From an uncultured Sphingosinicella sp. (lineage in GTDB: Bacteria; Pseudomonadota; Alphaproteobacteria; Sphingomonadales; Sphingomonadaceae), in NCBI RefSeq assembly GCF_902806315.1, contig NZ_CADCWD010000056.1, positions 1 to 63,793 on the forward strand: a DNA stretch of 63,793 bases. Direction: 5' to 3'. A model generated the notes under the pieces. That model was not told where the DNA came from. It saw nothing but the letters and a program-made list of their open reading frames with translations, and made no database searches. Shown piece after piece: positions 1 through 63,793 of this stretch. Made by a program: the position numbers and the translations under genes. Numbering within the stretch: the stretch's first letter is position 1; the number at the start of each line of letters is the position of its first letter.

Positions 1-486
1 CCCGCTTTCGATGTCATCGAGGCAGTCGCCGAGCGCGGCCACCTGGGGATCGAGCTCGCCGCTGATGTGACCGGCATAAGCGGCGACGAGATCGCCCGGG
101 TCGAGGATCTTGCCCGCCTCCATGAGACCCATAACCGACCTGGTGGCGGCCATCCGGCGCCGGCTGACCGAGGTGACGCGGTTGTGATGGACCCAGAGCC
201 GAATCGAGACGAGGCGATCGCTGTCGGCCGGGTCGAGCTCACCCGGGCCGCGAAGGTTCACGATCGCGCCGGATTCCACGCGGTCGCAGCGCGGACGGGT
301 CTCGGTGGCGACGAGGGCGCTGGCCGCGACGTCCGGGATATAGTCCTGGCGGCGGAGAAGGGCGAAGTCCTCCTCGTCCCAGCCGTGGAGGTGGAGCCAG
401 ACGAAGCCGGGACCGCGATAGGCTTCAGCCTCCTCGATCGTCAGGCGGCGGAACTTCCCGTCGCCCGCGAGGAGGCCGCACTCCAT
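1..486 (-). CDS. zntB: ZntB/CorA-family divalent cation transporter, C-terminus cut by window edge
   Basis: Translating the minus strand from the ATG at 486 gives 162 codons open to the window edge, starting MECGLLAGDGKFRRL. Blocks WLHLHGWDEEDF, IVNLRG and LVSIRLWVHHNRVTSV match the cytoplasmic N-terminal domain of ZntB, a CorA-like inner-membrane protein that moves Zn2+ or related ions. The two membrane helices and the GxN motif that would settle the family lie outside the window. It begins 4 bp after the galU stop on the same strand, so the two are probably cotranscribed. Family is fairly sure; the ion transported is inference. Confidence 0.75.
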   Translation of the reverse strand, partial: MECGLLAGDGKFRRLTIEEAEAYRGPGFVWLHLHGWDEEDFALLRRQDYIPDVAASALVATETRPRCDRVESGAIVNLRGPGELDPADSDRLVSIRLWVHHNRVTSVSRRRMAATRSVMGLMEAGKILDPGDLVAAYAGHISGELDPQVAALGDCLDDIESG

Positions 487-490
487 GCTT

Positions 491-1348
491 CTAGAGGTCC
501 GCGATGAAGGCGCGCACCGCGGGGGCGACGTCGTCGCGCTTCAAGGCGAGGGCGATGTTGGCGATGACGAAGCCGACCTTGTCGCCGCAATCGTGGCGCT
601 CGCCCTCGAAGGTGAGGCCGTGGAAGGGCTGCTGCCCGATCAGCTTGGCCATCGCATCGGTGAGCTGGATTTCGCCGCCCGCGCCGGTCTCCTTGTCTTC
701 GAGGATGCGCATGATCTCGGGCTGGAGGATGTAGCGGCCGACCACGGCGAGGTTCGAGGGAGCATCCTCGGGCCTAGGCTTTTCGACCAGGCCCTTCACC
801 TCGGTGAGGCGGCCGTCCGCAGAGCCGGGAGTGATGACGCCGTAGCTGGCGGTGCGCTCGCGCGGCACTTCCTGCACGCAGACGATGTTGCCGCCCACCT
901 TGTTATAGGCCTCGACCATCTGCGCGACGCAGCCGGGCTTGCCGACCATCAGGTCGTCGGGGAGGAGGACGGCGAAGGGCTCGTCGCCGACGATCTCGCG
1001 CGCGCACCAGACCGCGTGGCCGAGACCAAGGGGCTCCTGCTGGCGAACGGAAGCGATGGACCCGGGCGGCATGCGCGTGGGCTCCAGCAGGTCGAGCGAC
1101 TTGCCGCGGGCGCGCATGGTGGTCTCGAGTTCGAAGCCGATGTCGAAATAGTCTTCGAGACCGACTTTCCCGCGGCCGGTGACGAAGATCATCTGCTCGA
1201 TGCCGGCCTCCCGCGCCTCATCGACCGCATACTGGATCAGCGGCCGGTCGACGACGGGCAGAAGCTCCTTCGCGAAGGCCTTGGTGGCGGGGAGGAAGCG
1301 GGTGCCGAGACCGGCAACCGGGAATACGGCCTTGCGGACAGGTTTCAT
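491..1348 (-). CDS. galU: UTP--glucose-1-phosphate uridylyltransferase
   Basis: Makes UDP-glucose from UTP and glucose-1-phosphate, the sugar donor for envelope polysaccharides and glycolipids. The 285-residue protein has the nucleotide-binding signature PVAGLGTRFLPATKA (residues 10-24), the catalytic lysine region AKELLPVVDRP, and later blocks LAVVGRYIL and GEIQLTDAM. Length fits bacterial GalU (about 290). It is followed 4 bp downstream by the ZntB-like gene and preceded by a small lipoprotein gene on the same strand. Cytosolic; no oddity seen. Confidence 0.96.
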   Translation of the reverse strand: MKPVRKAVFPVAGLGTRFLPATKAFAKELLPVVDRPLIQYAVDEAREAGIEQMIFVTGRGKVGLEDYFDIGFELETTMRARGKSLDLLEPTRMPPGSIASVRQQEPLGLGHAVWCAREIVGDEPFAVLLPDDLMVGKPGCVAQMVEAYNKVGGNIVCVQEVPRERTASYGVITPGSADGRLTEVKGLVEKPRPEDAPSNLAVVGRYILQPEIMRILEDKETGAGGEIQLTDAMAKLIGQQPFHGLTFEGERHDCGDKVGFVIANIALALKRDDVAPAVRAFIADL

Positions 1349-1377
1349 CGAGACTCCGAAGATGGTGAGTGGCCCGA

Positions 1378-1617
1378 TCAGGTCGGGGGAAGGTCGAAAC
1401 GGTCGTCCTCGCGCTCTTCCGAACGGCGCAGCGTTTCATCGACGCGCTCGGGACGGGCGATCGGCGGCGGGGTGAGAAGCTCGTCGGTGGTGGGCGCGCG
1501 GGCGGCCATTGCGGGAGCGGGCGGCATTTGCTGGCCCGCGGCCGGCTGAAGCGGCTCGCGCCCGCCGCACGCGGCCAAGGCGAGGAGAAGGGCTGCGGCA
1601 GCGATGAGCCTGGTCAT
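1378..1617 (-). CDS. Small predicted lipoprotein
   Basis: A 79-residue protein with a short hydrophobic signal peptide and lipobox LAAC (Cys17), then a Pro/Ala-rich stretch and a charged tail (RRSEEREDDRFDLPPT). It has no domain I recognise. Small lipoproteins of this kind are common in sphingomonads. It is divergent from the TlpA-like gene, with about 108 bp between the starts, and 29 bp upstream of galU on the same strand. Reality of the gene is supported by the lipobox and neat spacing; function unknown. Confidence 0.7.
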   Translation of the reverse strand: MTRLIAAAALLLALAACGGREPLQPAAGQQMPPAPAMAARAPTTDELLTPPPIARPERVDETLRRSEEREDDRFDLPPT

Positions 1618-1726
1618 GCCGCACCCTTAGCCACAGCGAGCGAAAAAGCGAAGCCGCTTGTCCGGCCACCGCGGGGCTTTTATCGAGACAGCCTTCCTCC
1701 CCCGCCCGTTCTTCCGGAGACCCGAC

Positions 1727-2296
1727 TTGCGGCCGTCCGCCCTCCTTTTGCCCGCCCTTCTGCTCGCCGCCTGCGACGGTGGGAGCGACGCGCCTGGCAG
1801 CAAGGCAGCGCCGAACGCCGTCTCGGAGGCCGCGGCGAAGCGAGAGGTTGCGGGTGTGCTCGACCGCTCCTTCGCCGGCACGCCTGCGCCGGGCGCCGGC
1901 TTCCGGGACCCGCGGGGCAAGGCGGTGAGCCTCGCCAGCTTTCGAGGGAAGCCGCTGCTGGTGAACCTGTGGGCGACCTGGTGCGCGCCGTGCATCGCCG
2001 AGATGCCGACGCTCGATGCGCTCGCGGCCCGTGATAAGAAACTGCAGGTGCTCGCCGTCAGCCAGGATATTGGCGGGCGGGAAAAGGTCGATGCTTTCTT
2101 CGGCAAGCGCGGTTTCCGGATGCTCCAGCCCTATGTGGATCCCGAGCTGTCGCTCATGACCGAGCTCAAGGTGGGCACGCTGCCGACCACGATCCTCTAC
2201 GATGCCCAGGGCCGCGAGGTTTGGCGAATGACCGGGATGGAGGATTGGCAGGGGAGCCGGGCGGCGGCGCTCATCGCGGAAGCTTCGAAGAGCTAG
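1727..2296 (+). CDS. TlpA-family thiol:disulfide reductase lipoprotein
   Basis: Periplasmic thioredoxin-like protein of 189 residues. I chose the TTG at 1727 because GGAGA lies 7 bases upstream and the product then starts with a clean lipoprotein signal, MRPSALLLPALLLAAC (Cys16); upstream in-frame codons give no sensible signal peptide. The active site is WATWCAPC with Cys86 and Cys89, followed by the cis-Pro region VGTLPTTILYD. TlpA/ResA/CcmG relatives reduce disulfides in the periplasm, for example in cytochrome c or oxidase assembly; the partner here is unknown. Confidence 0.88.
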   Translation: MRPSALLLPALLLAACDGGSDAPGSKAAPNAVSEAAAKREVAGVLDRSFAGTPAPGAGFRDPRGKAVSLASFRGKPLLVNLWATWCAPCIAEMPTLDALAARDKKLQVLAVSQDIGGREKVDAFFGKRGFRMLQPYVDPELSLMTELKVGTLPTTILYDAQGREVWRMTGMEDWQGSRAAALIAEASKS

Positions 2297-2390
2297 GAGG
2301 CAGGCGGAGCAGGCGCCCGGGATGGGGCGGCCGCAGGCCATCCGAAAAGCTGCGGTAAAAGCGATAAAGAGAGCTTGTGCGTCGCGGAGG

Positions 2391-3218
2391 TCAGTCGCGC
2401 AGCAGCTCGTTGATGCTGGTCTTGGAGCGGGTGCGGGCGTCGACGCGCTTGACGATGACGGCGCAGGCGAGGGACGGGCCGGTGCCGTCGCGGGAGGGGA
2501 GCGTGCCCGGGACGACGACCGAATAAGCGGGGACGCGGCCGGTGAAGGTCTCGCCGGTGGCGCGGTCGACGATCTTGGTCGAGGCGCCGATGAAGACGCC
2601 CATCGAGAGCACCGCGCCTTGCTCCACGATCACGCCTTCGGCGACTTCGGAGCGGGCGCCGATGAAGCAATCATCCTCGATGATCACCGGGCCGGCCTGT
2701 AGCGGCTCCAGCACGCCGCCGATGCCGGTGCCGCCCGATATGTGGACGTTGCGGCCAATCTGGGCGCAGCTTCCGACCGTCGCCCAGGTGTCGACCATCG
2801 TGCCTTCGCCGACATAGGCGCCGATATTGACGAAGCTTGGCATCAGCACCGCATTGGGAGCGATGAAGGCGCCGCGGCGGACGATCGCTCCGGGCACGGC
2901 GCGGAAGCCCGCCTCGCCAAAGCGGGCCGGATCCCAGCCCAGGAACTTGGAAGGCACCTTGTCCCACCAGGTCGCGCCGCCGGGGCCGCCGGAGATCGCT
3001 TCCATGGGGTTGAGGCGGAAGCTCAGCAGCACCGCCTTCTTCAGCCACTGGTTGACGTGCCAGCCGTCCGCGTTCTTCTCGGCGACGCGCGCGCTGCCGG
3101 AATCCAGCGCCTCGATGGCGGCATCGACAGCCTCGCGTACCTCGCGGCCGGTGGAGACGGAGATGACTTCGCGTTCTTCCCAGGCGCGATCGATCGTGGA
3201 TTGGAGCGCGTCGGTCAT
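2391..3218 (-). CDS. dapD: 2,3,4,5-tetrahydropyridine-2,6-dicarboxylate N-succinyltransferase
   Basis: Lysine and meso-diaminopimelate biosynthesis: transfers succinyl from succinyl-CoA to tetrahydrodipicolinate. The 275-residue protein starts [16 protein letters not shown], preceded by GGGGGA, and has an N-terminal helical domain followed by left-handed beta-helix hexapeptide repeats ([38 protein letters not shown]). Longer in-frame readings upstream overlap the preceding gene and are not credible. Its ATG overlaps the stop of the HAD phosphatase gene (ATGA), so the two are translationally coupled. Confidence 0.96.
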
Positions 3219-3883
3219 CGGTCCCCCGTTATTTCGGTCAGCCAGGCGCCGATATCGCTGATGTGGAAATCGATAAAGCTGGGATCGTGCTCGTGGTTCG
3301 CCTGCTCCGAGCCGTTGTCGACCCACACGGTCGTCATTCCGAGCGCCTTGGCCGGGGCCAGGTTGCGGGCCATGTCCTCGGCGAACAAGGCGCGCGCAGG
3401 GTCGATGCCTTGCCGCTCGCAGAGCGCCGCATAGGCGCTGGGGTGGGGCTTTGGCACATAGTCCATCGCATGGATGTCGTGCATGCCGTCCCACAGGTTG
3501 GCGAGGCCGAGCTTGTCGAGCACGCGCGCGGCGTAGTCGGCGTCGCCGTTGGTGAAGACGAATTTCCGTCCAGGCAACGTGTCGATCGCCGCCACCAGCT
3601 TGGGATCCGCCGAGATGCGGGCAAGGTCAATGTCGTGGACGAAGGCGAGGAATTCGTGCGGGTCGACATTGTGGGAAGCGATCAGCCCCGCAAGCGTGGT
3701 GCCGTGCTGGTGGAAATGGCTCTTCTGGATCGCGCGAGCCCGGTCGAAGTCGCAGCCGACCAGGCGCCGCACATATTCGGTCATCCGGGCGTCGATCAGC
3801 TCGAACAAATTGGTCGACGACGGATAGAGGCAATTGTCGAGATCGAAGATCCAGGATTCGATATGAGCCAAAGCGGGAAGCAT
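3215..3883 (-). CDS. HAD-superfamily pyrimidine 5'-nucleotidase-like hydrolase
   Basis: A 222-residue soluble HAD phosphatase. Motif I is FDLDNCLYP with nucleophile Asp14 and acid/base Asp16; motif II is VFTNGD; the later lysine and acidic motifs are in [10 protein letters not shown] and [10 protein letters not shown]. The DNCLYP form is typical of the YjjG/Sdt1 pyrimidine 5'-nucleotidase subgroup, so a nucleotide monophosphate is the likely substrate, but that is inference. It is first in a two-gene operon with dapD (ATGA overlap), a conserved pairing in relatives whose metabolic logic is unclear. Confidence 0.85.
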
Positions 3884-3987
3884 GATTGCGCCTTAGGCAG
3901 CTTTTCGTCTTCAGCAAATTGAAAGCATCGCCTGCTATAGGGAGCGACGAAAAGTCCAAGCTATTCCAAATATTTAGCGAGGGTGCT

Positions 3988-6294
3988 ATGAGCCATCGAG
4001 TGACGAGCAAGGCACTTCTCATGACCGCGTGCGTCGCCGCGCTCGCGCTTGCCGGCTGCGGTGGAGGAGGCGGCGGCGCCCGTCCCGCGCCGATTACGGC
4101 AGCCCCGGCGGCCCCTCCGCCGCCACCTCCTCCGCCGCCACCTCCACCGCCTCCGCCGCCACCCGCGACCAGTTTCGACGATTCGGAATATCGCCGTTCC
4201 AACGGCTCGGTCGCCGGCAGCGCGATCAGCGCCTATGTGGCGGGCGGGCGAGGGCAGGGCGTGAAGGTCGCCGTGGTCGATAGCGGCATCAACCCCAGCC
4301 TTGCTGAATTCGCAGGCCGGATCGATCCGGCCAGCCAGGATCTGGTGGCGAGCCGGGGCGTCGCTGACACCGAAGGCCATGGCACCGCGGTCAGCGGAGT
4401 CGTGGCGGCGAACCGCGACGGCACCGGGATGATGGGCGTCGCGTTCGAATCGACGATCCTGTCCTTCAACACCTCCGACCCCAAGAATTGCGACGAGAAG
4501 GACGGCTGCAAGCATAGCGACAGCGCAATCGGCCGGGCGATCGACCTTGCCCGGATCAACGGCGCGCGGGTGATCAACATCTCCCTGGGTGGCGAGGGCG
4601 TCGGGCAGGCGGTATTGAGCGCCGTCAGCCGTGCGACGCTTGCCGGACTCGTGATTGTGGTTTCGGCCGGCAATGACGGCAAGGAAGCCACCGGCGGCAA
4701 TCCCGATGCATTCGCGCTGGGCAGTGCTCAGGCGGGCAACGGCCTCGTCATCATCGCCGGATCACACGGCACGGCAACGGACGTTCGAGCGATCTCCGAA
4801 TTCTCCAATCGCGCCGGCAACGGGGCACAACATTATCTGACGGCGCTCGGCTACCGGGTGCGGACGTTGGATCACACCGGGCAGGCGCTGCTCTATTCCG
4901 GCACCTCTTTTTCGGCCCCCGTGATCAGCGGCGCGGCGGCCTTGCTGGCGAGCGCCTTCCCGAACCTCACCGGCAAGCAGATCGTCGACATCCTGATGCA
5001 GAGCGCGGACGATGCCGGCGCGGCCGGCCGGGACGCGGTGTTCGGCAACGGCATCCTCAACATCGCGCGCGCCTTCCAGCCGATCGGGCAGACGTCGCTG
5101 GCGGGCTCCAACCAGCCGGTGTCGACAACGTCGAGCAGCGGCCAGACCTCCAGCACGATGGGCGATGCGAAGATCCCGGTCGTGGGCGCGGTCATCCTCG
5201 ACGGTTATTCGCGCGCCTTCGCCATGGATTTCGCGCAGTCGCTGACCCGCGCTCCCCAGGAGCAGCCGCTCGCTCAGGCGCTTGGGGGGGATTATCGCAC
5301 GGCGGCGGCGGGAGCTCGCGGCACGGCTGTGTCGGTCACGATCAACCGCAACTTCACGGGCCAGCCCCAAGTGGGCCTGGCACAGGCGGGCCTGAGCTAC
5401 GAAGACAGCCGCAAGGCCAAGCTGGTGGCGGGCATGGCGCTCAGCCGGCTGACGCCGAAGACGGCGGTGGCATTCGGATTTTCGGAAAGCGGCCGGGCGC
5501 TGCAGCAGCGGCTGTCGGGCCACGAGCAGAATGCGTTCCTGGTCGCGCGCGACCCGATGACGCGCAGCGGCTTCTTTGCGGACGCATCGACCAGCATGGG
5601 CGTGCGCCACGATGTCGGGCCGGTCGGCCTGACCGTGACCAGCGAGCGCGGGCGCGTCTACAATCCGGGGCTTGTCCGGCAGCTCCAGGACCCATCCTAT
5701 ACGATCAGCTCGGTCACTGCGGACCGGCGCATCGGCCCCGCAACCCTGTCGGTCGGAGCGACCCGGCTGGACGAACAGGAGACGATGCTGGGCAGCCGCT
5801 TCAGCGCCGCCTTCGCGCAGGGCGGCGCGACCAGTCACTTCCTCGACAGCAGCGCTTCCTTCGACCTGGGCCGCGGCTGGGGCGCCTTTGCGAGCTATCG
5901 CCGCGGCTGGACCAGCATGGCCGGCAGTGGCGCGCTGGTGGAGCAAGGCCGGCTCAGCACCGACGCCTGGGCGATGGACCTGTCAAAGGCCAATGCGTTG
6001 AGGCCCGGCGACAAGCTGGCCTTCCGAGTGATGCAGCCGCTGCGCGTGCGCTCGGGCGGCTTCGACCTCAACGTGCCGGTCTCCTACGACTATAGCAACG
6101 GCGCAGTGGGCTACGAGAACCGGCAGCTCAGCCTTGCGCCGACGGGGCGCGAGATCGACTTCGAGGCCGCTTACAGCGTCGGCCTGCTCGGCGGGCGGCT
6201 CGGCATCAACGCCTTCCTGCGCACCGATCCGGGGCACATCGAGGCGATGCGCAACGATGTCGGTGGCGCGTTCCGCTACTCGCTGGGATTCTGA
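3988..6294 (+). CDS. Subtilisin-like (S8) serine protease autotransporter with lipobox
   Basis: 768 residues from the ATG at 3988, which has GAGGG just upstream. Order: signal peptide ending in a lipobox-like LAGC (Cys24), a poly-Gly run, a run of 17 prolines, an S8 protease domain, a low-complexity Ser/Thr linker and a C-terminal beta-rich domain ending in Phe (FRYSLGF), as outer-membrane barrels do. The catalytic triad is visible: Asp98 (AVVDSGIN), His131 (EGHGTAVSG) and Ser307 (SGTSFSAP). The lipobox plus Pro-rich region recalls lipidated subtilase autotransporters such as SphB1 of Bordetella. Substrate unknown. Convergent with the next gene. Confidence 0.88.
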   Translation: MSHRVTSKALLMTACVAALALAGCGGGGGGARPAPITAAPAAPPPPPPPPPPPPPPPPPATSFDDSEYRRSNGSVAGSAISAYVAGGRGQGVKVAVVDSGINPSLAEFAGRIDPASQDLVASRGVADTEGHGTAVSGVVAANRDGTGMMGVAFESTILSFNTSDPKNCDEKDGCKHSDSAIGRAIDLARINGARVINISLGGEGVGQAVLSAVSRATLAGLVIVVSAGNDGKEATGGNPDAFALGSAQAGNGLVIIAGSHGTATDVRAISEFSNRAGNGAQHYLTALGYRVRTLDHTGQALLYSGTSFSAPVISGAAALLASAFPNLTGKQIVDILMQSADDAGAAGRDAVFGNGILNIARAFQPIGQTSLAGSNQPVSTTSSSGQTSSTMGDAKIPVVGAVILDGYSRAFAMDFAQSLTRAPQEQPLAQALGGDYRTAAAGARGTAVSVTINRNFTGQPQVGLAQAGLSYEDSRKAKLVAGMALSRLTPKTAVAFGFSESGRALQQRLSGHEQNAFLVARDPMTRSGFFADASTSMGVRHDVGPVGLTVTSERGRVYNPGLVRQLQDPSYTISSVTADRRIGPATLSVGATRLDEQETMLGSRFSAAFAQGGATSHFLDSSASFDLGRGWGAFASYRRGWTSMAGSGALVEQGRLSTDAWAMDLSKANALRPGDKLAFRVMQPLRVRSGGFDLNVPVSYDYSNGAVGYENRQLSLAPTGREIDFEAAYSVGLLGGRLGINAFLRTDPGHIEAMRNDVGGAFRYSLGF

Positions 6295-6296
6295 GG

Positions 6297-6320
6297 CTCC
6301 TCCCCGCGGACGGGGAGGAG
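6297..6320. terminator. Perfect 10-bp palindrome, bidirectional terminator or repeat half
   Basis: CTCCTCCCCG and CGGGGAGGAG pair perfectly around a CGGA loop, followed by TTCTT. It lies in the 36-bp gap between two convergent genes, where a shared terminator is expected. It also resembles the outer arms of the longer repeats at 9088-9217 and 29775-29910, so it may be a remnant of that family. Confidence 0.65.
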
Positions 6321-6330
6321 TTCTTGAGGT

Positions 6331-6900
6331 TCAGATGCTGGTCGGCTTTTCGCCGCCGAAGCCGTTCGTCTGCGGAGTGACCGGCTGCCGGGCGAAGGTC
6401 TGGCCCATGCATTGGGCGAGCGCGGTCATCGCCGAGCGGCCGCTGCCGAGCGGAAGCGTGCCGAGGCGCTGGCCTTCGCCGCTGATGTTCATGCCGGCCG
6501 CCTGAACGAATTCGGTGATGAAGTCCGAGCCCTGCTTCTGGCCCGGAGGCACAGCGAACATGAGGCCCGGGCCGTCCTGATCGATCTGGGTCTTGGCGAC
6601 CGCCTTCATCTGCCAGGGGCCTTCCTGGTCGAACTCGACCGCGATTTCATACTGGCCGCCATCCTTCAAAGTCGACCAGGAGCGGTTCTGGATCAGGAAG
6701 AGCAGACCTTCCTGGCCGGGTCCCGCGAGGATCGAGACGACGGTGCCCTGCGGGGAGGAAGCGTGGACGGCGCAGCCCTGCTCGCCGCCGGCAACGGTCC
6801 ACTGCGCGGCGCGGTTGGGAGCGGCTGGCGCGGGGCTCTGACTGGTGGCAGCCGCGATCGGCAGGGTCAGGGCGGACAAAGCAATCAACGGCTTCAACAT
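6331..6900 (-). CDS. Secreted protein of unknown function
   Basis: 189 residues with a cleavable-looking signal peptide (MLKPLIALSALTLPIAAATS) and a probable periplasmic domain without recognisable motifs. Two cysteines (EQGCAVHAS and LAQCMGQT) could form a disulfide. Text such as WTVAGGEQGCAVHASSPQGT faintly recalls periplasmic invasion-associated or Tsp-like small proteins, but I cannot name a family. It stands alone, convergent with the autotransporter and downstream of the suf operon on the same strand, with 133 bp between. Confidence 0.75.
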   Translation of the reverse strand: MLKPLIALSALTLPIAAATSQSPAPAAPNRAAQWTVAGGEQGCAVHASSPQGTVVSILAGPGQEGLLFLIQNRSWSTLKDGGQYEIAVEFDQEGPWQMKAVAKTQIDQDGPGLMFAVPPGQKQGSDFITEFVQAAGMNISGEGQRLGTLPLGSGRSAMTALAQCMGQTFARQPVTPQTNGFGGEKPTSI

Positions 6901-6984
6901 CTTGGCTCTCCACTCGCCCGCCGCCCGTGCCTCACTTAGTATGTTGAACCCGCTTGACTTCCTTTGGTTGCTCGCCGTTTCGCT

Positions 6985-7007
6985 CGGTTCGTCGATTCGC
7001 CGAACCG
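6985..7007 (-). terminator. Possible weak terminator hairpin after the suf operon
   Basis: CGGTTCG and CGAACCG form a 7-bp stem with a 9-nt loop about 27 bp beyond the sufA stop. There is no T-tract on the minus strand, so termination would be weak or Rho-assisted. The rest of the 133-bp gap must carry the promoter of the downstream secreted protein gene; no clear boxes seen. Confidence 0.3.
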
Positions 7008-7033
7008 CGTCCCGATGCGGAACTTTTAACCTT

Positions 7034-7393
7034 TTAGACGGTGAAGCTCTCGCCGCAGCCGCAGGCGCCCTTGGCGTTCGGATTTTCGAACACGAAGCCG
7101 GCGGTGAAATCGTCTTCCTTCCAGTCCATGCGGCTGCCGATCAGATAGAGGATCGAGGCGCCGTCGACGTAGAAGGTGCCGCCGGGCGTGACGATCTTCT
7201 CGTCGAACGGCTTTTCCTCGCTAACATAATCGACCGAGTAAGCGAGGCCGGAGCAGCCGCGGCGGGGAGTGGAAAGCTTGACGCCCACGGCGCCCTCGGG
7301 TGCGCGGGACATGAGCGCAGCGATGCGCGCTTCCGCGGAGGGGGTGAGGGTGAGCGCGGCTGGACGCGCGCGGGTCTTGGTCTCGGTGCTCAT
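7034..7393 (-). CDS. sufA: A-type Fe-S carrier protein SufA
   Basis: 119-residue HesB/IscA/SufA fold protein that carries an Fe-S cluster from the SufBCD scaffold to target enzymes. The three ligand cysteines are present: Cys47 in RRGCSGLAY, and Cys111 and Cys113 in GACGCGESF near the C-terminus. The ATG at 7393 shares one base with the sufT stop (TGATG); a GTG one codon earlier is also possible. It is the last gene of the suf operon. ErpA or IscA cannot be strictly excluded by sequence alone, but the context favours SufA. Confidence 0.92.
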   Translation of the reverse strand: MSTETKTRARPAALTLTPSAEARIAALMSRAPEGAVGVKLSTPRRGCSGLAYSVDYVSEEKPFDEKIVTPGGTFYVDGASILYLIGSRMDWKEDDFTAGFVFENPNAKGACGCGESFTV

Positions 7394-7890
7394 CACAGCA
7401 TACCCAGTTCAAGCTTGGCCTCGTCGCTCATCTTCTGCGGGTCCCAGGGCGGGTCCCAGACGAGCTCGACTTCGGCATCGCCAATGCCCGGAACGGCGCC
7501 GACACGGAGCTCGATCTCGCCGGGCATCGACTCCGCGACCGGGCAGTGCGGCGTGGTCAGGGTCATGGTGACCTTGGCGTGGTTCCCGGGCAGGATCTCG
7601 ACGCCGTAGATGAGGCCGAGATCGTAGATGTTGACCGGGATCTCCGGGTCGTAAATCTCCTTGAGCGCCTCGATCACGGCCTCGTAGAGGTCGCCGCCGG
7701 GCTCGACCGGAGCCGGCTCGGCAGGCTTCTGCGCGAGGAAGCCGCTCAGATAATCCTTCTTGCGCTGATAGCCTTCTTGGGCGCCCGCCAGAGGCGAGTT
7801 GGGTGTCTCGATCACGTCCGAGACGCGCGCCTTGGGCGGGCGTGGCGCCGCGTCGACTTCCTCGATCTCGATCTTGCGTTCTTCGTTCAT
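7393..7890 (-). CDS. sufT: SufT, MIP18/DUF59-type Fe-S maturation factor
   Basis: 165 residues: a charged, probably disordered N-terminus (about 1-65), then a DUF59/MIP18 domain with ALKEIYDPEIPVNIYDLGLIYG, TLTTPHCPVAESMP and VWDPPWDPQKMS. SufT proteins help mature Fe-S enzymes when demand is high. Its start overlaps the sufS stop by 4 bp and its stop touches the sufA start, so it is translated as part of the operon. Cytosolic. Confidence 0.92.
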   Translation of the reverse strand: MNEERKIEIEEVDAAPRPPKARVSDVIETPNSPLAGAQEGYQRKKDYLSGFLAQKPAEPAPVEPGGDLYEAVIEALKEIYDPEIPVNIYDLGLIYGVEILPGNHAKVTMTLTTPHCPVAESMPGEIELRVGAVPGIGDAEVELVWDPPWDPQKMSDEAKLELGML

Positions 7891-9233
7891 CCGAAAATTC
7901 TCGTCACCCGCTCGATGCCGCGGACCAGCGCCTCGACATCCTGTTTGCCATTATAGACGCCGAAGCTCGCCCGTGCCGTCGCATCCACGCCGAGATGCTC
8001 CATCAGCGGCTGCGCGCAATGATGTCCCGCGCGGATCGCGACCCGGCTCTCGTCCAATATGGTGCCGATGTCGTGCGGATGCACGCCCTCGATGGAGAAG
8101 CTGACGATGCCGGCACTGTCGTCGGGCCCGAACAGGCGGACGCTGTTCAATGTCGAAAGGGCGTGCCGCGCCTCGCGCACCAGCGCCTCCTCGTGCGCGG
8201 CGATGGCGTCGAGGCCGATCTCCTCGACATAGTCGATCGCCGCGTGGAGACCGAGCACGCCGACGACGTGCGGCGTTCCCGCTTCGAAGCGGGCGGGCGG
8301 GGGAGCGAAGGTGGTCTTGGTGAAGCTCACCTTGTCGATCATCGCGCCGCCGCCATGCATGGGCGGCATTGCATCGAGCAGGTCGCCTTTGCCCCAGAGC
8401 ACGCCGATGCCGGTGGGGCCGTAGAGCTTGTGCGCCGAGAAGACGTAGAAGTCGCAGCCGAGCGCCTGAACATCGACGGGCATGCGCGGCACGGCCTGGC
8501 AGCCGTCGAGCAGCAGCAGGGCGCCGACGCGGTGGGCGAGATCGGCCGCCCGCTGCGCATCGAGAACGGAACCGAGCACGTTGGAGATGTGGGCGAGCGC
8601 GACGATCCTGTGCCGCTCGGTGAGCATGCCGGCCATCGCATCGAGGTCGATGCGGCCGTCGGCGGTGAGCGGGGCGACGTCGATCTCGGCGCCGACGCGG
8701 TCGGCGACCATCTGCCAGGGGACGATGTTCGAGTGGTGCTCGAGCATCGAGAGCATGATGCGGTCGCCGGCTTTCAGGAAGGTGCCGCCCCAGCTCTGCG
8801 CGACGAGGTTGATGCCTTCGGTCGCGCCGCGGACGAAGACCACTTCCTCGGGCACCTTTGCGCCGATGAATTCCGCCGTGCGGCGGCGAGCGGCCTCGAA
8901 GGCGAGCGTCATGTCGGCCGAGCGCTGGTAAATGCCGCGGTGAACCGTGGCGTATGTCTCCGCATAGCCGCGGGTGATGGCGTCGATGACGGGGCGGGGC
9001 TTTTGCGCGGTGGCGGCGGTGTCGAGATAGGCCCATCCGTCTGGGATGGCCGGGAAGTCTGCGACGCGGTCGAGCGGGCGGGTCCCAAGATCCTCCCCGG
9101 CACGGGGAGGGGGACCAGCCGCAGGCTGGTGGAGGGGGCTTTCCATGCGCACAGAGGGGCTCAGGACCCCCTCCACCGCACCTTGTGCGGTCCCCCTCCC
9201 CGTCCCGGGGAGGATCTCGTTCGCTTCGCTCAT
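7887..9233 (-). CDS. sufS: Cysteine desulfurase SufS with repeat-derived N-terminal extension
   Basis: PLP enzyme that takes sulfur from cysteine for SufBCD. The 448-residue reading includes the core starting near TRPLDRVADFP, the PLP-lysine segment FSAHKLYGPTG and the active cysteine in RAGHHCAQPLM. I chose ATG 9233 because it overlaps the sufD stop (ATGA), like the other joins of this operon. From that start about 45 residues (EILPGTGRGT to RAGEDLG) come from a palindromic repeat (9088-9217), making it about 40 residues longer than usual SufS. An internal start (ATG 9147) is possible but is itself inside the repeat. Confidence 0.92.
   Translation of the reverse strand: MSEANEILPGTGRGTAQGAVEGVLSPSVRMESPLHQPAAGPPPRAGEDLGTRPLDRVADFPAIPDGWAYLDTAATAQKPRPVIDAITRGYAETYATVHRGIYQRSADMTLAFEAARRRTAEFIGAKVPEEVVFVRGATEGINLVAQSWGGTFLKAGDRIMLSMLEHHSNIVPWQMVADRVGAEIDVAPLTADGRIDLDAMAGMLTERHRIVALAHISNVLGSVLDAQRAADLAHRVGALLLLDGCQAVPRMPVDVQALGCDFYVFSAHKLYGPTGIGVLWGKGDLLDAMPPMHGGGAMIDKVSFTKTTFAPPPARFEAGTPHVVGVLGLHAAIDYVEEIGLDAIAAHEEALVREARHALSTLNSVRLFGPDDSAGIVSFSIEGVHPHDIGTILDESRVAIRAGHHCAQPLMEHLGVDATARASFGVYNGKQDVEALVRGIERVTRIFG
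9088..9217. repeat. 130-bp compound palindromic repeat inside sufS
   Basis: Outer arms AGATCCTCCCCGG and CCGGGGAGGATCT, then GGGGACC-type sequence, then inner hairpins CCAGCCGCAGGCTGG and CCGCACCTTGTGCGG, and finally GGAGGGGG facing CCCCCTCC around a short unique centre. It is the same family as 29775-29910. Here it is read in frame as part of sufS, so it contributes a Pro/Gly-rich N-terminal segment instead of lying between genes. Confidence 0.85.
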
Positions 9234-10314
9234 CGCCCGCCCAACCACGCCATGGCATTCTCATGAAACGCATCCCGCACTTCCTCCTCGCCGATGCGGT
9301 CGATCGCGTCGGCGACGAAGGCCTGGGTGAGGAGCGCCTTGGCCTCCTGCGGAGCGACGCCGCGGCTGGCGAGATAGAAGAGGGCGTCGCGGTTGAGTTC
9401 GCCCACGGTGGCGCCGTGGGCGCACTTCACGTCGTCGGCGAAGATTTCGAGCTCGGGCTTCGCGTTGATCGTGGCGGTGCGGGAGAGGAGCAGGCCCTTG
9501 AGCGACTGCTCTCCGTCCGTCTTCTGAGCGCCGCGGGCGACCTCGACGCGGGCGGCGACCGAGCAGGTGGCCTTGTCGTCGGCAACCGAGCGCCAGACCT
9601 GGCGGCTCATGCCGCCGACCGCTTCGTGGCGGACGGCGAGGTTGGCGTCATGACGCTGCGTGCCGCGCGCGAGCAGGGCGCCGCCGAATTCCGCGAACGC
9701 CGCGTCGCCGGTGAGCGTGAGCTGGCCGTCCATGCGGGTGTCGGCGCCGCCGGCGGAGAGCGTCGCGACGATCAGGCTGGCGCCTTCGCCGATGACGGCG
9801 TGATCGTTGAGGCTGACATAGCCGGCGCTGGAGAGCAGGCGGCGGTTGAGCATCAGCCGTGCGCCCCTGGAGAGGCGGATCGAAGTGAGGCGGTTGGCCC
9901 AGCCCTCGCCGATATAGGTTTCGACCACGGACGCCTGGGCATCGACGTCGAGCTCGATCTCGGCCGGAAGATGATCCGCCCCGCCGGTGGTGACGTGAAC
10001 GATCTGCACCAGTCCCTGCGGCGCATGATCCTGGCCGAGCTTGAGCTTCCAGCCCTCGCTGCCGACCAGCCGGGCGAGTGCGTGGTCGGCCGGGTTCGCC
10101 TGCACCGAGCCGATCTCGATCGTGCCGAGGTTGCTCTGGTCGGCCGCGAGCTTGCCGTCGATGAAGACCAGCCGCGGCCCCTCGCGCGCACAACCGATCC
10201 ACGGCAGCGCTTCCGGCACGGTGCCAGCGGGCTGCCGCGCGACGATCTCCGGCAGCGCCGAGAGGTCGCTCCAGCGCCAGCCTTCGGTGCGGTTGGAGGG
10301 GAGTTCGAGCAGGC

Positions 10315-10318
<4 letters not shown>
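9230..10318 (-). CDS. sufD: Fe-S cluster scaffold protein SufD
   Basis: 362-residue partner of SufB and SufC in the SufBC2D scaffold. It has the right-handed beta-helix region typical of SufB/SufD (IELDVDAQASVVETYIGE, ARVEVARGAQKTDGEQ) and the C-terminal conserved block PELEIFADDVKCAHGATVGELNRDALFYLASRG, whose His and Cys belong to the cluster-forming interface with SufB. ATGA overlaps join it to sufC upstream and sufS downstream. Length is slightly short of E. coli SufD (about 420) but usual for alphaproteobacteria. Confidence 0.95.
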
Positions 10319-11058
<740 letters not shown>

Positions 11059-11066
11059 GTCAAATC

Positions 11067-11450
11067 CTAGGTAAAAGTGTGGTGAACGGCCTCGACGTTG
11101 CACCCGTCTGGATCGAGAGCGAAGGCTCCATAATATCCGGGGTGGTATTCGGGGCGGAGGCCAGGCCGGCCGTTGTCCCGGCCGCCGGTAGCCACTGCTG
11201 CAGCATGAAAGAGGTCGACGGCCTCGCGATTCGGTGCTCGGAATGCAACATGAAACCGACCGGCAATGGCTCCGTCGCGGCCCAGCCAGAAATAAGGGAA
11301 GCGATCGTCGCCGTAACCGGCCACGCGAACTCGACCTGCCTCGTCGCGACTTTCCATCAGGCGCTTGATCCCAAGGGGAGCTAGCGCCGCTTCATAGAAT
11401 GCCATCGAACGTTCAAGGTCGCTCGTACCAAAATTTATGTGATCCAGCAC
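11067..11450 (-). CDS. VOC (glyoxalase/bleomycin-resistance fold) family protein inside the suf operon
   Basis: About 127 residues from GTG 11450, two bases after the sufB stop (TGAC-GTG); a TTG at 11471 is an alternative. The pattern LDHINFGTSDLERSMAFYEAAL and the C-terminal YYGAFALDPDGCNVEAVHH are classic for the vicinal oxygen chelate fold, with a metal-type His near the N-terminus and Glu near the C-terminus. No substrate can be assigned. It lies between sufB and sufC on the same strand with tiny gaps, so it must be cotranscribed with the Fe-S machinery. Confidence 0.85.
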   Translation of the reverse strand: MLDHINFGTSDLERSMAFYEAALAPLGIKRLMESRDEAGRVRVAGYGDDRFPYFWLGRDGAIAGRFHVAFRAPNREAVDLFHAAAVATGGRDNGRPGLRPEYHPGYYGAFALDPDGCNVEAVHHTFT

Positions 11451-11451
11451 G

Positions 11452-12930
11452 TCAGCCGACACTCCCCTCAAGGCTAATCCCGAGCAATTTCTGCGCCTCG
11501 ACAGCGAATTCCATCGGAAGCTGCTGCAGCACCTCTTTGGCGAAGCCGTTGACGATCAGGGCAACCGCGTCCTCCGTGTTGAGGCCGCGTTGCTGGGCGT
11601 AGAACATTTGGTCGTCGCTGATCTTGGAGGTGGTGGCCTCGTGCTCGATCTGGGCGGAGGGGTTCTTGACCTCGATATAGGGCACGGTGTGGGCGCCGCA
11701 CTGGTCGCCCAGCAGCAGGCTGTCGCACTGGGTGAAGTTGCGGACGTTCTCGGCGCCCGAATTGACGCGGACGAGGCCGCGATAGGTGTTGTTCGAGCGG
11801 CCGGCGCTGATGCCCTTGGAGACGATGGTGGAGCGGCTGTTCTTGCCGATATGGACCATCTTGGTGCCGGTGTCGGCCTGCTGCCGGTTGTTGGTGAGCG
11901 CGACCGAATAGAATTCGCCGACGCTGCCCTCGCCCTTGAGGATGCAGGAAGGGTATTTCCAGGTGATGGCGGAGCCGGTCTCGACCTGGGTCCAGCTCAC
12001 CTTGGAGCGGGCGCCGGCGCACATCGCGCGCTTGGTGACGAAATTGTAGATGCCGCCGACGCCGTTCGCGTCACCCGGGTACCAGTTCTGCACGGTCGAA
12101 TACTTAATCTCCGCGTCCTCATGGGCGTAGAGTTCGACGACGGCCGCGTGGAGCTGGTTCTCGTCGCGCATCGGCGCGGTGCAGCCTTCGAGATAGGAGA
12201 CGTAGCTGCCCTTGTCGGCGACGATCAAAGTGCGCTCGAACTGGCCGGTATTCTCGGCGTTGATGCGGAAATAGGTGCTGAGCTCCATCGGGCAGCGCAC
12301 CCCTTCCGGAATGTAGACGAAGGTGCCGTCGGAGAAGACGGCCGCGTTGAGGCAGGCGAAGTAATTGTCGCGCTGCGGAACGACGGAGCCGAGATATTTC
12401 CGAACGAGATCCGGATACTCCCGGACCGCTTCGGAGATGGAGCGGAAGATGACGCCGGCTTTCTCCAGCTCGGCGCGGAAAGTGGTGGCGACGCTGACGC
12501 TGTCGAATACCGCGTCGACCGCGACCTTGCGAGCGCCTTCGACGCCGGCGAGCACCTTTTGCTCCTCGATCGGGATGCCGAGCTTCTCGTAGACGCGCAG
12601 GATCTCGGGATCGACTTCGTCCAGGCTGCCCAGCTTGGGCTTCTGCTTGGGCTCGGCGTAATAGTATGCGTCCTGGAAATCGATGGCGGGGATGTCGAGC
12701 TTGGCCCAGCTCACTTCCTCCATCGTCAGCCAGGCGCGATAGGCCTTGAGCCGCCATTCGAGCATCCATTCCGGCTCGTTCTTCTTGGCGGAGATGTAGC
12801 GGACCGTGTCTTCGCTCAGCCCCTTGGGCGCGAATTCCTGCTCGATGTCCGAGGAAAAGCCCCACTCATAGGTGGAGGCGCGGTCGACCGCGTCCTGGGC
12901 TTCCTGGTTGCGGACGTTCTGATCGGTCAT
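11452..12930 (-). CDS. sufB: Fe-S cluster scaffold protein SufB
   Basis: 492-residue core scaffold of SufBC2D on which nascent clusters are built. Recognisable blocks include [80 protein letters not shown] and [24 protein letters not shown]. Length agrees with the family (about 490). Its ATG overlaps the stop of the Rrf2 regulator gene (ATGA), which makes the regulator and the first structural gene one translational unit. Confidence 0.97.
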
Positions 12931-13445
12931 GGAAGGATACCCGAAACACCGACACCGTTCGGGCTGGGCTCGTCGAAGCCCTGCCCTTCCTTGGGAGTGG
13001 TGGAAAGAAAGGACAGCCCTTCGACAGGTTCAGGGCGGGCGGGAGTGGAAGCTAAAATGGCAAGCGAGACGCCTTGCAACGCCCCGCGGACGGCACCGTT
13101 GACGATGCTCAGATGGGGCTTGACCTGGCAATGGCCGTCGAGCGCACAATCGCTGCGCGCCTCGTCGACACAGGTCGTCATCGCGATCGGCCCTTCGACC
13201 GCCTCGATGATGTCGGCCAGACTGATCCCGTCCGCCCCGCGGGCGAGCTGAAAACCGCCGCCAGTGCCGCGCGCCGACGTCAGCAGACCCGCCGCGGCGA
13301 GGCGGCCCATCAGCTTCTGCGCGGTCGGCAGCGGCACGCCCGTCTCGCCGGCGAGCAGGGTCGCGGACAGGCGCGTGCCGGCGCCGTGACGCGCGGCCGC
13401 GGCCATCATGACCACTGCATAATCGGCAAGGGAGGTAAGGCGCAT
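12927..13445 (-). CDS. Rrf2-family SUF regulator with repeat-derived C-terminal tail
   Basis: 172 residues from ATG 13445 ([20 protein letters not shown]). The N-terminal winged helix is typical of Rrf2 ([24 protein letters not shown]), and three cysteines that could bind an Fe-S cluster sit in [17 protein letters not shown]. This architecture is that of SUF-operon regulators that sense Fe-S status, so autoregulation of the operon is likely. After GVSLAILAS, where relatives end, a tail of about 35 residues ([12 protein letters not shown] onwards) is encoded by a palindromic repeat. Its stop overlaps the sufB start. Confidence 0.9.
12956..13039. repeat. Palindromic repeat translated as the Rrf2 C-terminus
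   Basis: Left arm contains GCTCGTCGAAGCCCTGCCC and right arm GGACAGCCCTTCGACAGG followed by TTCAGGGCG, inverted copies around a short centre. This is the dispersed sphingomonad repeat whose translation gives PEPVEG. It is read in frame inside the Rrf2 regulator gene instead of sitting between genes. Confidence 0.8.
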
Positions 13446-13513
13446 GGTTCCAATCGGACGGTTTCGATCCGATTGCCATGTGGGCGAGGCGCGGCGGGAA
13501 ATCAAGCTTTCCG

Positions 13514-13594
13514 CCCCCGTCATTGCGAGCGGCGCGAAGCAATCCAGACGCTGGAGTGGATTGCCGCGTCGCTCCGCTCCTCGCAATGACGGGG
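13514..13594. repeat. CGTCATTGCGAG-type palindromic repeat
   Basis: Left arm CGTCATTGCGAG...GCGAAGCAATCCA and right arm TGGATTGCCGCGTCGCTCC...CTCGCAATGACG are inverted copies. The family is widespread in proteobacterial chromosomes; a second copy lies at 60479-60563. This one fills much of the 172-bp gap between the divergent Rrf2 and exonuclease genes, so it overlaps where at least one promoter should be. Confidence 0.85.
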
Positions 13595-13617
13595 AGGTGG
13601 CGCTATGCACCCCGGCG

Positions 13618-14073
13618 ATGCGCTATTTCCTCGACACCGAGTTCAACGGCTTTGCGGGCGAGCTGATCAGCCTCGCGCTGGTGCCGGAGCATGGCGACGA
13701 GGAATATTATGCCGTCCTTCACCTGCCCGAAGACGTGCACGGCTGGGTGCGTCGCAACGTCGTCCCCTATCTTCATTCGGTGCCGGAGGGGCTGCACCGC
13801 GGCGCCGTGTCGCGGGGAGAGGCGGCGTCCGAGCTCGCCCGCTATCTCGCCGCCGACCGCGATCCGGTGATCGTCGCCGACTGGCCCGAGGACATCTCGC
13901 ATTTCTGCATGTTGCTGGTGACCGGGCCGGGCGAGATCGCCCCGATCGGGAGCATGCGTTTCGAGTTCGTGGCGAGCCCGGGCTTCAGCACAGCCATGAA
14001 CAGCAAGGTGCCGCACAACGCGCTGCACGACGCGCGGGCGCTGCGCGATTTCGTGCTGCAGTGGGTGGACTAG
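13618..14073 (+). CDS. DEDD-type 3'-5' exoribonuclease-like protein
   Basis: 151-residue protein starting MRYFLDTEFNG, the Exo I motif with Asp6 and Glu8 of DEDD exonucleases. IVADWPEDISHF supplies the middle acidic motif and PHNALHDARALRDF the final His-x4-Asp motif. Small proteins of this kind are annotated as 3'-5' exoribonucleases, though the substrate is unproven here. The start follows the CGTCATTGCGAG repeat directly, and the stop is one base before pyrD, so it is probably cotranscribed with pyrD. Confidence 0.82.
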   Translation: MRYFLDTEFNGFAGELISLALVPEHGDEEYYAVLHLPEDVHGWVRRNVVPYLHSVPEGLHRGAVSRGEAASELARYLAADRDPVIVADWPEDISHFCMLLVTGPGEIAPIGSMRFEFVASPGFSTAMNSKVPHNALHDARALRDFVLQWVD

Positions 14074-14074
14074 G

Positions 14075-15130
14075 ATGGCGCTGTATCCGCTCCTCCGGCC
14101 GTTGCTCTTCTCGATCGAGGAGGAGGCGGCGCATCGGCTGACGATCGCGTCGTTGAAGCTGATGCCGAGGGGGCGGACAGAGCCGCATCCGCGGCTTCGC
14201 ATTCGCGTGGCGGGGCTCGATTTTCCAAACCCGATCGGGCTGGCGGCGGGCTTCGACAAGAATGGCGAGGTGTTCGGGCAGATCCTGCGCCTGGGGTTCG
14301 GCTTTACCGAGGTCGGCACGCTGACGCCGCGGCCCCAGGCGGGCAACCCGCAGCCGCGGCTGTTCCGGCTCCCCGAGGACCGGGCGTTGATCAACCGTCT
14401 GGGCTTCAACAATCAGGGGCAGGAGGCGGCGCGGCCACGCTTGGCGAAGCGCAGGCGCGGCGGCCTTTCGACGTCGCTCAGGACAGGCATCGTCGGGATC
14501 AATATCGGCGCCAACAAGGACAGCAGCGACCGTATCGCCGATTATGCGCAAGGTGCGCGGGCAATGGCGCCGATCGCCGACTATCTGGCGGTCAACATCT
14601 CCTCGCCGAACACGCCGGGCCTGCGGGCGCTGCAGGACCGCGCGGCGCTTGACGAGCTGCTTGCGGCCGTGATGGAAGTGCGTGGCGACACGCCCGTCTT
14701 CCTAAAGGTCGCGCCCGATCTGGAGCGGGCCGACATCGATGATGTCGCTATCGTCGCATCGGACCGGAAGGTGGATGCGCTGATCGTCTCCAACACGACG
14801 ATCACGCGCCCCAAGCTCAAGTCTCGGTTTCGGGAGGAGACCGGCGGACTTTCCGGCGCGCCGCTGAACGGTCTGGCGCTCCAGCGGCTGCGTGATTTCA
14901 GGAGCGCGACCGGCGGCGCGATCCCGCTGATCGGCGTTGGCGGGGTAGGCAGCGGCCAGGATGCGTTCGAGCGCATCCGCGCGGGCGCCAGTCTCGTCCA
15001 GCTCTATACGGCCTTCGTTTATTCCGGTCCTGCGCTGGCCAGGACCATGGCACGCGATCTCAGGCGGCTCCTGCGCCGCCACGGCTTTCGCAACGTGGCT
15101 GAGGCGGTTGGGACAGAGGGACTCTCTTAA
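14075..15130 (+). CDS. pyrD: Dihydroorotate dehydrogenase (quinone), class 2
   Basis: 351-residue FMN enzyme of pyrimidine synthesis that oxidises dihydroorotate to orotate with quinone. The N-terminal helical extension (LYPLLRPLLFSIEEEAAHRL) marks the membrane-associated class 2. Core motifs: DFPNPIGLAAGFDKNGE, GTLTPRPQAGNPQPRLFRL, NISSPNTPGLRALQ and LIGVGGVGSGQDAFERI. Between RRRG and IVGINIGANKDS lies the segment GLSTSLRTG, encoded by a 24-bp copy of a dispersed repeat and not expected from relatives. This is a surface region between beta strands, so the enzyme may still be active. Confidence 0.95.
   Translation: MALYPLLRPLLFSIEEEAAHRLTIASLKLMPRGRTEPHPRLRIRVAGLDFPNPIGLAAGFDKNGEVFGQILRLGFGFTEVGTLTPRPQAGNPQPRLFRLPEDRALINRLGFNNQGQEAARPRLAKRRRGGLSTSLRTGIVGINIGANKDSSDRIADYAQGARAMAPIADYLAVNISSPNTPGLRALQDRAALDELLAAVMEVRGDTPVFLKVAPDLERADIDDVAIVASDRKVDALIVSNTTITRPKLKSRFREETGGLSGAPLNGLALQRLRDFRSATGGAIPLIGVGGVGSGQDAFERIRAGASLVQLYTAFVYSGPALARTMARDLRRLLRRHGFRNVAEAVGTEGLS
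14464..14487. repeat. 24-bp half-repeat inserted in pyrD
   Basis: CCTTTCGACGTCGCTCAGG followed by ACAGG matches one arm of the PEPVEG-type repeat family seen at 12956-13039. At 24 bp it adds eight codons and keeps the frame. Confidence 0.65.
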
Positions 15131-15168
15131 CGCTTGCCGCTGCGGCGCGGGTGATTAGTGTCGCCGCC

Positions 15169-16875
15169 ATGTTGAACCGGCTTCTGCGTCCGCTCCTTCC
15201 CCTCCTCATGCTCAGCGCCTGCGCCGCCTCTACGGTGCAAGACACGGCGCCGCCGCTTGCCGGGCAAAGCGGGGTGGTCTCCGCCGCCGACCCGCGCGCG
15301 GCCGAGGCCGGCCGCGAGATCTTGCGCGCCGGCGGGACTGCGGCCGATGCCGCGATCGCGATGGCGATCGCGCTCACCGTGGTCGAGCCGCAATCGTCCG
15401 GTATCGGCGGCGGCGGCTTCCTGGTCCATCATGACGAGCGCAGGGATGCGATCACCAGCTTTGACGGGCGCGAGGAAGCGCCATCGGCGGCGAGCCCCTC
15501 CTGGTTCCTCGATGCGAACGGGAAGGTGATCCAAGACCCGTCGGTGGGCGGGCGCGCGGCGGGCGTGCCGGGCAATATCCGCATGTTTGCCCTTGCCCAT
15601 GCTCAACATGGGAGGCTGCCCTGGGCGCGGCTGTTCCAGCCGGCGATCCGGCTGGCCCGCGGAGGCTTCCGGCTCACGGAACGCGGGCAGGATGCGGTAG
15701 CGACCTGGCGACCGGAGGCGCTGACGCTGACGCCCTGGGCGCGGGCGACCTTCCGGGATGCGAACGGCCAACCCAGACCCGTTGGCGCCCTTATCCGCAA
15801 CCCCGAGCTGGCGGCGCTGATGGAAGAAGTCGCGCGGCGAGGGCCGGACGCCTTTTACACCGGGCCCATCGCGGACCGGATCGTGCGCGCGGTGAACGCG
15901 GCGCCCCGGCATCCCGCGCCGATGACCGAGGGAGATCTCGTCACCTACAACGCCCAGCAGCGCGAAGTGAGATGCGGCACCTATCGCGCGCACCGGATCT
16001 GCGGGATGGGACCGCCATCCTCAGGAGCGACGACGGTGTTCGCGATCCTGAAGCAGCTCGAGCGTTTCGATCTGTCGGCGCTCGGCCCCGACAGTCCGGA
16101 GGCTTGGCACCTGATCGGCGAGTCGACGCGGCTCGCTTATGCCGATCGCGAGGCCTATCTCGCCGATCCCGATCACGTGGCCGTGCCGACGGCGGGGCTG
16201 ATGGACCCGACTTATCTGGCGAGCCGCTCCGCGCTGATCCGCCGCGACCGCGCTGCGCCGCAGGTCACCCACGGCAGGCCGCCGGGGGCGAGGCGCACGG
16301 CGGCGGTGCGGCACGAGGAGCCGGCCGGCACGTCGCACATGGCCGCCGCCGACCGCTGGGGCAACGTCGCCACGCTCACCTCCACGATCGAGGCGCCGTG
16401 GGGATCGGGAGTGACGGTCGACGGCATGTTCCTCAACAACGAGCTCACCGACTTCCACGTCGTGCCGGAGGAGAATGGCGTGCCGGTCGCCAACCGCGTG
16501 GAACCCGGCAAGAGGCCGCGCAGCTCGATGTCGCCGACGATCGTCTACGGGCCGGATGGCGAGGTGCGGCTTGCGCTGGGCGCGGCTGGCGGTCCGACGA
16601 TCATCATGCAGGTGGCAAAATCGATCATCGGCGTGATCGACTGGGGACGATCGGCGCAGGAGGCGATCGCGCTGCCGACGTTGACGGCGGCCGGCGCGGG
16701 CATCGCGGTCGAGCGCGGCACAGCCTTGGAGCGCATGGTTCCCGCGCTGACGGCGCTCGGCCACCGCGTCAGCGTGCGGGCGCCGGGCTTCAAGGCGAAT
16801 GCGGTCGAGCGCGTAAGCGGCCGCTGGATCGGTGCCGCCGATCCGCGCAGCGAAGGGGTGGCGCTCAGCCAATGA
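15169..16875 (+). CDS. ggt: Gamma-glutamyltransferase lipoprotein-like precursor
   Basis: 568 residues from ATG 15169. The N-terminus MLNRLLRPLLPLLMLSAC suggests export with a lipobox (Cys18). Family motifs: GIGGGGFLVHHD, SFDGREEAP (substrate-binding Arg), GPPSSGATT, and the autoprocessing site GTSHMAAADRWGN, where Thr388 would become the nucleophile of the small subunit, then NNELTDF and KRPRSSMSPTIV. Such enzymes cleave or transfer the gamma-glutamyl group of glutathione in the periplasm. Its stop overlaps the acyl-CoA synthetase start (ATGA). Confidence 0.93.
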   Translation: MLNRLLRPLLPLLMLSACAASTVQDTAPPLAGQSGVVSAADPRAAEAGREILRAGGTAADAAIAMAIALTVVEPQSSGIGGGGFLVHHDERRDAITSFDGREEAPSAASPSWFLDANGKVIQDPSVGGRAAGVPGNIRMFALAHAQHGRLPWARLFQPAIRLARGGFRLTERGQDAVATWRPEALTLTPWARATFRDANGQPRPVGALIRNPELAALMEEVARRGPDAFYTGPIADRIVRAVNAAPRHPAPMTEGDLVTYNAQQREVRCGTYRAHRICGMGPPSSGATTVFAILKQLERFDLSALGPDSPEAWHLIGESTRLAYADREAYLADPDHVAVPTAGLMDPTYLASRSALIRRDRAAPQVTHGRPPGARRTAAVRHEEPAGTSHMAAADRWGNVATLTSTIEAPWGSGVTVDGMFLNNELTDFHVVPEENGVPVANRVEPGKRPRSSMSPTIVYGPDGEVRLALGAAGGPTIIMQVAKSIIGVIDWGRSAQEAIALPTLTAAGAGIAVERGTALERMVPALTALGHRVSVRAPGFKANAVERVSGRWIGAADPRSEGVALSQ

Positions 16876-18668
16876 CGGCGCGGCAGCTGGAACACTTCCC
16901 GAACCTCGTCACGATGTTCTTCAGGCGTGCGGGGCAGGGCGGGGAGCGGCCGTTCCTGTGGGCCAAGCGCGAGGGGCAGTGGCAATCGATCAGCTGGCGC
17001 GAGGCGGCGGAGACGGTGGCCTCGCTGGCGGCGGCGCTGAAGCGGATCGGCCTGGCGCCGGGCGACCGGGTGATGCTGGTGTCGGAGAACCGGCCGGAAT
17101 GGTGCATGGCAGACGTCGCGATCATGGCGGCCGGCTGCATCACCGTCCCCGCCTACATCACCAACACGACCCGCGATCACGAGCATATCCTGGACGATAG
17201 CGGCGCGCGGGCCGTGATCGTTTCGAACCAGAAGCTCGCGACGCCGCTGCTTCCGGCCGCCTTGCGCTCCAACAGCTGCGAGCATGTGATCGGCATGAGC
17301 CCGATCCGCGCCGCGCAGTCGGGGGCGATCAGCTTCCACGACTGGCAGGCGCTGATCGCCTCGGAGAAGCCGGACGTCGCCGCCTGTGCGGTCGGGGCGA
17401 CCTTCGCGCGGGAGGACATGGCTTGCATCATCTACACGTCCGGCACCGGTGGGGCGCCGCGCGGAGTGATGCAGCATCACGGCGCCATCCTCCACAATGT
17501 GGAAGGCTGCACCGACATCATCTCCACCGACTATGGCTGGGACGAGGAGGTGTTCCTTTCCTTCCTGCCGGCGAGCCACGCTTATGAGCATAGCGGCGGG
17601 CAATATTTCCCGATCGGGCTCGGGGCGCAGATTTATTATTCCGAAGGGCTGGAGAAGCTGGCCTCGAACATCGAGGAGGTGCGCCCGACCTTGATGGTGG
17701 TGGTGCCGCGTTTGTTCGAGGTGCTGCGCCAGCGCATCCTGAAGGGCGTCGAGAAGCAGGGCAAGCTCACCAAATATCTGATGCACCGTGCGCTCAGCAT
17801 CGGCGCCAAGGGCTATGCCGGCTCGATCCCGCCCTGGGACCAGCCGATGAACCTCATCCTGGGGCAGACGCTCAAGCCCAAGATCGGCAAGCGCTTCGGC
17901 GGGCGGATCAAGGCGATGGTGTCGGGCGGAGCGCCGCTCAATCCCGAGGTCGGCATCTTCTTCCACTCGCTCGGCCTGACCGTGCTCCAGGGCTACGGCC
18001 AGACCGAGTCGGCGCCGGTGATCAGCTGCAACCGGCCGCGCGCCGGGATCAAGATGGACACGGTCGGCCCGCCGATGAAGAACACCGAGGTCAGGATCGC
18101 CGAGGACGGCGAGATCCTGGTGCGCGGCGAGCTCGTCATGAAGGGCTATTGGCGCAACCAGGCGCAGACCGACCGGACGATCATAGACGGGTGGCTGCAC
18201 ACCGGCGATGTCGGCCACATCGACGAGGCGGGGCGGATCGTGATCACCGACCGCAAGAAGGACCTGATCATCCTCGACAAGGGCGACAATGTCGCGCCGC
18301 AGCGGGTGGAGGGCATGCTGACGCTGCAGCCCGAGATCGTCCAGGCGATGGTGGTCGGCGACCGGCGGCCGTACGTGGTCGGCCTGATCGTGCCCGATCC
18401 GGAATGGACGGCGGACTGGTGCCGGAAGAACGGCCGCCACTTCGACTTTGCGGCCCTGGGCACGGACCCGGATTATCACCGCGCCATTTCGGCGGCGGTG
18501 GACCGAGTCAATCGCGACCTGTCCGTGATCGAGAAGGTGCGCCGCTTCATCCTCGCGGACGCGCCCTTCACGGTCGAGAACGAGCAGATGACGCCCTCCA
18601 TCAAGATCCGCCGCCATGTCCTGAAGCAGGTCTATGGCGAGCGGCTGGACGCGCTCTACAAGCGTTAG
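16872..18668 (+). CDS. AMP-dependent long-chain fatty acid--CoA ligase-like synthetase
   Basis: 598-residue ANL-superfamily enzyme that adenylates an acid and transfers it to CoA. Motifs: the P-loop IIYTSGTGGAPRGVM (normally YTSGTTGxPKG, here with Gly and Arg substitutions), GYGQTESAPVIS, GWLHTGDVG and DRKKDLIILDKGDNVAPQRVE. The fatty acyl specificity is inferred from overall similarity to long-chain ligases. It starts in the stop of ggt (ATGA), an operon whose joint role is not obvious. Cytosolic or membrane-associated. Confidence 0.9.
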   Translation: MTARQLEHFPNLVTMFFRRAGQGGERPFLWAKREGQWQSISWREAAETVASLAAALKRIGLAPGDRVMLVSENRPEWCMADVAIMAAGCITVPAYITNTTRDHEHILDDSGARAVIVSNQKLATPLLPAALRSNSCEHVIGMSPIRAAQSGAISFHDWQALIASEKPDVAACAVGATFAREDMACIIYTSGTGGAPRGVMQHHGAILHNVEGCTDIISTDYGWDEEVFLSFLPASHAYEHSGGQYFPIGLGAQIYYSEGLEKLASNIEEVRPTLMVVVPRLFEVLRQRILKGVEKQGKLTKYLMHRALSIGAKGYAGSIPPWDQPMNLILGQTLKPKIGKRFGGRIKAMVSGGAPLNPEVGIFFHSLGLTVLQGYGQTESAPVISCNRPRAGIKMDTVGPPMKNTEVRIAEDGEILVRGELVMKGYWRNQAQTDRTIIDGWLHTGDVGHIDEAGRIVITDRKKDLIILDKGDNVAPQRVEGMLTLQPEIVQAMVVGDRRPYVVGLIVPDPEWTADWCRKNGRHFDFAALGTDPDYHRAISAAVDRVNRDLSVIEKVRRFILADAPFTVENEQMTPSIKIRRHVLKQVYGERLDALYKR

Positions 18669-19075
18669 CCGCGACGGTAGGGCGTGAAGTCGCCGAGGCC
18701 GCAGCTGCCATATGAGAAGCCGGCCACCGGATCGAACACGGTGACGATGTCGCCGCGGCACAGCTGGGTGCTGGGGCTCTGCGTCTGGAGCGCGCGGCCG
18801 GAGTCGAGCTCAGGGCAGCCTGCGGGAGGATTGTTCACGTAGATGATCCTGTCGCCTTGGTCGCCGAAGATGATCGCGCGTTCGCCGGCGGAGCGGTTGC
18901 CCTGCAGCAGCCGCCGGTTGACGCAGCTCATCGGCGGTCCGGCGGTGCGGCCGCGCAGGGCTTCGGCAAGCTCGCTCTCGGCCATGGCGGCGCGATCCGC
19001 GGTCTCGAGCGGGTCGGCGGGCGCGCAGGCGGCGGCAGCGGAAATGGCGAGGGCGAGAGCAGCAAGCGTCTTCAT
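18665..19075 (-). CDS. Exported protein of unknown function with conserved cysteines
   Basis: 136 residues with a signal peptide (MKTLAALALAISAAAACAP) that may be a lipobox. The mature part has cysteines in SCVNRRLLQG, AGCPELDSG, QLCRGDIV and SCGLGDFTPY. That pattern (Cys, then GCPxL, CxGD and SCxLGxF) resembles small exported proteins grouped as DUF6491, though I am not certain of the number. Convergent with the acyl-CoA synthetase with a 4-bp overlap of ends. Function unknown. Confidence 0.78.
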   Translation of the reverse strand: MKTLAALALAISAAAACAPADPLETADRAAMAESELAEALRGRTAGPPMSCVNRRLLQGNRSAGERAIIFGDQGDRIIYVNNPPAGCPELDSGRALQTQSPSTQLCRGDIVTVFDPVAGFSYGSCGLGDFTPYRRG

Positions 19076-19122
19076 GTCAGCCTCCATCATTCAGCAAAAC
19101 GCCCGGGCGAAGCACTCGGCGC

Positions 19123-19851
19123 CTAGCCCCTGAAATTATCCTTTGCGCGCCTGAGCTCCGCAAGCGCGTCGGCCGAGGGCGCGCGGACGAAGGGATTGGT
19201 GGCGAGCTCCTCGGCGACCGTGGTCGGCACGGTCGCCTCTCCGGCGGCGCGCGCGGCTTCGACTGCTGCAAGCCGCTGAAGAATAGCTGCATTCTCCGGC
19301 TCGGCGGTGGCGGCAAAGCGGCCGTTCGAGAGCGTATATTCATGCGCGCAATAGATGCGCGTTTCGGGCGGGAGCTGCGCGAGTCGCTGCAGGTTGCTGT
19401 GCATCTGCCCGGCATTGCCTTCGAACAAGCGGCCGCAGCCCATCGCGAACAGGGTGTCGCCGACGAACGCGAGTGCCTCCGAAGGTAAGTAAAAGGCGAT
19501 ATGCCCGGACGTATGGGCGGGCACTTCCATCACCTGCGCCTCGATACCGCCGAGCCGCACCAGATCGCCCTCGCGCACTTGGCGGTCGAGGGTCGGGATA
19601 CGCTCCGCCTCGGCGTCTGGCCCGGTGACGGTGCAACCCGTTGCGGCCTTCACCTCGGCATTTCCGCCCGTATGATCCGCGTGCCAGTGCGTGTTCCAGA
19701 TCTGGCTGACCCGCCAGCCCCGCGCCTCCGCCTCGGCGAGCACCGGCCCGGCCACGCCGGGATCGACCACCACCGTCTCGCCCGATGCGGGATCGTGGGC
19801 GAGCCAGACATAATTGTCCGAAAGCACGGGGATGCGGACGATCTCTACCAT
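19123..19851 (-). CDS. gloB: Hydroxyacylglutathione hydrolase (glyoxalase II)
   Basis: 242-residue metallo-beta-lactamase-fold enzyme that hydrolyses S-lactoylglutathione to lactate and glutathione. The metal motif THWHADH is at residues 54-60; further ligands lie in AHTSGHIAFY, FVGDTLFAMGCGRLFEG and YCAHEYTLSN; the C-terminal block ends RRAKDNF as in GloB. The gene begins within the end of gloA (7-bp overlap), so glyoxalase I and II form one methylglyoxal detoxification operon. Confidence 0.95.
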   Translation of the reverse strand: MVEIVRIPVLSDNYVWLAHDPASGETVVVDPGVAGPVLAEAEARGWRVSQIWNTHWHADHTGGNAEVKAATGCTVTGPDAEAERIPTLDRQVREGDLVRLGGIEAQVMEVPAHTSGHIAFYLPSEALAFVGDTLFAMGCGRLFEGNAGQMHSNLQRLAQLPPETRIYCAHEYTLSNGRFAATAEPENAAILQRLAAVEAARAAGEATVPTTVAEELATNPFVRAPSADALAELRRAKDNFRG

Positions 19852-20258
19852 GTGCCGCTGTTCGGCATCGAGGCCCAGGGCTCCTGCGGTTCGAGATAGC
19901 CGTCCTGCAGCAGCTCGACCGAGATGTTGTCCGGGGTGCGGACGAAGGCCATGTGGCCGTCGCGCGGCGGGCGGTTGATGGTGACGCCGGCGTCCATCAG
20001 CCGCCGGCAGGTCTCGTAGATATTTTCGACGCGGTAGGCGAGGTGACCGAAATTGCGGCCGCCTTCATAGCCTTTCTCGTCCCAATTGTGGGTGAGTTCG
20101 ACCTGCGCGGCCTCGTCGCCGGGCGCTGCCAGGAAGATGAGCGTGTAGCGGCCCTGCTCATTGTCCATCCGCCGTACCTCCTTGAGGCCGAGGAGCTTGA
20201 AAAAGCGGATCGTCTCCTCCGGGTCCGAGACGCGGATCATGGTGTGGAGGTATTTCAT
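19845..20258 (-). CDS. gloA: Lactoylglutathione lyase (glyoxalase I)
   Basis: 137-residue VOC enzyme that converts the methylglyoxal-glutathione hemithioacetal to lactoylglutathione. It starts MKYLHTMIRVSDPEETIRFF with an AGGAG eight bases upstream; metal ligands are expected at His5, Glu in VELTHNW, His in FGHLAYRV and Glu in ISVELLQDG, all present. It precedes gloB in the same operon, which strongly supports the call over other VOC proteins. Confidence 0.93.
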   Translation of the reverse strand: MKYLHTMIRVSDPEETIRFFKLLGLKEVRRMDNEQGRYTLIFLAAPGDEAAQVELTHNWDEKGYEGGRNFGHLAYRVENIYETCRRLMDAGVTINRPPRDGHMAFVRTPDNISVELLQDGYLEPQEPWASMPNSGTW

Positions 20259-20562
20259 CAAGCTCTCCTGCGGGGCGTAAGTTCACGACTTGCACGACCG
20301 GCACGACTTCCACATGGAATCGCGGGGTCACCGGAGGCCGACGTGCTCGCGCGAGTGCCGGTGGGAGCGAATCCGTGGCGCGCTGCGTGATTCATGCCAT
20401 GGGGCTACTCAAGCGGGAGGCTATAGGAAAGCCCCGGAGCCGCATCGACGTTCCGGGCCGGACGCGGCGACGCAGATCGGCTACTTCGATCGGGACGACC
20501 ATGTTAGGAGCCCCCATGAAGACACAGTGCCCAATACGACCAGCTTGTTCTCCGGTGGCCGA
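20259..20562. other. 304-bp intergenic region without a recognisable gene
   Basis: Lies between the divergent gloA and CBU_0592-type genes, so it should carry promoters for both. An open frame runs through it upstream of the next gene but the peptide is Arg/His-rich and low in hydrophobic residues, so I do not regard it as coding. No repeat, tRNA or clear sigma-70 boxes were seen. Confidence 0.55.
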
Positions 20563-20826
20563 GTGACGGAAGTCCTCGTTGAAATTGCCGGCTGGGTCGG
20601 GGCGCTGCTGATCCTCGGCGCTTACGCCTTGTTGACCGCGGAGCGAGTGACGTCGCGCTCCGCGCTCTACCAGGGCATGAACGTCGTTGGCGCGGCTGGC
20701 TTCATTATCAATGGCTGGTGGCACGGGGCGATCCCGTCGGCCGCGCTGAACGTGATCTGGATGCTCATTGGAGTTGTCGCATTATGGCGGATCCTGCGAA
20801 GAGGCTCGTCGACCTCAGCCACGTGA
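20563..20826 (+). CDS. Small CBU_0592-type membrane protein
   Basis: 87 residues from GTG 20563 (TTG 20545 is an alternative). Three hydrophobic segments, WVGALLILGAYALLT, VVGAAGFIINGWWHG and VIWMLIGVVALWRIL, and the residues Y-x-NxxGAxG-x-N match the small inner-membrane domain named after Coxiella CBU_0592. Function unknown. The 3' end overlaps the cyclase-family gene by 43 bp in another frame, so the two are likely cotranscribed. Confidence 0.75.
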   Translation: MTEVLVEIAGWVGALLILGAYALLTAERVTSRSALYQGMNVVGAAGFIINGWWHGAIPSAALNVIWMLIGVVALWRILRRGSSTSAT

Positions 20827-21464
20827 TCGAACATGGCATGGTCACCTATAAGGGCCTGCCGGCGCCGCTCATCTGCGATTATTGGACGCGCGAAGCCTCG
20901 GCCGCGCTCTATGAAGACGGCGCGGCCTTCCAGATCGGCCGGATCGACATGGTCGCCAATACCGGCACCTATCTGGACAGCCCGTTCCACCGCTACGAGC
21001 AGGGCGCGGACCTGGCGCAGCTCGATCTCGCCTCGCTGGCGACCATCGACGGGATGGCGGTGCGCGCACCTCATGCGCAGGGGCTCGCCATCGACGCGCC
21101 CGATGTCGCCGGCCTGGAGGTGCGCGGCCGGGCCGTCCTGTTCCACACCGGCTGGGACGAGCATTGGCGGACCGACGCCTATTTCACGGACCACCCGTAT
21201 CTCACCGCGGCGGCGGCGCGTCTGCTGGTGCAGAAGGGGGCGAAGCTGGTGGGCATCGACAGCCATAATATCGACGACACGCGCGGGCGCACCCGCCCGG
21301 TCCACTCGATCCTGCTCGCGGCCGGCATTCCGATCTGCGAGCACATGACCAATCTCGGTGGGCTGCCGGACGAGGGCTTCCGATTTTCCGCCGTGCCGCC
21401 GAAGATCGCCGGGATGGGCACGTTCCCGGTGCGGGCGTTCGCGGAGCTGGCGTCAGCAGCCTGA
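20784..21464 (+). CDS. Cyclase-family (kynurenine formamidase-like) protein
   Basis: 226 residues from ATG 20784. DLSHVIEHGMVTYKGLP and the block NTGTYLDSPFHRYEQGADL identify the cyclase family that includes KynB and isatin hydrolase; VGIDSHNIDD and ICEHMTNL are later conserved parts. In KynB-type enzymes the motif is HxGTHxDxPxH and supplies metal ligands; here the first His is Asn and the second is Tyr, while Asp is kept. It may belong to a subgroup with other chemistry or a different metal site. Substrate unknown. Confidence 0.85.
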   Translation: MADPAKRLVDLSHVIEHGMVTYKGLPAPLICDYWTREASAALYEDGAAFQIGRIDMVANTGTYLDSPFHRYEQGADLAQLDLASLATIDGMAVRAPHAQGLAIDAPDVAGLEVRGRAVLFHTGWDEHWRTDAYFTDHPYLTAAAARLLVQKGAKLVGIDSHNIDDTRGRTRPVHSILLAAGIPICEHMTNLGGLPDEGFRFSAVPPKIAGMGTFPVRAFAELASAA

Positions 21465-21517
21465 GGCACGGTTGCGCTTGATCGGACCCGGTCGCCTGTG
21501 CATGCGGCGTCGCGATC

Positions 21518-22426
21518 ATGGCCGAGCCCCAGCCCTCCCGATCGGCGCAGGCCGGCCGCTACGCCTTTGCTGCGTTGATCGTCTCGAACGTGTTCCTCGC
21601 CTTTGGGCCGTGGATGGTGCGGCTGGCGGGAGAGGACGGGGTCGGGTCGACGGCTTCCGCCTTCTGGCGGCTGGCGCTGGCGATCCCGCTGCTGCTCTTG
21701 TTCGCGGGCATTGGGCGTAAGGGGAGCCTGAGCCTCGGCTGGAGCATGGCGGGCGTGATCGCGCTCGGCGGCCTGTTCTTCGCCGCGGACCTGGCCGCCT
21801 GGCATTATGGCATCGTGCGGACGAAGCTCGCCAATGCGACGTTGTTCGGGAATACGGCGAGCCTCATCTTTCCCTTTTACGGCTTCCTCATCGCCCGCAC
21901 GCTGCCGGGCAAGCTGCAGGCGGGCGCGCTGCTGCTGGCGATCATTGGCGCAGGCCTGCTGCTCGGCTCGAGCTACGAGCTGTCGCCGGAGCATCTGGAG
22001 GGGGACTTGTTCGCGATCCTCGCCGGGCTTTTCTACACGCTCTACCTGATCGCGATCGACCGGGCGCGGCAGCGGCTGGCGCCGATGCCTGTGCTCGCGC
22101 TGGCCACGTTGGCGGGGACCTTGCCGCTGCTGATTTTCGCGCTCGCGCTTGGCGAACGCGTCATGCCCGGCGACTGGACGCCGCTCCTCCTGCTTTCCAT
22201 TGGCAGCCAGGTGATCGGGCAGGGGCTGCTCGTCTACGCGGTCGGCCATCTGAGCCCACTTGTGGTGGGGCTAGGGCTGCTGACCCAGCCGGCCATCACC
22301 GCGGTGACCGGGTGGCTCGCTTATGACGAGCGGCTGGGCATCGCGGACTTCATCGGCGCGATCCTCATCTGCGCGGCGTTGGTGCTGATCCGGCTGCCGG
22401 AGCGCCGCGCGCCAGACTTGCGTTGA
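21518..22426 (+). CDS. DMT-superfamily (EamA) transporter
   Basis: 302-residue inner-membrane protein with about ten hydrophobic segments in two EamA repeats (first from ALIVSNVFLAFGPWMVRL, second from GDLFAILAGLFYTLYLIAIDR). The hallmark WRLALAIPLLLL and AxxHYGIVRTxLANATLF blocks are typical of drug/metabolite exporters. Substrate cannot be predicted. It stands alone with 53 bp upstream to the cyclase gene and 40 bp downstream to coq9. Confidence 0.9.
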   Translation: MAEPQPSRSAQAGRYAFAALIVSNVFLAFGPWMVRLAGEDGVGSTASAFWRLALAIPLLLLFAGIGRKGSLSLGWSMAGVIALGGLFFAADLAAWHYGIVRTKLANATLFGNTASLIFPFYGFLIARTLPGKLQAGALLLAIIGAGLLLGSSYELSPEHLEGDLFAILAGLFYTLYLIAIDRARQRLAPMPVLALATLAGTLPLLIFALALGERVMPGDWTPLLLLSIGSQVIGQGLLVYAVGHLSPLVVGLGLLTQPAITAVTGWLAYDERLGIADFIGAILICAALVLIRLPERRAPDLR

Positions 22427-22466
22427 ACCTGCTCTCGCATCATTTAGGCGCCAACCCGAGGAGCGC

Positions 22467-23141
22467 ATGAGCGACGCCGCCACGATACCCCCGCTGGAGA
22501 TGACGCTCGACGAGCTGCGGCGGGCCTTGGCGCCGCTTCTTCCCGCCAATGCAGTGTTCGACGGCTGGAGCGACGAGGCGCTGGCGATGGCCGCGTCCGA
22601 ACTCGGCGTTCCGGCGGAGCGGGCGCGGCTCTGCTTTCCCGGCGGCCCGGTCGAGATGGTGGACGCCTGGTTCGATGCGATCGATCTTGGCATGGCAAGG
22701 GCCTATCCGCTGGAGCGCATCTCGGCGCTCAAGATCCGCGAGCGCATCCGGGACCTCGTGCTCTACCGGATCGAAGTGATCACCCCGCACAAGGAAGCGC
22801 TGCGCCGCGCGCTCGCGATCCTCGCGCAGCCCGCGCAGGGGCTCACCGGGCCGCGGCTCGCCTGGCGCGCCGCCGACCGGATGTGGCGCATCGCCGGCGA
22901 CCCCTCAACCGACTTCAATCATTATTCCAAGCGCACGATCCTCGCCGGTCTCTACAGCGCGACCATGCTGGTGTTCCTGGACGATGAGAGCGAGGGGCTG
23001 GTCACCACGCGCGGCTTCCTCGACCGGCGCATCAACGACGTGATGAACTTCGAGAAGTTCAAGGCGAGCTGGCGCGGTGGGCGCTCGCGGCTGCCGAGCC
23101 TCAGCCGCTTCCTCGGCCGCCTGCGTTATCCCGCCGTCTGA
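22467..23141 (+). CDS. coq9: COQ9-family ubiquinone biosynthesis protein
   Basis: 224 residues. The N-terminal helix-turn-helix-like part resembles a TetR fold (ALAMAASELGVPAERARLCFPGGPVEMVDAWFDAID), and the C-terminal part has the lipid-binding COQ9 block AADRMWRIAGDPSTDFNHYSKRTILAGLYSATMLVFL. In mitochondria COQ9 presents intermediates to COQ7; alphaproteobacterial homologues are thought to do the same at the inner membrane. The M48 protease gene starts 10 bp downstream. Confidence 0.92.
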   Translation: MSDAATIPPLEMTLDELRRALAPLLPANAVFDGWSDEALAMAASELGVPAERARLCFPGGPVEMVDAWFDAIDLGMARAYPLERISALKIRERIRDLVLYRIEVITPHKEALRRALAILAQPAQGLTGPRLAWRAADRMWRIAGDPSTDFNHYSKRTILAGLYSATMLVFLDDESEGLVTTRGFLDRRINDVMNFEKFKASWRGGRSRLPSLSRFLGRLRYPAV

Positions 23142-23151
23142 CCCGCACCAG

Positions 23152-24600
23152 ATGAAGCGCTCCATCATCTCGGCCCTTGCTGCCACCGCCCTGCTGCTTT
23201 CGGGCTGCGGGGGTGACGAGACTCGCGACTATAATCCCTCGATCAGCCCGGAGGAGCGCGCCCAGGCCGAGCAGCAACACCCCCAGCTGCTCGCCGAGTT
23301 CGGCGGCGCGTGGGACGGGCCGGAAGCCGCTTATGTGAAGCAGCTCGGCGAGACGCTGGCGGGGGCCGCCGGGCTTGCCGACCAGTGCACCTTCACGATG
23401 GTCAACACCGACGTGGTCAATGCCTTCGCGGTGCCCGGCTGCTACATCTACCTGACGCGAGGCCTGGTCGGCATCGTCAACAGCGAGGCGGAACTGGCTT
23501 CGGTGATCGGCCACGAGATCGGCCACATCGTCGCCGAGCATAGCCAGCGGCGGCAGCGACGCGGCATCTGGAGCGGCCTCGGCGCGCTCGCGGTGGGCGT
23601 CGTCAGCGGATCGCAGACGCTCGCCAACATGGCTGGGCGGGCGGCGCAGGTTTATACTCTGAGCTATTCGCGCAAGCAGGAATATGAGTCCGACGATCTC
23701 GGCATCCGCTATCTCGCTCAGGCGGGCTACGATCCTTATGCAGCCGCGGACATGCTGGAATCGCTGGCCGATCACGACACTTACCAGGCGCAGACCCGGA
23801 ACCTCGACGAGGCCAACGCCATCCCCGCCTGGGCGCGCAGCCATCCGCTGACTGCGGACCGGATCAAGCGCGCCAACGAAAAGGCGGAAGGGACCGGCCA
23901 CGGCCCCGACGTGCTTCCCGACCATGAGGACCGCTTCCTGCGCCAGGTGGACGGGCTGTTGTGGGGCGACGACCCCGAGCAGGGCTATGTGCTTGGCCGC
24001 CGCTTCGTCCATCCCGGCATGGGCATCCAGTTCGAAGCGCCCGAGGGCTTCTTCCTGACCAATTCCCCTCGCGCCGTTTTGATCGACGGCGGCGAGGTGC
24101 GCGGCCAGTTCGGCGGCGCGGCCATGCCTCCGGGCGGTCTCGAAGCCTATGTCGAGGCCTTGCTCCGCGAGGTGCTCGGCAAGGCGGCGAACCAGGCGCG
24201 GATCGGACAGGCGCAGCGCACGAGGGTCAACGGCGTCGAGACGATCGTCGTCCCCGCCACCGTCCAGGGGCAGCAAGGTCAGGCCCAAATCACGGTCGCC
24301 GCCTTCCAGGGGCGTGGGCGCGAAGGCTTTCACTTCATCACCGCCGGAGCAAGCGGAAGCGAGAGCGCCATCTCGTCGCTGATCGGCTCCTTCCGCCTGC
24401 TCGCGCCGGCCGAGGCGGCGGGCCTCAAGCCGCGCCGGATCAGGGTGGTGACGGTGGGGCAGGGCGACACGATTGCATTGATGTCGCGGCGGATGGCGGT
24501 GGCGGACCACCACATCGAAGCCTTTCTGATGCTCAACGACCGCGACCCGAAGCCCGAGCTCAGGCCGGGCGAGAAGGTCAAGCTCATCGTCCAGGCCTGA
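23152..24600 (+). CDS. Periplasmic M48 metalloprotease lipoprotein with C-terminal LysM-like region
   Basis: 482 residues from ATG 23152: lipobox LLLSGC (Cys19), M48 domain with HEIGH at 121-125 and the third zinc ligand in EYESDDLGIRYL, then a domain of about 230 residues, and a C-terminal stretch VVTVGQGDTIALMSRRMAVADHHIEAFLMLN typical of LysM-like repeats. It resembles the BepA/YfgC group that helps quality control of outer-membrane proteins, but lacks the TPR tail of BepA, so role is inference. It precedes the crtX-like gene with a one-base gap. Confidence 0.9.
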   Translation: MKRSIISALAATALLLSGCGGDETRDYNPSISPEERAQAEQQHPQLLAEFGGAWDGPEAAYVKQLGETLAGAAGLADQCTFTMVNTDVVNAFAVPGCYIYLTRGLVGIVNSEAELASVIGHEIGHIVAEHSQRRQRRGIWSGLGALAVGVVSGSQTLANMAGRAAQVYTLSYSRKQEYESDDLGIRYLAQAGYDPYAAADMLESLADHDTYQAQTRNLDEANAIPAWARSHPLTADRIKRANEKAEGTGHGPDVLPDHEDRFLRQVDGLLWGDDPEQGYVLGRRFVHPGMGIQFEAPEGFFLTNSPRAVLIDGGEVRGQFGGAAMPPGGLEAYVEALLREVLGKAANQARIGQAQRTRVNGVETIVVPATVQGQQGQAQITVAAFQGRGREGFHFITAGASGSESAISSLIGSFRLLAPAEAAGLKPRRIRVVTVGQGDTIALMSRRMAVADHHIEAFLMLNDRDPKPELRPGEKVKLIVQA

Positions 24601-24601
24601 C

Positions 24602-25921
24602 CTGGCCCACTTCGCCCTCATCGCGCCGCCGTTGCCGGGGCATTTCAATCCCCTGCTGGTGCTGGCCGAGGAGCTGGTGGCGCGGGGGCATCGCGCGACC
24701 TTCATCGGGCAGCCCGATGCACGGCAGCTTGTCCCGGGAGAGGGGATCAGGTTCGCGGCTGTCGGCGAAGCCTCGCACCCGCCCGGCTCGCTGGAAGCGC
24801 GTATCCAGAGGATGGCGCGGCTGAACGGGGTGTTCGGAATGCGCGGGATGATTCGCGACGTGGCGGGCCTCACCGACATGCTTTGCAGGGAGGCTCCGGA
24901 TGCGCTGCGAAGGATCGGAGCGGACGCGGTTGTCGCCGACCAGATGGAGCCGGCGGGCGGGCTGGTCGCCGAGCATTTGCGGCTGCCCTTCGTCACCACC
25001 GCGACCGGATTGCCGATCAATCGCGAGCCGGGCGTGCCGCCGCCCTACGTGCCGTGGGACTATCAGGCAGGCGAGCGCGGCGACAAGCGCAACATCGGCG
25101 GCTACCGGGTATCGGACTGGCTGATGCGGGGGGTCGGCGACGTCATCGAGCACCATTCCCGCCGCTTCGGGCTGACGCCCAGGCGGCGCACGGAGGATTG
25201 CTTCTCGCCTTTCGCCGAGCTCGCGCAGGCGGCGCTTCGGATTGATTTTCCGCGGACCGAGCTGCCGGGAAGCTTCCACTATCTGGGACCCTTCAGGCCG
25301 GACCGCGAAGCCGAGTGGAGCCCGCCGCCGGGGGACGACCGGCCGATCGCCTTTTGCTCGCTGGGCACCTTGCAGGGATCGCGTGCGGGCATCTTCCGCA
25401 AGGTGGCCGAAGCGTCCGACAGGCTCGGGCTGAGGCTCGTGATCGCGCATGGCGGGCGGCTCCCGGCGGCCGAGATCGCGCGGCTTCCCGGCGATCCTTT
25501 GGTCTATGACTTCGTGCCGCAGCGGGCGGTGCTCGCCAGGGCCGCGGTCGCTGTTACCCATGCCGGCTTCAACACCGTGCTCGATGCGCTTTCCTTCGGC
25601 GTGCCGCTGGTCGCGATCCCGCTTGCCTTCGAGCAGCCCGCCACCGCCGCGCGCCTGCGCTATGCCGCAGTGGCCGAGATCGTGAGCAAGCGCGCCAGCG
25701 CCCGCGGGCTCGCCGACGCTATGGAAAAGCTGCTCGAGGACGGCACCTATCGCGAGCGGGCGGGTGCGGTGCGGGCGGAGATCGAGATGGCGGGCGGCGT
25801 CACCGAAGCGGCGGACCTCGCCGAGGCGTGCCTCAGCGGGTTCGTGCGGAGGGAAGCTTCCACCACGGCAGATGCGGGTGCCGGTGGTGCTCGTGATGAT
25901 AACCGAAATGGTAGCAGCTGA
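24602..25921 (+). CDS. crtX: Carotenoid-type glycosyltransferase (CrtX-like), probable CTG start
   Basis: GT1-family GT-B enzyme, 439 residues from CTG 24602; proteins next to crtW usually glucosylate hydroxylated carotenoids. The donor-binding C-terminal block is HAGFNTVLDALSFGVPLVAIPLAFEQP. The first strand reads LAHFALIAPPLPGHFNPLL; its only in-frame ordinary start, TTG 24632, would begin after the strand, and an in-frame stop lies at 24527, so CTG is the best fit. The last 89 bp overlap crtW antisense, and the tail (REASTTADAGAGGARD) is low complexity. UDP-sugar use is inferred. Confidence 0.85.
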   Translation: MAHFALIAPPLPGHFNPLLVLAEELVARGHRATFIGQPDARQLVPGEGIRFAAVGEASHPPGSLEARIQRMARLNGVFGMRGMIRDVAGLTDMLCREAPDALRRIGADAVVADQMEPAGGLVAEHLRLPFVTTATGLPINREPGVPPPYVPWDYQAGERGDKRNIGGYRVSDWLMRGVGDVIEHHSRRFGLTPRRRTEDCFSPFAELAQAALRIDFPRTELPGSFHYLGPFRPDREAEWSPPPGDDRPIAFCSLGTLQGSRAGIFRKVAEASDRLGLRLVIAHGGRLPAAEIARLPGDPLVYDFVPQRAVLARAAVAVTHAGFNTVLDALSFGVPLVAIPLAFEQPATAARLRYAAVAEIVSKRASARGLADAMEKLLEDGTYRERAGAVRAEIEMAGGVTEAADLAEACLSGFVRREASTTADAGAGGARDDNRNGSS

Positions 25922-26567
25922 GCAGCGAGGCAATGTAGCCATATTCGTTGCTGCGCGCGCGGTGGCGGTCGGCGAAATCGAACTCGTCGCGCCGGTGGGG
26001 CAGGTAGGTGCCGAAATAGAAGAGCTGCAGCGATGAGAGGATCGCCGGCACGCCCCAGAAGAGCAGGGCGCTCACCGGCGAGGCGCCGAGAATAAGGACG
26101 TAGCTCCACAGCAGCACTGCCAGGACCCCGAACTCGCGCCAGCCGAAATATTCGCGGAAGAAAGCGAGATACCAGGGCCAGAAACGGTTGGAGTGCGAGT
26201 AGTCCGGGTCGCCGTCGGTTCCCGCATGCTTGTGATGGTCGTGATGCTTGGGGAGCAGCCGATCGAACGAGAAGCCGGCATAGAGAGCGAGCATGACCCG
26301 CCCGACGTTGCGGTTCAGGCCCGGGCGGCCGGGCGCCAGCGAGCCGTGCATGCAATCATGCGCGACGATGAACATGCCGACGTTGAGCCAGGTGATCGCC
26401 AGCACGAGCAGCGGAGCCACGGCCAGTCCCGCCCCGTTCAGCGGATGGAAGAAGACGCTGTAGATGTGCAGCGCCAGCCACGTTCCCGCGATGGCGGAGG
26501 CGAGCGCCAGCCCGACCGCGGCCTGGCGGCCGGTCGCGCGAGCGGGAGCTGCGACCCTGGCTGTCAT
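25833..26567 (-). CDS. crtW: Beta-carotene ketolase CrtW
   Basis: 244-residue membrane di-iron oxygenase that adds 4-keto groups to beta-carotene or zeaxanthin, giving canthaxanthin or astaxanthin. Histidine clusters are HDCMHGSLAPG, PKHHDHHKHAGTDGDPDY and YHHEHHRHPHLPWW, and SSLQLFYFGTYLPHR is a CrtW hallmark that separates it from ordinary desaturases. ATG overlaps the DUF2141 gene stop (ATGA). Its 3' end overlaps the crtX-like gene on the other strand. No crtZ, crtB, crtI or crtY is in the window. Confidence 0.94.
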   Translation of the reverse strand: MTARVAAPARATGRQAAVGLALASAIAGTWLALHIYSVFFHPLNGAGLAVAPLLVLAITWLNVGMFIVAHDCMHGSLAPGRPGLNRNVGRVMLALYAGFSFDRLLPKHHDHHKHAGTDGDPDYSHSNRFWPWYLAFFREYFGWREFGVLAVLLWSYVLILGASPVSALLFWGVPAILSSLQLFYFGTYLPHRRDEFDFADRHRARSNEYGYIASLLSCYHFGYHHEHHRHPHLPWWKLPSARTR

Positions 26568-26977
26568 TTCACCCGGATCGAGTGGGCGGCATTGCCGCCG
26601 CCGAAGCGGAACGCCGCCTTGCCCCAGGTGGGCGGGCCGAACATGCCGCGGCTGTTATTGGAAAAGCCGTACGGCTCCATCGGCATGCCGACGAGGTTGA
26701 AGTTCATCTTCCCGTCGAGGTTGAGGTCCTGGAATACCATCGCGCCATATTGGCCGGCGCCGAGGCCCTCGACCTGGATCTGCGTGGTCCCGGCGGAGAC
26801 GCGGCGCTTGATCTCGCGCACCGCGCCCGTCTTCGCGTTCCATTTTCCTTCCGCGTCGAACAGCAGGATCATGAGCTCGCCCTTGGGCTTCAGCCCCTCG
26901 ACCTTCAGGTTCAAGGTCGCCGCCTCGACGGGGGCGGCCATAGCCAGGCTGGCGAGGATCAAAATGCCTGATTTCAT
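26564..26977 (-). CDS. Secreted DUF2141 protein
   Basis: 137 residues with signal peptide MKSGILILASLAMAAPVEAA and a small beta-sandwich domain. The blocks LNLKVEGLKPKGELMILLFD, YGAMVFQDLNLDGKMNFNLVGMPMEPYGFSNNSRGMFGPPTWGKAAF define DUF2141. Proteins of this family often sit beside carotenoid genes, and here the stop overlaps crtW (ATGA), which implies a shared transcript, but no biochemical role is known to me. The upstream gap holds an iron-box-like palindrome. Confidence 0.9.
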   Translation of the reverse strand: MKSGILILASLAMAAPVEAATLNLKVEGLKPKGELMILLFDAEGKWNAKTGAVREIKRRVSAGTTQIQVEGLGAGQYGAMVFQDLNLDGKMNFNLVGMPMEPYGFSNNSRGMFGPPTWGKAAFRFGGGNAAHSIRVK

Positions 26978-27070
26978 TGCCGTTCCTTCGCAAACGCATA
27001 CACAGCGCCTGCTTTGTTAGCCCTGAACGCACCGCGCGGCCAGACGCTTCGGTCGGCACTGGATTCTTGG

Positions 27071-27093
27071 GCGAGTTATTGATAATCACTCGC
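27071..27093. promoter_or_regulatory. Candidate Fur/iron-responsive box between DUF2141 and feoA
   Basis: An imperfect 23-bp palindrome, arms GCGAGT and ACTCGC around TATTGATAATC. The centre contains TGATAATCA, the core of the classic Fur box. It lies about 28 bp before the feoA start and about 94 bp before the divergent DUF2141-crtW start, so it could serve either. Fur or Irr as the protein is inference. Confidence 0.5.
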
Positions 27094-27121
27094 ATCTAGC
27101 CACCGATCGGACTCGATAAAT

Positions 27122-27379
27122 TTGCGCCTGGACGAGCTTCCCTACCGAACACCCGCCACGGTCAGCGCAATCGATTGGACAATCTTGTCCGAGACGGATG
27201 GCAAGCGGCTGCGCAATCTCGGCTTCGATGAAGGCGTGGACATCGAAGCGCTGCACGGCGCGCCGTTCGGCAAGGACCCGCTGGCGATCCGTGTCGGGCG
27301 GATGATGGTCGCGATGCGGCGGGCGCAGGCGCGTGCGGTGTCGGTCCAGGTCGAAGCGATGGACCTCGCCGCCGAATGA
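27122..27379 (+). CDS. feoA: Ferrous iron transport protein FeoA
   Basis: 85-residue SH3-like protein that acts with FeoB in Fe2+ uptake. It begins at TTG 27122 with MRLDELPYRTPATVSAI and has LRNLGFDEGVDIEALHGAPFGKDPLAIRVGRMMVAMRRAQA, typical of FeoA. The start lacks a strong ribosome site. The stop overlaps the feoB start (ATGA). No feoC is seen. Confidence 0.93.
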   Translation: MRLDELPYRTPATVSAIDWTILSETDGKRLRNLGFDEGVDIEALHGAPFGKDPLAIRVGRMMVAMRRAQARAVSVQVEAMDLAAE

Positions 27380-29223
27380 CGGCCATTCCGCTGATCGCGG
27401 TCGTCGGCAATCCCAATGCCGGCAAGAGCGCGCTGTTCAACATGCTGACCGGCGCGCGGCAGAAGGTCGGCAATTATCCGGGCGTCACGGTCGAGCGTAA
27501 GTCGGGCCGTCTCTCGCTTCCAGATGGCCGCCCCGCGGAGCTGGTCGATCTTCCCGGCGCCTACAGCCTCGATCCCTCCAGTCCCGACGAGGAAGTCACG
27601 CGCGACGTCGTCATCGGGCGCCAGCATGGCGAGCGGCTGCCCGACGCCCTGCTGATCGTGCTGGACGCGACCAACCTCGACAACCACCTCCGCTTCGCGC
27701 TGCAACTGATCGCGCTCGGGCTCCCCACGGTGGTCGCGCTCAACATGGTCGACCTCGCCAAGCGCGACGGGCTCACCATCAACTTGGCGCGCCTGTCGGA
27801 AGAGCTCGGCGTGCCGGTGATCGAAACCGTGGCCGTGCGCCGTCGCGGCCTCGACGAGGTCAAGGAAGCGCTGAGCTTCGCTGTCACTGCCGAGCGCCGC
27901 GCCAAGGTTCCCGATCAGGATTTCACGTCGGTGCAGCGCCGCGCCCGCGCCATCGCCAAGGCGTCCGTGCTGGGCGGAACCGCCGGCCGCCGTTCGAGCG
28001 CGGTGATCGACGCGGTGGCGCTCCACCCGGTCGCCGGTCCGCTTATCTTCCTCGGCCTCATGTTCCTGATGTTCCAGGCGGTCTTCGCTTGGTCCGAGGC
28101 CCCGATCGGCTGGATCGAGGGCGGCATCACGGCCGTGCAGGGGCTCGTGACCGCGACGCTGCCCGAAGGCTTCCTGCGCTCGCTGCTCGTCGACGGCGTG
28201 CTCGGCGGCGTGGGCGCCGTGATCGTGTTCCTGCCGCAGATCCTGATCCTGTTCCTCTTCATCCTGCTATTGGAAGCGACCGGTTACATGGTCCGGGCCG
28301 CCTTCCTGATGGACCGGCTGATGGCCCGCGTCGGCCTTTCCGGGCACGCCTTCATCCCCTTGCTGTCCTCCTTCGCCTGCGCGGTGCCTGGGATCATGGC
28401 GACGCGCAGCATCGAGGATCCCAAGCACCGCATCACCACCATCCTGATCGCGCCGCTGATGACCTGCTCGGCGCGGTTGCCCGTTTATGCGGTGATCATC
28501 GGCGCCTTCATCCCGGCGAAGACGGTCGGCGGCGGGGTGGGGCTGCAGGGGCTGGTGATGTTCGGCCTGTATCTCGTCGGCATCGCGGGCGCGCTCATTG
28601 CGGCGCTGGTTTTGCGCCAGACGGTCGCGCGCGGAGTGCAGCGCGGCTTCATGCTGGAAATGCCCAAATATCAGCTGCCGTCCTTTCGCGACATCGCGCT
28701 CGGGCTGTGGCAGCGCGCCGCCATCTTCCTGAAGCGCGCGGGCACCATCATCCTGGTCTCGACGGTGATCCTCTGGGCGCTGCTCTCCTATCCGCAGCCG
28801 GAGGAAGGTTCGGGGCAAACCGTGCTCGACACCTCCATAGCCGGGCGCATCGCAGACGGGCTCGAAACATTGGTCGCGCCGATCGGCTTCAACAAGGAGA
28901 TCGCGCTCGCCCTCGTGCCCGCAATGGCCGCGCGCGAGGTCGCCGTCTCCGCGCTCGCCACGGCCTATTCGATCGAGTCTGAGGATGAAGCGGCGACCGA
29001 GCAGTCGCTGGTCGAGAAGCTGCGCGGCCGCTGGTCGTTGCCGACCGCTCTGGCCTTCCTCGCCTGGTTCGTCTTCGCACCGCAATGCTTATCCACAGTT
29101 GCGGTGACCAGGCGCGAAACCAACGGGTGGAAGTGGCCCGCCTTCATGCTAGCCTACCTCTTCACCCTGGCCTATCTGGCTGCGGGAGCGACATATTGGG
29201 CGGCGATCGCCCTCGGCTTATGA
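27376..29223 (+). CDS. feoB: Ferrous iron transporter FeoB
   Basis: 615-residue inner-membrane Fe2+ transporter. N-terminal G domain: GNPNAGKS (residues 11-18), DLPGAYSL and NMVD; then a GDI-like helical part and two Gate motifs (SFACAVPGIMATRSIEDPKHR and PAMAAREVAVSALATAYS) within about eight helices. It is shorter than E. coli FeoB (773) but in the normal range for short forms. Operon feoAB with the iron-box-like site upstream. Ends 9 bp before ssb. Confidence 0.97.
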   Translation: MTAIPLIAVVGNPNAGKSALFNMLTGARQKVGNYPGVTVERKSGRLSLPDGRPAELVDLPGAYSLDPSSPDEEVTRDVVIGRQHGERLPDALLIVLDATNLDNHLRFALQLIALGLPTVVALNMVDLAKRDGLTINLARLSEELGVPVIETVAVRRRGLDEVKEALSFAVTAERRAKVPDQDFTSVQRRARAIAKASVLGGTAGRRSSAVIDAVALHPVAGPLIFLGLMFLMFQAVFAWSEAPIGWIEGGITAVQGLVTATLPEGFLRSLLVDGVLGGVGAVIVFLPQILILFLFILLLEATGYMVRAAFLMDRLMARVGLSGHAFIPLLSSFACAVPGIMATRSIEDPKHRITTILIAPLMTCSARLPVYAVIIGAFIPAKTVGGGVGLQGLVMFGLYLVGIAGALIAALVLRQTVARGVQRGFMLEMPKYQLPSFRDIALGLWQRAAIFLKRAGTIILVSTVILWALLSYPQPEEGSGQTVLDTSIAGRIADGLETLVAPIGFNKEIALALVPAMAAREVAVSALATAYSIESEDEAATEQSLVEKLRGRWSLPTALAFLAWFVFAPQCLSTVAVTRRETNGWKWPAFMLAYLFTLAYLAAGATYWAAIALGL

Positions 29224-29232
29224 GGATTTGAG

Positions 29233-29772
29233 ATGGCGGGCGTGAACAAGGTCATTCTGGTCGGCAACCTGGGCGACGATCCCGAGTCGCGCTCGCTCGG
29301 CAATGGCGGCGAGGTGGTGAACCTTCGCCTTGCGACGTCGGAGAGCTGGAAGGACCGCGACGGCAACAAGCAGGAGCGGACCGAATGGCACCGCGTCGTG
29401 ATCTTCAACGAAAATTTGGGCAAGGTCGCGAAGAGCTACCTGCGCAAGGGTTCGAAAGTCTATATCGAAGGCCAGATCCAGACCCGCAAATGGACGGACA
29501 ATAGCGGCCAAGACAAATATTCGACCGAGATCGTGCTGCAGCGCTTCCGGGGCGAGCTCGTCCTGCTCGACGCCAAGGGCGGCGGCGGTGGCGGCGGGAG
29601 CTTCGGGGGCGGCGGCGCCGATTATGGCGACAGCTTCGGCGGCGGCGGTGGTGGCGGGGGTTCCGATTTCGGCGGCCGCGGCTCAGGCGGCGGCAACTTC
29701 GGCGGCGGCAATCGCCAGCAGCGCCCGGCGCCCGCGTTCGACAGCGACCTGGACGACGACGTTCCGTTCTGA
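29233..29772 (+). CDS. ssb: Single-stranded DNA-binding protein
   Basis: 179 residues: OB-fold domain ([72 protein letters not shown]) to about residue 110, then a linker made almost only of Gly with Ser, Phe and Asp, and the acidic tip DLDDDVPF that binds replication and repair partners. The Gly-rich linker is unusually long, with several runs of five or more Gly. It is followed directly by a palindromic repeat. Confidence 0.97.
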
Positions 29773-29774
29773 AA

Positions 29775-29910
29775 GATCCTCCCCCGCTTCTACAGGGGAG
29801 GGGACCGCGGGAAACGCGGTGGAGGGGCGGCGCGTAGCGCCGACTGACTCAGCATTGCCCCTCCACCGCACTTCGTGCGGTCCCCCTCCCGCGGAAATCC
29901 GGGGGAGGAG
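29775..29910. repeat. Compound palindromic repeat between ssb and yceD
   Basis: Arms AGATCCTCCCCCGC and GGATTT...GGGGGAGGA-like ends, with inner hairpins ACCGCGGGAAACGCGGT and CCGCACTTCGTGCGG and GGAGGGGC facing GCCCCTCC. Same family as the copy in sufS. It fills the gap between two convergent genes and may act as a bidirectional terminator. Confidence 0.8.
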
Positions 29911-30450
29911 TTATTTGCCGAGCTTGTCCTTCAGCGCCGCGAGTCCAGCAAAAGGGCTCGACTCGCGGGCCGCTTGCTCCTCGGTTTTCACGCCGGCTTC
30001 CTTCAGGGCATCTTCGGCCTCGGGCGCGCGCGGGAAGGGCTCCAGCGAAAGCCACAGCGTCTCGGCGACCGCTTCGCCCACATCGACCGCGGAGCCCGAA
30101 TAGAAGACCACGTCGAGTTCGCCTTCGCTGAGCTCGATTTCTTCCTCCGCGCCTCCGCTTTCCGGCTGCGGCCGGAACTCGATTTCGAAATCCTCTTCCA
30201 CTTGCGACGGAACGGGCACCCCGCTGGCGACGCAGCTCTGCGTGACTTCGGCGCTCAAGGTCCCGCGCGCGCGGACGGTGTCGCCGGCGCGGGTGAGCTC
30301 GGCTTCGGCGCTGAGGCGATCGATCGCGACCAGCTCGAAGCGCTTGGCCAATGCCGCCCGCTCCTCCAGGTTGGCGCCGAAGGAGAGCATGCGCGGGGCG
30401 CTGCCGAGCGTGTCGACGCGCGCGGTGCGGCTGAACTCGGGCTCGGTCAT
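29911..30450 (-). CDS. YceD/DUF177-family protein
   Basis: 179 residues. Family marks are the block VTQSCVASGVPVPSQVEEDFEIEF with one conserved Cys (in other members two Cys occur) and ELDVVFYSGSAVDVGEAVAETLWLSLEPFPRAPEAE. In E. coli YceD is needed for 23S rRNA accumulation; usually the gene sits before rpmF, which is not the case here. The ATG overlaps the CBP3 gene stop (ATGA). Confidence 0.88.
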   Translation of the reverse strand: MTEPEFSRTARVDTLGSAPRMLSFGANLEERAALAKRFELVAIDRLSAEAELTRAGDTVRARGTLSAEVTQSCVASGVPVPSQVEEDFEIEFRPQPESGGAEEEIELSEGELDVVFYSGSAVDVGEAVAETLWLSLEPFPRAPEAEDALKEAGVKTEEQAARESSPFAGLAALKDKLGK

Positions 30451-30974
30451 AGCGCTGGGAGTTCCCCTTGCAGCAAAGCCGGCGCGGGAGCGGCCGCGAG
30501 CGCTGCGTGGAAGCGGAGCAGGCGCTCGGTCACGAACCTCAGCGCCGCATCGGAAGGCGGCGCTTCGTGGAAGACGTTGCGCTTCACCGAGGCGGTCATC
30601 GCGCCCTCAGAGTTCACTGCCTCGCGGAACGCGCCAAGGCGGCCGCCGAGCGCCCCCATAAGCTTGCCCATATGTTTGCCGACCACCAGGTCGCCGATGC
30701 CGAGCTGGCGAAGCGAGCCGTCCATGTCGTCGATGAAAAGCTCCGTGAGCAAAGTCGAGGAGACCTGCGTCCGGCGATCCTCTTCGCGCTCGAGGCGCAG
30801 CAGCACCAGCGCCATCACCGCCGCCAGGATATCGAACCGACCGTCCACCGTATCCGGCACCTCCCCTCCGCGATACCAGGCCGGGTCGCGGCCGGTGGCG
30901 ACGACCCGCTGGTAGAGAGGGAGCATCCGCTCCCGGCCGGACTTGCCGCCGAGGATGCGCGCGAGAAAGGACAA
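30447..30974 (-). CDS. Ubiquinol-cytochrome c chaperone family protein (CBP3-like)
   Basis: 175 residues, matching the CBP3/UQCC1 domain: LYQRVVATGRDPAWYRGGEVPDTVDGRFDILAAVMALVLLRL, LLTELFIDDMDGSLRQLGIGDLVVGKHMGKLMGALGGRL. In mitochondria CBP3 assists synthesis and assembly of cytochrome b of the bc1 complex; a similar role in the bacterium is inference. It is followed by yceD with an ATGA overlap, the usual pairing in alphaproteobacteria. Confidence 0.9.
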   Translation of the reverse strand: MSFLARILGGKSGRERMLPLYQRVVATGRDPAWYRGGEVPDTVDGRFDILAAVMALVLLRLEREEDRRTQVSSTLLTELFIDDMDGSLRQLGIGDLVVGKHMGKLMGALGGRLGAFREAVNSEGAMTASVKRNVFHEAPPSDAALRFVTERLLRFHAALAAAPAPALLQGELPAL

Positions 30975-31113
30975 GGGTTCAACTCCACGTGCTTGGGGGC
31001 GGCACCCTTGCGCGCAGGGGCCTCATTGTCATAATGGTTTCTCCGAGGGGCGCCCGCAAGCCGGGCCTGGCGCGGATGTGTCGCGCCGGCCCATTTCAGG
31101 AGAGTTTTCAATC

Positions 31114-31593
31114 ATGACCCGCTTTGGACACGGCGCCGTATCGGCGATCCTGCTGGGCGCCACCCTTGTTGCGACTTCGGCCTGCACCAAGGTGCGCGAC
31201 CGCCAGGGCTATCTGATGGACCAGACGCTGGTGGCGTCGGTGCAGCCCGGCGTCGACAATCGCGACTCGGTGGCCGCGACGCTGGGGCGCCCGAGCTTCG
31301 TCGGCCAGTTCGACCAGCGCGACTGGTATTACGTCTCGCGCGAGACCCGCGGCTACGGCTTCAACAAGCCGAGCCCGTCCGAGCAAACGGTGCTGCATGT
31401 CCGCTTCGACGAAGCCGGCAACGTCGCCGCCGTCCAGCGCTCGGGGCTGGAGCAGGTCGCCTCGATCGATCCTTCCACGGACAAGACGCCGACGCTCGGC
31501 CGCGACCGCGGCTTCTTCGAGGAGCTGTTCGGCAATATCGGCCAGGTCGGCCAGGTCGGCACCGCCGGCCGCACCACCGACAACCCGCAATAA
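31114..31593 (+). CDS. bamE: Outer membrane protein assembly factor BamE (SmpA/OmlA)
   Basis: 159 residues with lipoprotein signal (LVATSAC) and the SmpA fold: VQPGVDNRDSVAATLGRPSFVGQFDQRDWYYVSRETRGYGF and TVLHVRFDEAGNVAAV. BamE helps the BAM complex insert outer-membrane barrels. Start ATG 31114 has an AGGAGA upstream. The C-terminal tail beyond residue 110 is longer than in E. coli and low complexity. It is transcribed divergently from the CBP3-yceD pair and convergently with maeB. Confidence 0.92.
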   Translation: MTRFGHGAVSAILLGATLVATSACTKVRDRQGYLMDQTLVASVQPGVDNRDSVAATLGRPSFVGQFDQRDWYYVSRETRGYGFNKPSPSEQTVLHVRFDEAGNVAAVQRSGLEQVASIDPSTDKTPTLGRDRGFFEELFGNIGQVGQVGTAGRTTDNPQ

Positions 31594-31597
31594 GCGC

Positions 31598-31632
31598 TGA
31601 AAACGGACGTGCCGGGGACACGTCCGTTTTCA
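31598..31632. terminator. Bidirectional intrinsic terminator between bamE and maeB
   Basis: A 14-bp perfect stem (TGAAAACGGACGTG with CACGTCCGTTTTCA) around a CCGGGGA loop, with A- and T-runs at the base so that either strand ends in a T-rich stretch. It sits 4 bp past the bamE stop and 14 bp past the maeB stop. Confidence 0.9.
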
Positions 31633-31646
31633 AGCTCGGATGCCGC

Positions 31647-33914
<2,268 letters not shown>

Positions 33915-34043
33915 CCCAATCCCTCTGCGGCCCGCTTGCGCAAAAGCATGCGCGTCCTGCGCCTAGCAAACGAGACGCGGGCCGTAAGGGTTCGATCGTT
34001 GTTTTGAAAGGCGTCGCCGCCGGCGCACCGGCGGCGACGCCTT

Positions 34044-34850
34044 TCAGGCCAATGCGAGCGAGTTGCGGCGGCTGCGCAGCGTTCCGCCAACGAGGCCGAA
34101 CCCGGCCAGCATCATCGCCCAGGTCGCCGGCTCCGGAACGGCGGCGGTGGGGGCGACGAAGGGGACTCTGTTGAGCTCTGCGATCTCCTCGGCGCTGAGC
34201 ACGCCGTTGTAGATACGCAAAGCCGCGATGCTGCCGGACGACCATTCGCCCTTGCCGCCGCCGACATTGTTGTCCGCGAAAAAGGTGAGGAGACCCGGGC
34301 CGTTGGTGAGGTTCATCACCGGCGTGGTCGAACTGAAGCTCGATCCGCCATCTACAAAGGCGCTCGCCTTGCCGCCACCAACCGTCAGGACGACGTTGCG
34401 GTAGCTGCCGCTGAGGAAGTTCACGTTGCTGCCGGAGCTGGGGAAGACGGACAGGTTGTTGCCGTTGTCAACATAGAAGCCGTTGTCGCTGGTGCGCCCG
34501 GAGACGTCCAGGATGCGCCGCCAGCTGCTGTTGCGCTCGTTGAACTTGAAGGTGAGCGCGACGGAATAATCGTTGGAAACCAAAAGGCCGTTGGTGTTGA
34601 AGGACAGCCCGCTCTGTTCGGAAGGCGAGGAGGAGCCGAGGAAATTGAAGACCGTCCGCTGTTCGCCGAACACCGTGTCGGTGCCGAAGCCGCTCTTGCC
34701 CTTCGGGTCGATGAGCGTCAGCGCCTGTCCACCTGGCACTGCGGACGCGAGGCTGTTGTTGAAGCCGTAGCTGCCGACCAAGGTCGCGGCGGAAGCGGGC
34801 AGCACAGGGATGAGCGCGGCGAGCGCCGCCGCGGCAAGAAGTCTGATCAC
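34044..34850 (-). CDS. LamG-like exported protein with PEPxxWA-CTERM anchor
   Basis: 268 residues from GTG 34850 (GGGG upstream; signal peptide IRLLAAAALAALIPVLPASAA). The central domain, with YGFNNSLASAVPGG, SVALTFKFNERNSSWRRILD and GSIAALRIYNGVLSAEEIAELN, has the concanavalin A-like LamG pattern. The C-terminal sorting signal is AVPEPATWAMMLAGFGLVGGTLRSRR, recognised by exosortase-type systems in sphingomonads. No exosortase is in the window. Likely an extracellular or surface protein; ligand unknown. Confidence 0.88.
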   Translation of the reverse strand: MIRLLAAAALAALIPVLPASAATLVGSYGFNNSLASAVPGGQALTLIDPKGKSGFGTDTVFGEQRTVFNFLGSSSPSEQSGLSFNTNGLLVSNDYSVALTFKFNERNSSWRRILDVSGRTSDNGFYVDNGNNLSVFPSSGSNVNFLSGSYRNVVLTVGGGKASAFVDGGSSFSSTTPVMNLTNGPGLLTFFADNNVGGGKGEWSSGSIAALRIYNGVLSAEEIAELNRVPFVAPTAAVPEPATWAMMLAGFGLVGGTLRSRRNSLALA

Positions 34851-35027
34851 GAAGAACCCCCAAAGACGATTTTGTGCGAACCGCGGAGGACCCGCGTTCG
34901 TAAAGGCGCCGCTAACCACTTGCTCGCGCTGAGTTTTCAAGGTTGCGACGAGAATGGCGGACGGAACGACGAAATTGGCTTAACGCGAGCGGTTCCGCAT
35001 CAGGGCGTTAGGCTTTAACGAAATGGC

Positions 35028-37637
35028 ATGGCCACTGCCCGCCCGAAGGTCGATTCCGCTCCGACGCCGATGATGGCGCAATATCTGACGCTGAAGGCGG
35101 AGGTTGAGGATTCCCTGCTTTTCTACCGGATGGGTGATTTCTTCGAATTGTTCTTCGAGGATGCAAAGATCGCGGCGGGGTGCCTCGACATCGCGCTGAC
35201 GGCGCGGGGTGAGCATGAGGGCGAGCCCATTCCGATGTGCGGGGTGCCGATCCATGCCGCCGAGGCCTATCTCGCGCGGCTGATCAAGGCGGGGCACCGC
35301 GTCGCCATCGCCGAGCAGACCGAGAGTCCGGCGGAGGCGAAGAAGCGCGGCTCCAAATCCGTGGTCAGCCGCGCGATCGTGCGGGTGGTGACGGCGGGCA
35401 CGCTGACCGAAGAAGCGCTGCTCGACAGCCGCGCGGCCAACTGGCTGGTCGCAACCGCCAAGGTGGGCGATCGCTGTGGCGTCGCGGCGGCGGACGTTTC
35501 GACGGGCAAGTTCGAGCTCTGCTCGGTCGCGCCGCCCGCGCTCGAAGCGGAGCTGGCGCGGCTCGCCGCGGCGGAGATCGTCAGTCCCGAGCCCTTCCCG
35601 GGATGGCCGGTGCAGGAACGGCGCGCGGGCTTCGACAGCATCGCGGCCGAGCGGCGGCTAAAGGAAAAGTTCGGAGTCGCGACGCTGGACGGCTGTGGCA
35701 GTTTCGACCGGGCGGCGCTGGCCGCGGCTGGCGGGCTGCTCACCTATCTGGACGAGGTCGCGCGGGATTCCCTGCCCTTCCTACGCCCACCCGTTGGACG
35801 CGCCGCCGACGGGCACATGATGATCGACGCGGCGACGCGGGAGAGCCTGGAGCTCACCGTGTCGGCGAGCGGCACCCGTGCGGGCAGCCTGCTCGCGGCG
35901 GTCGACCGCACCGTCACCGGGGCCGGCGCGCGCCTCCTCGCGGCGGATCTCGGCGCTCCGCTGCTCGATCGCTACCCGCTGGAGGCGCGGCTCGACCTGG
36001 TGGCTCTGTTCGAAGGGGATGCAGGCGCACGGGACGCGCTGCGCCGGCAATTGAAGGCGCTGCCCGACATCGGCCGTGCGCTCGGGCGGCTGGTCGCGGG
36101 CCGCGGCAGCCCGCGCGACCTGGGGCAGTTGCGCGACGGCCTCACCGAAGCGCGCCGGCTCCACGACCGCCTGGCTTTGCTCTCCGAACGTCCCGCCTTG
36201 CTCGAGGAGCTGCTACCGACCCTCACCAGCCATGGCGAGCTCGTCGACCTCCTCGCTCGCGCGCTGGTGCCGACGCCGCCGATCGAGAGCGCCCAGGGCG
36301 GCTACATCGCCGAAGGCTATGACATGGCGCTGGACGCGCTTCGCGCGACCGGTGGCGAGGGGCGGCGCGCCATCGCCTCGCTCGAAGCGCGCTACCGGCA
36401 GCAGACCGGCATCGCTTCCCTCAAGATCCGCCACAATGGCGTGCTCGGCTATCATATCGAAGTTCCGGCAAGGAACGCGGACAAGCTGATGAGCGCGGAG
36501 TCGGGCTTTACCCACCGTCAGACGCTGGCGGGGGTGGTCCGGTTCAACGCGCCGGACCTCCACGAGCAAGCGATGCGGGTCGGGCAGGCGGGCGCCCACG
36601 CCTTGGCCGCCGAAGCGGCGCATCTGGAAGAGCTGATCGATGCAGCTCTCAAGCGTGCCCAGGCGATCGCGACAGCCGCCGACGCGCTCGCCCGGCTCGA
36701 CGTCGCTGGCGGTCTCGCCGAGCGGGCGGCGGAGGGCGGCTGGTGCCGGCCCGCTTTCGTGCCGCACAGCTGCTTTGACGTCGAAGGCGGCCGTCATCCC
36801 GTTGTCGAGGATGCGGTGCGCGCGAGCGGGGGCCGGTTCGTCGCCAACGATTGCCGCCTGTCGGACGACGGCCGGCTCTGGCTGGTGACGGGCCCTAACA
36901 TGGGCGGCAAGTCCACCTTCCTTCGCCAGAACGCGCTGATCGCTTTGCTCGCGCAGGCGGGCTCCTTCGTGCCGGCCACGCGCGCGACGCTCGGCCTGGT
37001 GGACCGCCTGTTCAGCCGCGTCGGCGCGTCCGACAATCTCGCGCGCGGCCGCTCGACGTTCATGGTGGAGATGGTGGAGACCGCCGCGATCATCGCGCAG
37101 GCGACCCCGCGCAGCTTCGTGATCCTCGACGAGGTCGGCCGCGGCACTTCCACCTATGACGGGCTCGCCATCGCCTGGGCGGTGGTGGAGGCGATCCACG
37201 ACCGAAACCGCTGCCGCTGCCTGTTCGCGACCCATTATCACGAGCTGACGCGGCTTGCGGAGCGGCTCGACGCGCTCACCCTCCACCATGTCCGCGCCCG
37301 CGAATGGAAAGGCGAGCTGGTGTTCCTCCACGAGCTGGCGAAGGGCCCCGCCGACCGCAGCTACGGCCTTGCCGTCGCCAAGCTTGCCGGGCTGCCACCG
37401 CCGGTGCTCGCCCGCGCCAAGTCGGTGCTCGCCAAGCTGGAAGAGGGCAGGGCGGCCACCGGCGGCATCGCGGCGGGCCTGGACGATCTCCCGCTGTTCG
37501 CCGCCGCTCAGAAGGAGGAGCCGCAGCCTGATCCGCTCGCGACTGCCCTGGCCGAGGTCAATGCTGACGTCTTGAGCCCGCGCGAAGCGCTCGATCTCGT
37601 CTACGAGCTGAAACGGATCTCAGCTCGAACGGGCTGA
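35028..37637 (+). CDS. mutS: DNA mismatch repair protein MutS
   Basis: 869 residues. Mismatch-recognition domain with FYRMGDFFELFFEDA (the FxE motif), connector and lever domains, and ATPase domain with Walker A GPNMGGKS at 622-629, FSRVGASDNLARGRSTFMVEM, ILDEVGRGTSTYDG and FATHYHELTRL. Binds mismatches and recruits MutL. Length and motif order are normal for MutS1. Monocistronic here, with 177 bp to the divergent CTERM gene start. Confidence 0.98.
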   Translation: MATARPKVDSAPTPMMAQYLTLKAEVEDSLLFYRMGDFFELFFEDAKIAAGCLDIALTARGEHEGEPIPMCGVPIHAAEAYLARLIKAGHRVAIAEQTESPAEAKKRGSKSVVSRAIVRVVTAGTLTEEALLDSRAANWLVATAKVGDRCGVAAADVSTGKFELCSVAPPALEAELARLAAAEIVSPEPFPGWPVQERRAGFDSIAAERRLKEKFGVATLDGCGSFDRAALAAAGGLLTYLDEVARDSLPFLRPPVGRAADGHMMIDAATRESLELTVSASGTRAGSLLAAVDRTVTGAGARLLAADLGAPLLDRYPLEARLDLVALFEGDAGARDALRRQLKALPDIGRALGRLVAGRGSPRDLGQLRDGLTEARRLHDRLALLSERPALLEELLPTLTSHGELVDLLARALVPTPPIESAQGGYIAEGYDMALDALRATGGEGRRAIASLEARYRQQTGIASLKIRHNGVLGYHIEVPARNADKLMSAESGFTHRQTLAGVVRFNAPDLHEQAMRVGQAGAHALAAEAAHLEELIDAALKRAQAIATAADALARLDVAGGLAERAAEGGWCRPAFVPHSCFDVEGGRHPVVEDAVRASGGRFVANDCRLSDDGRLWLVTGPNMGGKSTFLRQNALIALLAQAGSFVPATRATLGLVDRLFSRVGASDNLARGRSTFMVEMVETAAIIAQATPRSFVILDEVGRGTSTYDGLAIAWAVVEAIHDRNRCRCLFATHYHELTRLAERLDALTLHHVRAREWKGELVFLHELAKGPADRSYGLAVAKLAGLPPPVLARAKSVLAKLEEGRAATGGIAAGLDDLPLFAAAQKEEPQPDPLATALAEVNADVLSPREALDLVYELKRISARTG

Positions 37638-37781
37638 CCCGCGTTCGCCAGCCTCGGGTTCGCGATGGGCTTGCAACCTGGACAGTTCGGGGCGGCACCC
37701 GCTTGCCTCGCGATGCAACCTCTCGCTCCCTCGCCACGTTATCGCCGGGAGCCCAGGGGCCGTGTTCAAGGAGTATAAGCT

Positions 37782-38309
37782 ATGCGTTCCATCATTCTGG
37801 CCGCCGTGGCAGCGGCAGTCGCCGTTCCGACCGCGACGCCCGCCGAGGCGCAGACCACCCGCCGCGAGGCGGTCAACGACGTTCGCCGCGACTGCGATGC
37901 GACCCTGCGCAATGCCCGTACCCGCGCGGAATATCAGCGCATTCAGCGCGCATGCCGGCGCGACATTCGCCAGGTCCGGCGCGATTGGCGGCAATATCGT
38001 AACTACGATTATAACCGCTACGAGCCCGGCACGAACGCTTATTATGCCGACCAATATTATCGCGACGGTCAATATTATCAGGAGCGTCGCCTGACCCGGA
38101 ACGACCGCATCTATCGCGGCCGTAACGGCCAATATTATTGCCGCCGTCCGGACGGGACGACCGGCCTGATCGTCGGCGGCGCAGTCGGCGCCCTGCTCGG
38201 CAATGCGATCGGCAATGGCCGCTCGAACATTCTCGGCACGCTGATCGGCGGCGGCGTCGGCGCGGCCCTGGGCCGCGAAGTGGAACGCGGAAGCGTTCGC
38301 TGCCGCTAA
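37782..38309 (+). CDS. Secreted glycine-zipper protein
   Basis: 175 residues: signal peptide ending AEAQ, an Arg- and Asp-rich helical part (REAVNDVRRDCDATLRNARTRAEYQRIQRACRRD), a Tyr/Asn/Arg-rich middle and a glycine zipper GLIVGGAVGALLGNAIGNG...LIGGGVGAALG near the C-terminus. Such 2TM glycine zippers occur in periplasmic or outer-membrane stress proteins; the function of this one is unknown. The codons for Tyr are mostly TAT, and AATATT runs recur locally, reflecting repeats within the Tyr-rich part. Confidence 0.85.
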   Translation: MRSIILAAVAAAVAVPTATPAEAQTTRREAVNDVRRDCDATLRNARTRAEYQRIQRACRRDIRQVRRDWRQYRNYDYNRYEPGTNAYYADQYYRDGQYYQERRLTRNDRIYRGRNGQYYCRRPDGTTGLIVGGAVGALLGNAIGNGRSNILGTLIGGGVGAALGREVERGSVRCR

Positions 38310-38318
38310 GGCATTGGA

Positions 38319-38348
38319 GGAGGCGATCCCAAAAATGGGGTCGCCTCC
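38319..38348. terminator. Hairpin terminator between convergent genes
   Basis: GGAGGCGATCCC pairs with GGGGTCGCCTCC (one G-T pair) around an AAAAAT loop, then CCCTT. Located 10 bp after the glycine-zipper stop and 5 bp before the end of the opposite gene, so it may serve both. Confidence 0.75.
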
Positions 38349-38352
38349 CCCT

Positions 38353-38700
38353 TCAGAACCGAAGCTTCACGCCGACCATCGCGCGTTTGCTGATCTGACC
38401 GCCAGGCATTTCCACCGACTCGCCATAAGCGCGGACCGAGGCGTTCGGGGCGATCCCGACTTCGGCGACGAGCGGCTTCTCCCGATAGCGCCGCTCCATC
38501 TCTTCCGTTGGATAGTCATTGCCGCGCCGTCGGCGCCCGCACACCACGATCTCCGAAGAGTCATCGCGGGCGCAGGCCCGGGCGCGCTCCGCATCGTCGT
38601 CCGCCGGCCGCACCTTGGCCAGATCGAAGTCGACCGGGACCGTAGCCGGGGGCGCAAGCTCAGCGGCCGCCTGGAAGGCCAACAAAAGAGCCAATGCCAT
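38353..38700 (-). CDS. Small exported protein, unknown function
   Basis: 115 residues from ATG 38700, with a signal-like N-terminus MALALLLAFQAAAELAPP. The block RACARDDSSEIVVCGRRRRGNDY is a pattern I recognise from uncharacterised sphingomonad periplasmic proteins; its two cysteines could pair. The longer reading to 38739 adds a charged segment that would spoil the signal peptide. Function unknown. Confidence 0.72.
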   Translation of the reverse strand: MALALLLAFQAAAELAPPATVPVDFDLAKVRPADDDAERARACARDDSSEIVVCGRRRRGNDYPTEEMERRYREKPLVAEVGIAPNASVRAYGESVEMPGGQISKRAMVGVKLRF

Positions 38701-38767
38701 GCGTCGCTCCGCCTGTGTTCGGGAGGAGTGCCCCCTCAATCAGGCAAAGACAAGGCGCGGCGGCAGC

Positions 38768-39199
38768 CTAGTAGAGCGCCCTGGCGAACTCTTCATTGCC
38801 GACCATGCCGAGCCGGGTGATGCCCGCGCGCCTGACCTCCGCAAGCACTTCGTCGAACCGTCCGTAAGGCGCCGCGCCGTCCGCGCGGAAAACGAGGTCG
38901 GCATCGGGGTTGGCCTCGAGCGGCTGGAGCCGGGTGCGCAGCTCGCCGAGGCCCACCGCTTGCCCGTCAAGGGTGATCCGTCCGTCCGCATCAAGATCGA
39001 GCCGGTGCACGATCGGCTCGCGAGTCGTGGGGGTGCCATTCGGCAAATCGAGCGGCACCTTGTGGGTGGCGATCGGGATGGTGATGATGAACATGATCAG
39101 CAGCACCAGCATCACGTCGATCAGCGGCGTGGTGTTGAGATTGCTGATCGGCACGTCGGCGGGGACGGCGAAGGACGGGATCGGGCGGTGCTTGGTCAC
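38768..39199 (-). CDS. exbD: ExbD/TolR-family biopolymer transport protein
   Basis: 143 residues from GTG 39199 (GAGGAG upstream). One N-terminal membrane helix with the essential acidic residue in TTPLIDVMLVLLIMFIITIP, then a periplasmic domain. ExbD works with ExbB and TonB to energise outer-membrane receptors. No exbB is adjacent, so it is an orphan copy. A Zur-box-like palindrome overlaps its probable -10 box (minus-strand TTGATC-N17-TATAGT), pointing to metal-responsive control. Confidence 0.92.
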   Translation of the reverse strand: MTKHRPIPSFAVPADVPISNLNTTPLIDVMLVLLIMFIITIPIATHKVPLDLPNGTPTTREPIVHRLDLDADGRITLDGQAVGLGELRTRLQPLEANPDADLVFRADGAAPYGRFDEVLAEVRRAGITRLGMVGNEEFARALY

Positions 39200-39218
39200 G
39201 GCGCTCTCCTCAAGTTGA

Positions 39219-39233
39219 TGTTATACTATAACA
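39219..39233 (-). promoter_or_regulatory. Zur-box-like operator over the exbD -10 box
   Basis: TGTTATACTATAACA is a perfect palindrome apart from its central base and contains GTTATANTATAAC, the core reported for proteobacterial Zur boxes. On the minus strand TATAGT inside it lies 17 bases after TTGATC, a good sigma-70 pair, so binding would block the promoter. A related site precedes tonB at 60616-60628. Confidence 0.65.
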
Positions 39234-39262
39234 AGAACGGGAGGAGAGATCAAGCTGGCGCG

Positions 39263-39769
39263 TCAAGCCAGTTGGCGCGCGGCCCGCACTGCTTCAGGGA
39301 GCGTCAACGCGAACGTCACGGCGGACAGGACGGTCGCCAACTGGCACCAGCTGCACAGCGCCTTGTTGTCCTGCCACTCCTCGCGCCCGAGTTTGAGCGC
39401 GGTGAGGAGGTCGTAGCCCGCTTTCGCGGACGCAGCGATCGGCAGCACGGGGTTCTGCCGCGCGCGATCCTTGCCCCCAGCGGCGGCCAAAGCCGCGGTG
39501 ATGCCGTAGGTCACGGCCATCAGCGGCCCGTCCGGCGTCTGCATGCGCTTATAGGCATAGTCCGAAGCATCGACCTTCTCGGCGTCGAACAGCGGTCCGG
39601 GCAGGATGTCGGGCAGGCGCTTCAGGATTCCCGTTTGGTAGGCGCCGACCAGCATCCCGATCGCACTTCCGGCGAAGCTGAGCCCGATTGTCCAGCGCCT
39701 TCGGGTGAGGTCTCCGCTCGTCTCCTCGCGCAGTTCACGGCTCAACCTGGCGGGCGGAACGCTTTGCAT
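39263..39769 (-). CDS. VKOR-like membrane protein with CSWC motif
   Basis: 168 residues. Hydrophobic segments IGLSFAGSAIGMLVGAYQTG, MAVTYGITAALAAAGG and ATVLSAVTFALTLPEAV suggest a membrane protein; ALCSWCQLATV holds a CxxC like the active site of vitamin K epoxide reductase homologues. The middle block GPLFDAEKVDASDYAYKRMQTPDG is conserved in sphingomonad proteins annotated as VKOR family. A quinone-linked disulfide role is inference, since the loop cysteines of full VKOR are not seen. Confidence 0.72.
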   Translation of the reverse strand: MQSVPPARLSRELREETSGDLTRRRWTIGLSFAGSAIGMLVGAYQTGILKRLPDILPGPLFDAEKVDASDYAYKRMQTPDGPLMAVTYGITAALAAAGGKDRARQNPVLPIAASAKAGYDLLTALKLGREEWQDNKALCSWCQLATVLSAVTFALTLPEAVRAARQLA

Positions 39770-39945
39770 CGTGTGTCTCCTTGGCTTCGGCGGTTCAACG
39801 GCCAGAGCGAGGTCTGGTGCCGCTCGGGAGCCCGAACCCTCGCCCGCTGTAGCCGGCCCGGCGGCAGCACCTGCGGCAGAGTTGGTCGGGAGCGGACGTC
39901 GATCACGCGCGAAGGCTCCCGCTTTCGCAGCGGTTGGAGTACAGA

Positions 39946-40335
39946 ATGGCCGTGCAGCGGCTCGTCAAATACATCGCAATCGCCCTCGGCGCGTTCGCGC
40001 TGACCATCGCCACGTCGCGGATTGAGCGCCTGGGTCCGGACCAGGCGGTCTATTGCGCGCTCGGCAAATCGATGGACGGGCACCAGATCTGGTGCCCGGA
40101 GCCCGTGCTCAACGCCGGCTGGCCCGCGCCCTATCTTTACGACACTCCGGGTATCTCGGTGGAGCGGAAGCTGCACTTCATGGAGGACAGCCTCCGAACT
40201 GGACCATTTCTCGCCGATTCAGCATTTTTTGCGCTGCTGCTGATCGGGCTTTCCCGGATCTTTTCCAAGGTTTCGAAGGCACTGCGCAGGTCCGGGCGGA
40301 GCGGCGCGGGCGGGATCGGCTCACCGCGCTCTTAA
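39946..40335 (+). CDS. Uncharacterised membrane protein
   Basis: 129 residues from ATG 39946, with GGAG six bases upstream. An N-terminal hydrophobic segment (YIAIALGAFALTIATS) and a second one (ADSAFFALLLIGLSRIF) flank a periplasmic-type loop with two cysteines (VYCALGK, IWCPEPVL). No family recognised. The gene lies between the divergent VKOR-like gene and the GGDEF-EAL gene. Confidence 0.6.
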   Translation: MAVQRLVKYIAIALGAFALTIATSRIERLGPDQAVYCALGKSMDGHQIWCPEPVLNAGWPAPYLYDTPGISVERKLHFMEDSLRTGPFLADSAFFALLLIGLSRIFSKVSKALRRSGRSGAGGIGSPRS

Positions 40336-40390
40336 CTAAGCATCAAGCCTATCGGTCTAGTGACAGCCTGTCCCGACCAGCTGGCATTGG

Positions 40391-42733
40391 ATGCTGATGT
40401 ACCACGCACCCGTTTCCCCTGAGACTTCTGAGGAGCACCCGCCGGTCGAGCTGACTGACGAGGAAATCTCCTACGAGGACGGCAATCACCGCCTTCGCGA
40501 AGCGCATCTCCAGAACGGCCAGGCCGAGGTCAGCGCGCTGTTCGCGCCCTATCTCGCCGTGTCGGGCCTCGGCACCGCCATGCTCGCCGCCTGGGCCATG
40601 TTCGGCCACACGCGAGTCGAATTCATCATTGCCTGGCTGGCCGCGGTCGGTTTCGCCCATTGGGTCGCCTATCGCAAGGCGATGGAGGCGGGCTCCTCGG
40701 CGGGCAGCCGGTCCGCCAAGAAGCGCGCCGATTGGCTCCCGATCGCCGAGGCCGTCGGCCTCGCCTCGCTCTGGTCCTCGCTTCCCGCTTACGCATTCGC
40801 CACCACGCCGCCCGAGGCGCAGGTCGTCGTCGGCGGTGCGATGGGGGCGATGATCGTCGCCGCGATCGCGCTTGCCGCCTTTCCGCGCGCCGCGCTCGCC
40901 TGGACCGGCACCCACACCGCCGCGCTCTGCGTCGCCTGCTTCTTCGGCAGCCCGACAGTCGACTTGAAGCTCGCCGCCACCGTCGTCGGCGTCGGCGCGA
41001 TCACCATCTTCGGCGTCGCCCGCCTCACGCGCTGGACCTATTCCCAGCTGCTGACGATGGCCAAGATCCGCACCCAGTCGGAAAGCGTCCGCCTGCTGCT
41101 GCGCGAATATGAGCATCGCGGCGTCGGCTGGCTCTGGCAGGTCGATGCCGAGAACCGCGTCGTCTACATCTCCTCGCGCATGACGGCCCTGCTCGGCCGC
41201 TCGACCAGCCAGCTGATCGGCCATTCGCTTCCCGCCTCGTTGGGCGGCAACAGCGCGCTGGGCCGTACCCTGCTTGCGCGTCAGCCTTTCGCGAACCTCG
41301 AAATGGAGCTGCGCACTCGCCGCGGCACGCGCTGGATCAGCCTTGCCGGCGATCCGATCATCGACATGGCGGGCACCTTCCAGGGATTCCGCGGCGTCGG
41401 CTCCGATGTGACCGAGGTGCGCAAGACGCAGGAGCGCCTGACCAACCTCGCCAACATGGACGTGCTGTCGGGCCTTCCGAACCGTGGCCGCGTGCGCCAG
41501 CTGCTCGGCGAAGCGCTCTCGACCGCCCAGGCGACCAATGTGCCCTGCGCGATCATGTTCCTGGATCTGGACGGCTTCAAGCCGGTCAACGACACGTTCG
41601 GTCACCCCAAGGGCGATGCGGTGCTGAAAAGCGTCGCGCAGCGCCTGGTCAAGGAAGTCGGCGACACCGGCCATGTCGGGCGCATGGGCGGCGACGAGTT
41701 CGCGATCGTGATCCGCGACGCACAAGGGCGCAAGATCGTCGAGAACCTCGCCAACCGGCTGATCGAAGCCGTCGCGCGCCCTTATCATATCGACAAGGTC
41801 GAGATCCGGATTGGCGTCTCGATCGGCTGCGCCTTTGGACCGATCGACGGACAGACGGTCGACGACCTCATCCAGAAGGCCGACATGGCCCTCTACCAGG
41901 CCAAGAATGAAGGCCGCGGCACCTGCTGCTATTTCAACGACGACATGCGCTCCGTCGCCGAGCACCGCATGCGGCTCGAGCAGGACCTTTCGAACGCGAT
42001 CACCAACGGCCAGCTCCGCTTGCTTTATCAGCCGCTGATCAATGCGTCCGACCAGCGGCTCGTCGGCTTCGAAGCGCTGATCCGCTGGCACCATCCGACT
42101 CGCGGCGTTGTCTCGCCGGTCGAGTTCATCCCGCTTGCCGAGGAAACCGGCCTCATCATGCACTTGGGCGACTGGGTGATCGAGGAAGCCTGCCGCGCCG
42201 CCTCGACCTGGCCGGACAACATCACGGTCGCGGTCAACCTCTCGGCCCGTCAGCTCGTGCTTCCGGCGCTGCCCGCGACGGTCAACGCCGCGCTCTCCCG
42301 CTACCGCGTGCAGGCCAACCGGCTTGAACTGGAGGTTACGGAGACCGTCTTCCTCGAAGACACTGCCGGTTCGCTCGACGTGCTGAAGCGGCTCCGTGCC
42401 TTGGGCGTGGGCATCGCGCTCGACGATTTCGGCACCGGCTATTCCTCGCTCGGCTACCTCAACAAGGCGGTCTTCCATAAGCTGAAGATCGACGGCTCGT
42501 TCGTCCGCGAAGCGGGGCAGAACAAGGAAACGGTGGCGATCATCCAGTCGATCGTGCAGCTCGCCAAGAGCTTCCGCATGACCGTGACTGCCGAGGGCGT
42601 CGAGACCGCGGACGATTTCACCCGCATGCGCGACCTCGGCTGCCACCAGATCCAGGGTTATCTGTTCGGACGCCCAATGGATTACGACCGCGCCACCGAG
42701 CTCGTCCACGGCGCTTCTCGCAAGATTGCTTGA
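40391..42733 (+). CDS. Membrane GGDEF-EAL cyclic-di-GMP enzyme with PAS domain
   Basis: 780 residues: several N-terminal membrane helices (about 55-220), a PAS-like sensor (WLWQVDAENRVVYISSRM, about 245-350), a GGDEF domain with intact GGDEF at 433-437, and an EAL domain with EAL at 561-563, LEVTETVF, DDFGTGYSSLGYL and QGYLFGRP. Both cyclase and phosphodiesterase sites look complete, but no RxxD inhibitory site precedes GGDEF. Net activity cannot be predicted. Signal sensed unknown. Confidence 0.95.
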   Translation: MLMYHAPVSPETSEEHPPVELTDEEISYEDGNHRLREAHLQNGQAEVSALFAPYLAVSGLGTAMLAAWAMFGHTRVEFIIAWLAAVGFAHWVAYRKAMEAGSSAGSRSAKKRADWLPIAEAVGLASLWSSLPAYAFATTPPEAQVVVGGAMGAMIVAAIALAAFPRAALAWTGTHTAALCVACFFGSPTVDLKLAATVVGVGAITIFGVARLTRWTYSQLLTMAKIRTQSESVRLLLREYEHRGVGWLWQVDAENRVVYISSRMTALLGRSTSQLIGHSLPASLGGNSALGRTLLARQPFANLEMELRTRRGTRWISLAGDPIIDMAGTFQGFRGVGSDVTEVRKTQERLTNLANMDVLSGLPNRGRVRQLLGEALSTAQATNVPCAIMFLDLDGFKPVNDTFGHPKGDAVLKSVAQRLVKEVGDTGHVGRMGGDEFAIVIRDAQGRKIVENLANRLIEAVARPYHIDKVEIRIGVSIGCAFGPIDGQTVDDLIQKADMALYQAKNEGRGTCCYFNDDMRSVAEHRMRLEQDLSNAITNGQLRLLYQPLINASDQRLVGFEALIRWHHPTRGVVSPVEFIPLAEETGLIMHLGDWVIEEACRAASTWPDNITVAVNLSARQLVLPALPATVNAALSRYRVQANRLELEVTETVFLEDTAGSLDVLKRLRALGVGIALDDFGTGYSSLGYLNKAVFHKLKIDGSFVREAGQNKETVAIIQSIVQLAKSFRMTVTAEGVETADDFTRMRDLGCHQIQGYLFGRPMDYDRATELVHGASRKIA

Positions 42734-42740
42734 GCTCGTC

Positions 42741-42759
42741 CCTCCGGAGAGTCCGGGGG
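42741..42759 (+). terminator. Possible hairpin after the GGDEF-EAL gene
   Basis: CCTCCGGA and TCCGGGGG pair (one G-T) around GAG, 7 bp after the stop. No T-run follows, so evidence for termination is modest. Confidence 0.4.
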
Positions 42760-42884
42760 GCTAAGCTCAGCCTGCATCACTAGCATCCGTCCCAACTGAG
42801 GATCGCGACCTCGGGACCGCGTGAGCGGCCCGGATTCGCTCAGCTCGTGCGCTCCGCGCCCCTGCGGGTTTCACGCTGCGCCGG

Positions 42885-42898
42885 CTGAATCGATTCAG
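42885..42898. promoter_or_regulatory. Perfect 14-bp palindrome upstream of a stress promoter
   Basis: CTGAATCGATTCAG is a perfect palindrome ending four bases before the GGAAC of the probable EcfG promoter at 42903. The position fits an activator or repressor site. No cognate regulator can be named. Confidence 0.4.
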
Positions 42899-42902
42899 GT
42901 GC

Positions 42903-42927
42903 GGAACAGGAAAGCCTTTCAGTGGTT
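42903..42927 (+). promoter_or_regulatory. Probable EcfG (general stress) promoter
   Basis: GGAAC, a 16-base spacer, then GGTT match the alphaproteobacterial EcfG consensus GGAAC-N16/17-cGTT. It lies about 50 bp before the start of the small gene at 42977, a sensible leader length. A chance match is possible in GC-rich DNA. Confidence 0.55.
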
Positions 42928-42976
42928 TGATCCCTGTGGCTGTTCTGCCGCGTTCACAACAGGAGGGGCCTGTCCG

Positions 42977-43189
42977 ATGATTGGGAAGCTTATCCGAGCG
43001 TTCGTGGGTCGTTCGATGGCCAGGAAACATGGCCTGAGCGGCGCCGCCGGGGCCGCGGCCGGGCTGCTCGCCCCTTTCGTCGTGAAGAAGAGCGCTTCCT
43101 TGATCGCAAAGGGTGGCCACCGCGCCATGGAGGCGCGCCGCCGCCGCCGCGCGCCGCGCTATCTCGACCGTTCCTTCACCAGGCTTTGA
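42977..43189 (+). CDS. Small basic protein, unknown function
   Basis: 70 residues from ATG 42977 with a strong AGGAGGGG upstream, partly inside a small hairpin (ACAGG...CCTGT). Sequence GLSGAAGAAAGLLAPFVVKKSASLIAKGG could be one membrane or amphipathic helix, followed by a very Arg-rich tail (EARRRRRAPRYLDRSF). No family recognised. The probable EcfG promoter upstream suggests induction by general stress. Confidence 0.65.
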   Translation: MIGKLIRAFVGRSMARKHGLSGAAGAAAGLLAPFVVKKSASLIAKGGHRAMEARRRRRAPRYLDRSFTRL

Positions 43190-43198
43190 GGGCAAAAC

Positions 43199-43354
43199 AT
43201 GCAGCAACAGCATTGGCTTCGTGACACCAGCGTCGCCGCGATGATGGCGAAGCAGCCGACCAGCGCGGAAGCCGCGCTCATCCTGTCTTGCGCTCCCACG
43301 GGGCTGAAGGGAGCCTTTTCGCTCCTTCCCGCCAGGAGGGGCCGCCTATCATGA
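43199..43354 (+). CDS. Possible 51-residue small protein between two small genes
   Basis: MQQQHWLRDTSVAAMMAKQ to a stop at 43354. GAGGG lies six bases before the ATG, the start is 9 bp after the previous stop, and its TGA overlaps the ATG of the next gene (ATGA) as real coupled genes do in this genome. No family and no membrane segment. Coding status rests on spacing only; it could equally be a leader region. Confidence 0.4.
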   Translation: MQQQHWLRDTSVAAMMAKQPTSAEAALILSCAPTGLKGAFSLLPARRGRLS

Positions 43355-43515
43355 AGGCCGACGCGACTTATTATTCGCAACTGGCGCTCGGCGCCGAGTT
43401 CCTTGCGGAGCGCAGCCTGACCGCCACGGAGCGCGCCGAGCATCTGCGCATGGCCAAGCTCTACCGGCTCCGCGCCGAAGACGAGAGACCCACGCCGCGG
43501 CCGACCCTCCACTAG
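43351..43515 (+). CDS. Small conserved-type protein, unknown function
   Basis: 54 residues, MKADATYYSQLALGAEFLAERSLTATERAEHLRMAKLYRLRAEDE, mostly helical and charged. AGGAGGGGCC lies 8-17 bases upstream, the same motif that precedes the gene at 42977. Short proteins with ERAEHLRMAxxYxxRA are frequent in sphingomonads, but function is unknown. Probably part of one stress-controlled transcript with the two small genes before it. Confidence 0.6.
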   Translation: MKADATYYSQLALGAEFLAERSLTATERAEHLRMAKLYRLRAEDERPTPRPTLH

Positions 43516-43574
43516 CTTTCCGGCGTCTCCAGCGCGGCTGGCGATAATTTCAGCGTTGCAATATTAGCCGGCGG

Positions 43575-44618
43575 GTGCCTGACCTGACGGAGCGCCTCGC
43601 GCGTCTCATCGACACAAGCGGACCGATCAGCGTCGCCCATTATATGGCCGAGGCGAACGCGCATTATTATGCGAGCCGCGATCCGCTCGGCGCGGGCGGG
43701 GATTTCACCACCGCCCCCGAGATCAGCCAGATGTTCGGCGAGCTTGTCGGGCTTTGCCTTGCCGACCTCTGGGTGCGCGCAGGTGCTCCCGGCGATGCCG
43801 CTTATGTGGAGCTCGGTCCCGGTCGCGGCACGCTCGCCGCCGACGCGCTTCGCGCCATGGCCGCGGCCCGCCTTCGCCCGGCCGTGCACCTGGTGGAGAC
43901 CAGCCCCGTTCTTCGCCACGCTCAGGGCGAGCGCCTTCCGGCGGCACAGTGGCACGACGATAGCTCGACGCTGCCGACCGGCGTCCCGCTGCTGGTGGTC
44001 GCCAACGAGTTCTTCGATGCGCTGCCCGTGCGTCAGCTCGTGGCAACCGAGCAGGGCTGGCGCGAGCGGCTCGTGGTGCACGAGCCAAGCCGGTTCAGGC
44101 CGGTGCCGGGTCCTCCGGTCGGCAGCGGCGCGATACCCGCGAGACTTCGTTCCGCTCCGGCCGGCACGGTGCTGGAAACCTCCCCCGCCTCCGTGGCGGT
44201 GGTGCGGCAGCTCGCCAGCCTGATCGCCGCATCGGGCGGGGCGGCGCTGATCGTCGATTATGGCCATGCTGCGACGGCGCCCGGAGACACCCTCCAGGCC
44301 GTCGCCTCGCATGAACATGCAGATCCCTGGATTTCGCCCGGCGAGCGCGACCTCACGACCCATGTCGATTTCGAGGCGCTCGCCGAGGCCGCAAGCGCGG
44401 AGGGGGTGAAGGTGCTCGGCCCCGTGCCGCAGGGCGAATGGTTGAAGGCGCTCGGCATCGAGGCCCGGGCGGGCGCGCTCGCCCGTAACGCTCCCGCGCG
44501 GGCGGAGGAGATTGCCGCGGCCCGCGATCGGCTGGTAGCGGCGGATCAGATGGGCACCTTGTTCAAAGCGATGGCGCTGGTGGCGCCCACCTGGCCTGAC
44601 CCTGCGGGCTTCGCATGA
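43575..44618 (+). CDS. MidA/NDUFAF7-type SAM-dependent methyltransferase
   Basis: 347 residues from GTG 43575. Motifs: FTTAPEISQMFGELVGLCLADLW, the SAM site VELGPGRGTLAADALRAM, VANEFFDALPVRQLV, LIVDYGH and FEALAEAA. NDUFAF7 methylates an arginine of a complex I subunit in mitochondria; bacterial homologues may act on the NuoD-type subunit, which is inference. Its stop overlaps the GNAT gene start (ATGA). Confidence 0.93.
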   Translation: MPDLTERLARLIDTSGPISVAHYMAEANAHYYASRDPLGAGGDFTTAPEISQMFGELVGLCLADLWVRAGAPGDAAYVELGPGRGTLAADALRAMAAARLRPAVHLVETSPVLRHAQGERLPAAQWHDDSSTLPTGVPLLVVANEFFDALPVRQLVATEQGWRERLVVHEPSRFRPVPGPPVGSGAIPARLRSAPAGTVLETSPASVAVVRQLASLIAASGGAALIVDYGHAATAPGDTLQAVASHEHADPWISPGERDLTTHVDFEALAEAASAEGVKVLGPVPQGEWLKALGIEARAGALARNAPARAEEIAAARDRLVAADQMGTLFKAMALVAPTWPDPAGFA

Positions 44619-45160
44619 GCGCCATCACCGACAAGTCCATCACCTATAGGAACGCGGGCCCGGATGATGCGGCACTCATGTCGCAGCTCGGGGCGCGCAC
44701 CTTCACCGAGACGTTCGGCCACCTCTACAGGCCGGAGGACCTTGCCGCCTTCCTGCTCACCCACAGCGAGGAATGCTGGCGCGCCGAGCTGTCCGACCCA
44801 GCCTTCGTCGTCTGCCTCGCCGAAGCCGAGGGCGAGCCCGCAGCCTATGCGAAGCTAGGCCCGCCCAGCCTGCCTTTCGAGCCGCGTGGACCTTCGATCG
44901 AGCTCAGGCAATTCTATCTGCTGAAGCCCTGGCACGGCACCGGTGTCGCCGGAGCCCTGATGGATTGGGCGATCGCCCAAGCCCGCGCCCGCGGGGCCGA
45001 GGACCTCTACCTCTCCGTCTTCACGGACAACCTCCGCGCCCGCCGCTTCTACGCGCGCTGCGGCTTCGAATTTGTCGCCGAATACGCATTCATCGTGGGC
45101 AACCATGCCGACGAGGACCATATCCTGCGCCTGTCCCTGGAGAATGCGCATGCAGGTTGA
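44615..45160 (+). CDS. GNAT-family N-acetyltransferase
   Basis: 181 residues with the acetyl-CoA site YLLKPWHGTGVAGALMDWAIAQARARGAEDLYLSVFTDNLRARRFYARCGFEFV, typical of GNAT enzymes. Substrate unknown; closeness to spermidine-type or ribosomal-protein acetyltransferases cannot be judged. It is coupled to midA upstream and overlaps pgeF by 11 bp downstream. Confidence 0.9.
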   Translation: MSAITDKSITYRNAGPDDAALMSQLGARTFTETFGHLYRPEDLAAFLLTHSEECWRAELSDPAFVVCLAEAEGEPAAYAKLGPPSLPFEPRGPSIELRQFYLLKPWHGTGVAGALMDWAIAQARARGAEDLYLSVFTDNLRARRFYARCGFEFVAEYAFIVGNHADEDHILRLSLENAHAG

Positions 45161-45911
45161 GGTGTTGAAGTCTGGATTGCTGGATGGAGTTCGCCACGGC
45201 TTCCTCGGCCGGCGCGGCGGGGTGTCTCAAGGGCTGCATGGCGGCCTGAACGTGGGCCTCGGATCGCAAGACGACCCGGAGGCGGTGCGCACCAATCGCC
45301 GCCTCGCGGTCGAGGCGGTCGCGCCTGGAGCTAGGCTGGTGACGCTGCACCAGGTCCACTCGGCCACGGCGCTCCCAGTCACCGAGCCGTTTCCCGACAA
45401 TGGCCGCCCTCCAGCAGACGCGCTGGTGACGGATCGCCCGGGGCTGGCGCTCGGCATATTGACCGCTGATTGCACGCCGGTGCTCTTCGCGGACCAGCGG
45501 GCGGGGGTGATCGGCGCCGCGCATTCCGGCTGGAAAGGCGCGATCGGCGGCGTTGTCGAGAGCACGCTTGCCGAAATGGAGCGGCTCGGCGCGGACCGCT
45601 CGAACGTCGTCGCAGCCGTGGGCCCGACCATCGCCCGCAAATCATACGAGGTGGACGAGGGCTTCTTCCGCCGCTTCACGGCCGAGGACCCGGAGCATGA
45701 GCGCTTCTTCTCCGCGGGCAAGCCCGGCCACCATCAGTTCGACCTGGAAGGCTTCGTCCTCGCCCGCATCGCTGCCGCGGGGGTAGGGCGGGTGGAAGCG
45801 CTCGGCCTCGACACCTATTCCGATCCCGACCGCTTCTACAGCTACCGCCGCTCCACGCACCGCGCCGAGCCCGATTACGGCCGCCAGATCTCGCTGATCG
45901 CGCTGCCCTGA
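45150..45911 (+). CDS. pgeF: Peptidoglycan editing factor PgeF (laccase-domain, YfiH family)
   Basis: 253 residues from ATG 45150 (GGAG seven bases upstream; ATG 45144 is an alternative). Metal/active-site motifs TLHQVHSA, LTADCTPVLFAD and IGAAHSGWKGAIGG mark the YfiH/PgeF family, which removes wrongly incorporated residues from cell-wall precursors and is related to purine nucleosidase-type enzymes. Overlaps the GNAT gene. Length is normal. Confidence 0.93.
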   Translation: MQVEVLKSGLLDGVRHGFLGRRGGVSQGLHGGLNVGLGSQDDPEAVRTNRRLAVEAVAPGARLVTLHQVHSATALPVTEPFPDNGRPPADALVTDRPGLALGILTADCTPVLFADQRAGVIGAAHSGWKGAIGGVVESTLAEMERLGADRSNVVAAVGPTIARKSYEVDEGFFRRFTAEDPEHERFFSAGKPGHHQFDLEGFVLARIAAAGVGRVEALGLDTYSDPDRFYSYRRSTHRAEPDYGRQISLIALP

Positions 45912-45961
45912 GCCCTTCCCCGCCTCCGCCGCGCGTGCCATGATCGGCCGGCGGAGGGGGC

Positions 45962-46594
45962 ATGACGGATAGGTGGCAGCTTTACGGTGTGCGCGGCTGG
46001 GGCTCGGCCCTGGCCGAGGCGGCGCTCGCGTGGGTCGACGCTCCGTTCGACATCATCGACGTGGAGGGCTTTGACCGGCCCGGGCCGGCGCGCGACCGGC
46101 TGATCGCGATCAACCCGCTGGCGCGCGTGCCAACCCTGGTTTCGCCGGCGGGTGACGTGCTTACCGAAAGTGCGGCCATCATCCTCCACCTTGCCGACCT
46201 CTATCCGGGAGCTGCCCTGGCGCCAGCGACCGGCGATCCGCTCAGACCCGCTTTCCTCCATCGCCTGATCTGGTTCGTCTCGGTGGTCTATCCGACCTTC
46301 ACCTTTGGCGATTACCCCGAGCGATGGGCGCCCGACGCGGCGGAACAGCTGGCCTCTCGTGTAAACGACTTCCGTCGCACGCTCTGGCTCCAGCTCGAGG
46401 AGGATGTCGGCGAGGGCGAGTGGATGCTGGACGACCGGCCCTCGGCGCTCGACATTTACGTGGCGATCATGTCGCACTGGCGCCCGCGCCGCCCGTGGAT
46501 CGCTGCCAATTGCCCGAAGCTGCACAAGGTCGCTCGTCGGGCCGACGCCCTTCCCACGCTGCAGCCCGTCATGGCGCGCAACTTCCCCGCATGA
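45962..46594 (+). CDS. Glutathione S-transferase-like protein
   Basis: 210 residues. N-terminal thioredoxin-like half with LARVPTLVSPAGDVLTESAAIILHLADLYPG (cis-Pro and the ExxAI glutathione-binding residues), C-terminal helical half with DDRPSALDIYVAIMSHW. The usual catalytic Ser/Tyr/Cys near residue 10 is not obvious (VRGWGSALAEAAL offers Ser). Substrate unknown. Its stop overlaps the SLC13 transporter start (ATGA). Confidence 0.9.
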   Translation: MTDRWQLYGVRGWGSALAEAALAWVDAPFDIIDVEGFDRPGPARDRLIAINPLARVPTLVSPAGDVLTESAAIILHLADLYPGAALAPATGDPLRPAFLHRLIWFVSVVYPTFTFGDYPERWAPDAAEQLASRVNDFRRTLWLQLEEDVGEGEWMLDDRPSALDIYVAIMSHWRPRRPWIAANCPKLHKVARRADALPTLQPVMARNFPA

Positions 46595-48003
46595 CCGCAG
46601 CGCGCCTCGGCCTTTGGGGAGGCCTCCTCGTCTTCGCGCTGATGCTGGTGCTTCCTGCGCCGGTCGGCATGCCGGTCCTGGCTTGGCGCGCGACGGCAAT
46701 CGTGGTGCTGATGGCGATCTGGTGGATGACGCAGGCGCTACCGCTCACCGCGACGGCCCTGATCCCCTTCCTGGCTTTTCCTTTGCTCGGCATCATGAAT
46801 GCGAGCGAGACGGCCGCCGCTTATTATTCCCCAATCCTGTTCCTGGTGCTCGGCGGAGCGATCATCGCGCTGGCGATCGAGCGCACCGGGCTCCACCGCC
46901 GCCTCGCGCTCGCGATCGTGAGCCGCGGCGGCTCCACGCCCGCGGCGATGCTGCTCGCCTTCATGGCCGCGACCGCGATCCTCAGCCTCATCGTCTCCAA
47001 CACCGCGACCACTTTGATCATGATGCCGATCGCGGTGGCCGTGCTGAAGGGCGCGAGGATCGAGCCTGAGCATACGGACGGTTTCGCCGGCGCGCTGGCG
47101 ATCGGCATCGCCTTTGCCGCTTCCATCGGCGGCCTCGGCACCCTCGTGGGTTCGCCGACCAATGCCATCGCGGCCGGCATCATCGAGCGCTCGACCGGGC
47201 TTCGCATCGATTTCCTCACCTGGGCGATTTACGGCCTGCCGCTGGTTCTCGTCGCGATCCCGCTCGCCTGGTTCATTCTCCTCAAGGTGCAGCGGGTCCA
47301 GTCGACCGACTTCGATCCCGCCGCCGCTCGCGCCGGCATTGGCGAAGCCTCCGCCTGGTCGATCGCCGAGAAACGCCTCGTGCCGCTGATCGCATTGGTG
47401 GTGGCTTGCTGGATCGCGATCCCCTTCGTCACGCCCCTGCTGCCCAAGGATTCGCTCACCGACGGCACTGTCGCGGTCGCCGCGGCCTTGCTGCTGTTCG
47501 TGATCCCAGACGGGAGCGGCCGCGCGATCCTCAATTGGGAGGAGGCGAACCGGGCGCCCTGGGGCGTGATCATGATGTTCGGCGGCGGCCTCGCGCTTGC
47601 GGCAGGGATCGGCGAGTCCGGCCTTGCCGATTGGCTCGGAGTGGCGCTCCAGCCGCTCCGCGCGGTTCACCCGCTCATCATCGTGACGGTGCTGGTCGCG
47701 CTGGTGATCGTCATCACCGAATTCGCCTCGAACGTGGCTGCCGCCAGCGGAATCATCCCGGTCGTCGCCGGCATCATCGCCGTGACGGGCCTCGATCCCA
47801 TCCTGCTCGCGCTTCCGGCCGCCTGGGCGGCGAGTTGGGGCTTCATGCTGCCGTCGGGCACCGGACCCAACGCGATCGCCTGGGCCACCGGCCACATCTC
47901 GCTGCCGCGCATGCTGAAGGCGGGCCTGCTGCTCGATCTTGCCGGCGTGCCGCTGATGGTCGGAGTGGTCTGGGCGGTTGCCGCCCTCGCCCGCGGGGTC
48001 TAG
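46591..48003 (+). CDS. SLC13/DASS-family sodium:dicarboxylate-type symporter
   Basis: 470-residue membrane protein with about eleven hydrophobic segments. Family marks: WWMTQALPLTATALIPFLAFPLLGI, the first SNT motif VSNTATTLIMMPIA, IGIAFAASIGGLGTLVGSPTNAI, and the second site EFASNVAAASGIIPV with SNV instead of SNT. It likely imports dicarboxylates or sulfate with Na+; exact substrate unknown. Coupled to the GST gene upstream. Confidence 0.92.
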   Translation: MTAARLGLWGGLLVFALMLVLPAPVGMPVLAWRATAIVVLMAIWWMTQALPLTATALIPFLAFPLLGIMNASETAAAYYSPILFLVLGGAIIALAIERTGLHRRLALAIVSRGGSTPAAMLLAFMAATAILSLIVSNTATTLIMMPIAVAVLKGARIEPEHTDGFAGALAIGIAFAASIGGLGTLVGSPTNAIAAGIIERSTGLRIDFLTWAIYGLPLVLVAIPLAWFILLKVQRVQSTDFDPAAARAGIGEASAWSIAEKRLVPLIALVVACWIAIPFVTPLLPKDSLTDGTVAVAAALLLFVIPDGSGRAILNWEEANRAPWGVIMMFGGGLALAAGIGESGLADWLGVALQPLRAVHPLIIVTVLVALVIVITEFASNVAAASGIIPVVAGIIAVTGLDPILLALPAAWAASWGFMLPSGTGPNAIAWATGHISLPRMLKAGLLLDLAGVPLMVGVVWAVAALARGV

Positions 48004-48030
48004 TCAGCCCGCAATCGCGGGAGACTTAAG

Positions 48031-49335
48031 ATGGAAGACGAATCCGACCTCACCGGCGCAACGCCGCGCCGCCGCCCCAAGAAGGACGTGCTCGACATCG
48101 GCGGCCGCAAGCTCAACCCGCAGACGCTCATGATGGGCCACGGCTACGATCCGGCCTTGTCGGAAGGGTCGCTCAAGGCGCCGATCTTCCTCACTTCCAC
48201 CTTCGTTTTCGAGAATGCGGCCGCGGGCAAGCGCCACTTCGAGGGCGTGACCGGCAAGCGCCCGGGCGGCGCCGAGGGCCTCGTCTATTCTCGCTTCAAC
48301 GGGCCCAACCAGGAGATCCTCGAGGATCGCCTGAGCGTCTGGGAGGATGCCGAGGACGCGCTCACTTTCTCCAGCGGCATGTCCGCGATCGCCACCCTGC
48401 TCCTGACGTTCGTCCAGCCGGGCGACGTGATCGTCCATTCCGGTCCGCTCTACGCCGCGACCGAGACGCTGATCGGCCGCATCCTCGGCAAGTTCGGAGT
48501 GACCTGGCTCGACTTCCCGGCCGGCGCCGAGCGCGAGCAGATTGAAGCCGTTCTGGATCGCGCCAAGGCCCAGGGCCGGGTCTCGCTCATCTATCTCGAA
48601 AGCCCAGCTAATCCGACCAACGCGCTGGTCGACGTGCAAGCCGTCGCGGCCGCGCGGGATGCCCTGTTCGATGGGGACAATCGCCCGCCGATCGCCATCG
48701 ACAACACGTTCCTCGGCCCGCTCTGGTCCAAGCCGCTGGAGCATGGGGCGGACCTGTCGGTCTATTCGCTGACGAAGTATGCGGGCGGCCACAGCGACCT
48801 CGTTGCAGGCGGCGTTGTCGGGGCCAAGTCCCTGATTACGCCGATCCGCATGATGCGCAACACGATCGGCACGATCACCGATCCGAACAGCGCCTGGATG
48901 CTGCTGCGCAGCCTAGAGACGCTGGAGCTGCGCATGAGCCGCGCCGGCGAGAATGCCGAGAAGGTCTGCGCCTTCTTCCGCGATCATCCCAAGGTCGAGA
49001 GTGTCGGCTATCTCGGCTTCCTCACCGATGGTCGCCAGGCTGACATCTACCGCCGCCACTGCACCGGCGCCGGCTCCACCTTCTCGCTGTACCTGAAGGG
49101 CGGCGAGCGCGAGGCTTTCGCATTCCTCGACAGCCTTAAGATTGCCAAGCTGGCGGTCAGCCTCGGCGGGACCGAGACGCTGGCCAGCGCGCCCGCGGCG
49201 ATGACCCACTTGTCCGTCCCCGACGAGCGCAAGGCGGCGCTCGGCATCAGCGACAATCTCGTTCGCATCTCGATCGGCGTCGAAGATGCGGGCGACCTCA
49301 TCGCCGATTTCGACCAGGCGCTGGCGGCAATCTAG
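48031..49335 (+). CDS. Cystathionine gamma-synthase family PLP enzyme
   Basis: 434 residues. PLP lysine at residue 249 in YSLTKYAGGHSD; other motifs SRFNGPNQEILEDRLSVWE, TFSSGMSAIATLLLTF, YLESPANPTN and IDNTFLGPLWSKPLEHGAD. The family covers cystathionine gamma-synthase, O-succinylhomoserine sulfhydrylase and methionine gamma-lyase; sequence alone does not separate them. The N-terminal 30 residues (RRRPKKD) are an extension beyond the usual domain. Possible role in methionine supply. Confidence 0.9.
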   Translation: MEDESDLTGATPRRRPKKDVLDIGGRKLNPQTLMMGHGYDPALSEGSLKAPIFLTSTFVFENAAAGKRHFEGVTGKRPGGAEGLVYSRFNGPNQEILEDRLSVWEDAEDALTFSSGMSAIATLLLTFVQPGDVIVHSGPLYAATETLIGRILGKFGVTWLDFPAGAEREQIEAVLDRAKAQGRVSLIYLESPANPTNALVDVQAVAAARDALFDGDNRPPIAIDNTFLGPLWSKPLEHGADLSVYSLTKYAGGHSDLVAGGVVGAKSLITPIRMMRNTIGTITDPNSAWMLLRSLETLELRMSRAGENAEKVCAFFRDHPKVESVGYLGFLTDGRQADIYRRHCTGAGSTFSLYLKGGEREAFAFLDSLKIAKLAVSLGGTETLASAPAAMTHLSVPDERKAALGISDNLVRISIGVEDAGDLIADFDQALAAI

Positions 49336-49410
49336 CTCCGGAGCGGGTCGGAACGGGCCCGTTCGGAACGGCCTTGCCCGCCGGGGGTTATTGCACCAGT
49401 GTCGCCCGTC

Positions 49411-50523
49411 ATGACCGGAACCGCGGATTTCAGCGAAAGCGTGGAGGGCGACCGCCATGTCCTGCGCTTTACCGGCCCGATGACGCTCGCCCGCATCGGC
49501 ACCCTGCCGGACCGGCTCGACAATGTCGCGAACGGCCGCCGCATGACGCTGGACCTCTCGGGCGTCGAGCGGATGGACACGGTCGGCGCGTGGCTCGTCT
49601 ATCGCCTCGCCCGAAAGACGGAGGCGCAGGTTACAGGCGCCGATCCGCATATGGAGACCCTGCTCGATCAGGTCGCGCAGGCGGACCATCCAGTGAAGGT
49701 GCGGCCGGACCGCACGCCGCCTTTTTACCGCGTGCTCGGCCAGATTGGCGGCTCCACCGCCGTCGCGATCCGCACGCTCGGCGGCCTGGTCGGCTTCTTC
49801 GGCGCACTGCTGATTTCGGCCTGGGGCCTAATCAAGCACCCGCGCCGCTTCCGCCTCAACGCCGTGACGCAGCAGTTCGAGGTGATCGGCATCCATTCGC
49901 TCGGCATCGTTGGGCTGATGAGCTTCCTCGTCGGCATCGTCATCGCGCAGCAGGGCGCGGTCCAGCTCGCGCAGTTCGGCGCGGAGGTTTTCACCGTGAA
50001 CCTGATCGGCCGCAGCGCCGTGAAGGAGCTCGGGCTGCTGATGACAGCGATCATGGTAGCCGGCCGGTCGGGCTCGGCCTTTGCCGCCCAGATCGGCTCG
50101 ATGAAGCTGGCCGAGGAAGTGGACGCGATGCGGACGATCGGCGTCTCGCCGATGGAGGCTCTGGTGCTGCCAAGGGTGCTCGCGACGGTGCTGATGATGC
50201 CGCTGCTCGGCTTCTATGCGGCCTTGCTCGCGATCGTCGGCGGCGGCATCTTCACCTGGCTGTCGCTCGATATCCCGCCGGTCACCTTCGTCCAGCGTAT
50301 CCGCGAAGTCGTGCCAATGACGGACCTGTGGCAGATGCTGATCAAGGCGCCGGTCTTCGGCCTCATTATCGCCATGGCGGGCTGCTTCCAGGGCATGCAG
50401 GTGGAAGGCAATGCCGAGGCGGTGGGGCTTCGCACCACATCCGCCGTCGTGCAGGGCATCTTCCTCGTGATCGTGCTCGACGCCTTTTTCGCTGTATTCT
50501 TCACTTCGATCGGATGGCTGTGA
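49411..50523 (+). CDS. mlaE: MlaE-type ABC lipid transport permease with N-terminal STAS domain
   Basis: About 370 residues (GTG 49399 is an alternative start). Residues 1-100 form a STAS-like domain (LRFTGPMTLARIGTLPDRLD, LDLSGVERMDTVGAWLVYRL), and the rest is the MlaE permease with about five helices (GLMSFLVGIVIAQQGAVQLAQFGAEVF, TAIMVAGRSGSAFAAQIGSM). In E. coli the STAS part is the separate protein MlaB; here it is fused. First gene of the mlaEFD operon that moves phospholipids between membranes. Confidence 0.92.
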   Translation: MTGTADFSESVEGDRHVLRFTGPMTLARIGTLPDRLDNVANGRRMTLDLSGVERMDTVGAWLVYRLARKTEAQVTGADPHMETLLDQVAQADHPVKVRPDRTPPFYRVLGQIGGSTAVAIRTLGGLVGFFGALLISAWGLIKHPRRFRLNAVTQQFEVIGIHSLGIVGLMSFLVGIVIAQQGAVQLAQFGAEVFTVNLIGRSAVKELGLLMTAIMVAGRSGSAFAAQIGSMKLAEEVDAMRTIGVSPMEALVLPRVLATVLMMPLLGFYAALLAIVGGGIFTWLSLDIPPVTFVQRIREVVPMTDLWQMLIKAPVFGLIIAMAGCFQGMQVEGNAEAVGLRTTSAVVQGIFLVIVLDAFFAVFFTSIGWL

Positions 50524-51311
50524 GCACGGACGAGAACATCATCGAGGTGCGTAGCCTCAAGAATGTGTTCGGCACTCAGACCGTCCACGAGAATCTCGAT
50601 CTCGACGTGCGGCGCAGCGAGATCCTAGGAGTTGTGGGTGGGTCCGGCACGGGCAAATCGGTGCTGATGCGTTCCATCATTGGCCTCCAATCCCCCGCTG
50701 AAGGCGAGATCAGCGTGTTCGGCGAGCCGATGATCGGCCGCGACGAGAACGAGGCCAAGGACGTGCGGCGGCGCTGGGGCATTCTGTTCCAGGGCGCCGC
50801 GCTCTTTTCGACGCTGACCGTTGCGGAAAATGTGCAGGTGCCGATCCGGGAATATTTTCCCAAGGTCGACCAGAAGCTGATGGACGAGATCGCCTCGTAC
50901 AAGATCGTGATGAGCGGTCTTCCCGCGGAGGCCGGGCCGAAATTCCCGTCCGAGCTGTCGGGCGGCATGAAGAAGCGCGCCGGCATCGCCCGCGCGCTTG
51001 CGCTCGATCCCGAGCTCCTATTCCTCGACGAGCCGACCGCCGGCCTCGATCCGATCGGCGCCGCCGCCTTCGACCAGCTCATCAAGGAGCTTCAGGCGGC
51101 GCTCGGGCTCACCGTGTTTCTCATCACCCACGATCTCGACACGCTCTACGCCATCTGCGACCGTGTCGCTGTGCTGGCCGACCGCAAGGTCGTGGCGATT
51201 GGAACGATTCCGGAATTATTGGCTTTGGACCATCCATGGATACAGGAATATTTCAGGGGACCCCGCGGGCGCGCCGCCGAGACGGCAGTGCGCGAGAACG
51301 CTGAGGCCTGA
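50514..51311 (+). CDS. mlaF: MlaF-type ABC ATPase
   Basis: 265 residues. Walker A GGSGTGKS, signature LSGGMKKRAGIARALA, Walker B LLFLDEPTAGLDP and switch His in ITHDL. The C-terminus has the HPWIQEYFRGPRGRA tail of MlaF proteins, which contacts the STAS domain. Start overlaps mlaE by 10 bp, and the final base of the stop is the first base of the mlaD start. Energises lipid transport. Confidence 0.95.
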   Translation: MAVSTDENIIEVRSLKNVFGTQTVHENLDLDVRRSEILGVVGGSGTGKSVLMRSIIGLQSPAEGEISVFGEPMIGRDENEAKDVRRRWGILFQGAALFSTLTVAENVQVPIREYFPKVDQKLMDEIASYKIVMSGLPAEAGPKFPSELSGGMKKRAGIARALALDPELLFLDEPTAGLDPIGAAAFDQLIKELQAALGLTVFLITHDLDTLYAICDRVAVLADRKVVAIGTIPELLALDHPWIQEYFRGPRGRAAETAVRENAEA

Positions 51312-52261
51312 TGGAGACCCGTTCCAACCACATTCTCGTCGGCGGCGTCGTGCTCGCCATGATCGCAGCCGTGCTCGCCTTCATCATCTGGCTGAGCCAG
51401 GTGTCGGGCGAGGAGAACAAGCAGTACGACATCTTCTTCCGCCAGGCGGTCGACGGTCTCGCGCGCGGCTCCGCGGTGAGCTTCTCGGGCGTTCCCGTCG
51501 GCACGGTCCAGCAGATCGCGCTGGAGCCCAAGACGCCCGAGTTCGTGCGCGTCCGCATCGAGGTCCGCACCGACACGCCGATCCTTCAGGGAACGACGGC
51601 CACCATCGAGGGCGTGGGCTTTACCGGCGTGTCTCAGATCCAGCTCGACGGCGCCGTCCGTGGCGCCTCCCCGATCACGCAGGCGGGCCCCTATGGCGTG
51701 CCGGTGATCCCGGCCAAGCCCGGCGGCTTCGCCCAACTCCTCAACAGCGCTCCGGAGTTGCTGAACCGCGTCTCCACCCTGACCGAGCGGCTGACCGAGC
51801 TCCTCTCCGATCGCAACCAGAACACCATTTCCGACATCCTCGAAAATGTGGAAACGATGAGCCAGAACCTGGCCGACCGCTCGCCCGAGATCGCCGCGAC
51901 GCTGGCCGAGGCGCAGATCGCGATCCGGCAGGCGGGCGCGGCCGCCGATCGCTTCAGCCAGGTCGCGGGCACCGCCGACCGGCTGCTGAACGAGGAGGGC
52001 CGCCCGGTCATCCGCGATCTGAGGAGCACGATCCGGTCCGCCGAGCAGAGCATGGAGAATCTGAACGCCGCGATCGGCGACGCCCGGCCCGGCGTCCAGG
52101 CGCTCACCAAGCAGACCATTCCCGAAGTCGGCCAGCTGGTGCGCGACCTGCGCGCGACCACAGAGTCGCTCCGCTCGGTCACAGAGCGCCTCGACCGCGA
52201 AGGCGCGCTGTCGATCCTGCAGGGGCAGAAGCTTCCCGATTACGAGGCACCGAAAAGATGA
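51311..52261 (+). CDS. mlaD: MCE-domain periplasmic lipid-binding protein MlaD
   Basis: 316 residues: one N-terminal membrane anchor (ILVGGVVLAMIAAVLAFIIWLS), an MCE domain (YDIFFRQAVDGLARGSAVSFSGVPVGTVQQIAL, ATIEGVGFTGVSQIQLDG), then a long helical part (about 150-300) with heptad-like repeats. The helical tail is longer than in E. coli MlaD (183 residues) but usual in alphaproteobacteria. Hexamers form the lipid channel. Stop overlaps the lipoprotein gene start (ATGA). Confidence 0.94.
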   Translation: METRSNHILVGGVVLAMIAAVLAFIIWLSQVSGEENKQYDIFFRQAVDGLARGSAVSFSGVPVGTVQQIALEPKTPEFVRVRIEVRTDTPILQGTTATIEGVGFTGVSQIQLDGAVRGASPITQAGPYGVPVIPAKPGGFAQLLNSAPELLNRVSTLTERLTELLSDRNQNTISDILENVETMSQNLADRSPEIAATLAEAQIAIRQAGAAADRFSQVAGTADRLLNEEGRPVIRDLRSTIRSAEQSMENLNAAIGDARPGVQALTKQTIPEVGQLVRDLRATTESLRSVTERLDREGALSILQGQKLPDYEAPKR

Positions 52262-52839
52262 GAAAAGCCGCCTTCGCCCTGCTCGCTTGCCTGGGCCTGT
52301 CGGCCTGCTTCGGCGGCGCCAAGGTCCCCGACACGTTGATGACCCTCAGCCCCGCCCAGGCCCGCGCGGCGGCCGCGACCCGCACCGCGGGCGAAGGGGA
52401 GGCGATCACCGTCGTCGTGCCAACCGTGCCGCGCGAGCTCGCGACCTTGCGCGTGCCCGTCCACCAGAGCGATCTCGCCGTCGCCTACCTCAAAAACGCG
52501 CAATGGGTGGAGATGCCCGCCAACCTGTTCGCCCGGCTGGTCTCGGAGACGGTGGCAGCGACCACCGGCCGCGTCGTGTTGGACCCGAGCCAGTTCACCT
52601 TCGACCCCGGCCAGCGCCTGACCGGCACCCTGCAGCGCTTCGGCCTCGACGCGACCCGCATGGAAGCGGTCGCCATCTACGACGCGGCGCTCGCGCGGCA
52701 AGGCGGCGGGATCACTACCCGCCGCTTCGAAGCCCGCGTGCCGATCGCCGCGGCCGATGCTGCAAATGTCGCCCCCGCCCTCAACCAGGCCGCCAACCAG
52801 ATCGCGACTGAAGTCGCCGCCTGGGTGGGCGGAGCTTAA
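52258..52839 (+). CDS. ABC-type transport auxiliary lipoprotein (PqiC/MlaD-associated)
   Basis: 193 residues with lipobox LGLSAC (Cys17) and the ABC_trans_aux domain: LATLRVPVHQSDLAVAYLKNAQWVEMPANLFARLVSETV and a C-terminal block ALNQAANQIATEVAAWVG. Such lipoproteins in the outer membrane receive or deliver lipids together with MCE proteins. Last gene of the mla operon; coupled to mlaD by ATGA. Confidence 0.9.
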   Translation: MRKAAFALLACLGLSACFGGAKVPDTLMTLSPAQARAAAATRTAGEGEAITVVVPTVPRELATLRVPVHQSDLAVAYLKNAQWVEMPANLFARLVSETVAATTGRVVLDPSQFTFDPGQRLTGTLQRFGLDATRMEAVAIYDAALARQGGGITTRRFEARVPIAAADAANVAPALNQAANQIATEVAAWVGGA

Positions 52840-52842
52840 ACA

Positions 52843-52968
52843 CCCCCTCTCCCCTGTGGGGAGAGGGTTGGGGTGAGGGGGAGCGAGCGTTCAGAGAGCG
52901 TCGGCCGTCTGCAGCTAACCTGAGAGCCAGAACCCCCTCACCCAACCCTCTCCCCGCCGGGGAGAGGG
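52843..52968. repeat. Inverted repeat between the mla operon and pepN
   Basis: CCCCTCTCCCCTGTGGGGAG and later CCTCTCCCCGCCGGGGAGAG give two strong hairpins, and GGTTGGGGTGAGGGGG faces CCCCCTCACCCAACC across a 50-bp centre. Placement after two convergent stops suggests a terminator role. Related in style, not identical, to the repeats at 9088 and 29775. Confidence 0.75.
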
Positions 52969-52989
52969 CTAGGAGGCGGTGCCGATCTG

Positions 52990-55587
52990 TCAGCCCAAAC
53001 TCTTGCTGACCTGCTCGAAGACATCCTTCGACAGGCCGGGCGTCGCCACGATCCGCCGCAGCTCGGCCTGGATTAAGCTGGCCCGCGTCTCGTCGAACCG
53101 CCGCCACCGTCCGAGCGGCGGCACCAGCCGCGCGGCGGTCTGCGGGTTCAATTTGTCCACCGCCAGGATCATGTCCGCCAGGAAGCGATAGCCCTCGCCC
53201 GACGGCTGGTGGAAGGCGCGCTGGTTGGCAGCGAAGGCGCCGACAAGCGCCCGCATCCGGTTTGGATTGGACAAGGTGAAGTCCGGATGCTTCGCCAGCG
53301 CCGCGACTGCTTCGGGGGTGTCGTCTCGCGTGGAGAGCGCCTGCACCGTGAACCACTTGTCCAGCACCAGGGCATTGTCGCGATAACGATCGTAAAACTT
53401 CCCGAGCGCGTCGGCCCGCTCCGCTGCATTGCTGTTGGCAAGCGTGCCGAGCGCCCCCTGACGGTCGGTCATGTTGTCGGCCGCATCGAACTGCCGCATC
53501 GCGATTTGCGGCGCGTCCTCCGCGCCCGAGGCGGCGATGTAGCCGAGCGCCACCGTTCGCAGCCGTCGCGCGCCCTTGGCCGCGGGCGAATATTCGAAGC
53601 GGTTGGCGGCATTGGCCGAATAGGCGCTCCGCCACAGGTTCTGCAGTTCGCTGCCCAGCGTAGTCCGCAGCCGCTCCCGCGCGGCATGGATCGCCTCGGG
53701 CTCCACCACTGGCATTTGGTCGCCGATGAACGCCTCGCTCGGCAGCAGCACCGCTTCGGCAATGAAGGCCGGATCGAGCGCCTCGTCCGACAGGGTCTGC
53801 CGGACAGCCTCGATCACCGGCTCCTGATCCGCCTGGCCCGTCGAGACGCTGGCGGTCAGCGTGTCGAGCATCAGCTGCTGCATCGCTTCGTAGCGGGCGA
53901 ACGGATTGTCGTCCCGCGCCGAGAGGAAGGCGAGGTCCGCCGCGGCCCGGTCGCTCTCGATGATCACCGGCGCCGAGAAATCGCGATTGATCGAAAGCAC
54001 CGGCCGCTCGCCGATCCCGTCGAACACAATCTCCTGGCTCTTCTCCTCGAGCAGCACGAGCCGCTCGTCATATTTCTCGCCGGTAAGCTCGCCGAACAAG
54101 GCCACCTTCAGCGGCACCGGCATCGGCGTCTTGGCTTGCTGCCCAGGCGTGGTCGGCACCTCCTGCTCCAGCATCAGGTGCGCGCGTCCCTCGCCCGCGC
54201 CGTGGCGCAGTCTCGCCCGCACCTTGGGCGTGCCCGCCTGGCTGTACCAAAGCCTGAAGCGCGTCAGATCGACGCCGCTCGCATCCTCCATCGCCGCGAC
54301 GAAGTTCTCGCAGGTCGCCGCCTCGCCGTCGTGCCGGTCGAAATAGAGGTCGCTGCCTTTGCGGAACTTCTCCGGCCCCAGGATGGTGTGCAGCATCCGG
54401 ATCACCTCGGCGCCCTTGTTGTAGACGGTCGCGGTGTAGAAGTTGGAGATCTCGATATAGCTTTCCGGCCGGATCGGGTGGGCGAGCGGCCCCGCGTCTT
54501 CCTGGAACTGCGCGGCGCGCAGGATTCGGACATCTTCGATCCGCTTGACTGCGGCGCTGCCCTGGTCGGCGGAATATTGCTGGTCGCGGAATACGGTGAA
54601 GCCCTCCTTCAAGGAAAGCTGGAACCAGTCGCGGCAGGTGACCCGATTGCCCGACCAATTGTGGAAATATTCGTGCGCGACGACTCCCGCCACCGCATCG
54701 TAATCCGCGTCCGTGGCCGTGTCCGGATCGGCCAGGATGTAGCGCGAATTGAAGATGTTGAGGCCCTTATTCTCCATGGCGCCAAAATTGAAATCGGAGA
54801 CCGCGACGATGTTGAACACGGCTAGGTCGTACTCGCGTCCATAGACCTTCTCGTCCCAGGCCATCGACGTCTTGAGCGCGTTCATTGCGTGGCTCGTCTT
54901 GGCGAGGTCCGCCTCCCGCACCCAGATGCCGAGATCCACCGTGCGCCCGGATCGGGTGATGAACTCGTCCCGGTTCGCGACCAGGTCTCCCGCCACCAGC
55001 GCGAACAGGTAGCAGGGCTTGGGGAAGGGGTCGTGCCATTCGGTCCAATGGCTCCCGCTTTCCATCTCGCCGCTTGCGATCGGATCGCCGTTCGCCAGCA
55101 GCACAGGGTAGAGCGCCTTGTCCGCGCTCATCCGCACCCGATAGATACTGAGCACGTCCGGCCGGTCCGGGAAGAAGGTGATCCGCCGAAAGCCTTCCGC
55201 CTCGCACTGCGTGCACAGGATGCCGCCCGAGGCGTAGAGGCCCATCAGCTGGGTGTTCTTCTCTGGGCTGATCTCCACCACCGTTTCGAGCGTGGCGGCA
55301 TCGCCGCTCAGCGGCACCGTCAGCAGGTCGCCCGCATAGCGATGCTCGACCGGCTTACCATCGACCGAAACGCTCTTCAGCGACAGCCCTTCGCCGTCCA
55401 GCCGAAGCGGCTCGTCATGCGCGCCATTGCGCTCCACTTTGAGCCGCCCGGTGACGATTGTCCGTCCGGCATCGAGCTCGAAGTTGAGGCTGATCTCCGG
55501 CACCAGCCAGTCCGGGGGCCGGTAATCCTCGCGGCGGATGGTGGCGGGTGCGGGGGGCGCGGCGGGTGCGTTCTGGGCGTCGAGCAT
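52990..55587 (-). CDS. pepN: Aminopeptidase N (M1 family)
   Basis: 865 residues. GAMEN motif (FGAMENKG, about residue 270) and zinc site HEYFHNW with His305, Glu306, His309 and third ligand Glu328 in SLKEGFTVFRDQ; C-terminal alpha-helical DUF3458-type domains as in E. coli PepN. Removes N-terminal residues from peptides in the cytosol. Monocistronic, facing the mla operon across a repeat. Normal length (about 870). Confidence 0.97.
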   Translation of the reverse strand: MLDAQNAPAAPPAPATIRREDYRPPDWLVPEISLNFELDAGRTIVTGRLKVERNGAHDEPLRLDGEGLSLKSVSVDGKPVEHRYAGDLLTVPLSGDAATLETVVEISPEKNTQLMGLYASGGILCTQCEAEGFRRITFFPDRPDVLSIYRVRMSADKALYPVLLANGDPIASGEMESGSHWTEWHDPFPKPCYLFALVAGDLVANRDEFITRSGRTVDLGIWVREADLAKTSHAMNALKTSMAWDEKVYGREYDLAVFNIVAVSDFNFGAMENKGLNIFNSRYILADPDTATDADYDAVAGVVAHEYFHNWSGNRVTCRDWFQLSLKEGFTVFRDQQYSADQGSAAVKRIEDVRILRAAQFQEDAGPLAHPIRPESYIEISNFYTATVYNKGAEVIRMLHTILGPEKFRKGSDLYFDRHDGEAATCENFVAAMEDASGVDLTRFRLWYSQAGTPKVRARLRHGAGEGRAHLMLEQEVPTTPGQQAKTPMPVPLKVALFGELTGEKYDERLVLLEEKSQEIVFDGIGERPVLSINRDFSAPVIIESDRAAADLAFLSARDDNPFARYEAMQQLMLDTLTASVSTGQADQEPVIEAVRQTLSDEALDPAFIAEAVLLPSEAFIGDQMPVVEPEAIHAARERLRTTLGSELQNLWRSAYSANAANRFEYSPAAKGARRLRTVALGYIAASGAEDAPQIAMRQFDAADNMTDRQGALGTLANSNAAERADALGKFYDRYRDNALVLDKWFTVQALSTRDDTPEAVAALAKHPDFTLSNPNRMRALVGAFAANQRAFHQPSGEGYRFLADMILAVDKLNPQTAARLVPPLGRWRRFDETRASLIQAELRRIVATPGLSKDVFEQVSKSLG

Positions 55588-55689
55588 GGCAAATTCCCTA
55601 GGCCCGCCATGGGCGATCGGCTAGCCTCGGCGCGACGAGAAGGGGCCTATGTTCGACCTGCTCATCGCGGCGGGCGGGCGAGGGGCGCA

Positions 55690-55740
55690 GGCCTGCTCGC
55701 GGAGCCTTTTCCGCAGCCAGGCTTTGCGCCAAAGCAGGCC
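55690..55740 (+). other. Compact three-helix potential RNA structure in a leader
   Basis: GGCCTGCT and AGCAGGCC close a region that holds two hairpins, GCGGA-GCCTTT-TCCGC and GCTTTG-CGC-CAAAGC, ending 18 bp before the ATG of the lipoprotein gene at 55759 and its AGG-GAGG site. The rest of the 171-bp gap to pepN has no feature I recognise. May be a degraded repeat or a leader RNA. Confidence 0.35.
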
Positions 55741-55758
55741 AGCAACAGGGAGGTGGAG

Positions 55759-56169
55759 ATGGTGCGATCGGGCTGGACTTTGGCGGGCTGGGCTTCGGCG
55801 GCACTGCTGGTGCTGGCGGGGTGCGACGGCGGCGGGGCACCGACCCGCACCAAGTCGATCACCGCGGCCAATCCGTTTCAGGAGAAGCTGGCGGGCCTCA
55901 GCGATCTCAACCGGTCGCTCGCGCTGAGGCGCGCGGTTCAGGATGCGGGGGAGACCTGCAAGCGGATCGATGCCTCCGCGTATCAGGGGCTGTACAAGTC
56001 GCTGCACATGTGGACGGCGCGCTGCTCGGAAGGGAATGGCTCGGCCGGGGGTCAGTTCGGGCTGTTCATCGCGCCGAACGGCGATGTTCAGGTGCGCCGG
56101 TGCGAGCACCTGACTCAGCTCAAGCTGCCCGAGTGCAAGCTTCCGGAATCAGCCGAGACGAAGAGCTAG
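55759..56169 (+). CDS. Lipoprotein of unknown function
   Basis: 136 residues from ATG 55759 with GGAGGTGGAG upstream. Lipobox LVLAGC (Cys22), then RRAVQDAGETCKRIDASAYQGLYKSLHMWTARCSEG and a C-terminal part GDVQVRRCEHLTQLKLPECKLP, so the mature part has four further cysteines. Possibly an oxidised periplasmic protein; no family recognised. Convergent with the next small gene. Confidence 0.78.
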   Translation: MVRSGWTLAGWASAALLVLAGCDGGGAPTRTKSITAANPFQEKLAGLSDLNRSLALRRAVQDAGETCKRIDASAYQGLYKSLHMWTARCSEGNGSAGGQFGLFIAPNGDVQVRRCEHLTQLKLPECKLPESAETKS

Positions 56170-56176
56170 CGCGAGC

Positions 56177-56470
56177 TCAGTCGCACTTGCGCACCTCGCG
56201 ATATTCGCCGGCCGCGTTCTTCTCCTTGAGCGTCACGCAGGGACCGTCCTTGATCTCCTCGCGCCAGGAGCCGTCGGAACCCACCTGCTTGTTGCCCTTC
56301 GGCACGCGCCGGCCGTTGACGATCTCATAAGGGAAGTTGTTGGGGACGCTGCTCGCCTGGTTGGCCTTTTGCGGCTGCGCGAAGGCGGGCGAATAAGCGC
56401 CTAGGCCGACGAACGCGAGCGCCACCGCCAACGCGGTGCCCGCGAAGAATGTCAGATGCAGTGGCTTCAT
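56177..56470 (-). CDS. Small secreted protein, unknown function
   Basis: 97 residues from ATG 56470 with a signal peptide ending SPAFAQ; mature part YEIVNGRRVPKGNKQVGSDGSWREEIKDGPCVTLKEKNAAGEYREVRKCD has two cysteines that could pair. The longer reading to 56521 adds residues before the signal peptide and is unlikely. No family known to me. Confidence 0.75.
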   Translation of the reverse strand: MKPLHLTFFAGTALAVALAFVGLGAYSPAFAQPQKANQASSVPNNFPYEIVNGRRVPKGNKQVGSDGSWREEIKDGPCVTLKEKNAAGEYREVRKCD

Positions 56471-56575
56471 ATCGAGGTTCCTCACGTCACCTATATAGTG
56501 GAAGAACGCTCGAAATACCATCTAGGGCCCGGATCGGGTCGCACCGGTCGCAGCCAAGCTCCTGGATGGGCAAAG

Positions 56576-56610
56576 AAAAAGGCGCGGAGAGCTTCCCCTC
56601 CGCGCCTTTT
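56576..56610 (-). terminator. Intrinsic terminator of rpmI-rplT
   Basis: On the minus strand GGCGCGGAG and CTCCGCGCC form a 9-bp stem, followed by TTTTTCTTTG. It begins about 20 bp after the rplT stop. The plus strand also ends in TTTT, so it may work both ways. Confidence 0.9.
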
Positions 56611-56630
56611 CCGACTTCAACCGCTAGCTT

Positions 56631-57008
56631 TCAGGCCGTGGCTTCTGCCTGGGCCGGAAGAGCTCCGCGCGCCTGCGCGACGATGCCCCGGAACGCGTCG
56701 CCTTCGTGCATCGCGATGTCGGCCAGGACCTTCCGGTCGAGATCGACGCCCGCGAGCTTCAGGCCGTGCATGAACTGGCCGTAGGTCAGGCCCTCGGCCC
56801 GGACGGCGGCGTTGATGCGCTGGATCCAGAGGGCGCGGAAGCTGCGCTTCTTCACCTTGCGGTCGCGATAGGCATATTGCCCGGCCTTTTCGACGGCCTG
56901 GCGGGCGATGCGGATCGTGTTCTTGCGACGGCCATAATAGCCCTTCGCCTGATCCAGCAATCTCTTGTGACGAGCCTTGGTGGTCGTCCCGCGCTTGATG
57001 CGTGCCAT
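56631..57008 (-). CDS. rplT: 50S ribosomal protein L20
   Basis: 125 residues (family about 118). [81 protein letters not shown] are unmistakable L20. Binds 23S rRNA early in assembly and can regulate its own operon in other bacteria. Second gene after rpmI with 13 bp between; infC, the usual third partner, is not next to them. Confidence 0.98.
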
Positions 57009-57021
57009 GTGCTCCTACTCC

Positions 57022-57225
57022 TTACTTGAGGCCGTAGGGCGCCCAGAGCTTCACCCGGGCCGTGTCGGCCTCGGCGAGAACTGTGGTGCCGCGGTTCTGG
57101 CGGATATATTTGGCATTGTGGCTGATCAGGCGGTGGCGCTTGCCGGCGACCCCGTGCTTGATCTTGCCGGTCGCGGTGAGCTTGAATCGCTTCTTCACAC
57201 CGCTCTTGGTCTTGAGCTTGGGCAT
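57022..57225 (-). CDS. rpmI: 50S ribosomal protein L35
   Basis: 67 residues, [31 protein letters not shown], the typical L35. AAAGGAGA lies upstream. First gene of the rpmI-rplT operon; a promoter is visible at 57327-57355 on the same strand, leaving a leader of about 95 nt. Confidence 0.97.
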
Positions 57226-57326
57226 TTTCGTCTCCTTTGCCGCACAGGGGCGGACGATTGAGAACAGCCACGGCAGCCCTTACCGGCCGGGCGGTTCATA
57301 GATTTTCCAAGGCTGGAAAGTGGGCG

Positions 57327-57355
57327 CCTATAAGCGGGAGCCGCGCACGAGGCAA
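57327..57355 (-). promoter_or_regulatory. Sigma-70 promoter for rpmI-rplT
   Basis: Minus strand TTGCCT, 17 bases, TATAGG. It sits just upstream of the rpmI leader and just past the end of the SDR gene. Both boxes are close to the consensus for housekeeping promoters. Confidence 0.6.
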
Positions 57356-57359
57356 GCCT

Positions 57360-58037
57360 TCACCAGGGCAAAGTCTCGCCTCGATAGGTGAGGAAGGCGC
57401 CGGAACGATCGGGCATCAGATCGTCGATGACGCGGCGCATCCACGATACGCTCTCTTCGGGGCTGATCTTCGCATTGGGGCCGCCCATGTCGGTCTGCAC
57501 CCACCCCGGGTGCAGCATGGCGATGGTGACCGGCCGGCCCTTCAGGTCGACGGACATGGAGAACCAGGCTGCGTTGAGAGCGGCCTTGGAGGTGCGGTAA
57601 GCCATGAAGCCGCCCGAGCTGTTGTCCGCGATGCTCCCCATCTGGGTAGAGATCGCGATCATCTTGCCGCGCGCGGCCTCCACGTTCGGGATCAGCGCGG
57701 CCGCAAGCACGGTCGGCGCCACGGCGTTGACCGCAAGGGTGCGAAGCCAGCCTTCCGGCTCCAGATCCTCCGTCCCGCCATGCGGCCCGGACATACCGGC
57801 ATTGCAGATGAGCAGATCGATCGGCGCCGCGCCAAGCTGCCGCGCGAACCGCTCCAGCCCGGCAGTGTCTGCCATTTCGAGCGGTTCGACCCGCACCTCG
57901 CCGGCGACCGCCTTGAGCTCGCTCGCCTCGGCGGGATCGCGCACCGTTGCGATGACTCGCCAACCCTCGGCCGCATATTGGCGCACGAATTCAAGCCCGA
58001 TGCCGCGATTGGCACCGGTGACGAGCACGGTAGGCAT
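57360..58037 (-). CDS. Short-chain dehydrogenase/reductase
   Basis: 225 residues. NAD(P) site TGANRGIG (7-14), LICNAGMSG, catalytic Ser in AISTQMGSIADN and YRTSK as YxxxK. The C-terminal LHPGWVQTDMGGPNAKISPEESVSWM resembles the CsgA/sniffer-type SDRs that act on carbonyl compounds. Substrate unknown. It follows prs by 10 bp on the same strand. Confidence 0.9.
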   Translation of the reverse strand: MPTVLVTGANRGIGLEFVRQYAAEGWRVIATVRDPAEASELKAVAGEVRVEPLEMADTAGLERFARQLGAAPIDLLICNAGMSGPHGGTEDLEPEGWLRTLAVNAVAPTVLAAALIPNVEAARGKMIAISTQMGSIADNSSGGFMAYRTSKAALNAAWFSMSVDLKGRPVTIAMLHPGWVQTDMGGPNAKISPEESVSWMRRVIDDLMPDRSGAFLTYRGETLPW

Positions 58038-58047
58038 GGGGAAGCTC

Positions 58048-58983
58048 CTAGTCGAAGAGGCTGGAGACCGAGCTCTCGTCCGCGATGCGCTTCACCGCTT
58101 CCGCGAGCAACGGGGCGATGGTGAGGATACGGATCTTGTCGCTCGCCGCCGCCGCTTCGTAGGTGGCGATCGTATCGGTGATCACAAGCTCGCTGAGCGA
58201 CGATTTGTCGACCCGCGGCACCGCACCGCCCGAGAGGACGCCGTGCGTGCAATAAGCGACCACGTCCTCAGCGCCGCCTTCCTTCAGTGCGGCGGCGGCG
58301 TTGCAGAGCGTTCCGGCCGAATCGACGATGTCGTCGACGAGAATGCAGAAGCGGCCTTCGACGTCGCCGATGATGTTCATCACCTCGGATTCGCCGGGCC
58401 GTTCGCGGCGCTTGTCGACGATTGCAAGCGGCGCATTGTCGAGCCTTTTGGCCAGCGCGCGGGCGCGGACCACGCCGCCCACGTCCGGCGACACGACAGT
58501 GATGTTGCGGTTGGAGAAGCGCGACTTGATGTCCGCGGACATGACTGGCGCGCCATACAGATTGTCCGTCGGAATGTCGAAGAAGCCCTGGATCTGGGCG
58601 GCATGGAGATCGACAGACAACACGCGGTTGGCGCCCGCAACGGTCAGGAGATTGGCGACGAGCTTTGCCGAAATGGGTGTACGGGGGCCGGGCTTCCGGT
58701 CCTGCCGGGCATAGCCGAAATAAGGGAGCACCGCCGTGATCCGCCTCGCCGACGCGCGCTTCAGCGCGTCGATGCAGATCAACAGCTCCATCAGATTGTC
58801 GTTGGCCGGGTAGGAGGTGGACTGGACGACGAACACGTCCTCGCCGCGCACATTCTCGTGGATTTCGACGAAGATCTCCTCGTCCGCGAAGCGGCGGACG
58901 CTCACTTCCGTGATCTTAAGGTCCAGATAGCTGGCGATCGCCTTCACGAGCGGAAGGTTGGAATTGCCGGACATCAATTTCAT
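58048..58983 (-). CDS. prs: Ribose-phosphate pyrophosphokinase
   Basis: 311 residues from ATG 58983 ([17 protein letters not shown]). Makes PRPP for nucleotide, histidine and NAD synthesis. Motifs: [50 protein letters not shown], the PRPP loop [17 protein letters not shown]. Longer upstream readings are not supported by relatives. Cytosolic; divergent from gltX by about 105 bp. Confidence 0.97.
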
Positions 58984-59087
58984 GGGGGAGCTATCCTGGA
59001 TCAAGCTTGCGGCTCGCTTCTTAAGCGGGGGCGGCGCGAAGGCAAGGGCGTTGCCGGGCCGGGCGAGCATGCCTAGACGCGGCGGCC

Positions 59088-60422
59088 ATGACCGTCATCA
59101 CCCGCTTCGCGCCCGCGCCCACCGGGCGGCTCCACGTGGGCAATATCCGCACCGCGCTCCACAACTGGCTATGGGCGCGGCGGCACGGGGGCAGGTTCAT
59201 CCTCCGCCTCGACGACACCGACCGGGAGCGGTCGAGCGAAGCCTCCGCCCAGGGGATCCGCGACGATCTGGCGTGGCTCGGGCTGGTGCCGGACGAGGAG
59301 CATCGCCAGTCCGACCGCTTCCACCGCTACGAGGAGGCGCTGGAGCGGCTGCGCGCGATCGGGCGCGTCTACCCCGCCTATGAGACGGCGCAGGAGCTGG
59401 ACTTGAAGCGCAAGGTGCTGCTCGGGCGGGCGAAGCCGCCGGTCTATGACCGCGCAGCGCTCGAGCTCAGCGATGCCGAGCGGGAGCGGCTGGAAGGGGA
59501 GGGGCGGCGCCCGCACTGGCGCTTCAAGCTCGATCATTCGGCACCTATCGAGTGGACCGACCTGATCCGCGGGCACCAGCACATCGACCCGTCCTTGCTG
59601 TCCGATCCCGTCGTGCGGCGCGAGGACGGCAGCTGGCTCTACATGTTGCCGAGCGCCGTCGACGACATCGATCTGGCCGTCACCCATGTCGTCCGAGGCG
59701 AGGACCATGTCACCAACACCGCGCTCCAGATCCAGATGTTCGAGGCCTTAAGTGCCGCGCCTCCCGCCTTTGCGCACGAGGCGCTTCTGGTCGGATCGGA
59801 GGGCAAGCTTTCGAAGCGGCTTGGCTCTCTGGGGATCGAAGGCATGCAGGAGGCGGGGATCGAACCCATAGCGCTGCTGGCCAAGCTGGCGCGCATCGGC
59901 ACCAGCCTACCCGTCGAGCCGGTTGCGAGCTTGAAGCCGCTCACTCAGACCTTCGACTTCGTGAGCTTTGGCCGCGCGCCCGCCCGCTTCGACATGGATG
60001 AGCTTGCCGGCCTTAACGCCCGCATCGTCCACCAGCTGCCATTCGAGGCCGTCGCGGACCGGCTTCCGTCCGGCATGACGGCGGAAGCCTGGGAGGTGAT
60101 CCGGCCCAACCTCAAGAGCGTTGGCGAAGCGGCCGACTGGTGGCACATCGTCGAAGGGCCTGTGGAAGCGAACGCGGGCGACCAGGATCGCGAGTTCCTG
60201 CAGGCCGCGGCGGAGGAAGCGGAGCGACTCGACTGGAGTTCGGCGCCATGGTCGGCGCTCACGACAGCGCTCAAGGCAAGCACCGGGCGGACGGGCAAGG
60301 CGCTGTTCCTCCCGCTCCGTCGAGCGCTTACCGGCCGAGAGAGCGGACCTGAAATGGCCGCTCTGCTTCCCCTGATCGGCCGGGAGGGGAGCATCAAGAG
60401 GCTTCGGGCTGCAGCGGCTTGA
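59088..60422 (+). CDS. gltX: Glutamate--tRNA ligase
   Basis: 444 residues. The class I signature is [13 protein letters not shown] (HVGN at 16-19) and the KMSKS-type loop is KLSKR at 240-244. Charges tRNA-Glu, and in organisms lacking GlnRS also tRNA-Gln. Alphaproteobacteria often carry two such genes; this one has the shorter form. The C-terminal anticodon-binding domain looks complete ([33 protein letters not shown]). Confidence 0.94.
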
Positions 60423-60478
60423 ACCACAAGCCGGCTCGTCGAGCCGGGAAATCGGTAGACTCATCCGTCCCGCCCATT

Positions 60479-60563
60479 CGTCATCGCGAGCGAAGCGAAG
60501 CAATCCAGTGCGGCCACCCGCGTCAGTCTGGATTGCTTCGTCGCTGCGCTCCTCGCAATGACG
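60479..60563. repeat. CGTCATTGCGAG-type palindromic repeat
   Basis: CGTCATCGCGAGCGAAGCG with AAGCAATCCAG on the left and CTGGATTGCTTCG with CTCGCAATGACG on the right. Second copy of the family at 13514-13594. It sits between gltX and the tonB promoter region and may end gltX transcription. Confidence 0.85.
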
Positions 60564-60615
60564 GTGAACGTCGCAACGGACACGCCTCAGAAAATCTTCA
60601 GCAGCAGCTATTTAC

Positions 60616-60628
60616 GTTATTTTATAAC
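60616..60628 (+). promoter_or_regulatory. Zur-box-like operator upstream of tonB
   Basis: GTTATTTTATAAC, arms GTTAT and ATAAC with a TTT centre, differs from the exbD site (GTTATACTATAAC) only in the middle. It lies 67 bp before the tonB start. Confidence 0.55.
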
Positions 60629-60633
60629 ATCAC

Positions 60634-60646
60634 GATACAGTATATC
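60634..60646 (+). promoter_or_regulatory. Second, degenerate Zur-like half-match upstream of tonB
   Basis: GATACAGTATATC agrees with GTTATANTATAAC at nine of twelve defined positions and follows the first site by five bases, giving a tandem arrangement close to where the promoter should be. Confidence 0.35.
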
Positions 60647-60694
60647 ATCTTCTCTGTAGCTGAACGACTCAGCACATGAAGAAGGAGAGTCGCC

Positions 60695-61369
60695 ATGTCT
60701 GAAGGAGGATTCTTAGAGCAGAAACCGCGCAGCCCGACGGGGCTCGCCATCGTCATCGTCGGCCACATCGCCGTCCTGTCGGCGCTGGCGCTGTCGAAGA
60801 TGGACATGCCGCCCATCATCGATTTGGGGCCGCTCACAGTGAAGAACATCCCGCTGCCGAAGGACCCGCCGCCGATCCCGCCGGAGATCAAGCAGAAGCC
60901 GACGGACCTGCCGCAGCACAAGTCTGTCATCACGCGTCCGGAGCCCATCATCAAGGCGCCCACCACCCCCACCTTCAGCCCGCCGAAGGAGGAGCCCGTC
61001 GACCTGAGCTACAACGTCACGCCCCCGGGCAAGATAGACGTGCCGGTCTACACTCAGCCGCCCCCGCCCAAGCCGCTGCCCGACCCGGTGCGGATGGAGG
61101 CGCGGCTCGATCCCCGCAGCGAGCTGCTGCCGGATTACCCGCCCGAGGAACAACGCGCCGAGAAGGAGGGCAATGTCACGATCCGCGTGGTGATCGGTCC
61201 CGACGGCCGGGTGACACGGGCCGAGAAGGTGGCGGCCGCGAGCGAGGCCTTCTGGCGCGCGACCGAGCGTCACGCGATCCGCAACTGGCGGTTCAAGCCG
61301 GCGACGGTCGACGGCAAACCCGTGGAAAGCACCAAGGTGATGACCGTCCGGTTCGTGCTCGACAGCTGA
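60695..61369 (+). CDS. tonB: TonB-family energy transducer
   Basis: 224 residues: N-terminal membrane helix (GLAIVIVGHIAVLSALAL with the His used in TonB activity), a long Pro/Lys-rich spacer (PLPKDPPPIPPEIKQKP, PPPPKPLPDP) and the C-terminal TonB domain (EGNVTIRVVIGPDGRVTRAEKV, AIRNWRFKPATVDGKPVESTKVMTVRFVL). It passes proton-motive energy to outer-membrane receptors together with ExbBD. GAAGGAGAG lies upstream. Two Zur-like sites precede it. Confidence 0.93.
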   Translation: MSEGGFLEQKPRSPTGLAIVIVGHIAVLSALALSKMDMPPIIDLGPLTVKNIPLPKDPPPIPPEIKQKPTDLPQHKSVITRPEPIIKAPTTPTFSPPKEEPVDLSYNVTPPGKIDVPVYTQPPPPKPLPDPVRMEARLDPRSELLPDYPPEEQRAEKEGNVTIRVVIGPDGRVTRAEKVAAASEAFWRATERHAIRNWRFKPATVDGKPVESTKVMTVRFVLDS

Positions 61370-61423
61370 GGAGCACGACCCCGGGGGCTGGCGCGGGCAC
61401 CGCGCCAGCCCTATCTTGGGCTC

Positions 61424-61744
61424 ATGCCTCTTCCCCGCACCGCTTCCCCGCGCGCCCTGTTGAGCGACCTTCGCGCCTTTGCGCGCGAGCGCCCCAAGCA
61501 TCAGTGGATCGCCCTTTTGGCAGCGGTGGTGATGCCGCTCATCATTCTGTTCGGCTTCTACAAGGACGCCCAGACCAACATCCAGCCGGGCGAGCAGATC
61601 GTCTACGCGGAAAGCTGGACCGGCACGCGCACTGACGAGGAGATCAAGGTCGCCCAGACCGAGCGCGAGAAGCAGCGTGAAGCGGCGCAGGCCGAGCGCC
61701 GGCGCCAGTTCAAGGAGCTCGAAAAGAGGTTCGGCATGAAGTGA
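61424..61744 (+). CDS. Small membrane protein upstream of ribD, unknown function
   Basis: 106 residues with one hydrophobic segment (WIALLAAVVMPLIILFGFY) and a charged helical tail (REKQREAAQAERRRQFKELEKRFGMK) that may form a coiled coil. No family recognised. Its TGA overlaps the GTG start of ribD, so both are cotranscribed; the reason for the pairing is unclear. Confidence 0.72.
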   Translation: MPLPRTASPRALLSDLRAFARERPKHQWIALLAAVVMPLIILFGFYKDAQTNIQPGEQIVYAESWTGTRTDEEIKVAQTEREKQREAAQAERRRQFKELEKRFGMK

Positions 61745-62709
61745 GCGACGACGCTCGCTGGATAGCCGAAGCGATCGAACTCGGCGAACGCGGCCGCGGC
61801 CGCACCGCTCCCAATCCCAATGTCGGCTGCGTGATCGTGAAAAACGGCGAAGTCGTCGGCCGCGGCTGGACCCAGCCGGGCGGCCGTCCCCATGCCGAAG
61901 CCGTCGCTCTCGGTGAGGCGGGTGAAGCCGCGCGCGGTGCCACTGCCTATGTGACGCTGGAGCCCTGCGCCCACCTCAGTCCCCTCGGCCCCGCTTGCGC
62001 GGACTTGCTGCTAGCTGCCAGCGTCGTCCGCGTCGTAGCGGCAGTTGGCGATCCCGACCCGCGCACCAACGGCGTCGGTTTTGAGCGCCTCCGCGCTGCC
62101 GGAGTCGAGGTGGAGATCGGGCCGGGTGCCGAAGCGGCGAACCGCTCGATGGCCGGCTTCTTCACCCGGATGCGCCTCGGCCGCCCCTACATCACCCTCA
62201 AGCTTGCAATGTCGATCGACGGCAAGATCGCGCTTCCCTCAGGTGAGAGCAAATGGATCACCGGCGAGGATGCCCGCGCCCACGTCCATCTCGAACGCGC
62301 CCGCGCCGACATGATCCTGGTCGGCCGAGGCACATACGAGGCCGACAAGCCGCGCCTCGACGTCCGCCTACCGGGCATGGAAGACCAGTCGCCGCGCCGC
62401 GCGCTGCTGACGCGGCGGGAGCCGGTCGAGGGCTGGACTCGGCTTTCCAGCCCCGAGGAGGTCTGCACGCTGGACGGAATCAACGACCTGCTGGTCGAGG
62501 GCGGCTCGGGCGCGGCCTCGGCATTCCTGCAGGCGGACCTGGTCGATCGGATGCTGATCTACCGCGCGCCGCTGCTGATCGGCGAGGGCAAGTCCTCGAT
62601 CGGCTATATCGGCCTTGCCGCGCTCGCCGATGCGCATCGCCGCTGGCGGCTGGCCGATACGCTGCCGCTTGGCATGGACCGGCTCGAAGTCTACGAGCGC
62701 GTTCGTTAA
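61741..62709 (+). CDS. ribD: Bifunctional riboflavin biosynthesis deaminase/reductase
   Basis: 322 residues from GTG 61741 (GTGA overlap with the gene before). The deaminase half has TAPNPNVGCVIVKNGEVVGRG, PHAEAVAL and LEPCAHLSPLGPACADLL with zinc ligands; the reductase half has YITLKLAMSIDGKIALPSGESKWITG and DLLVEGGSGAASAFL. Second and third steps of riboflavin synthesis. Slightly shorter than E. coli RibD (367). Followed by ribE 5 bp later. No FMN riboswitch precedes the run. Confidence 0.95.
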   Translation: MSDDARWIAEAIELGERGRGRTAPNPNVGCVIVKNGEVVGRGWTQPGGRPHAEAVALGEAGEAARGATAYVTLEPCAHLSPLGPACADLLLAASVVRVVAAVGDPDPRTNGVGFERLRAAGVEVEIGPGAEAANRSMAGFFTRMRLGRPYITLKLAMSIDGKIALPSGESKWITGEDARAHVHLERARADMILVGRGTYEADKPRLDVRLPGMEDQSPRRALLTRREPVEGWTRLSSPEEVCTLDGINDLLVEGGSGAASAFLQADLVDRMLIYRAPLLIGEGKSSIGYIGLAALADAHRRWRLADTLPLGMDRLEVYERVR

Positions 62710-62714
62710 CGAGC

Positions 62715-63317
62715 ATGTTCACGGGGATCATCACAGACATTGGCCGGATCGAGGCTGTCGAGCAGCGGGGCGACACGCGGCTCAAGATCGCGTGCGGCTA
62801 CGACATGTCGACCGTCGACCTCGGCGCGTCCATCGCATGCTCGGGCGTCTGCCTGACGGTCGTCGACAAAGGCGAGGGCTGGTTCGCGGTCGATGCTTCG
62901 GCCGAGACGCTGAGCCGCACCGCGCCGGAGATGTGGACCGAGGGCCGCCGCCTCAATCTGGAACGCGCGCTCAAGGTGGGCGACGAGCTTGGCGGCCATA
63001 TCGTCACCGGCCATGTCGACAGTGTCGGGTCAGTGGTGGGCACCTGCCCCGAGGGGGATTCTGTCCGTGTCGGCATCGCCTTGCCCGCCGCGCTTGCCGG
63101 CTATGTGGCGCCGAAAGGCTCCATCACAGTGGACGGCGCTTCCCTGACCGTAAACGACGTGCGGGATGTGGACGGCGGCACTCACTTCAGCGTCAACATC
63201 ATTCCGCATACGGCCAGCCACACCACGCTCGGCGAACTTGAGGCGGGCCGCGCCGTCAATATCGAGATCGACATCCTTGCCCGTTATCTTGGCCGGATGA
63301 TGGAGCTCAGGCGCTGA
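62715..63317 (+). CDS. ribE: Riboflavin synthase alpha chain
   Basis: 200 residues, [25 protein letters not shown], the typical start, with two lumazine-binding repeats (second from [16 protein letters not shown]) and [11 protein letters not shown] and [13 protein letters not shown]. Converts two dimethylribityllumazines to riboflavin. Also called RibC in some schemes. The last base of its TGA is the first base of the ribB ATG (TGATG). Confidence 0.96.
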
Positions 63318-63793
63318 TGGCCACCGTGTCCCTGGAACGCGGCTTCCTTTCGAGCCCCGAAGAGCTGATCGACGAGGCGCGCAACGGCCGCATGTTCATC
63401 CTCGTCGACGACGAGGACCGGGAGAATGAGGGCGACCTCGTCATTCCCGCGCAGATGGCGACGCCGGACGCGATCAATTTCATGGCCAGGCACGGCCGCG
63501 GCCTCATCTGCCTCGCGCTCGGCAAGCAGAGGGTGGAGCAGCTCGGCCTCCAGCTGATGAGCCGGCACAACGGCACCCGCCACGAGACCGCCTTCACCAC
63601 CTCGATCGAGGCGCTGGACGGCGTTACCACCGGCATCTCCGCCGCCGACCGGGCCCGCACCATCTCGGTCGCGATCGATGCCTCCAAGGGCCCCGAGCAT
63701 ATCGTCACCCCGGGCCACGTCTTCCCGCTCGTCGCCAAGGACGGCGGCGTGCTGATCCGCGCCGGCCATACCGAAGCGGCGGTCGACATCTCC
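63317..63793 (+). CDS. ribB: 3,4-dihydroxy-2-butanone-4-phosphate synthase (RibB or RibBA), cut by window edge
   Basis: First 159 residues only. [43 protein letters not shown] is the substrate and metal site of DHBP synthase, and [33 protein letters not shown] and [26 protein letters not shown] follow. Whether a GTP cyclohydrolase II domain is fused cannot be seen. Third gene of the rib run. Confidence 0.95.

Follow-up and report, generated by a model that had tools for sequence, protein, structure and literature searches.

In-frame capture of palindromic repeats by genes is usually told from scattered single insertions in rickettsiae. The Rickettsia palindromic elements (RPEs) are described, in the accessible part of PMC10969869, as palindromes of about 100-150 bp which lie in frame in unrelated genes and encode a consistent peptide. 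A second source (PMC3733652) reports truB as a target of RPE-1 in R. conorii and, more widely, names TruB as a gene hit by repeats of unrelated kinds in four hosts: Rickettsia, S. maltophilia, E. litoralis and S. alaskensis. This paper, by Di Nocera et al. 2013, also describes GTAG/CGTC-tagged REPs in sphingomonads as dispersed palindromes and dimers of inverted units, and in E. litoralis and S. alaskensis it finds REPs within genes for tRNA synthetases and TruB; the CGTC units are given there with stems of 8-9 bp, a CGTC-type tag and a CCA-like tail (PMC3733652). The text consulted makes no mention of sufS.

The window analysed here is a stretch of 63,793 nucleotides from the draft genome of an uncultured Sphingosinicella sp. 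(2.69 Mb in 97 contigs, 95.8% complete), and it holds a palindromic repeat inside sufS. In Zymomonas mobilis, a sphingomonad relative, the suf operon, sufS among its genes, is of importance when cells grow aerobically, so SufS is no dispensable target as far as the accessible part of that source goes (PMC10746277). One enzyme and one junction have been struck about 30 times; the repeats belong to several families, the hosts are free-living, and insert-free sisters are at hand. This recurrence lets one ask whether such insertions are tolerated or used and what guards the frame, as a natural experiment on selfish DNA. Among the freely available papers listed by searches on Sphingomonas palindromes, REPIN/MITE, SufS extensions and intragenic REPs, none reports a repeat in sufS; an earlier mention is possible.

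The repeat within sufS of the window

On the minus strand of the window, sufS occupies 7887-9233 and encodes a cysteine desulfurase of 448 aa (PF00266, Aminotran_5, 8e-140; best PDB match E. coli SufS, 2e-123). Its start overlaps the stop of sufD (9230-10318, minus strand; PF01458, 5.4e-53) in an ATGA at 9230-9233 on the same strand, an arrangement suggestive of translational coupling. Upstream lies an open reading frame at 10315-11058 (minus strand, start approximate), named sufC, an ABC ATPase, from its sequence and the operon order, and no repeat is found between sufC and sufD in the window. The sufS stop is overlapped by the open reading frame of the next operon gene (7393-7890, minus strand), which we take to be DUF59-like and whose N-terminal arm served as the repeat control.

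The repeat, designated F1, spans 9088-9217 (minus strand) and is a 130-bp compound palindrome, with outer arms at 9088-9116 and 9189-9217 (29 nt, 97% complementary) and inner arms at 9128-9138 and 9167-9177 (11 nt, 100% complementary). It touches sufS codons 6-49, encoding residues 6-49. A first-pass annotation had placed such a palindrome inside the sufS frame, and the arms, a family in the same genome and the open frame bear this out. The ATGA overlap that it described is likewise present, and its estimate of about 45 Pro/Gly-rich, repeat-encoded residues agrees with the codons touched and with a gain of 129 nt relative to the nearest relative, G022.

SufS aligns with E. coli SufS from residue 58 (ADFP), before which the E. 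coli chain has nine residues; the core residues of the two proteins agree, and the Aminotran_5 domain covers residues 69-436. In an AlphaFold2 model residues 53-448 form a confident fold and residues 1-52 have a pLDDT below 50. The model was built on a 39-row alignment without relatives of the tail, so a low pLDDT would be expected there in any case and is weak evidence of disorder. The core of this SufS has conserved residues and a confident predicted fold, and the host protein may still be made and functional. In-frame starts are present in the window at the sufD overlap, just upstream of it and within the repeat, and no in-frame ATG, GTG or TTG lies between the repeat and the conserved core. 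If translation begins at a standard codon, some of the tail must therefore be encoded by the repeat. A start downstream of the repeat, which the first-pass annotation had named as an outcome that would overturn its reading, is ruled out in the window for standard codons.

The SufS tree groups the window with G022 and G023, both insert-free. The sufD stop and the DFP codon are 170 nt apart in the window, whereas in G022, whose SufS is 91% identical, the spacing is 41 nt; the gain of 129 nt corresponds to 43 codons. Since the junction of this sister is shorter by that length, the insertion seems recent, dating from after the split from G022. A comparison with close relatives, of the kind proposed as a check in the same annotation, shows both to be without the insert, and as far as sequence can tell a shared extension devoid of repeat character is not what the Sphingomonadaceae show either, 118/165 junctions being short and free of motifs. 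An assembly accident is an unlikely source of the insert, because the frame is clean and a genome of another genus, G113 (locus L229), has F1 at the same sufS site and in the same frame, with the peptide ILPGTGRGT...PLHQPAAGPPSRPGEDL.

F1 as a dispersed family

In the source genome, F1 gives 34 BLAST matches (E <= 0.001), which a hand count resolves into 23 distinct places, the difference arising because palindromes match both strands. At least six further copies are near full length and 78-84% identical, and G113 gives 98 matches. For all repeat families these copy-number searches counted both strands and scored no more than ~40 candidates, so that the figures, that for G113 among them, are not exact counts. 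An alignment of 11 F1 copies resolves two modules of ~60 nt arranged as an inverted pair, both following the pattern TCCTCCCCgg..GGGGAGGGGGACC-stem-GGTGGAGGGGG; single modules are also present. An Rfam search of F1 returned no match above the gathering score, only sub-threshold plant and animal miRNA hairpins, the best at 39 bits against a threshold of 137, and membership of an Rfam RNA family is ruled out on that score.

A second F1 repeat of the window was found by BLAST, unstranded, at about 29776-29910, outside the suf operon. It corresponds to the copy which had been reported between ssb and yceD (gene names from the first-pass annotation). Apparently, the genes on its two sides are convergent.

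Thirteen of the 23 places were examined, and in seven of them F1 lies in frame within a gene, six genes being concerned: sufS, glyS (2 copies), truB, lnt, ligD and a hydantoinase/oxoprolinase gene. The second half encodes a common peptide, PLHxxxxGPPxxxGEDL, in sufS, glyS, the hydantoinase gene and truB, and in the SufS of G113 as well. The copies at C96:21934 and C7:9614 are intergenic, and the one at C47:6491 lies just ahead of the ligD start. As a separate observation, the gene for the glycyl-tRNA synthetase beta subunit (L002:113-2656 = C15:13514-16057) carries two separate in-frame F1-type insertions, and truB (L005:1089-2738, contig C17), with its in-frame F1, may be a second recurrent target.

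The resemblance to RPEs that had been proposed holds in that F1 is in frame in six unrelated genes. Compared as a kind and by description, F1 is like RPEs palindromic, dispersed and multi-copy, with several copies in frame in unrelated genes, and TruB is a target common to both according to the accessible text of PMC3733652. F1 differs from RPEs in its hosts, which are GC-rich free-living sphingomonads, and in that one junction is struck repeatedly by different families. The CGTC REPs described in the same text are short, while F1, compared with them by eye, is ~130 bp long and has 29-nt outer arms. In its two inverted ~60-nt modules, seen in the 11-copy alignment, and in its single modules it recalls REPINs, pairs of inverted REPs that a RAYT moves, but the source genome and 10/16 repeat-rich relatives lack a RAYT-type Y1_Tnp. 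Similarly, it shares with bacterial MITEs a short non-autonomous form and terminal inverted repeats, whereas no constant target-site duplication was found around nine own-genome F1 copies, where the longest shared flank word was 2-5 nt at varying places; the search for a parent transposon was confined to PF01797. With this profile (Y1_Tnp) no match was obtained in the source genome (95.8% complete), while controls matched in 5/14, nor in 10/16 repeat-rich relatives, including the F1-rich genomes G012, G113, G010 and G006. The domain is present in the remaining 6/16, with no clear relation to repeat copy number. A RAYT as the mover of F1 is thus not supported.

Recurrence and reading frame at the sufD-sufS junction

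A SufS match was obtained in 186 distinct Sphingomonadaceae genomes, and the sufD-sufS junction was measured in 170. Five junctions were dropped (L202, L208, L217, L241 and L266), leaving 165; in those five, several hundred bases, mostly an apparent other gene, lie between sufD and sufS. The 165 comprise 118 short junctions, 38 long ones in frame and nine long ones out of frame. Repeat motifs of the seven families recognised (F1-F7) occur in 0/118 short junctions. All short (118/118) and all in-frame-extended (38/38) junctions have a start codon between -10 and +5 relative to the sufD stop, and in the latter no stop interrupts the frame between the coupled start and DFP. By eye, 33/38 in-frame extensions were assigned to the seven families, regular expressions concurring for 30/33; for L037 and L157, which the expressions missed, the family is supported by BLAST search. 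The other five (L025, L190, L197, L234 and L239) were assigned to no repeat family. Five families (F1, F2, F3, F5 and F6) were tested for multi-copy status, and all five are multi-copy in host genomes. Some single genomes gave few matches, with one F3 match in G157 and three F5 matches in G138 (both strands counted, not exact).

With family as the state, the 33 repeat-assigned inserts require 31 changes on the SufS tree, a number that is approximate, as this is a quick maximum-likelihood tree of SufS cores with many weak inner branches (55/167 open). Most inserts therefore arose separately, which points to about 30 separate in-frame captures by different repeat families at this junction in the Sphingomonadaceae. 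The window is thus no isolated case, a point on which the first-pass annotation is to be amended, in-frame extensions being present in 38/165 junctions, 33 of them assigned to palindromic families, and in other genes of the same genome. A separate scan, whose named examples stand outside the 165 counts and in some cases come from the same species as counted genomes, found junction inserts in Parasphingorhabdus sp. (L088, F1-like), Sphingopyxis granuli (L125), Novosphingobium sp. (L112) and Sphingomonas natans (L133), as well as one insert shared by Pelagerythrobacter aerophilus and Altererythrobacter sp. C41 (L115, L121). L281 and L115 share an insert of equal length which differs by six synonymous and seven non-synonymous codon changes, too few to judge constraint.

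Long junctions are in frame in 38/47 cases against at most one third by chance (binomial 3e-11, ignoring relatedness), the expectation of one third supposing that the coupled start is kept and that insert length is random. By a rough count of events the proportion is 31/39 (p = 4e-9). This bias points clearly to selection on the reading frame at sufD-sufS, as is expected if the inserts are translated. Nine junctions (9/47) are out of frame with the coupled start, and eight of them have an ATG at a distance of 39-42 nt from DFP, upstream of it; this is the ordinary arm length and would offer another route to an intact SufS. No ATG, GTG or TTG is found in the final 42 nt before DFP in 23/38 in-frame-extended genes; the other 15/38 have at least one and may use a late start. 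Of the three phases, that of SufS is open in 38/38, and the other two in 16/38 and 13/38; as the 38 were chosen for openness, the comparison says no more than that this frame is unusual.

The control junctions differ from this picture. At sufC-sufD of the same loci, 9/64 junctions are strongly structured, and 9/9 of these have a native-position start after the repeat, 36-39 nt before the anchor, which means that the repeats there sit between genes; in 3/9 the loose rule finds an in-frame start upstream as well (Fisher 7e-4 with the 3/9 count). One of 25 measurable sufB-sufC junctions is structured. The listed repeat motifs occur in 0/168 junctions in the N-arm of the gene after sufS, where 11/168 pass z < -2.5 and ten of these resemble ordinary coding sequence; the other, L036, has a palindrome before that gene which belongs to none of the seven families. 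In a wider class set, 48 loci from the 103 genomes with a match were analysed, and 46 junctions of other alphaproteobacterial families had sufD upstream. None of these carries a motif (0/46), and no strong structure was found in the 26 that were folded (lowest z -1.3). As far as the sequences go, in-frame capture is, among the tested junctions, concentrated in the Sphingomonadaceae and at sufD-sufS.

Explanations for capture at sufD-sufS

We consider it likely that the window repeat was copied recently from a dispersed palindromic element and is translated as a probably disordered SufS tail of about 43 residues which the core tolerates. A copy of F1 would have landed within the first sufS codons and been translated as an N-terminal tail. 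Ribosomes would reach sufS by coupling from sufD, so that the start codon is fixed, and an element just behind the coupled start would survive only when it is of frame-preserving length and free of in-frame stops. The native arm ahead of DFP is variable among relatives; short and presumably unconstrained, it would leave an enzyme core able to bear extra residues, and capture would work like that of the Rickettsia palindromic elements. We infer that the tail is translated, that it is disordered in the cell and that neutral tolerance is the reason for its retention. The term 'domesticated', applied to the repeat in the first-pass annotation, implies a use that finds no support in these results. 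Tolerance alone does not account for the lack of motifs (0/168) in the gene after sufS, whose N-arm is likewise variable, and long.

The rival readings concern the RNA, selection, the insertion process and the start codon. For the RNA of the sufS strand (9080-9260, minus) the folding energy is -126.2 kcal/mol, where shuffled sequences average -86.1 (z -8.1; 0/200 shuffles as good), and so stable a hairpin at the sufS start could be an RNA element lowering SufS translation or protecting the sufBCD mRNA, with lower SufS favoured and the tail a by-product. Among the 47 long junctions, 25 in-frame and four out-of-frame ones are structured at z < -2, and 27 and four at z < -1.9. With fewer shuffles, 29/165 pass z < -2.5, of which 27 satisfy the start rule in its loose form and 26 in its strict form (L032, L036 and L153 fail). 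At the same z cut, these 29/165 stand against 11/168 at the next junction (Fisher 0.002), which look like ordinary coding save L036, and in L032, L036, L153 and L159 the junction is structured with the repeat outside the frame. Yet structure alone needs no frame-keeping, and most cases are in frame; moreover, 118/165 genomes manage without a long insert and 11/38 in-frame extensions are weakly structured (z >= -1.9), which leaves the RNA element an unlikely cause. Across species the first stem base lies at +1 to +65 of the sufS start, with at least 13 nt ahead of it in 18/27, and a rule on hairpin position was dropped, the folds being too varied. We are similarly doubtful of recurrent selection for palindromes at this junction, whereby the hairpin would set SufS below SufBCD or the tail would alter partner contacts, with some 30 convergences.

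Were an insertion enzyme to recognise the sufD-sufS overlap or gene-end sequence, recurrence would reflect target choice and not tolerance, in keeping with ~31 separate events at one junction and with the motif-free arm of the next gene. Seven families of unlike sequence would, however, need one target, the nine F1 copies lack a constant target duplication, the source genome and G012, G113, G010 and G006 lack Y1_Tnp, and sufC-sufD takes repeats too (9/64 structured), so that we regard targeted insertion as quite improbable. Translation might also begin past the repeat, for example at a non-standard codon, and leave the repeat as an untranslated spacer; the accessible text of PMC3733652 holds that many REPs at the 5' ends of open reading frames may be extragenic, with translation starting downstream. 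Against this stand the lack of an ATG, GTG or TTG past the repeat in the window, a junction length (d modulo 3) that suits the coupled start in 38/38, by construction, and the sufC-sufD repeats, truly intergenic, which each precede a native-position start (9/9). A late start is accordingly the least credible of these readings, and very improbable.

Under the preferred reading of a tolerated, translated tail, the long Pro/Gly-rich SufS starts annotated in sphingomonads are probably real, and annotators may be warned against treating them as start-site errors. At four other loci (L027, L035, L037 and L157) the palindrome apparently begins within the last sufD codons, and it may there supply both the sufD stop and the sufS start.
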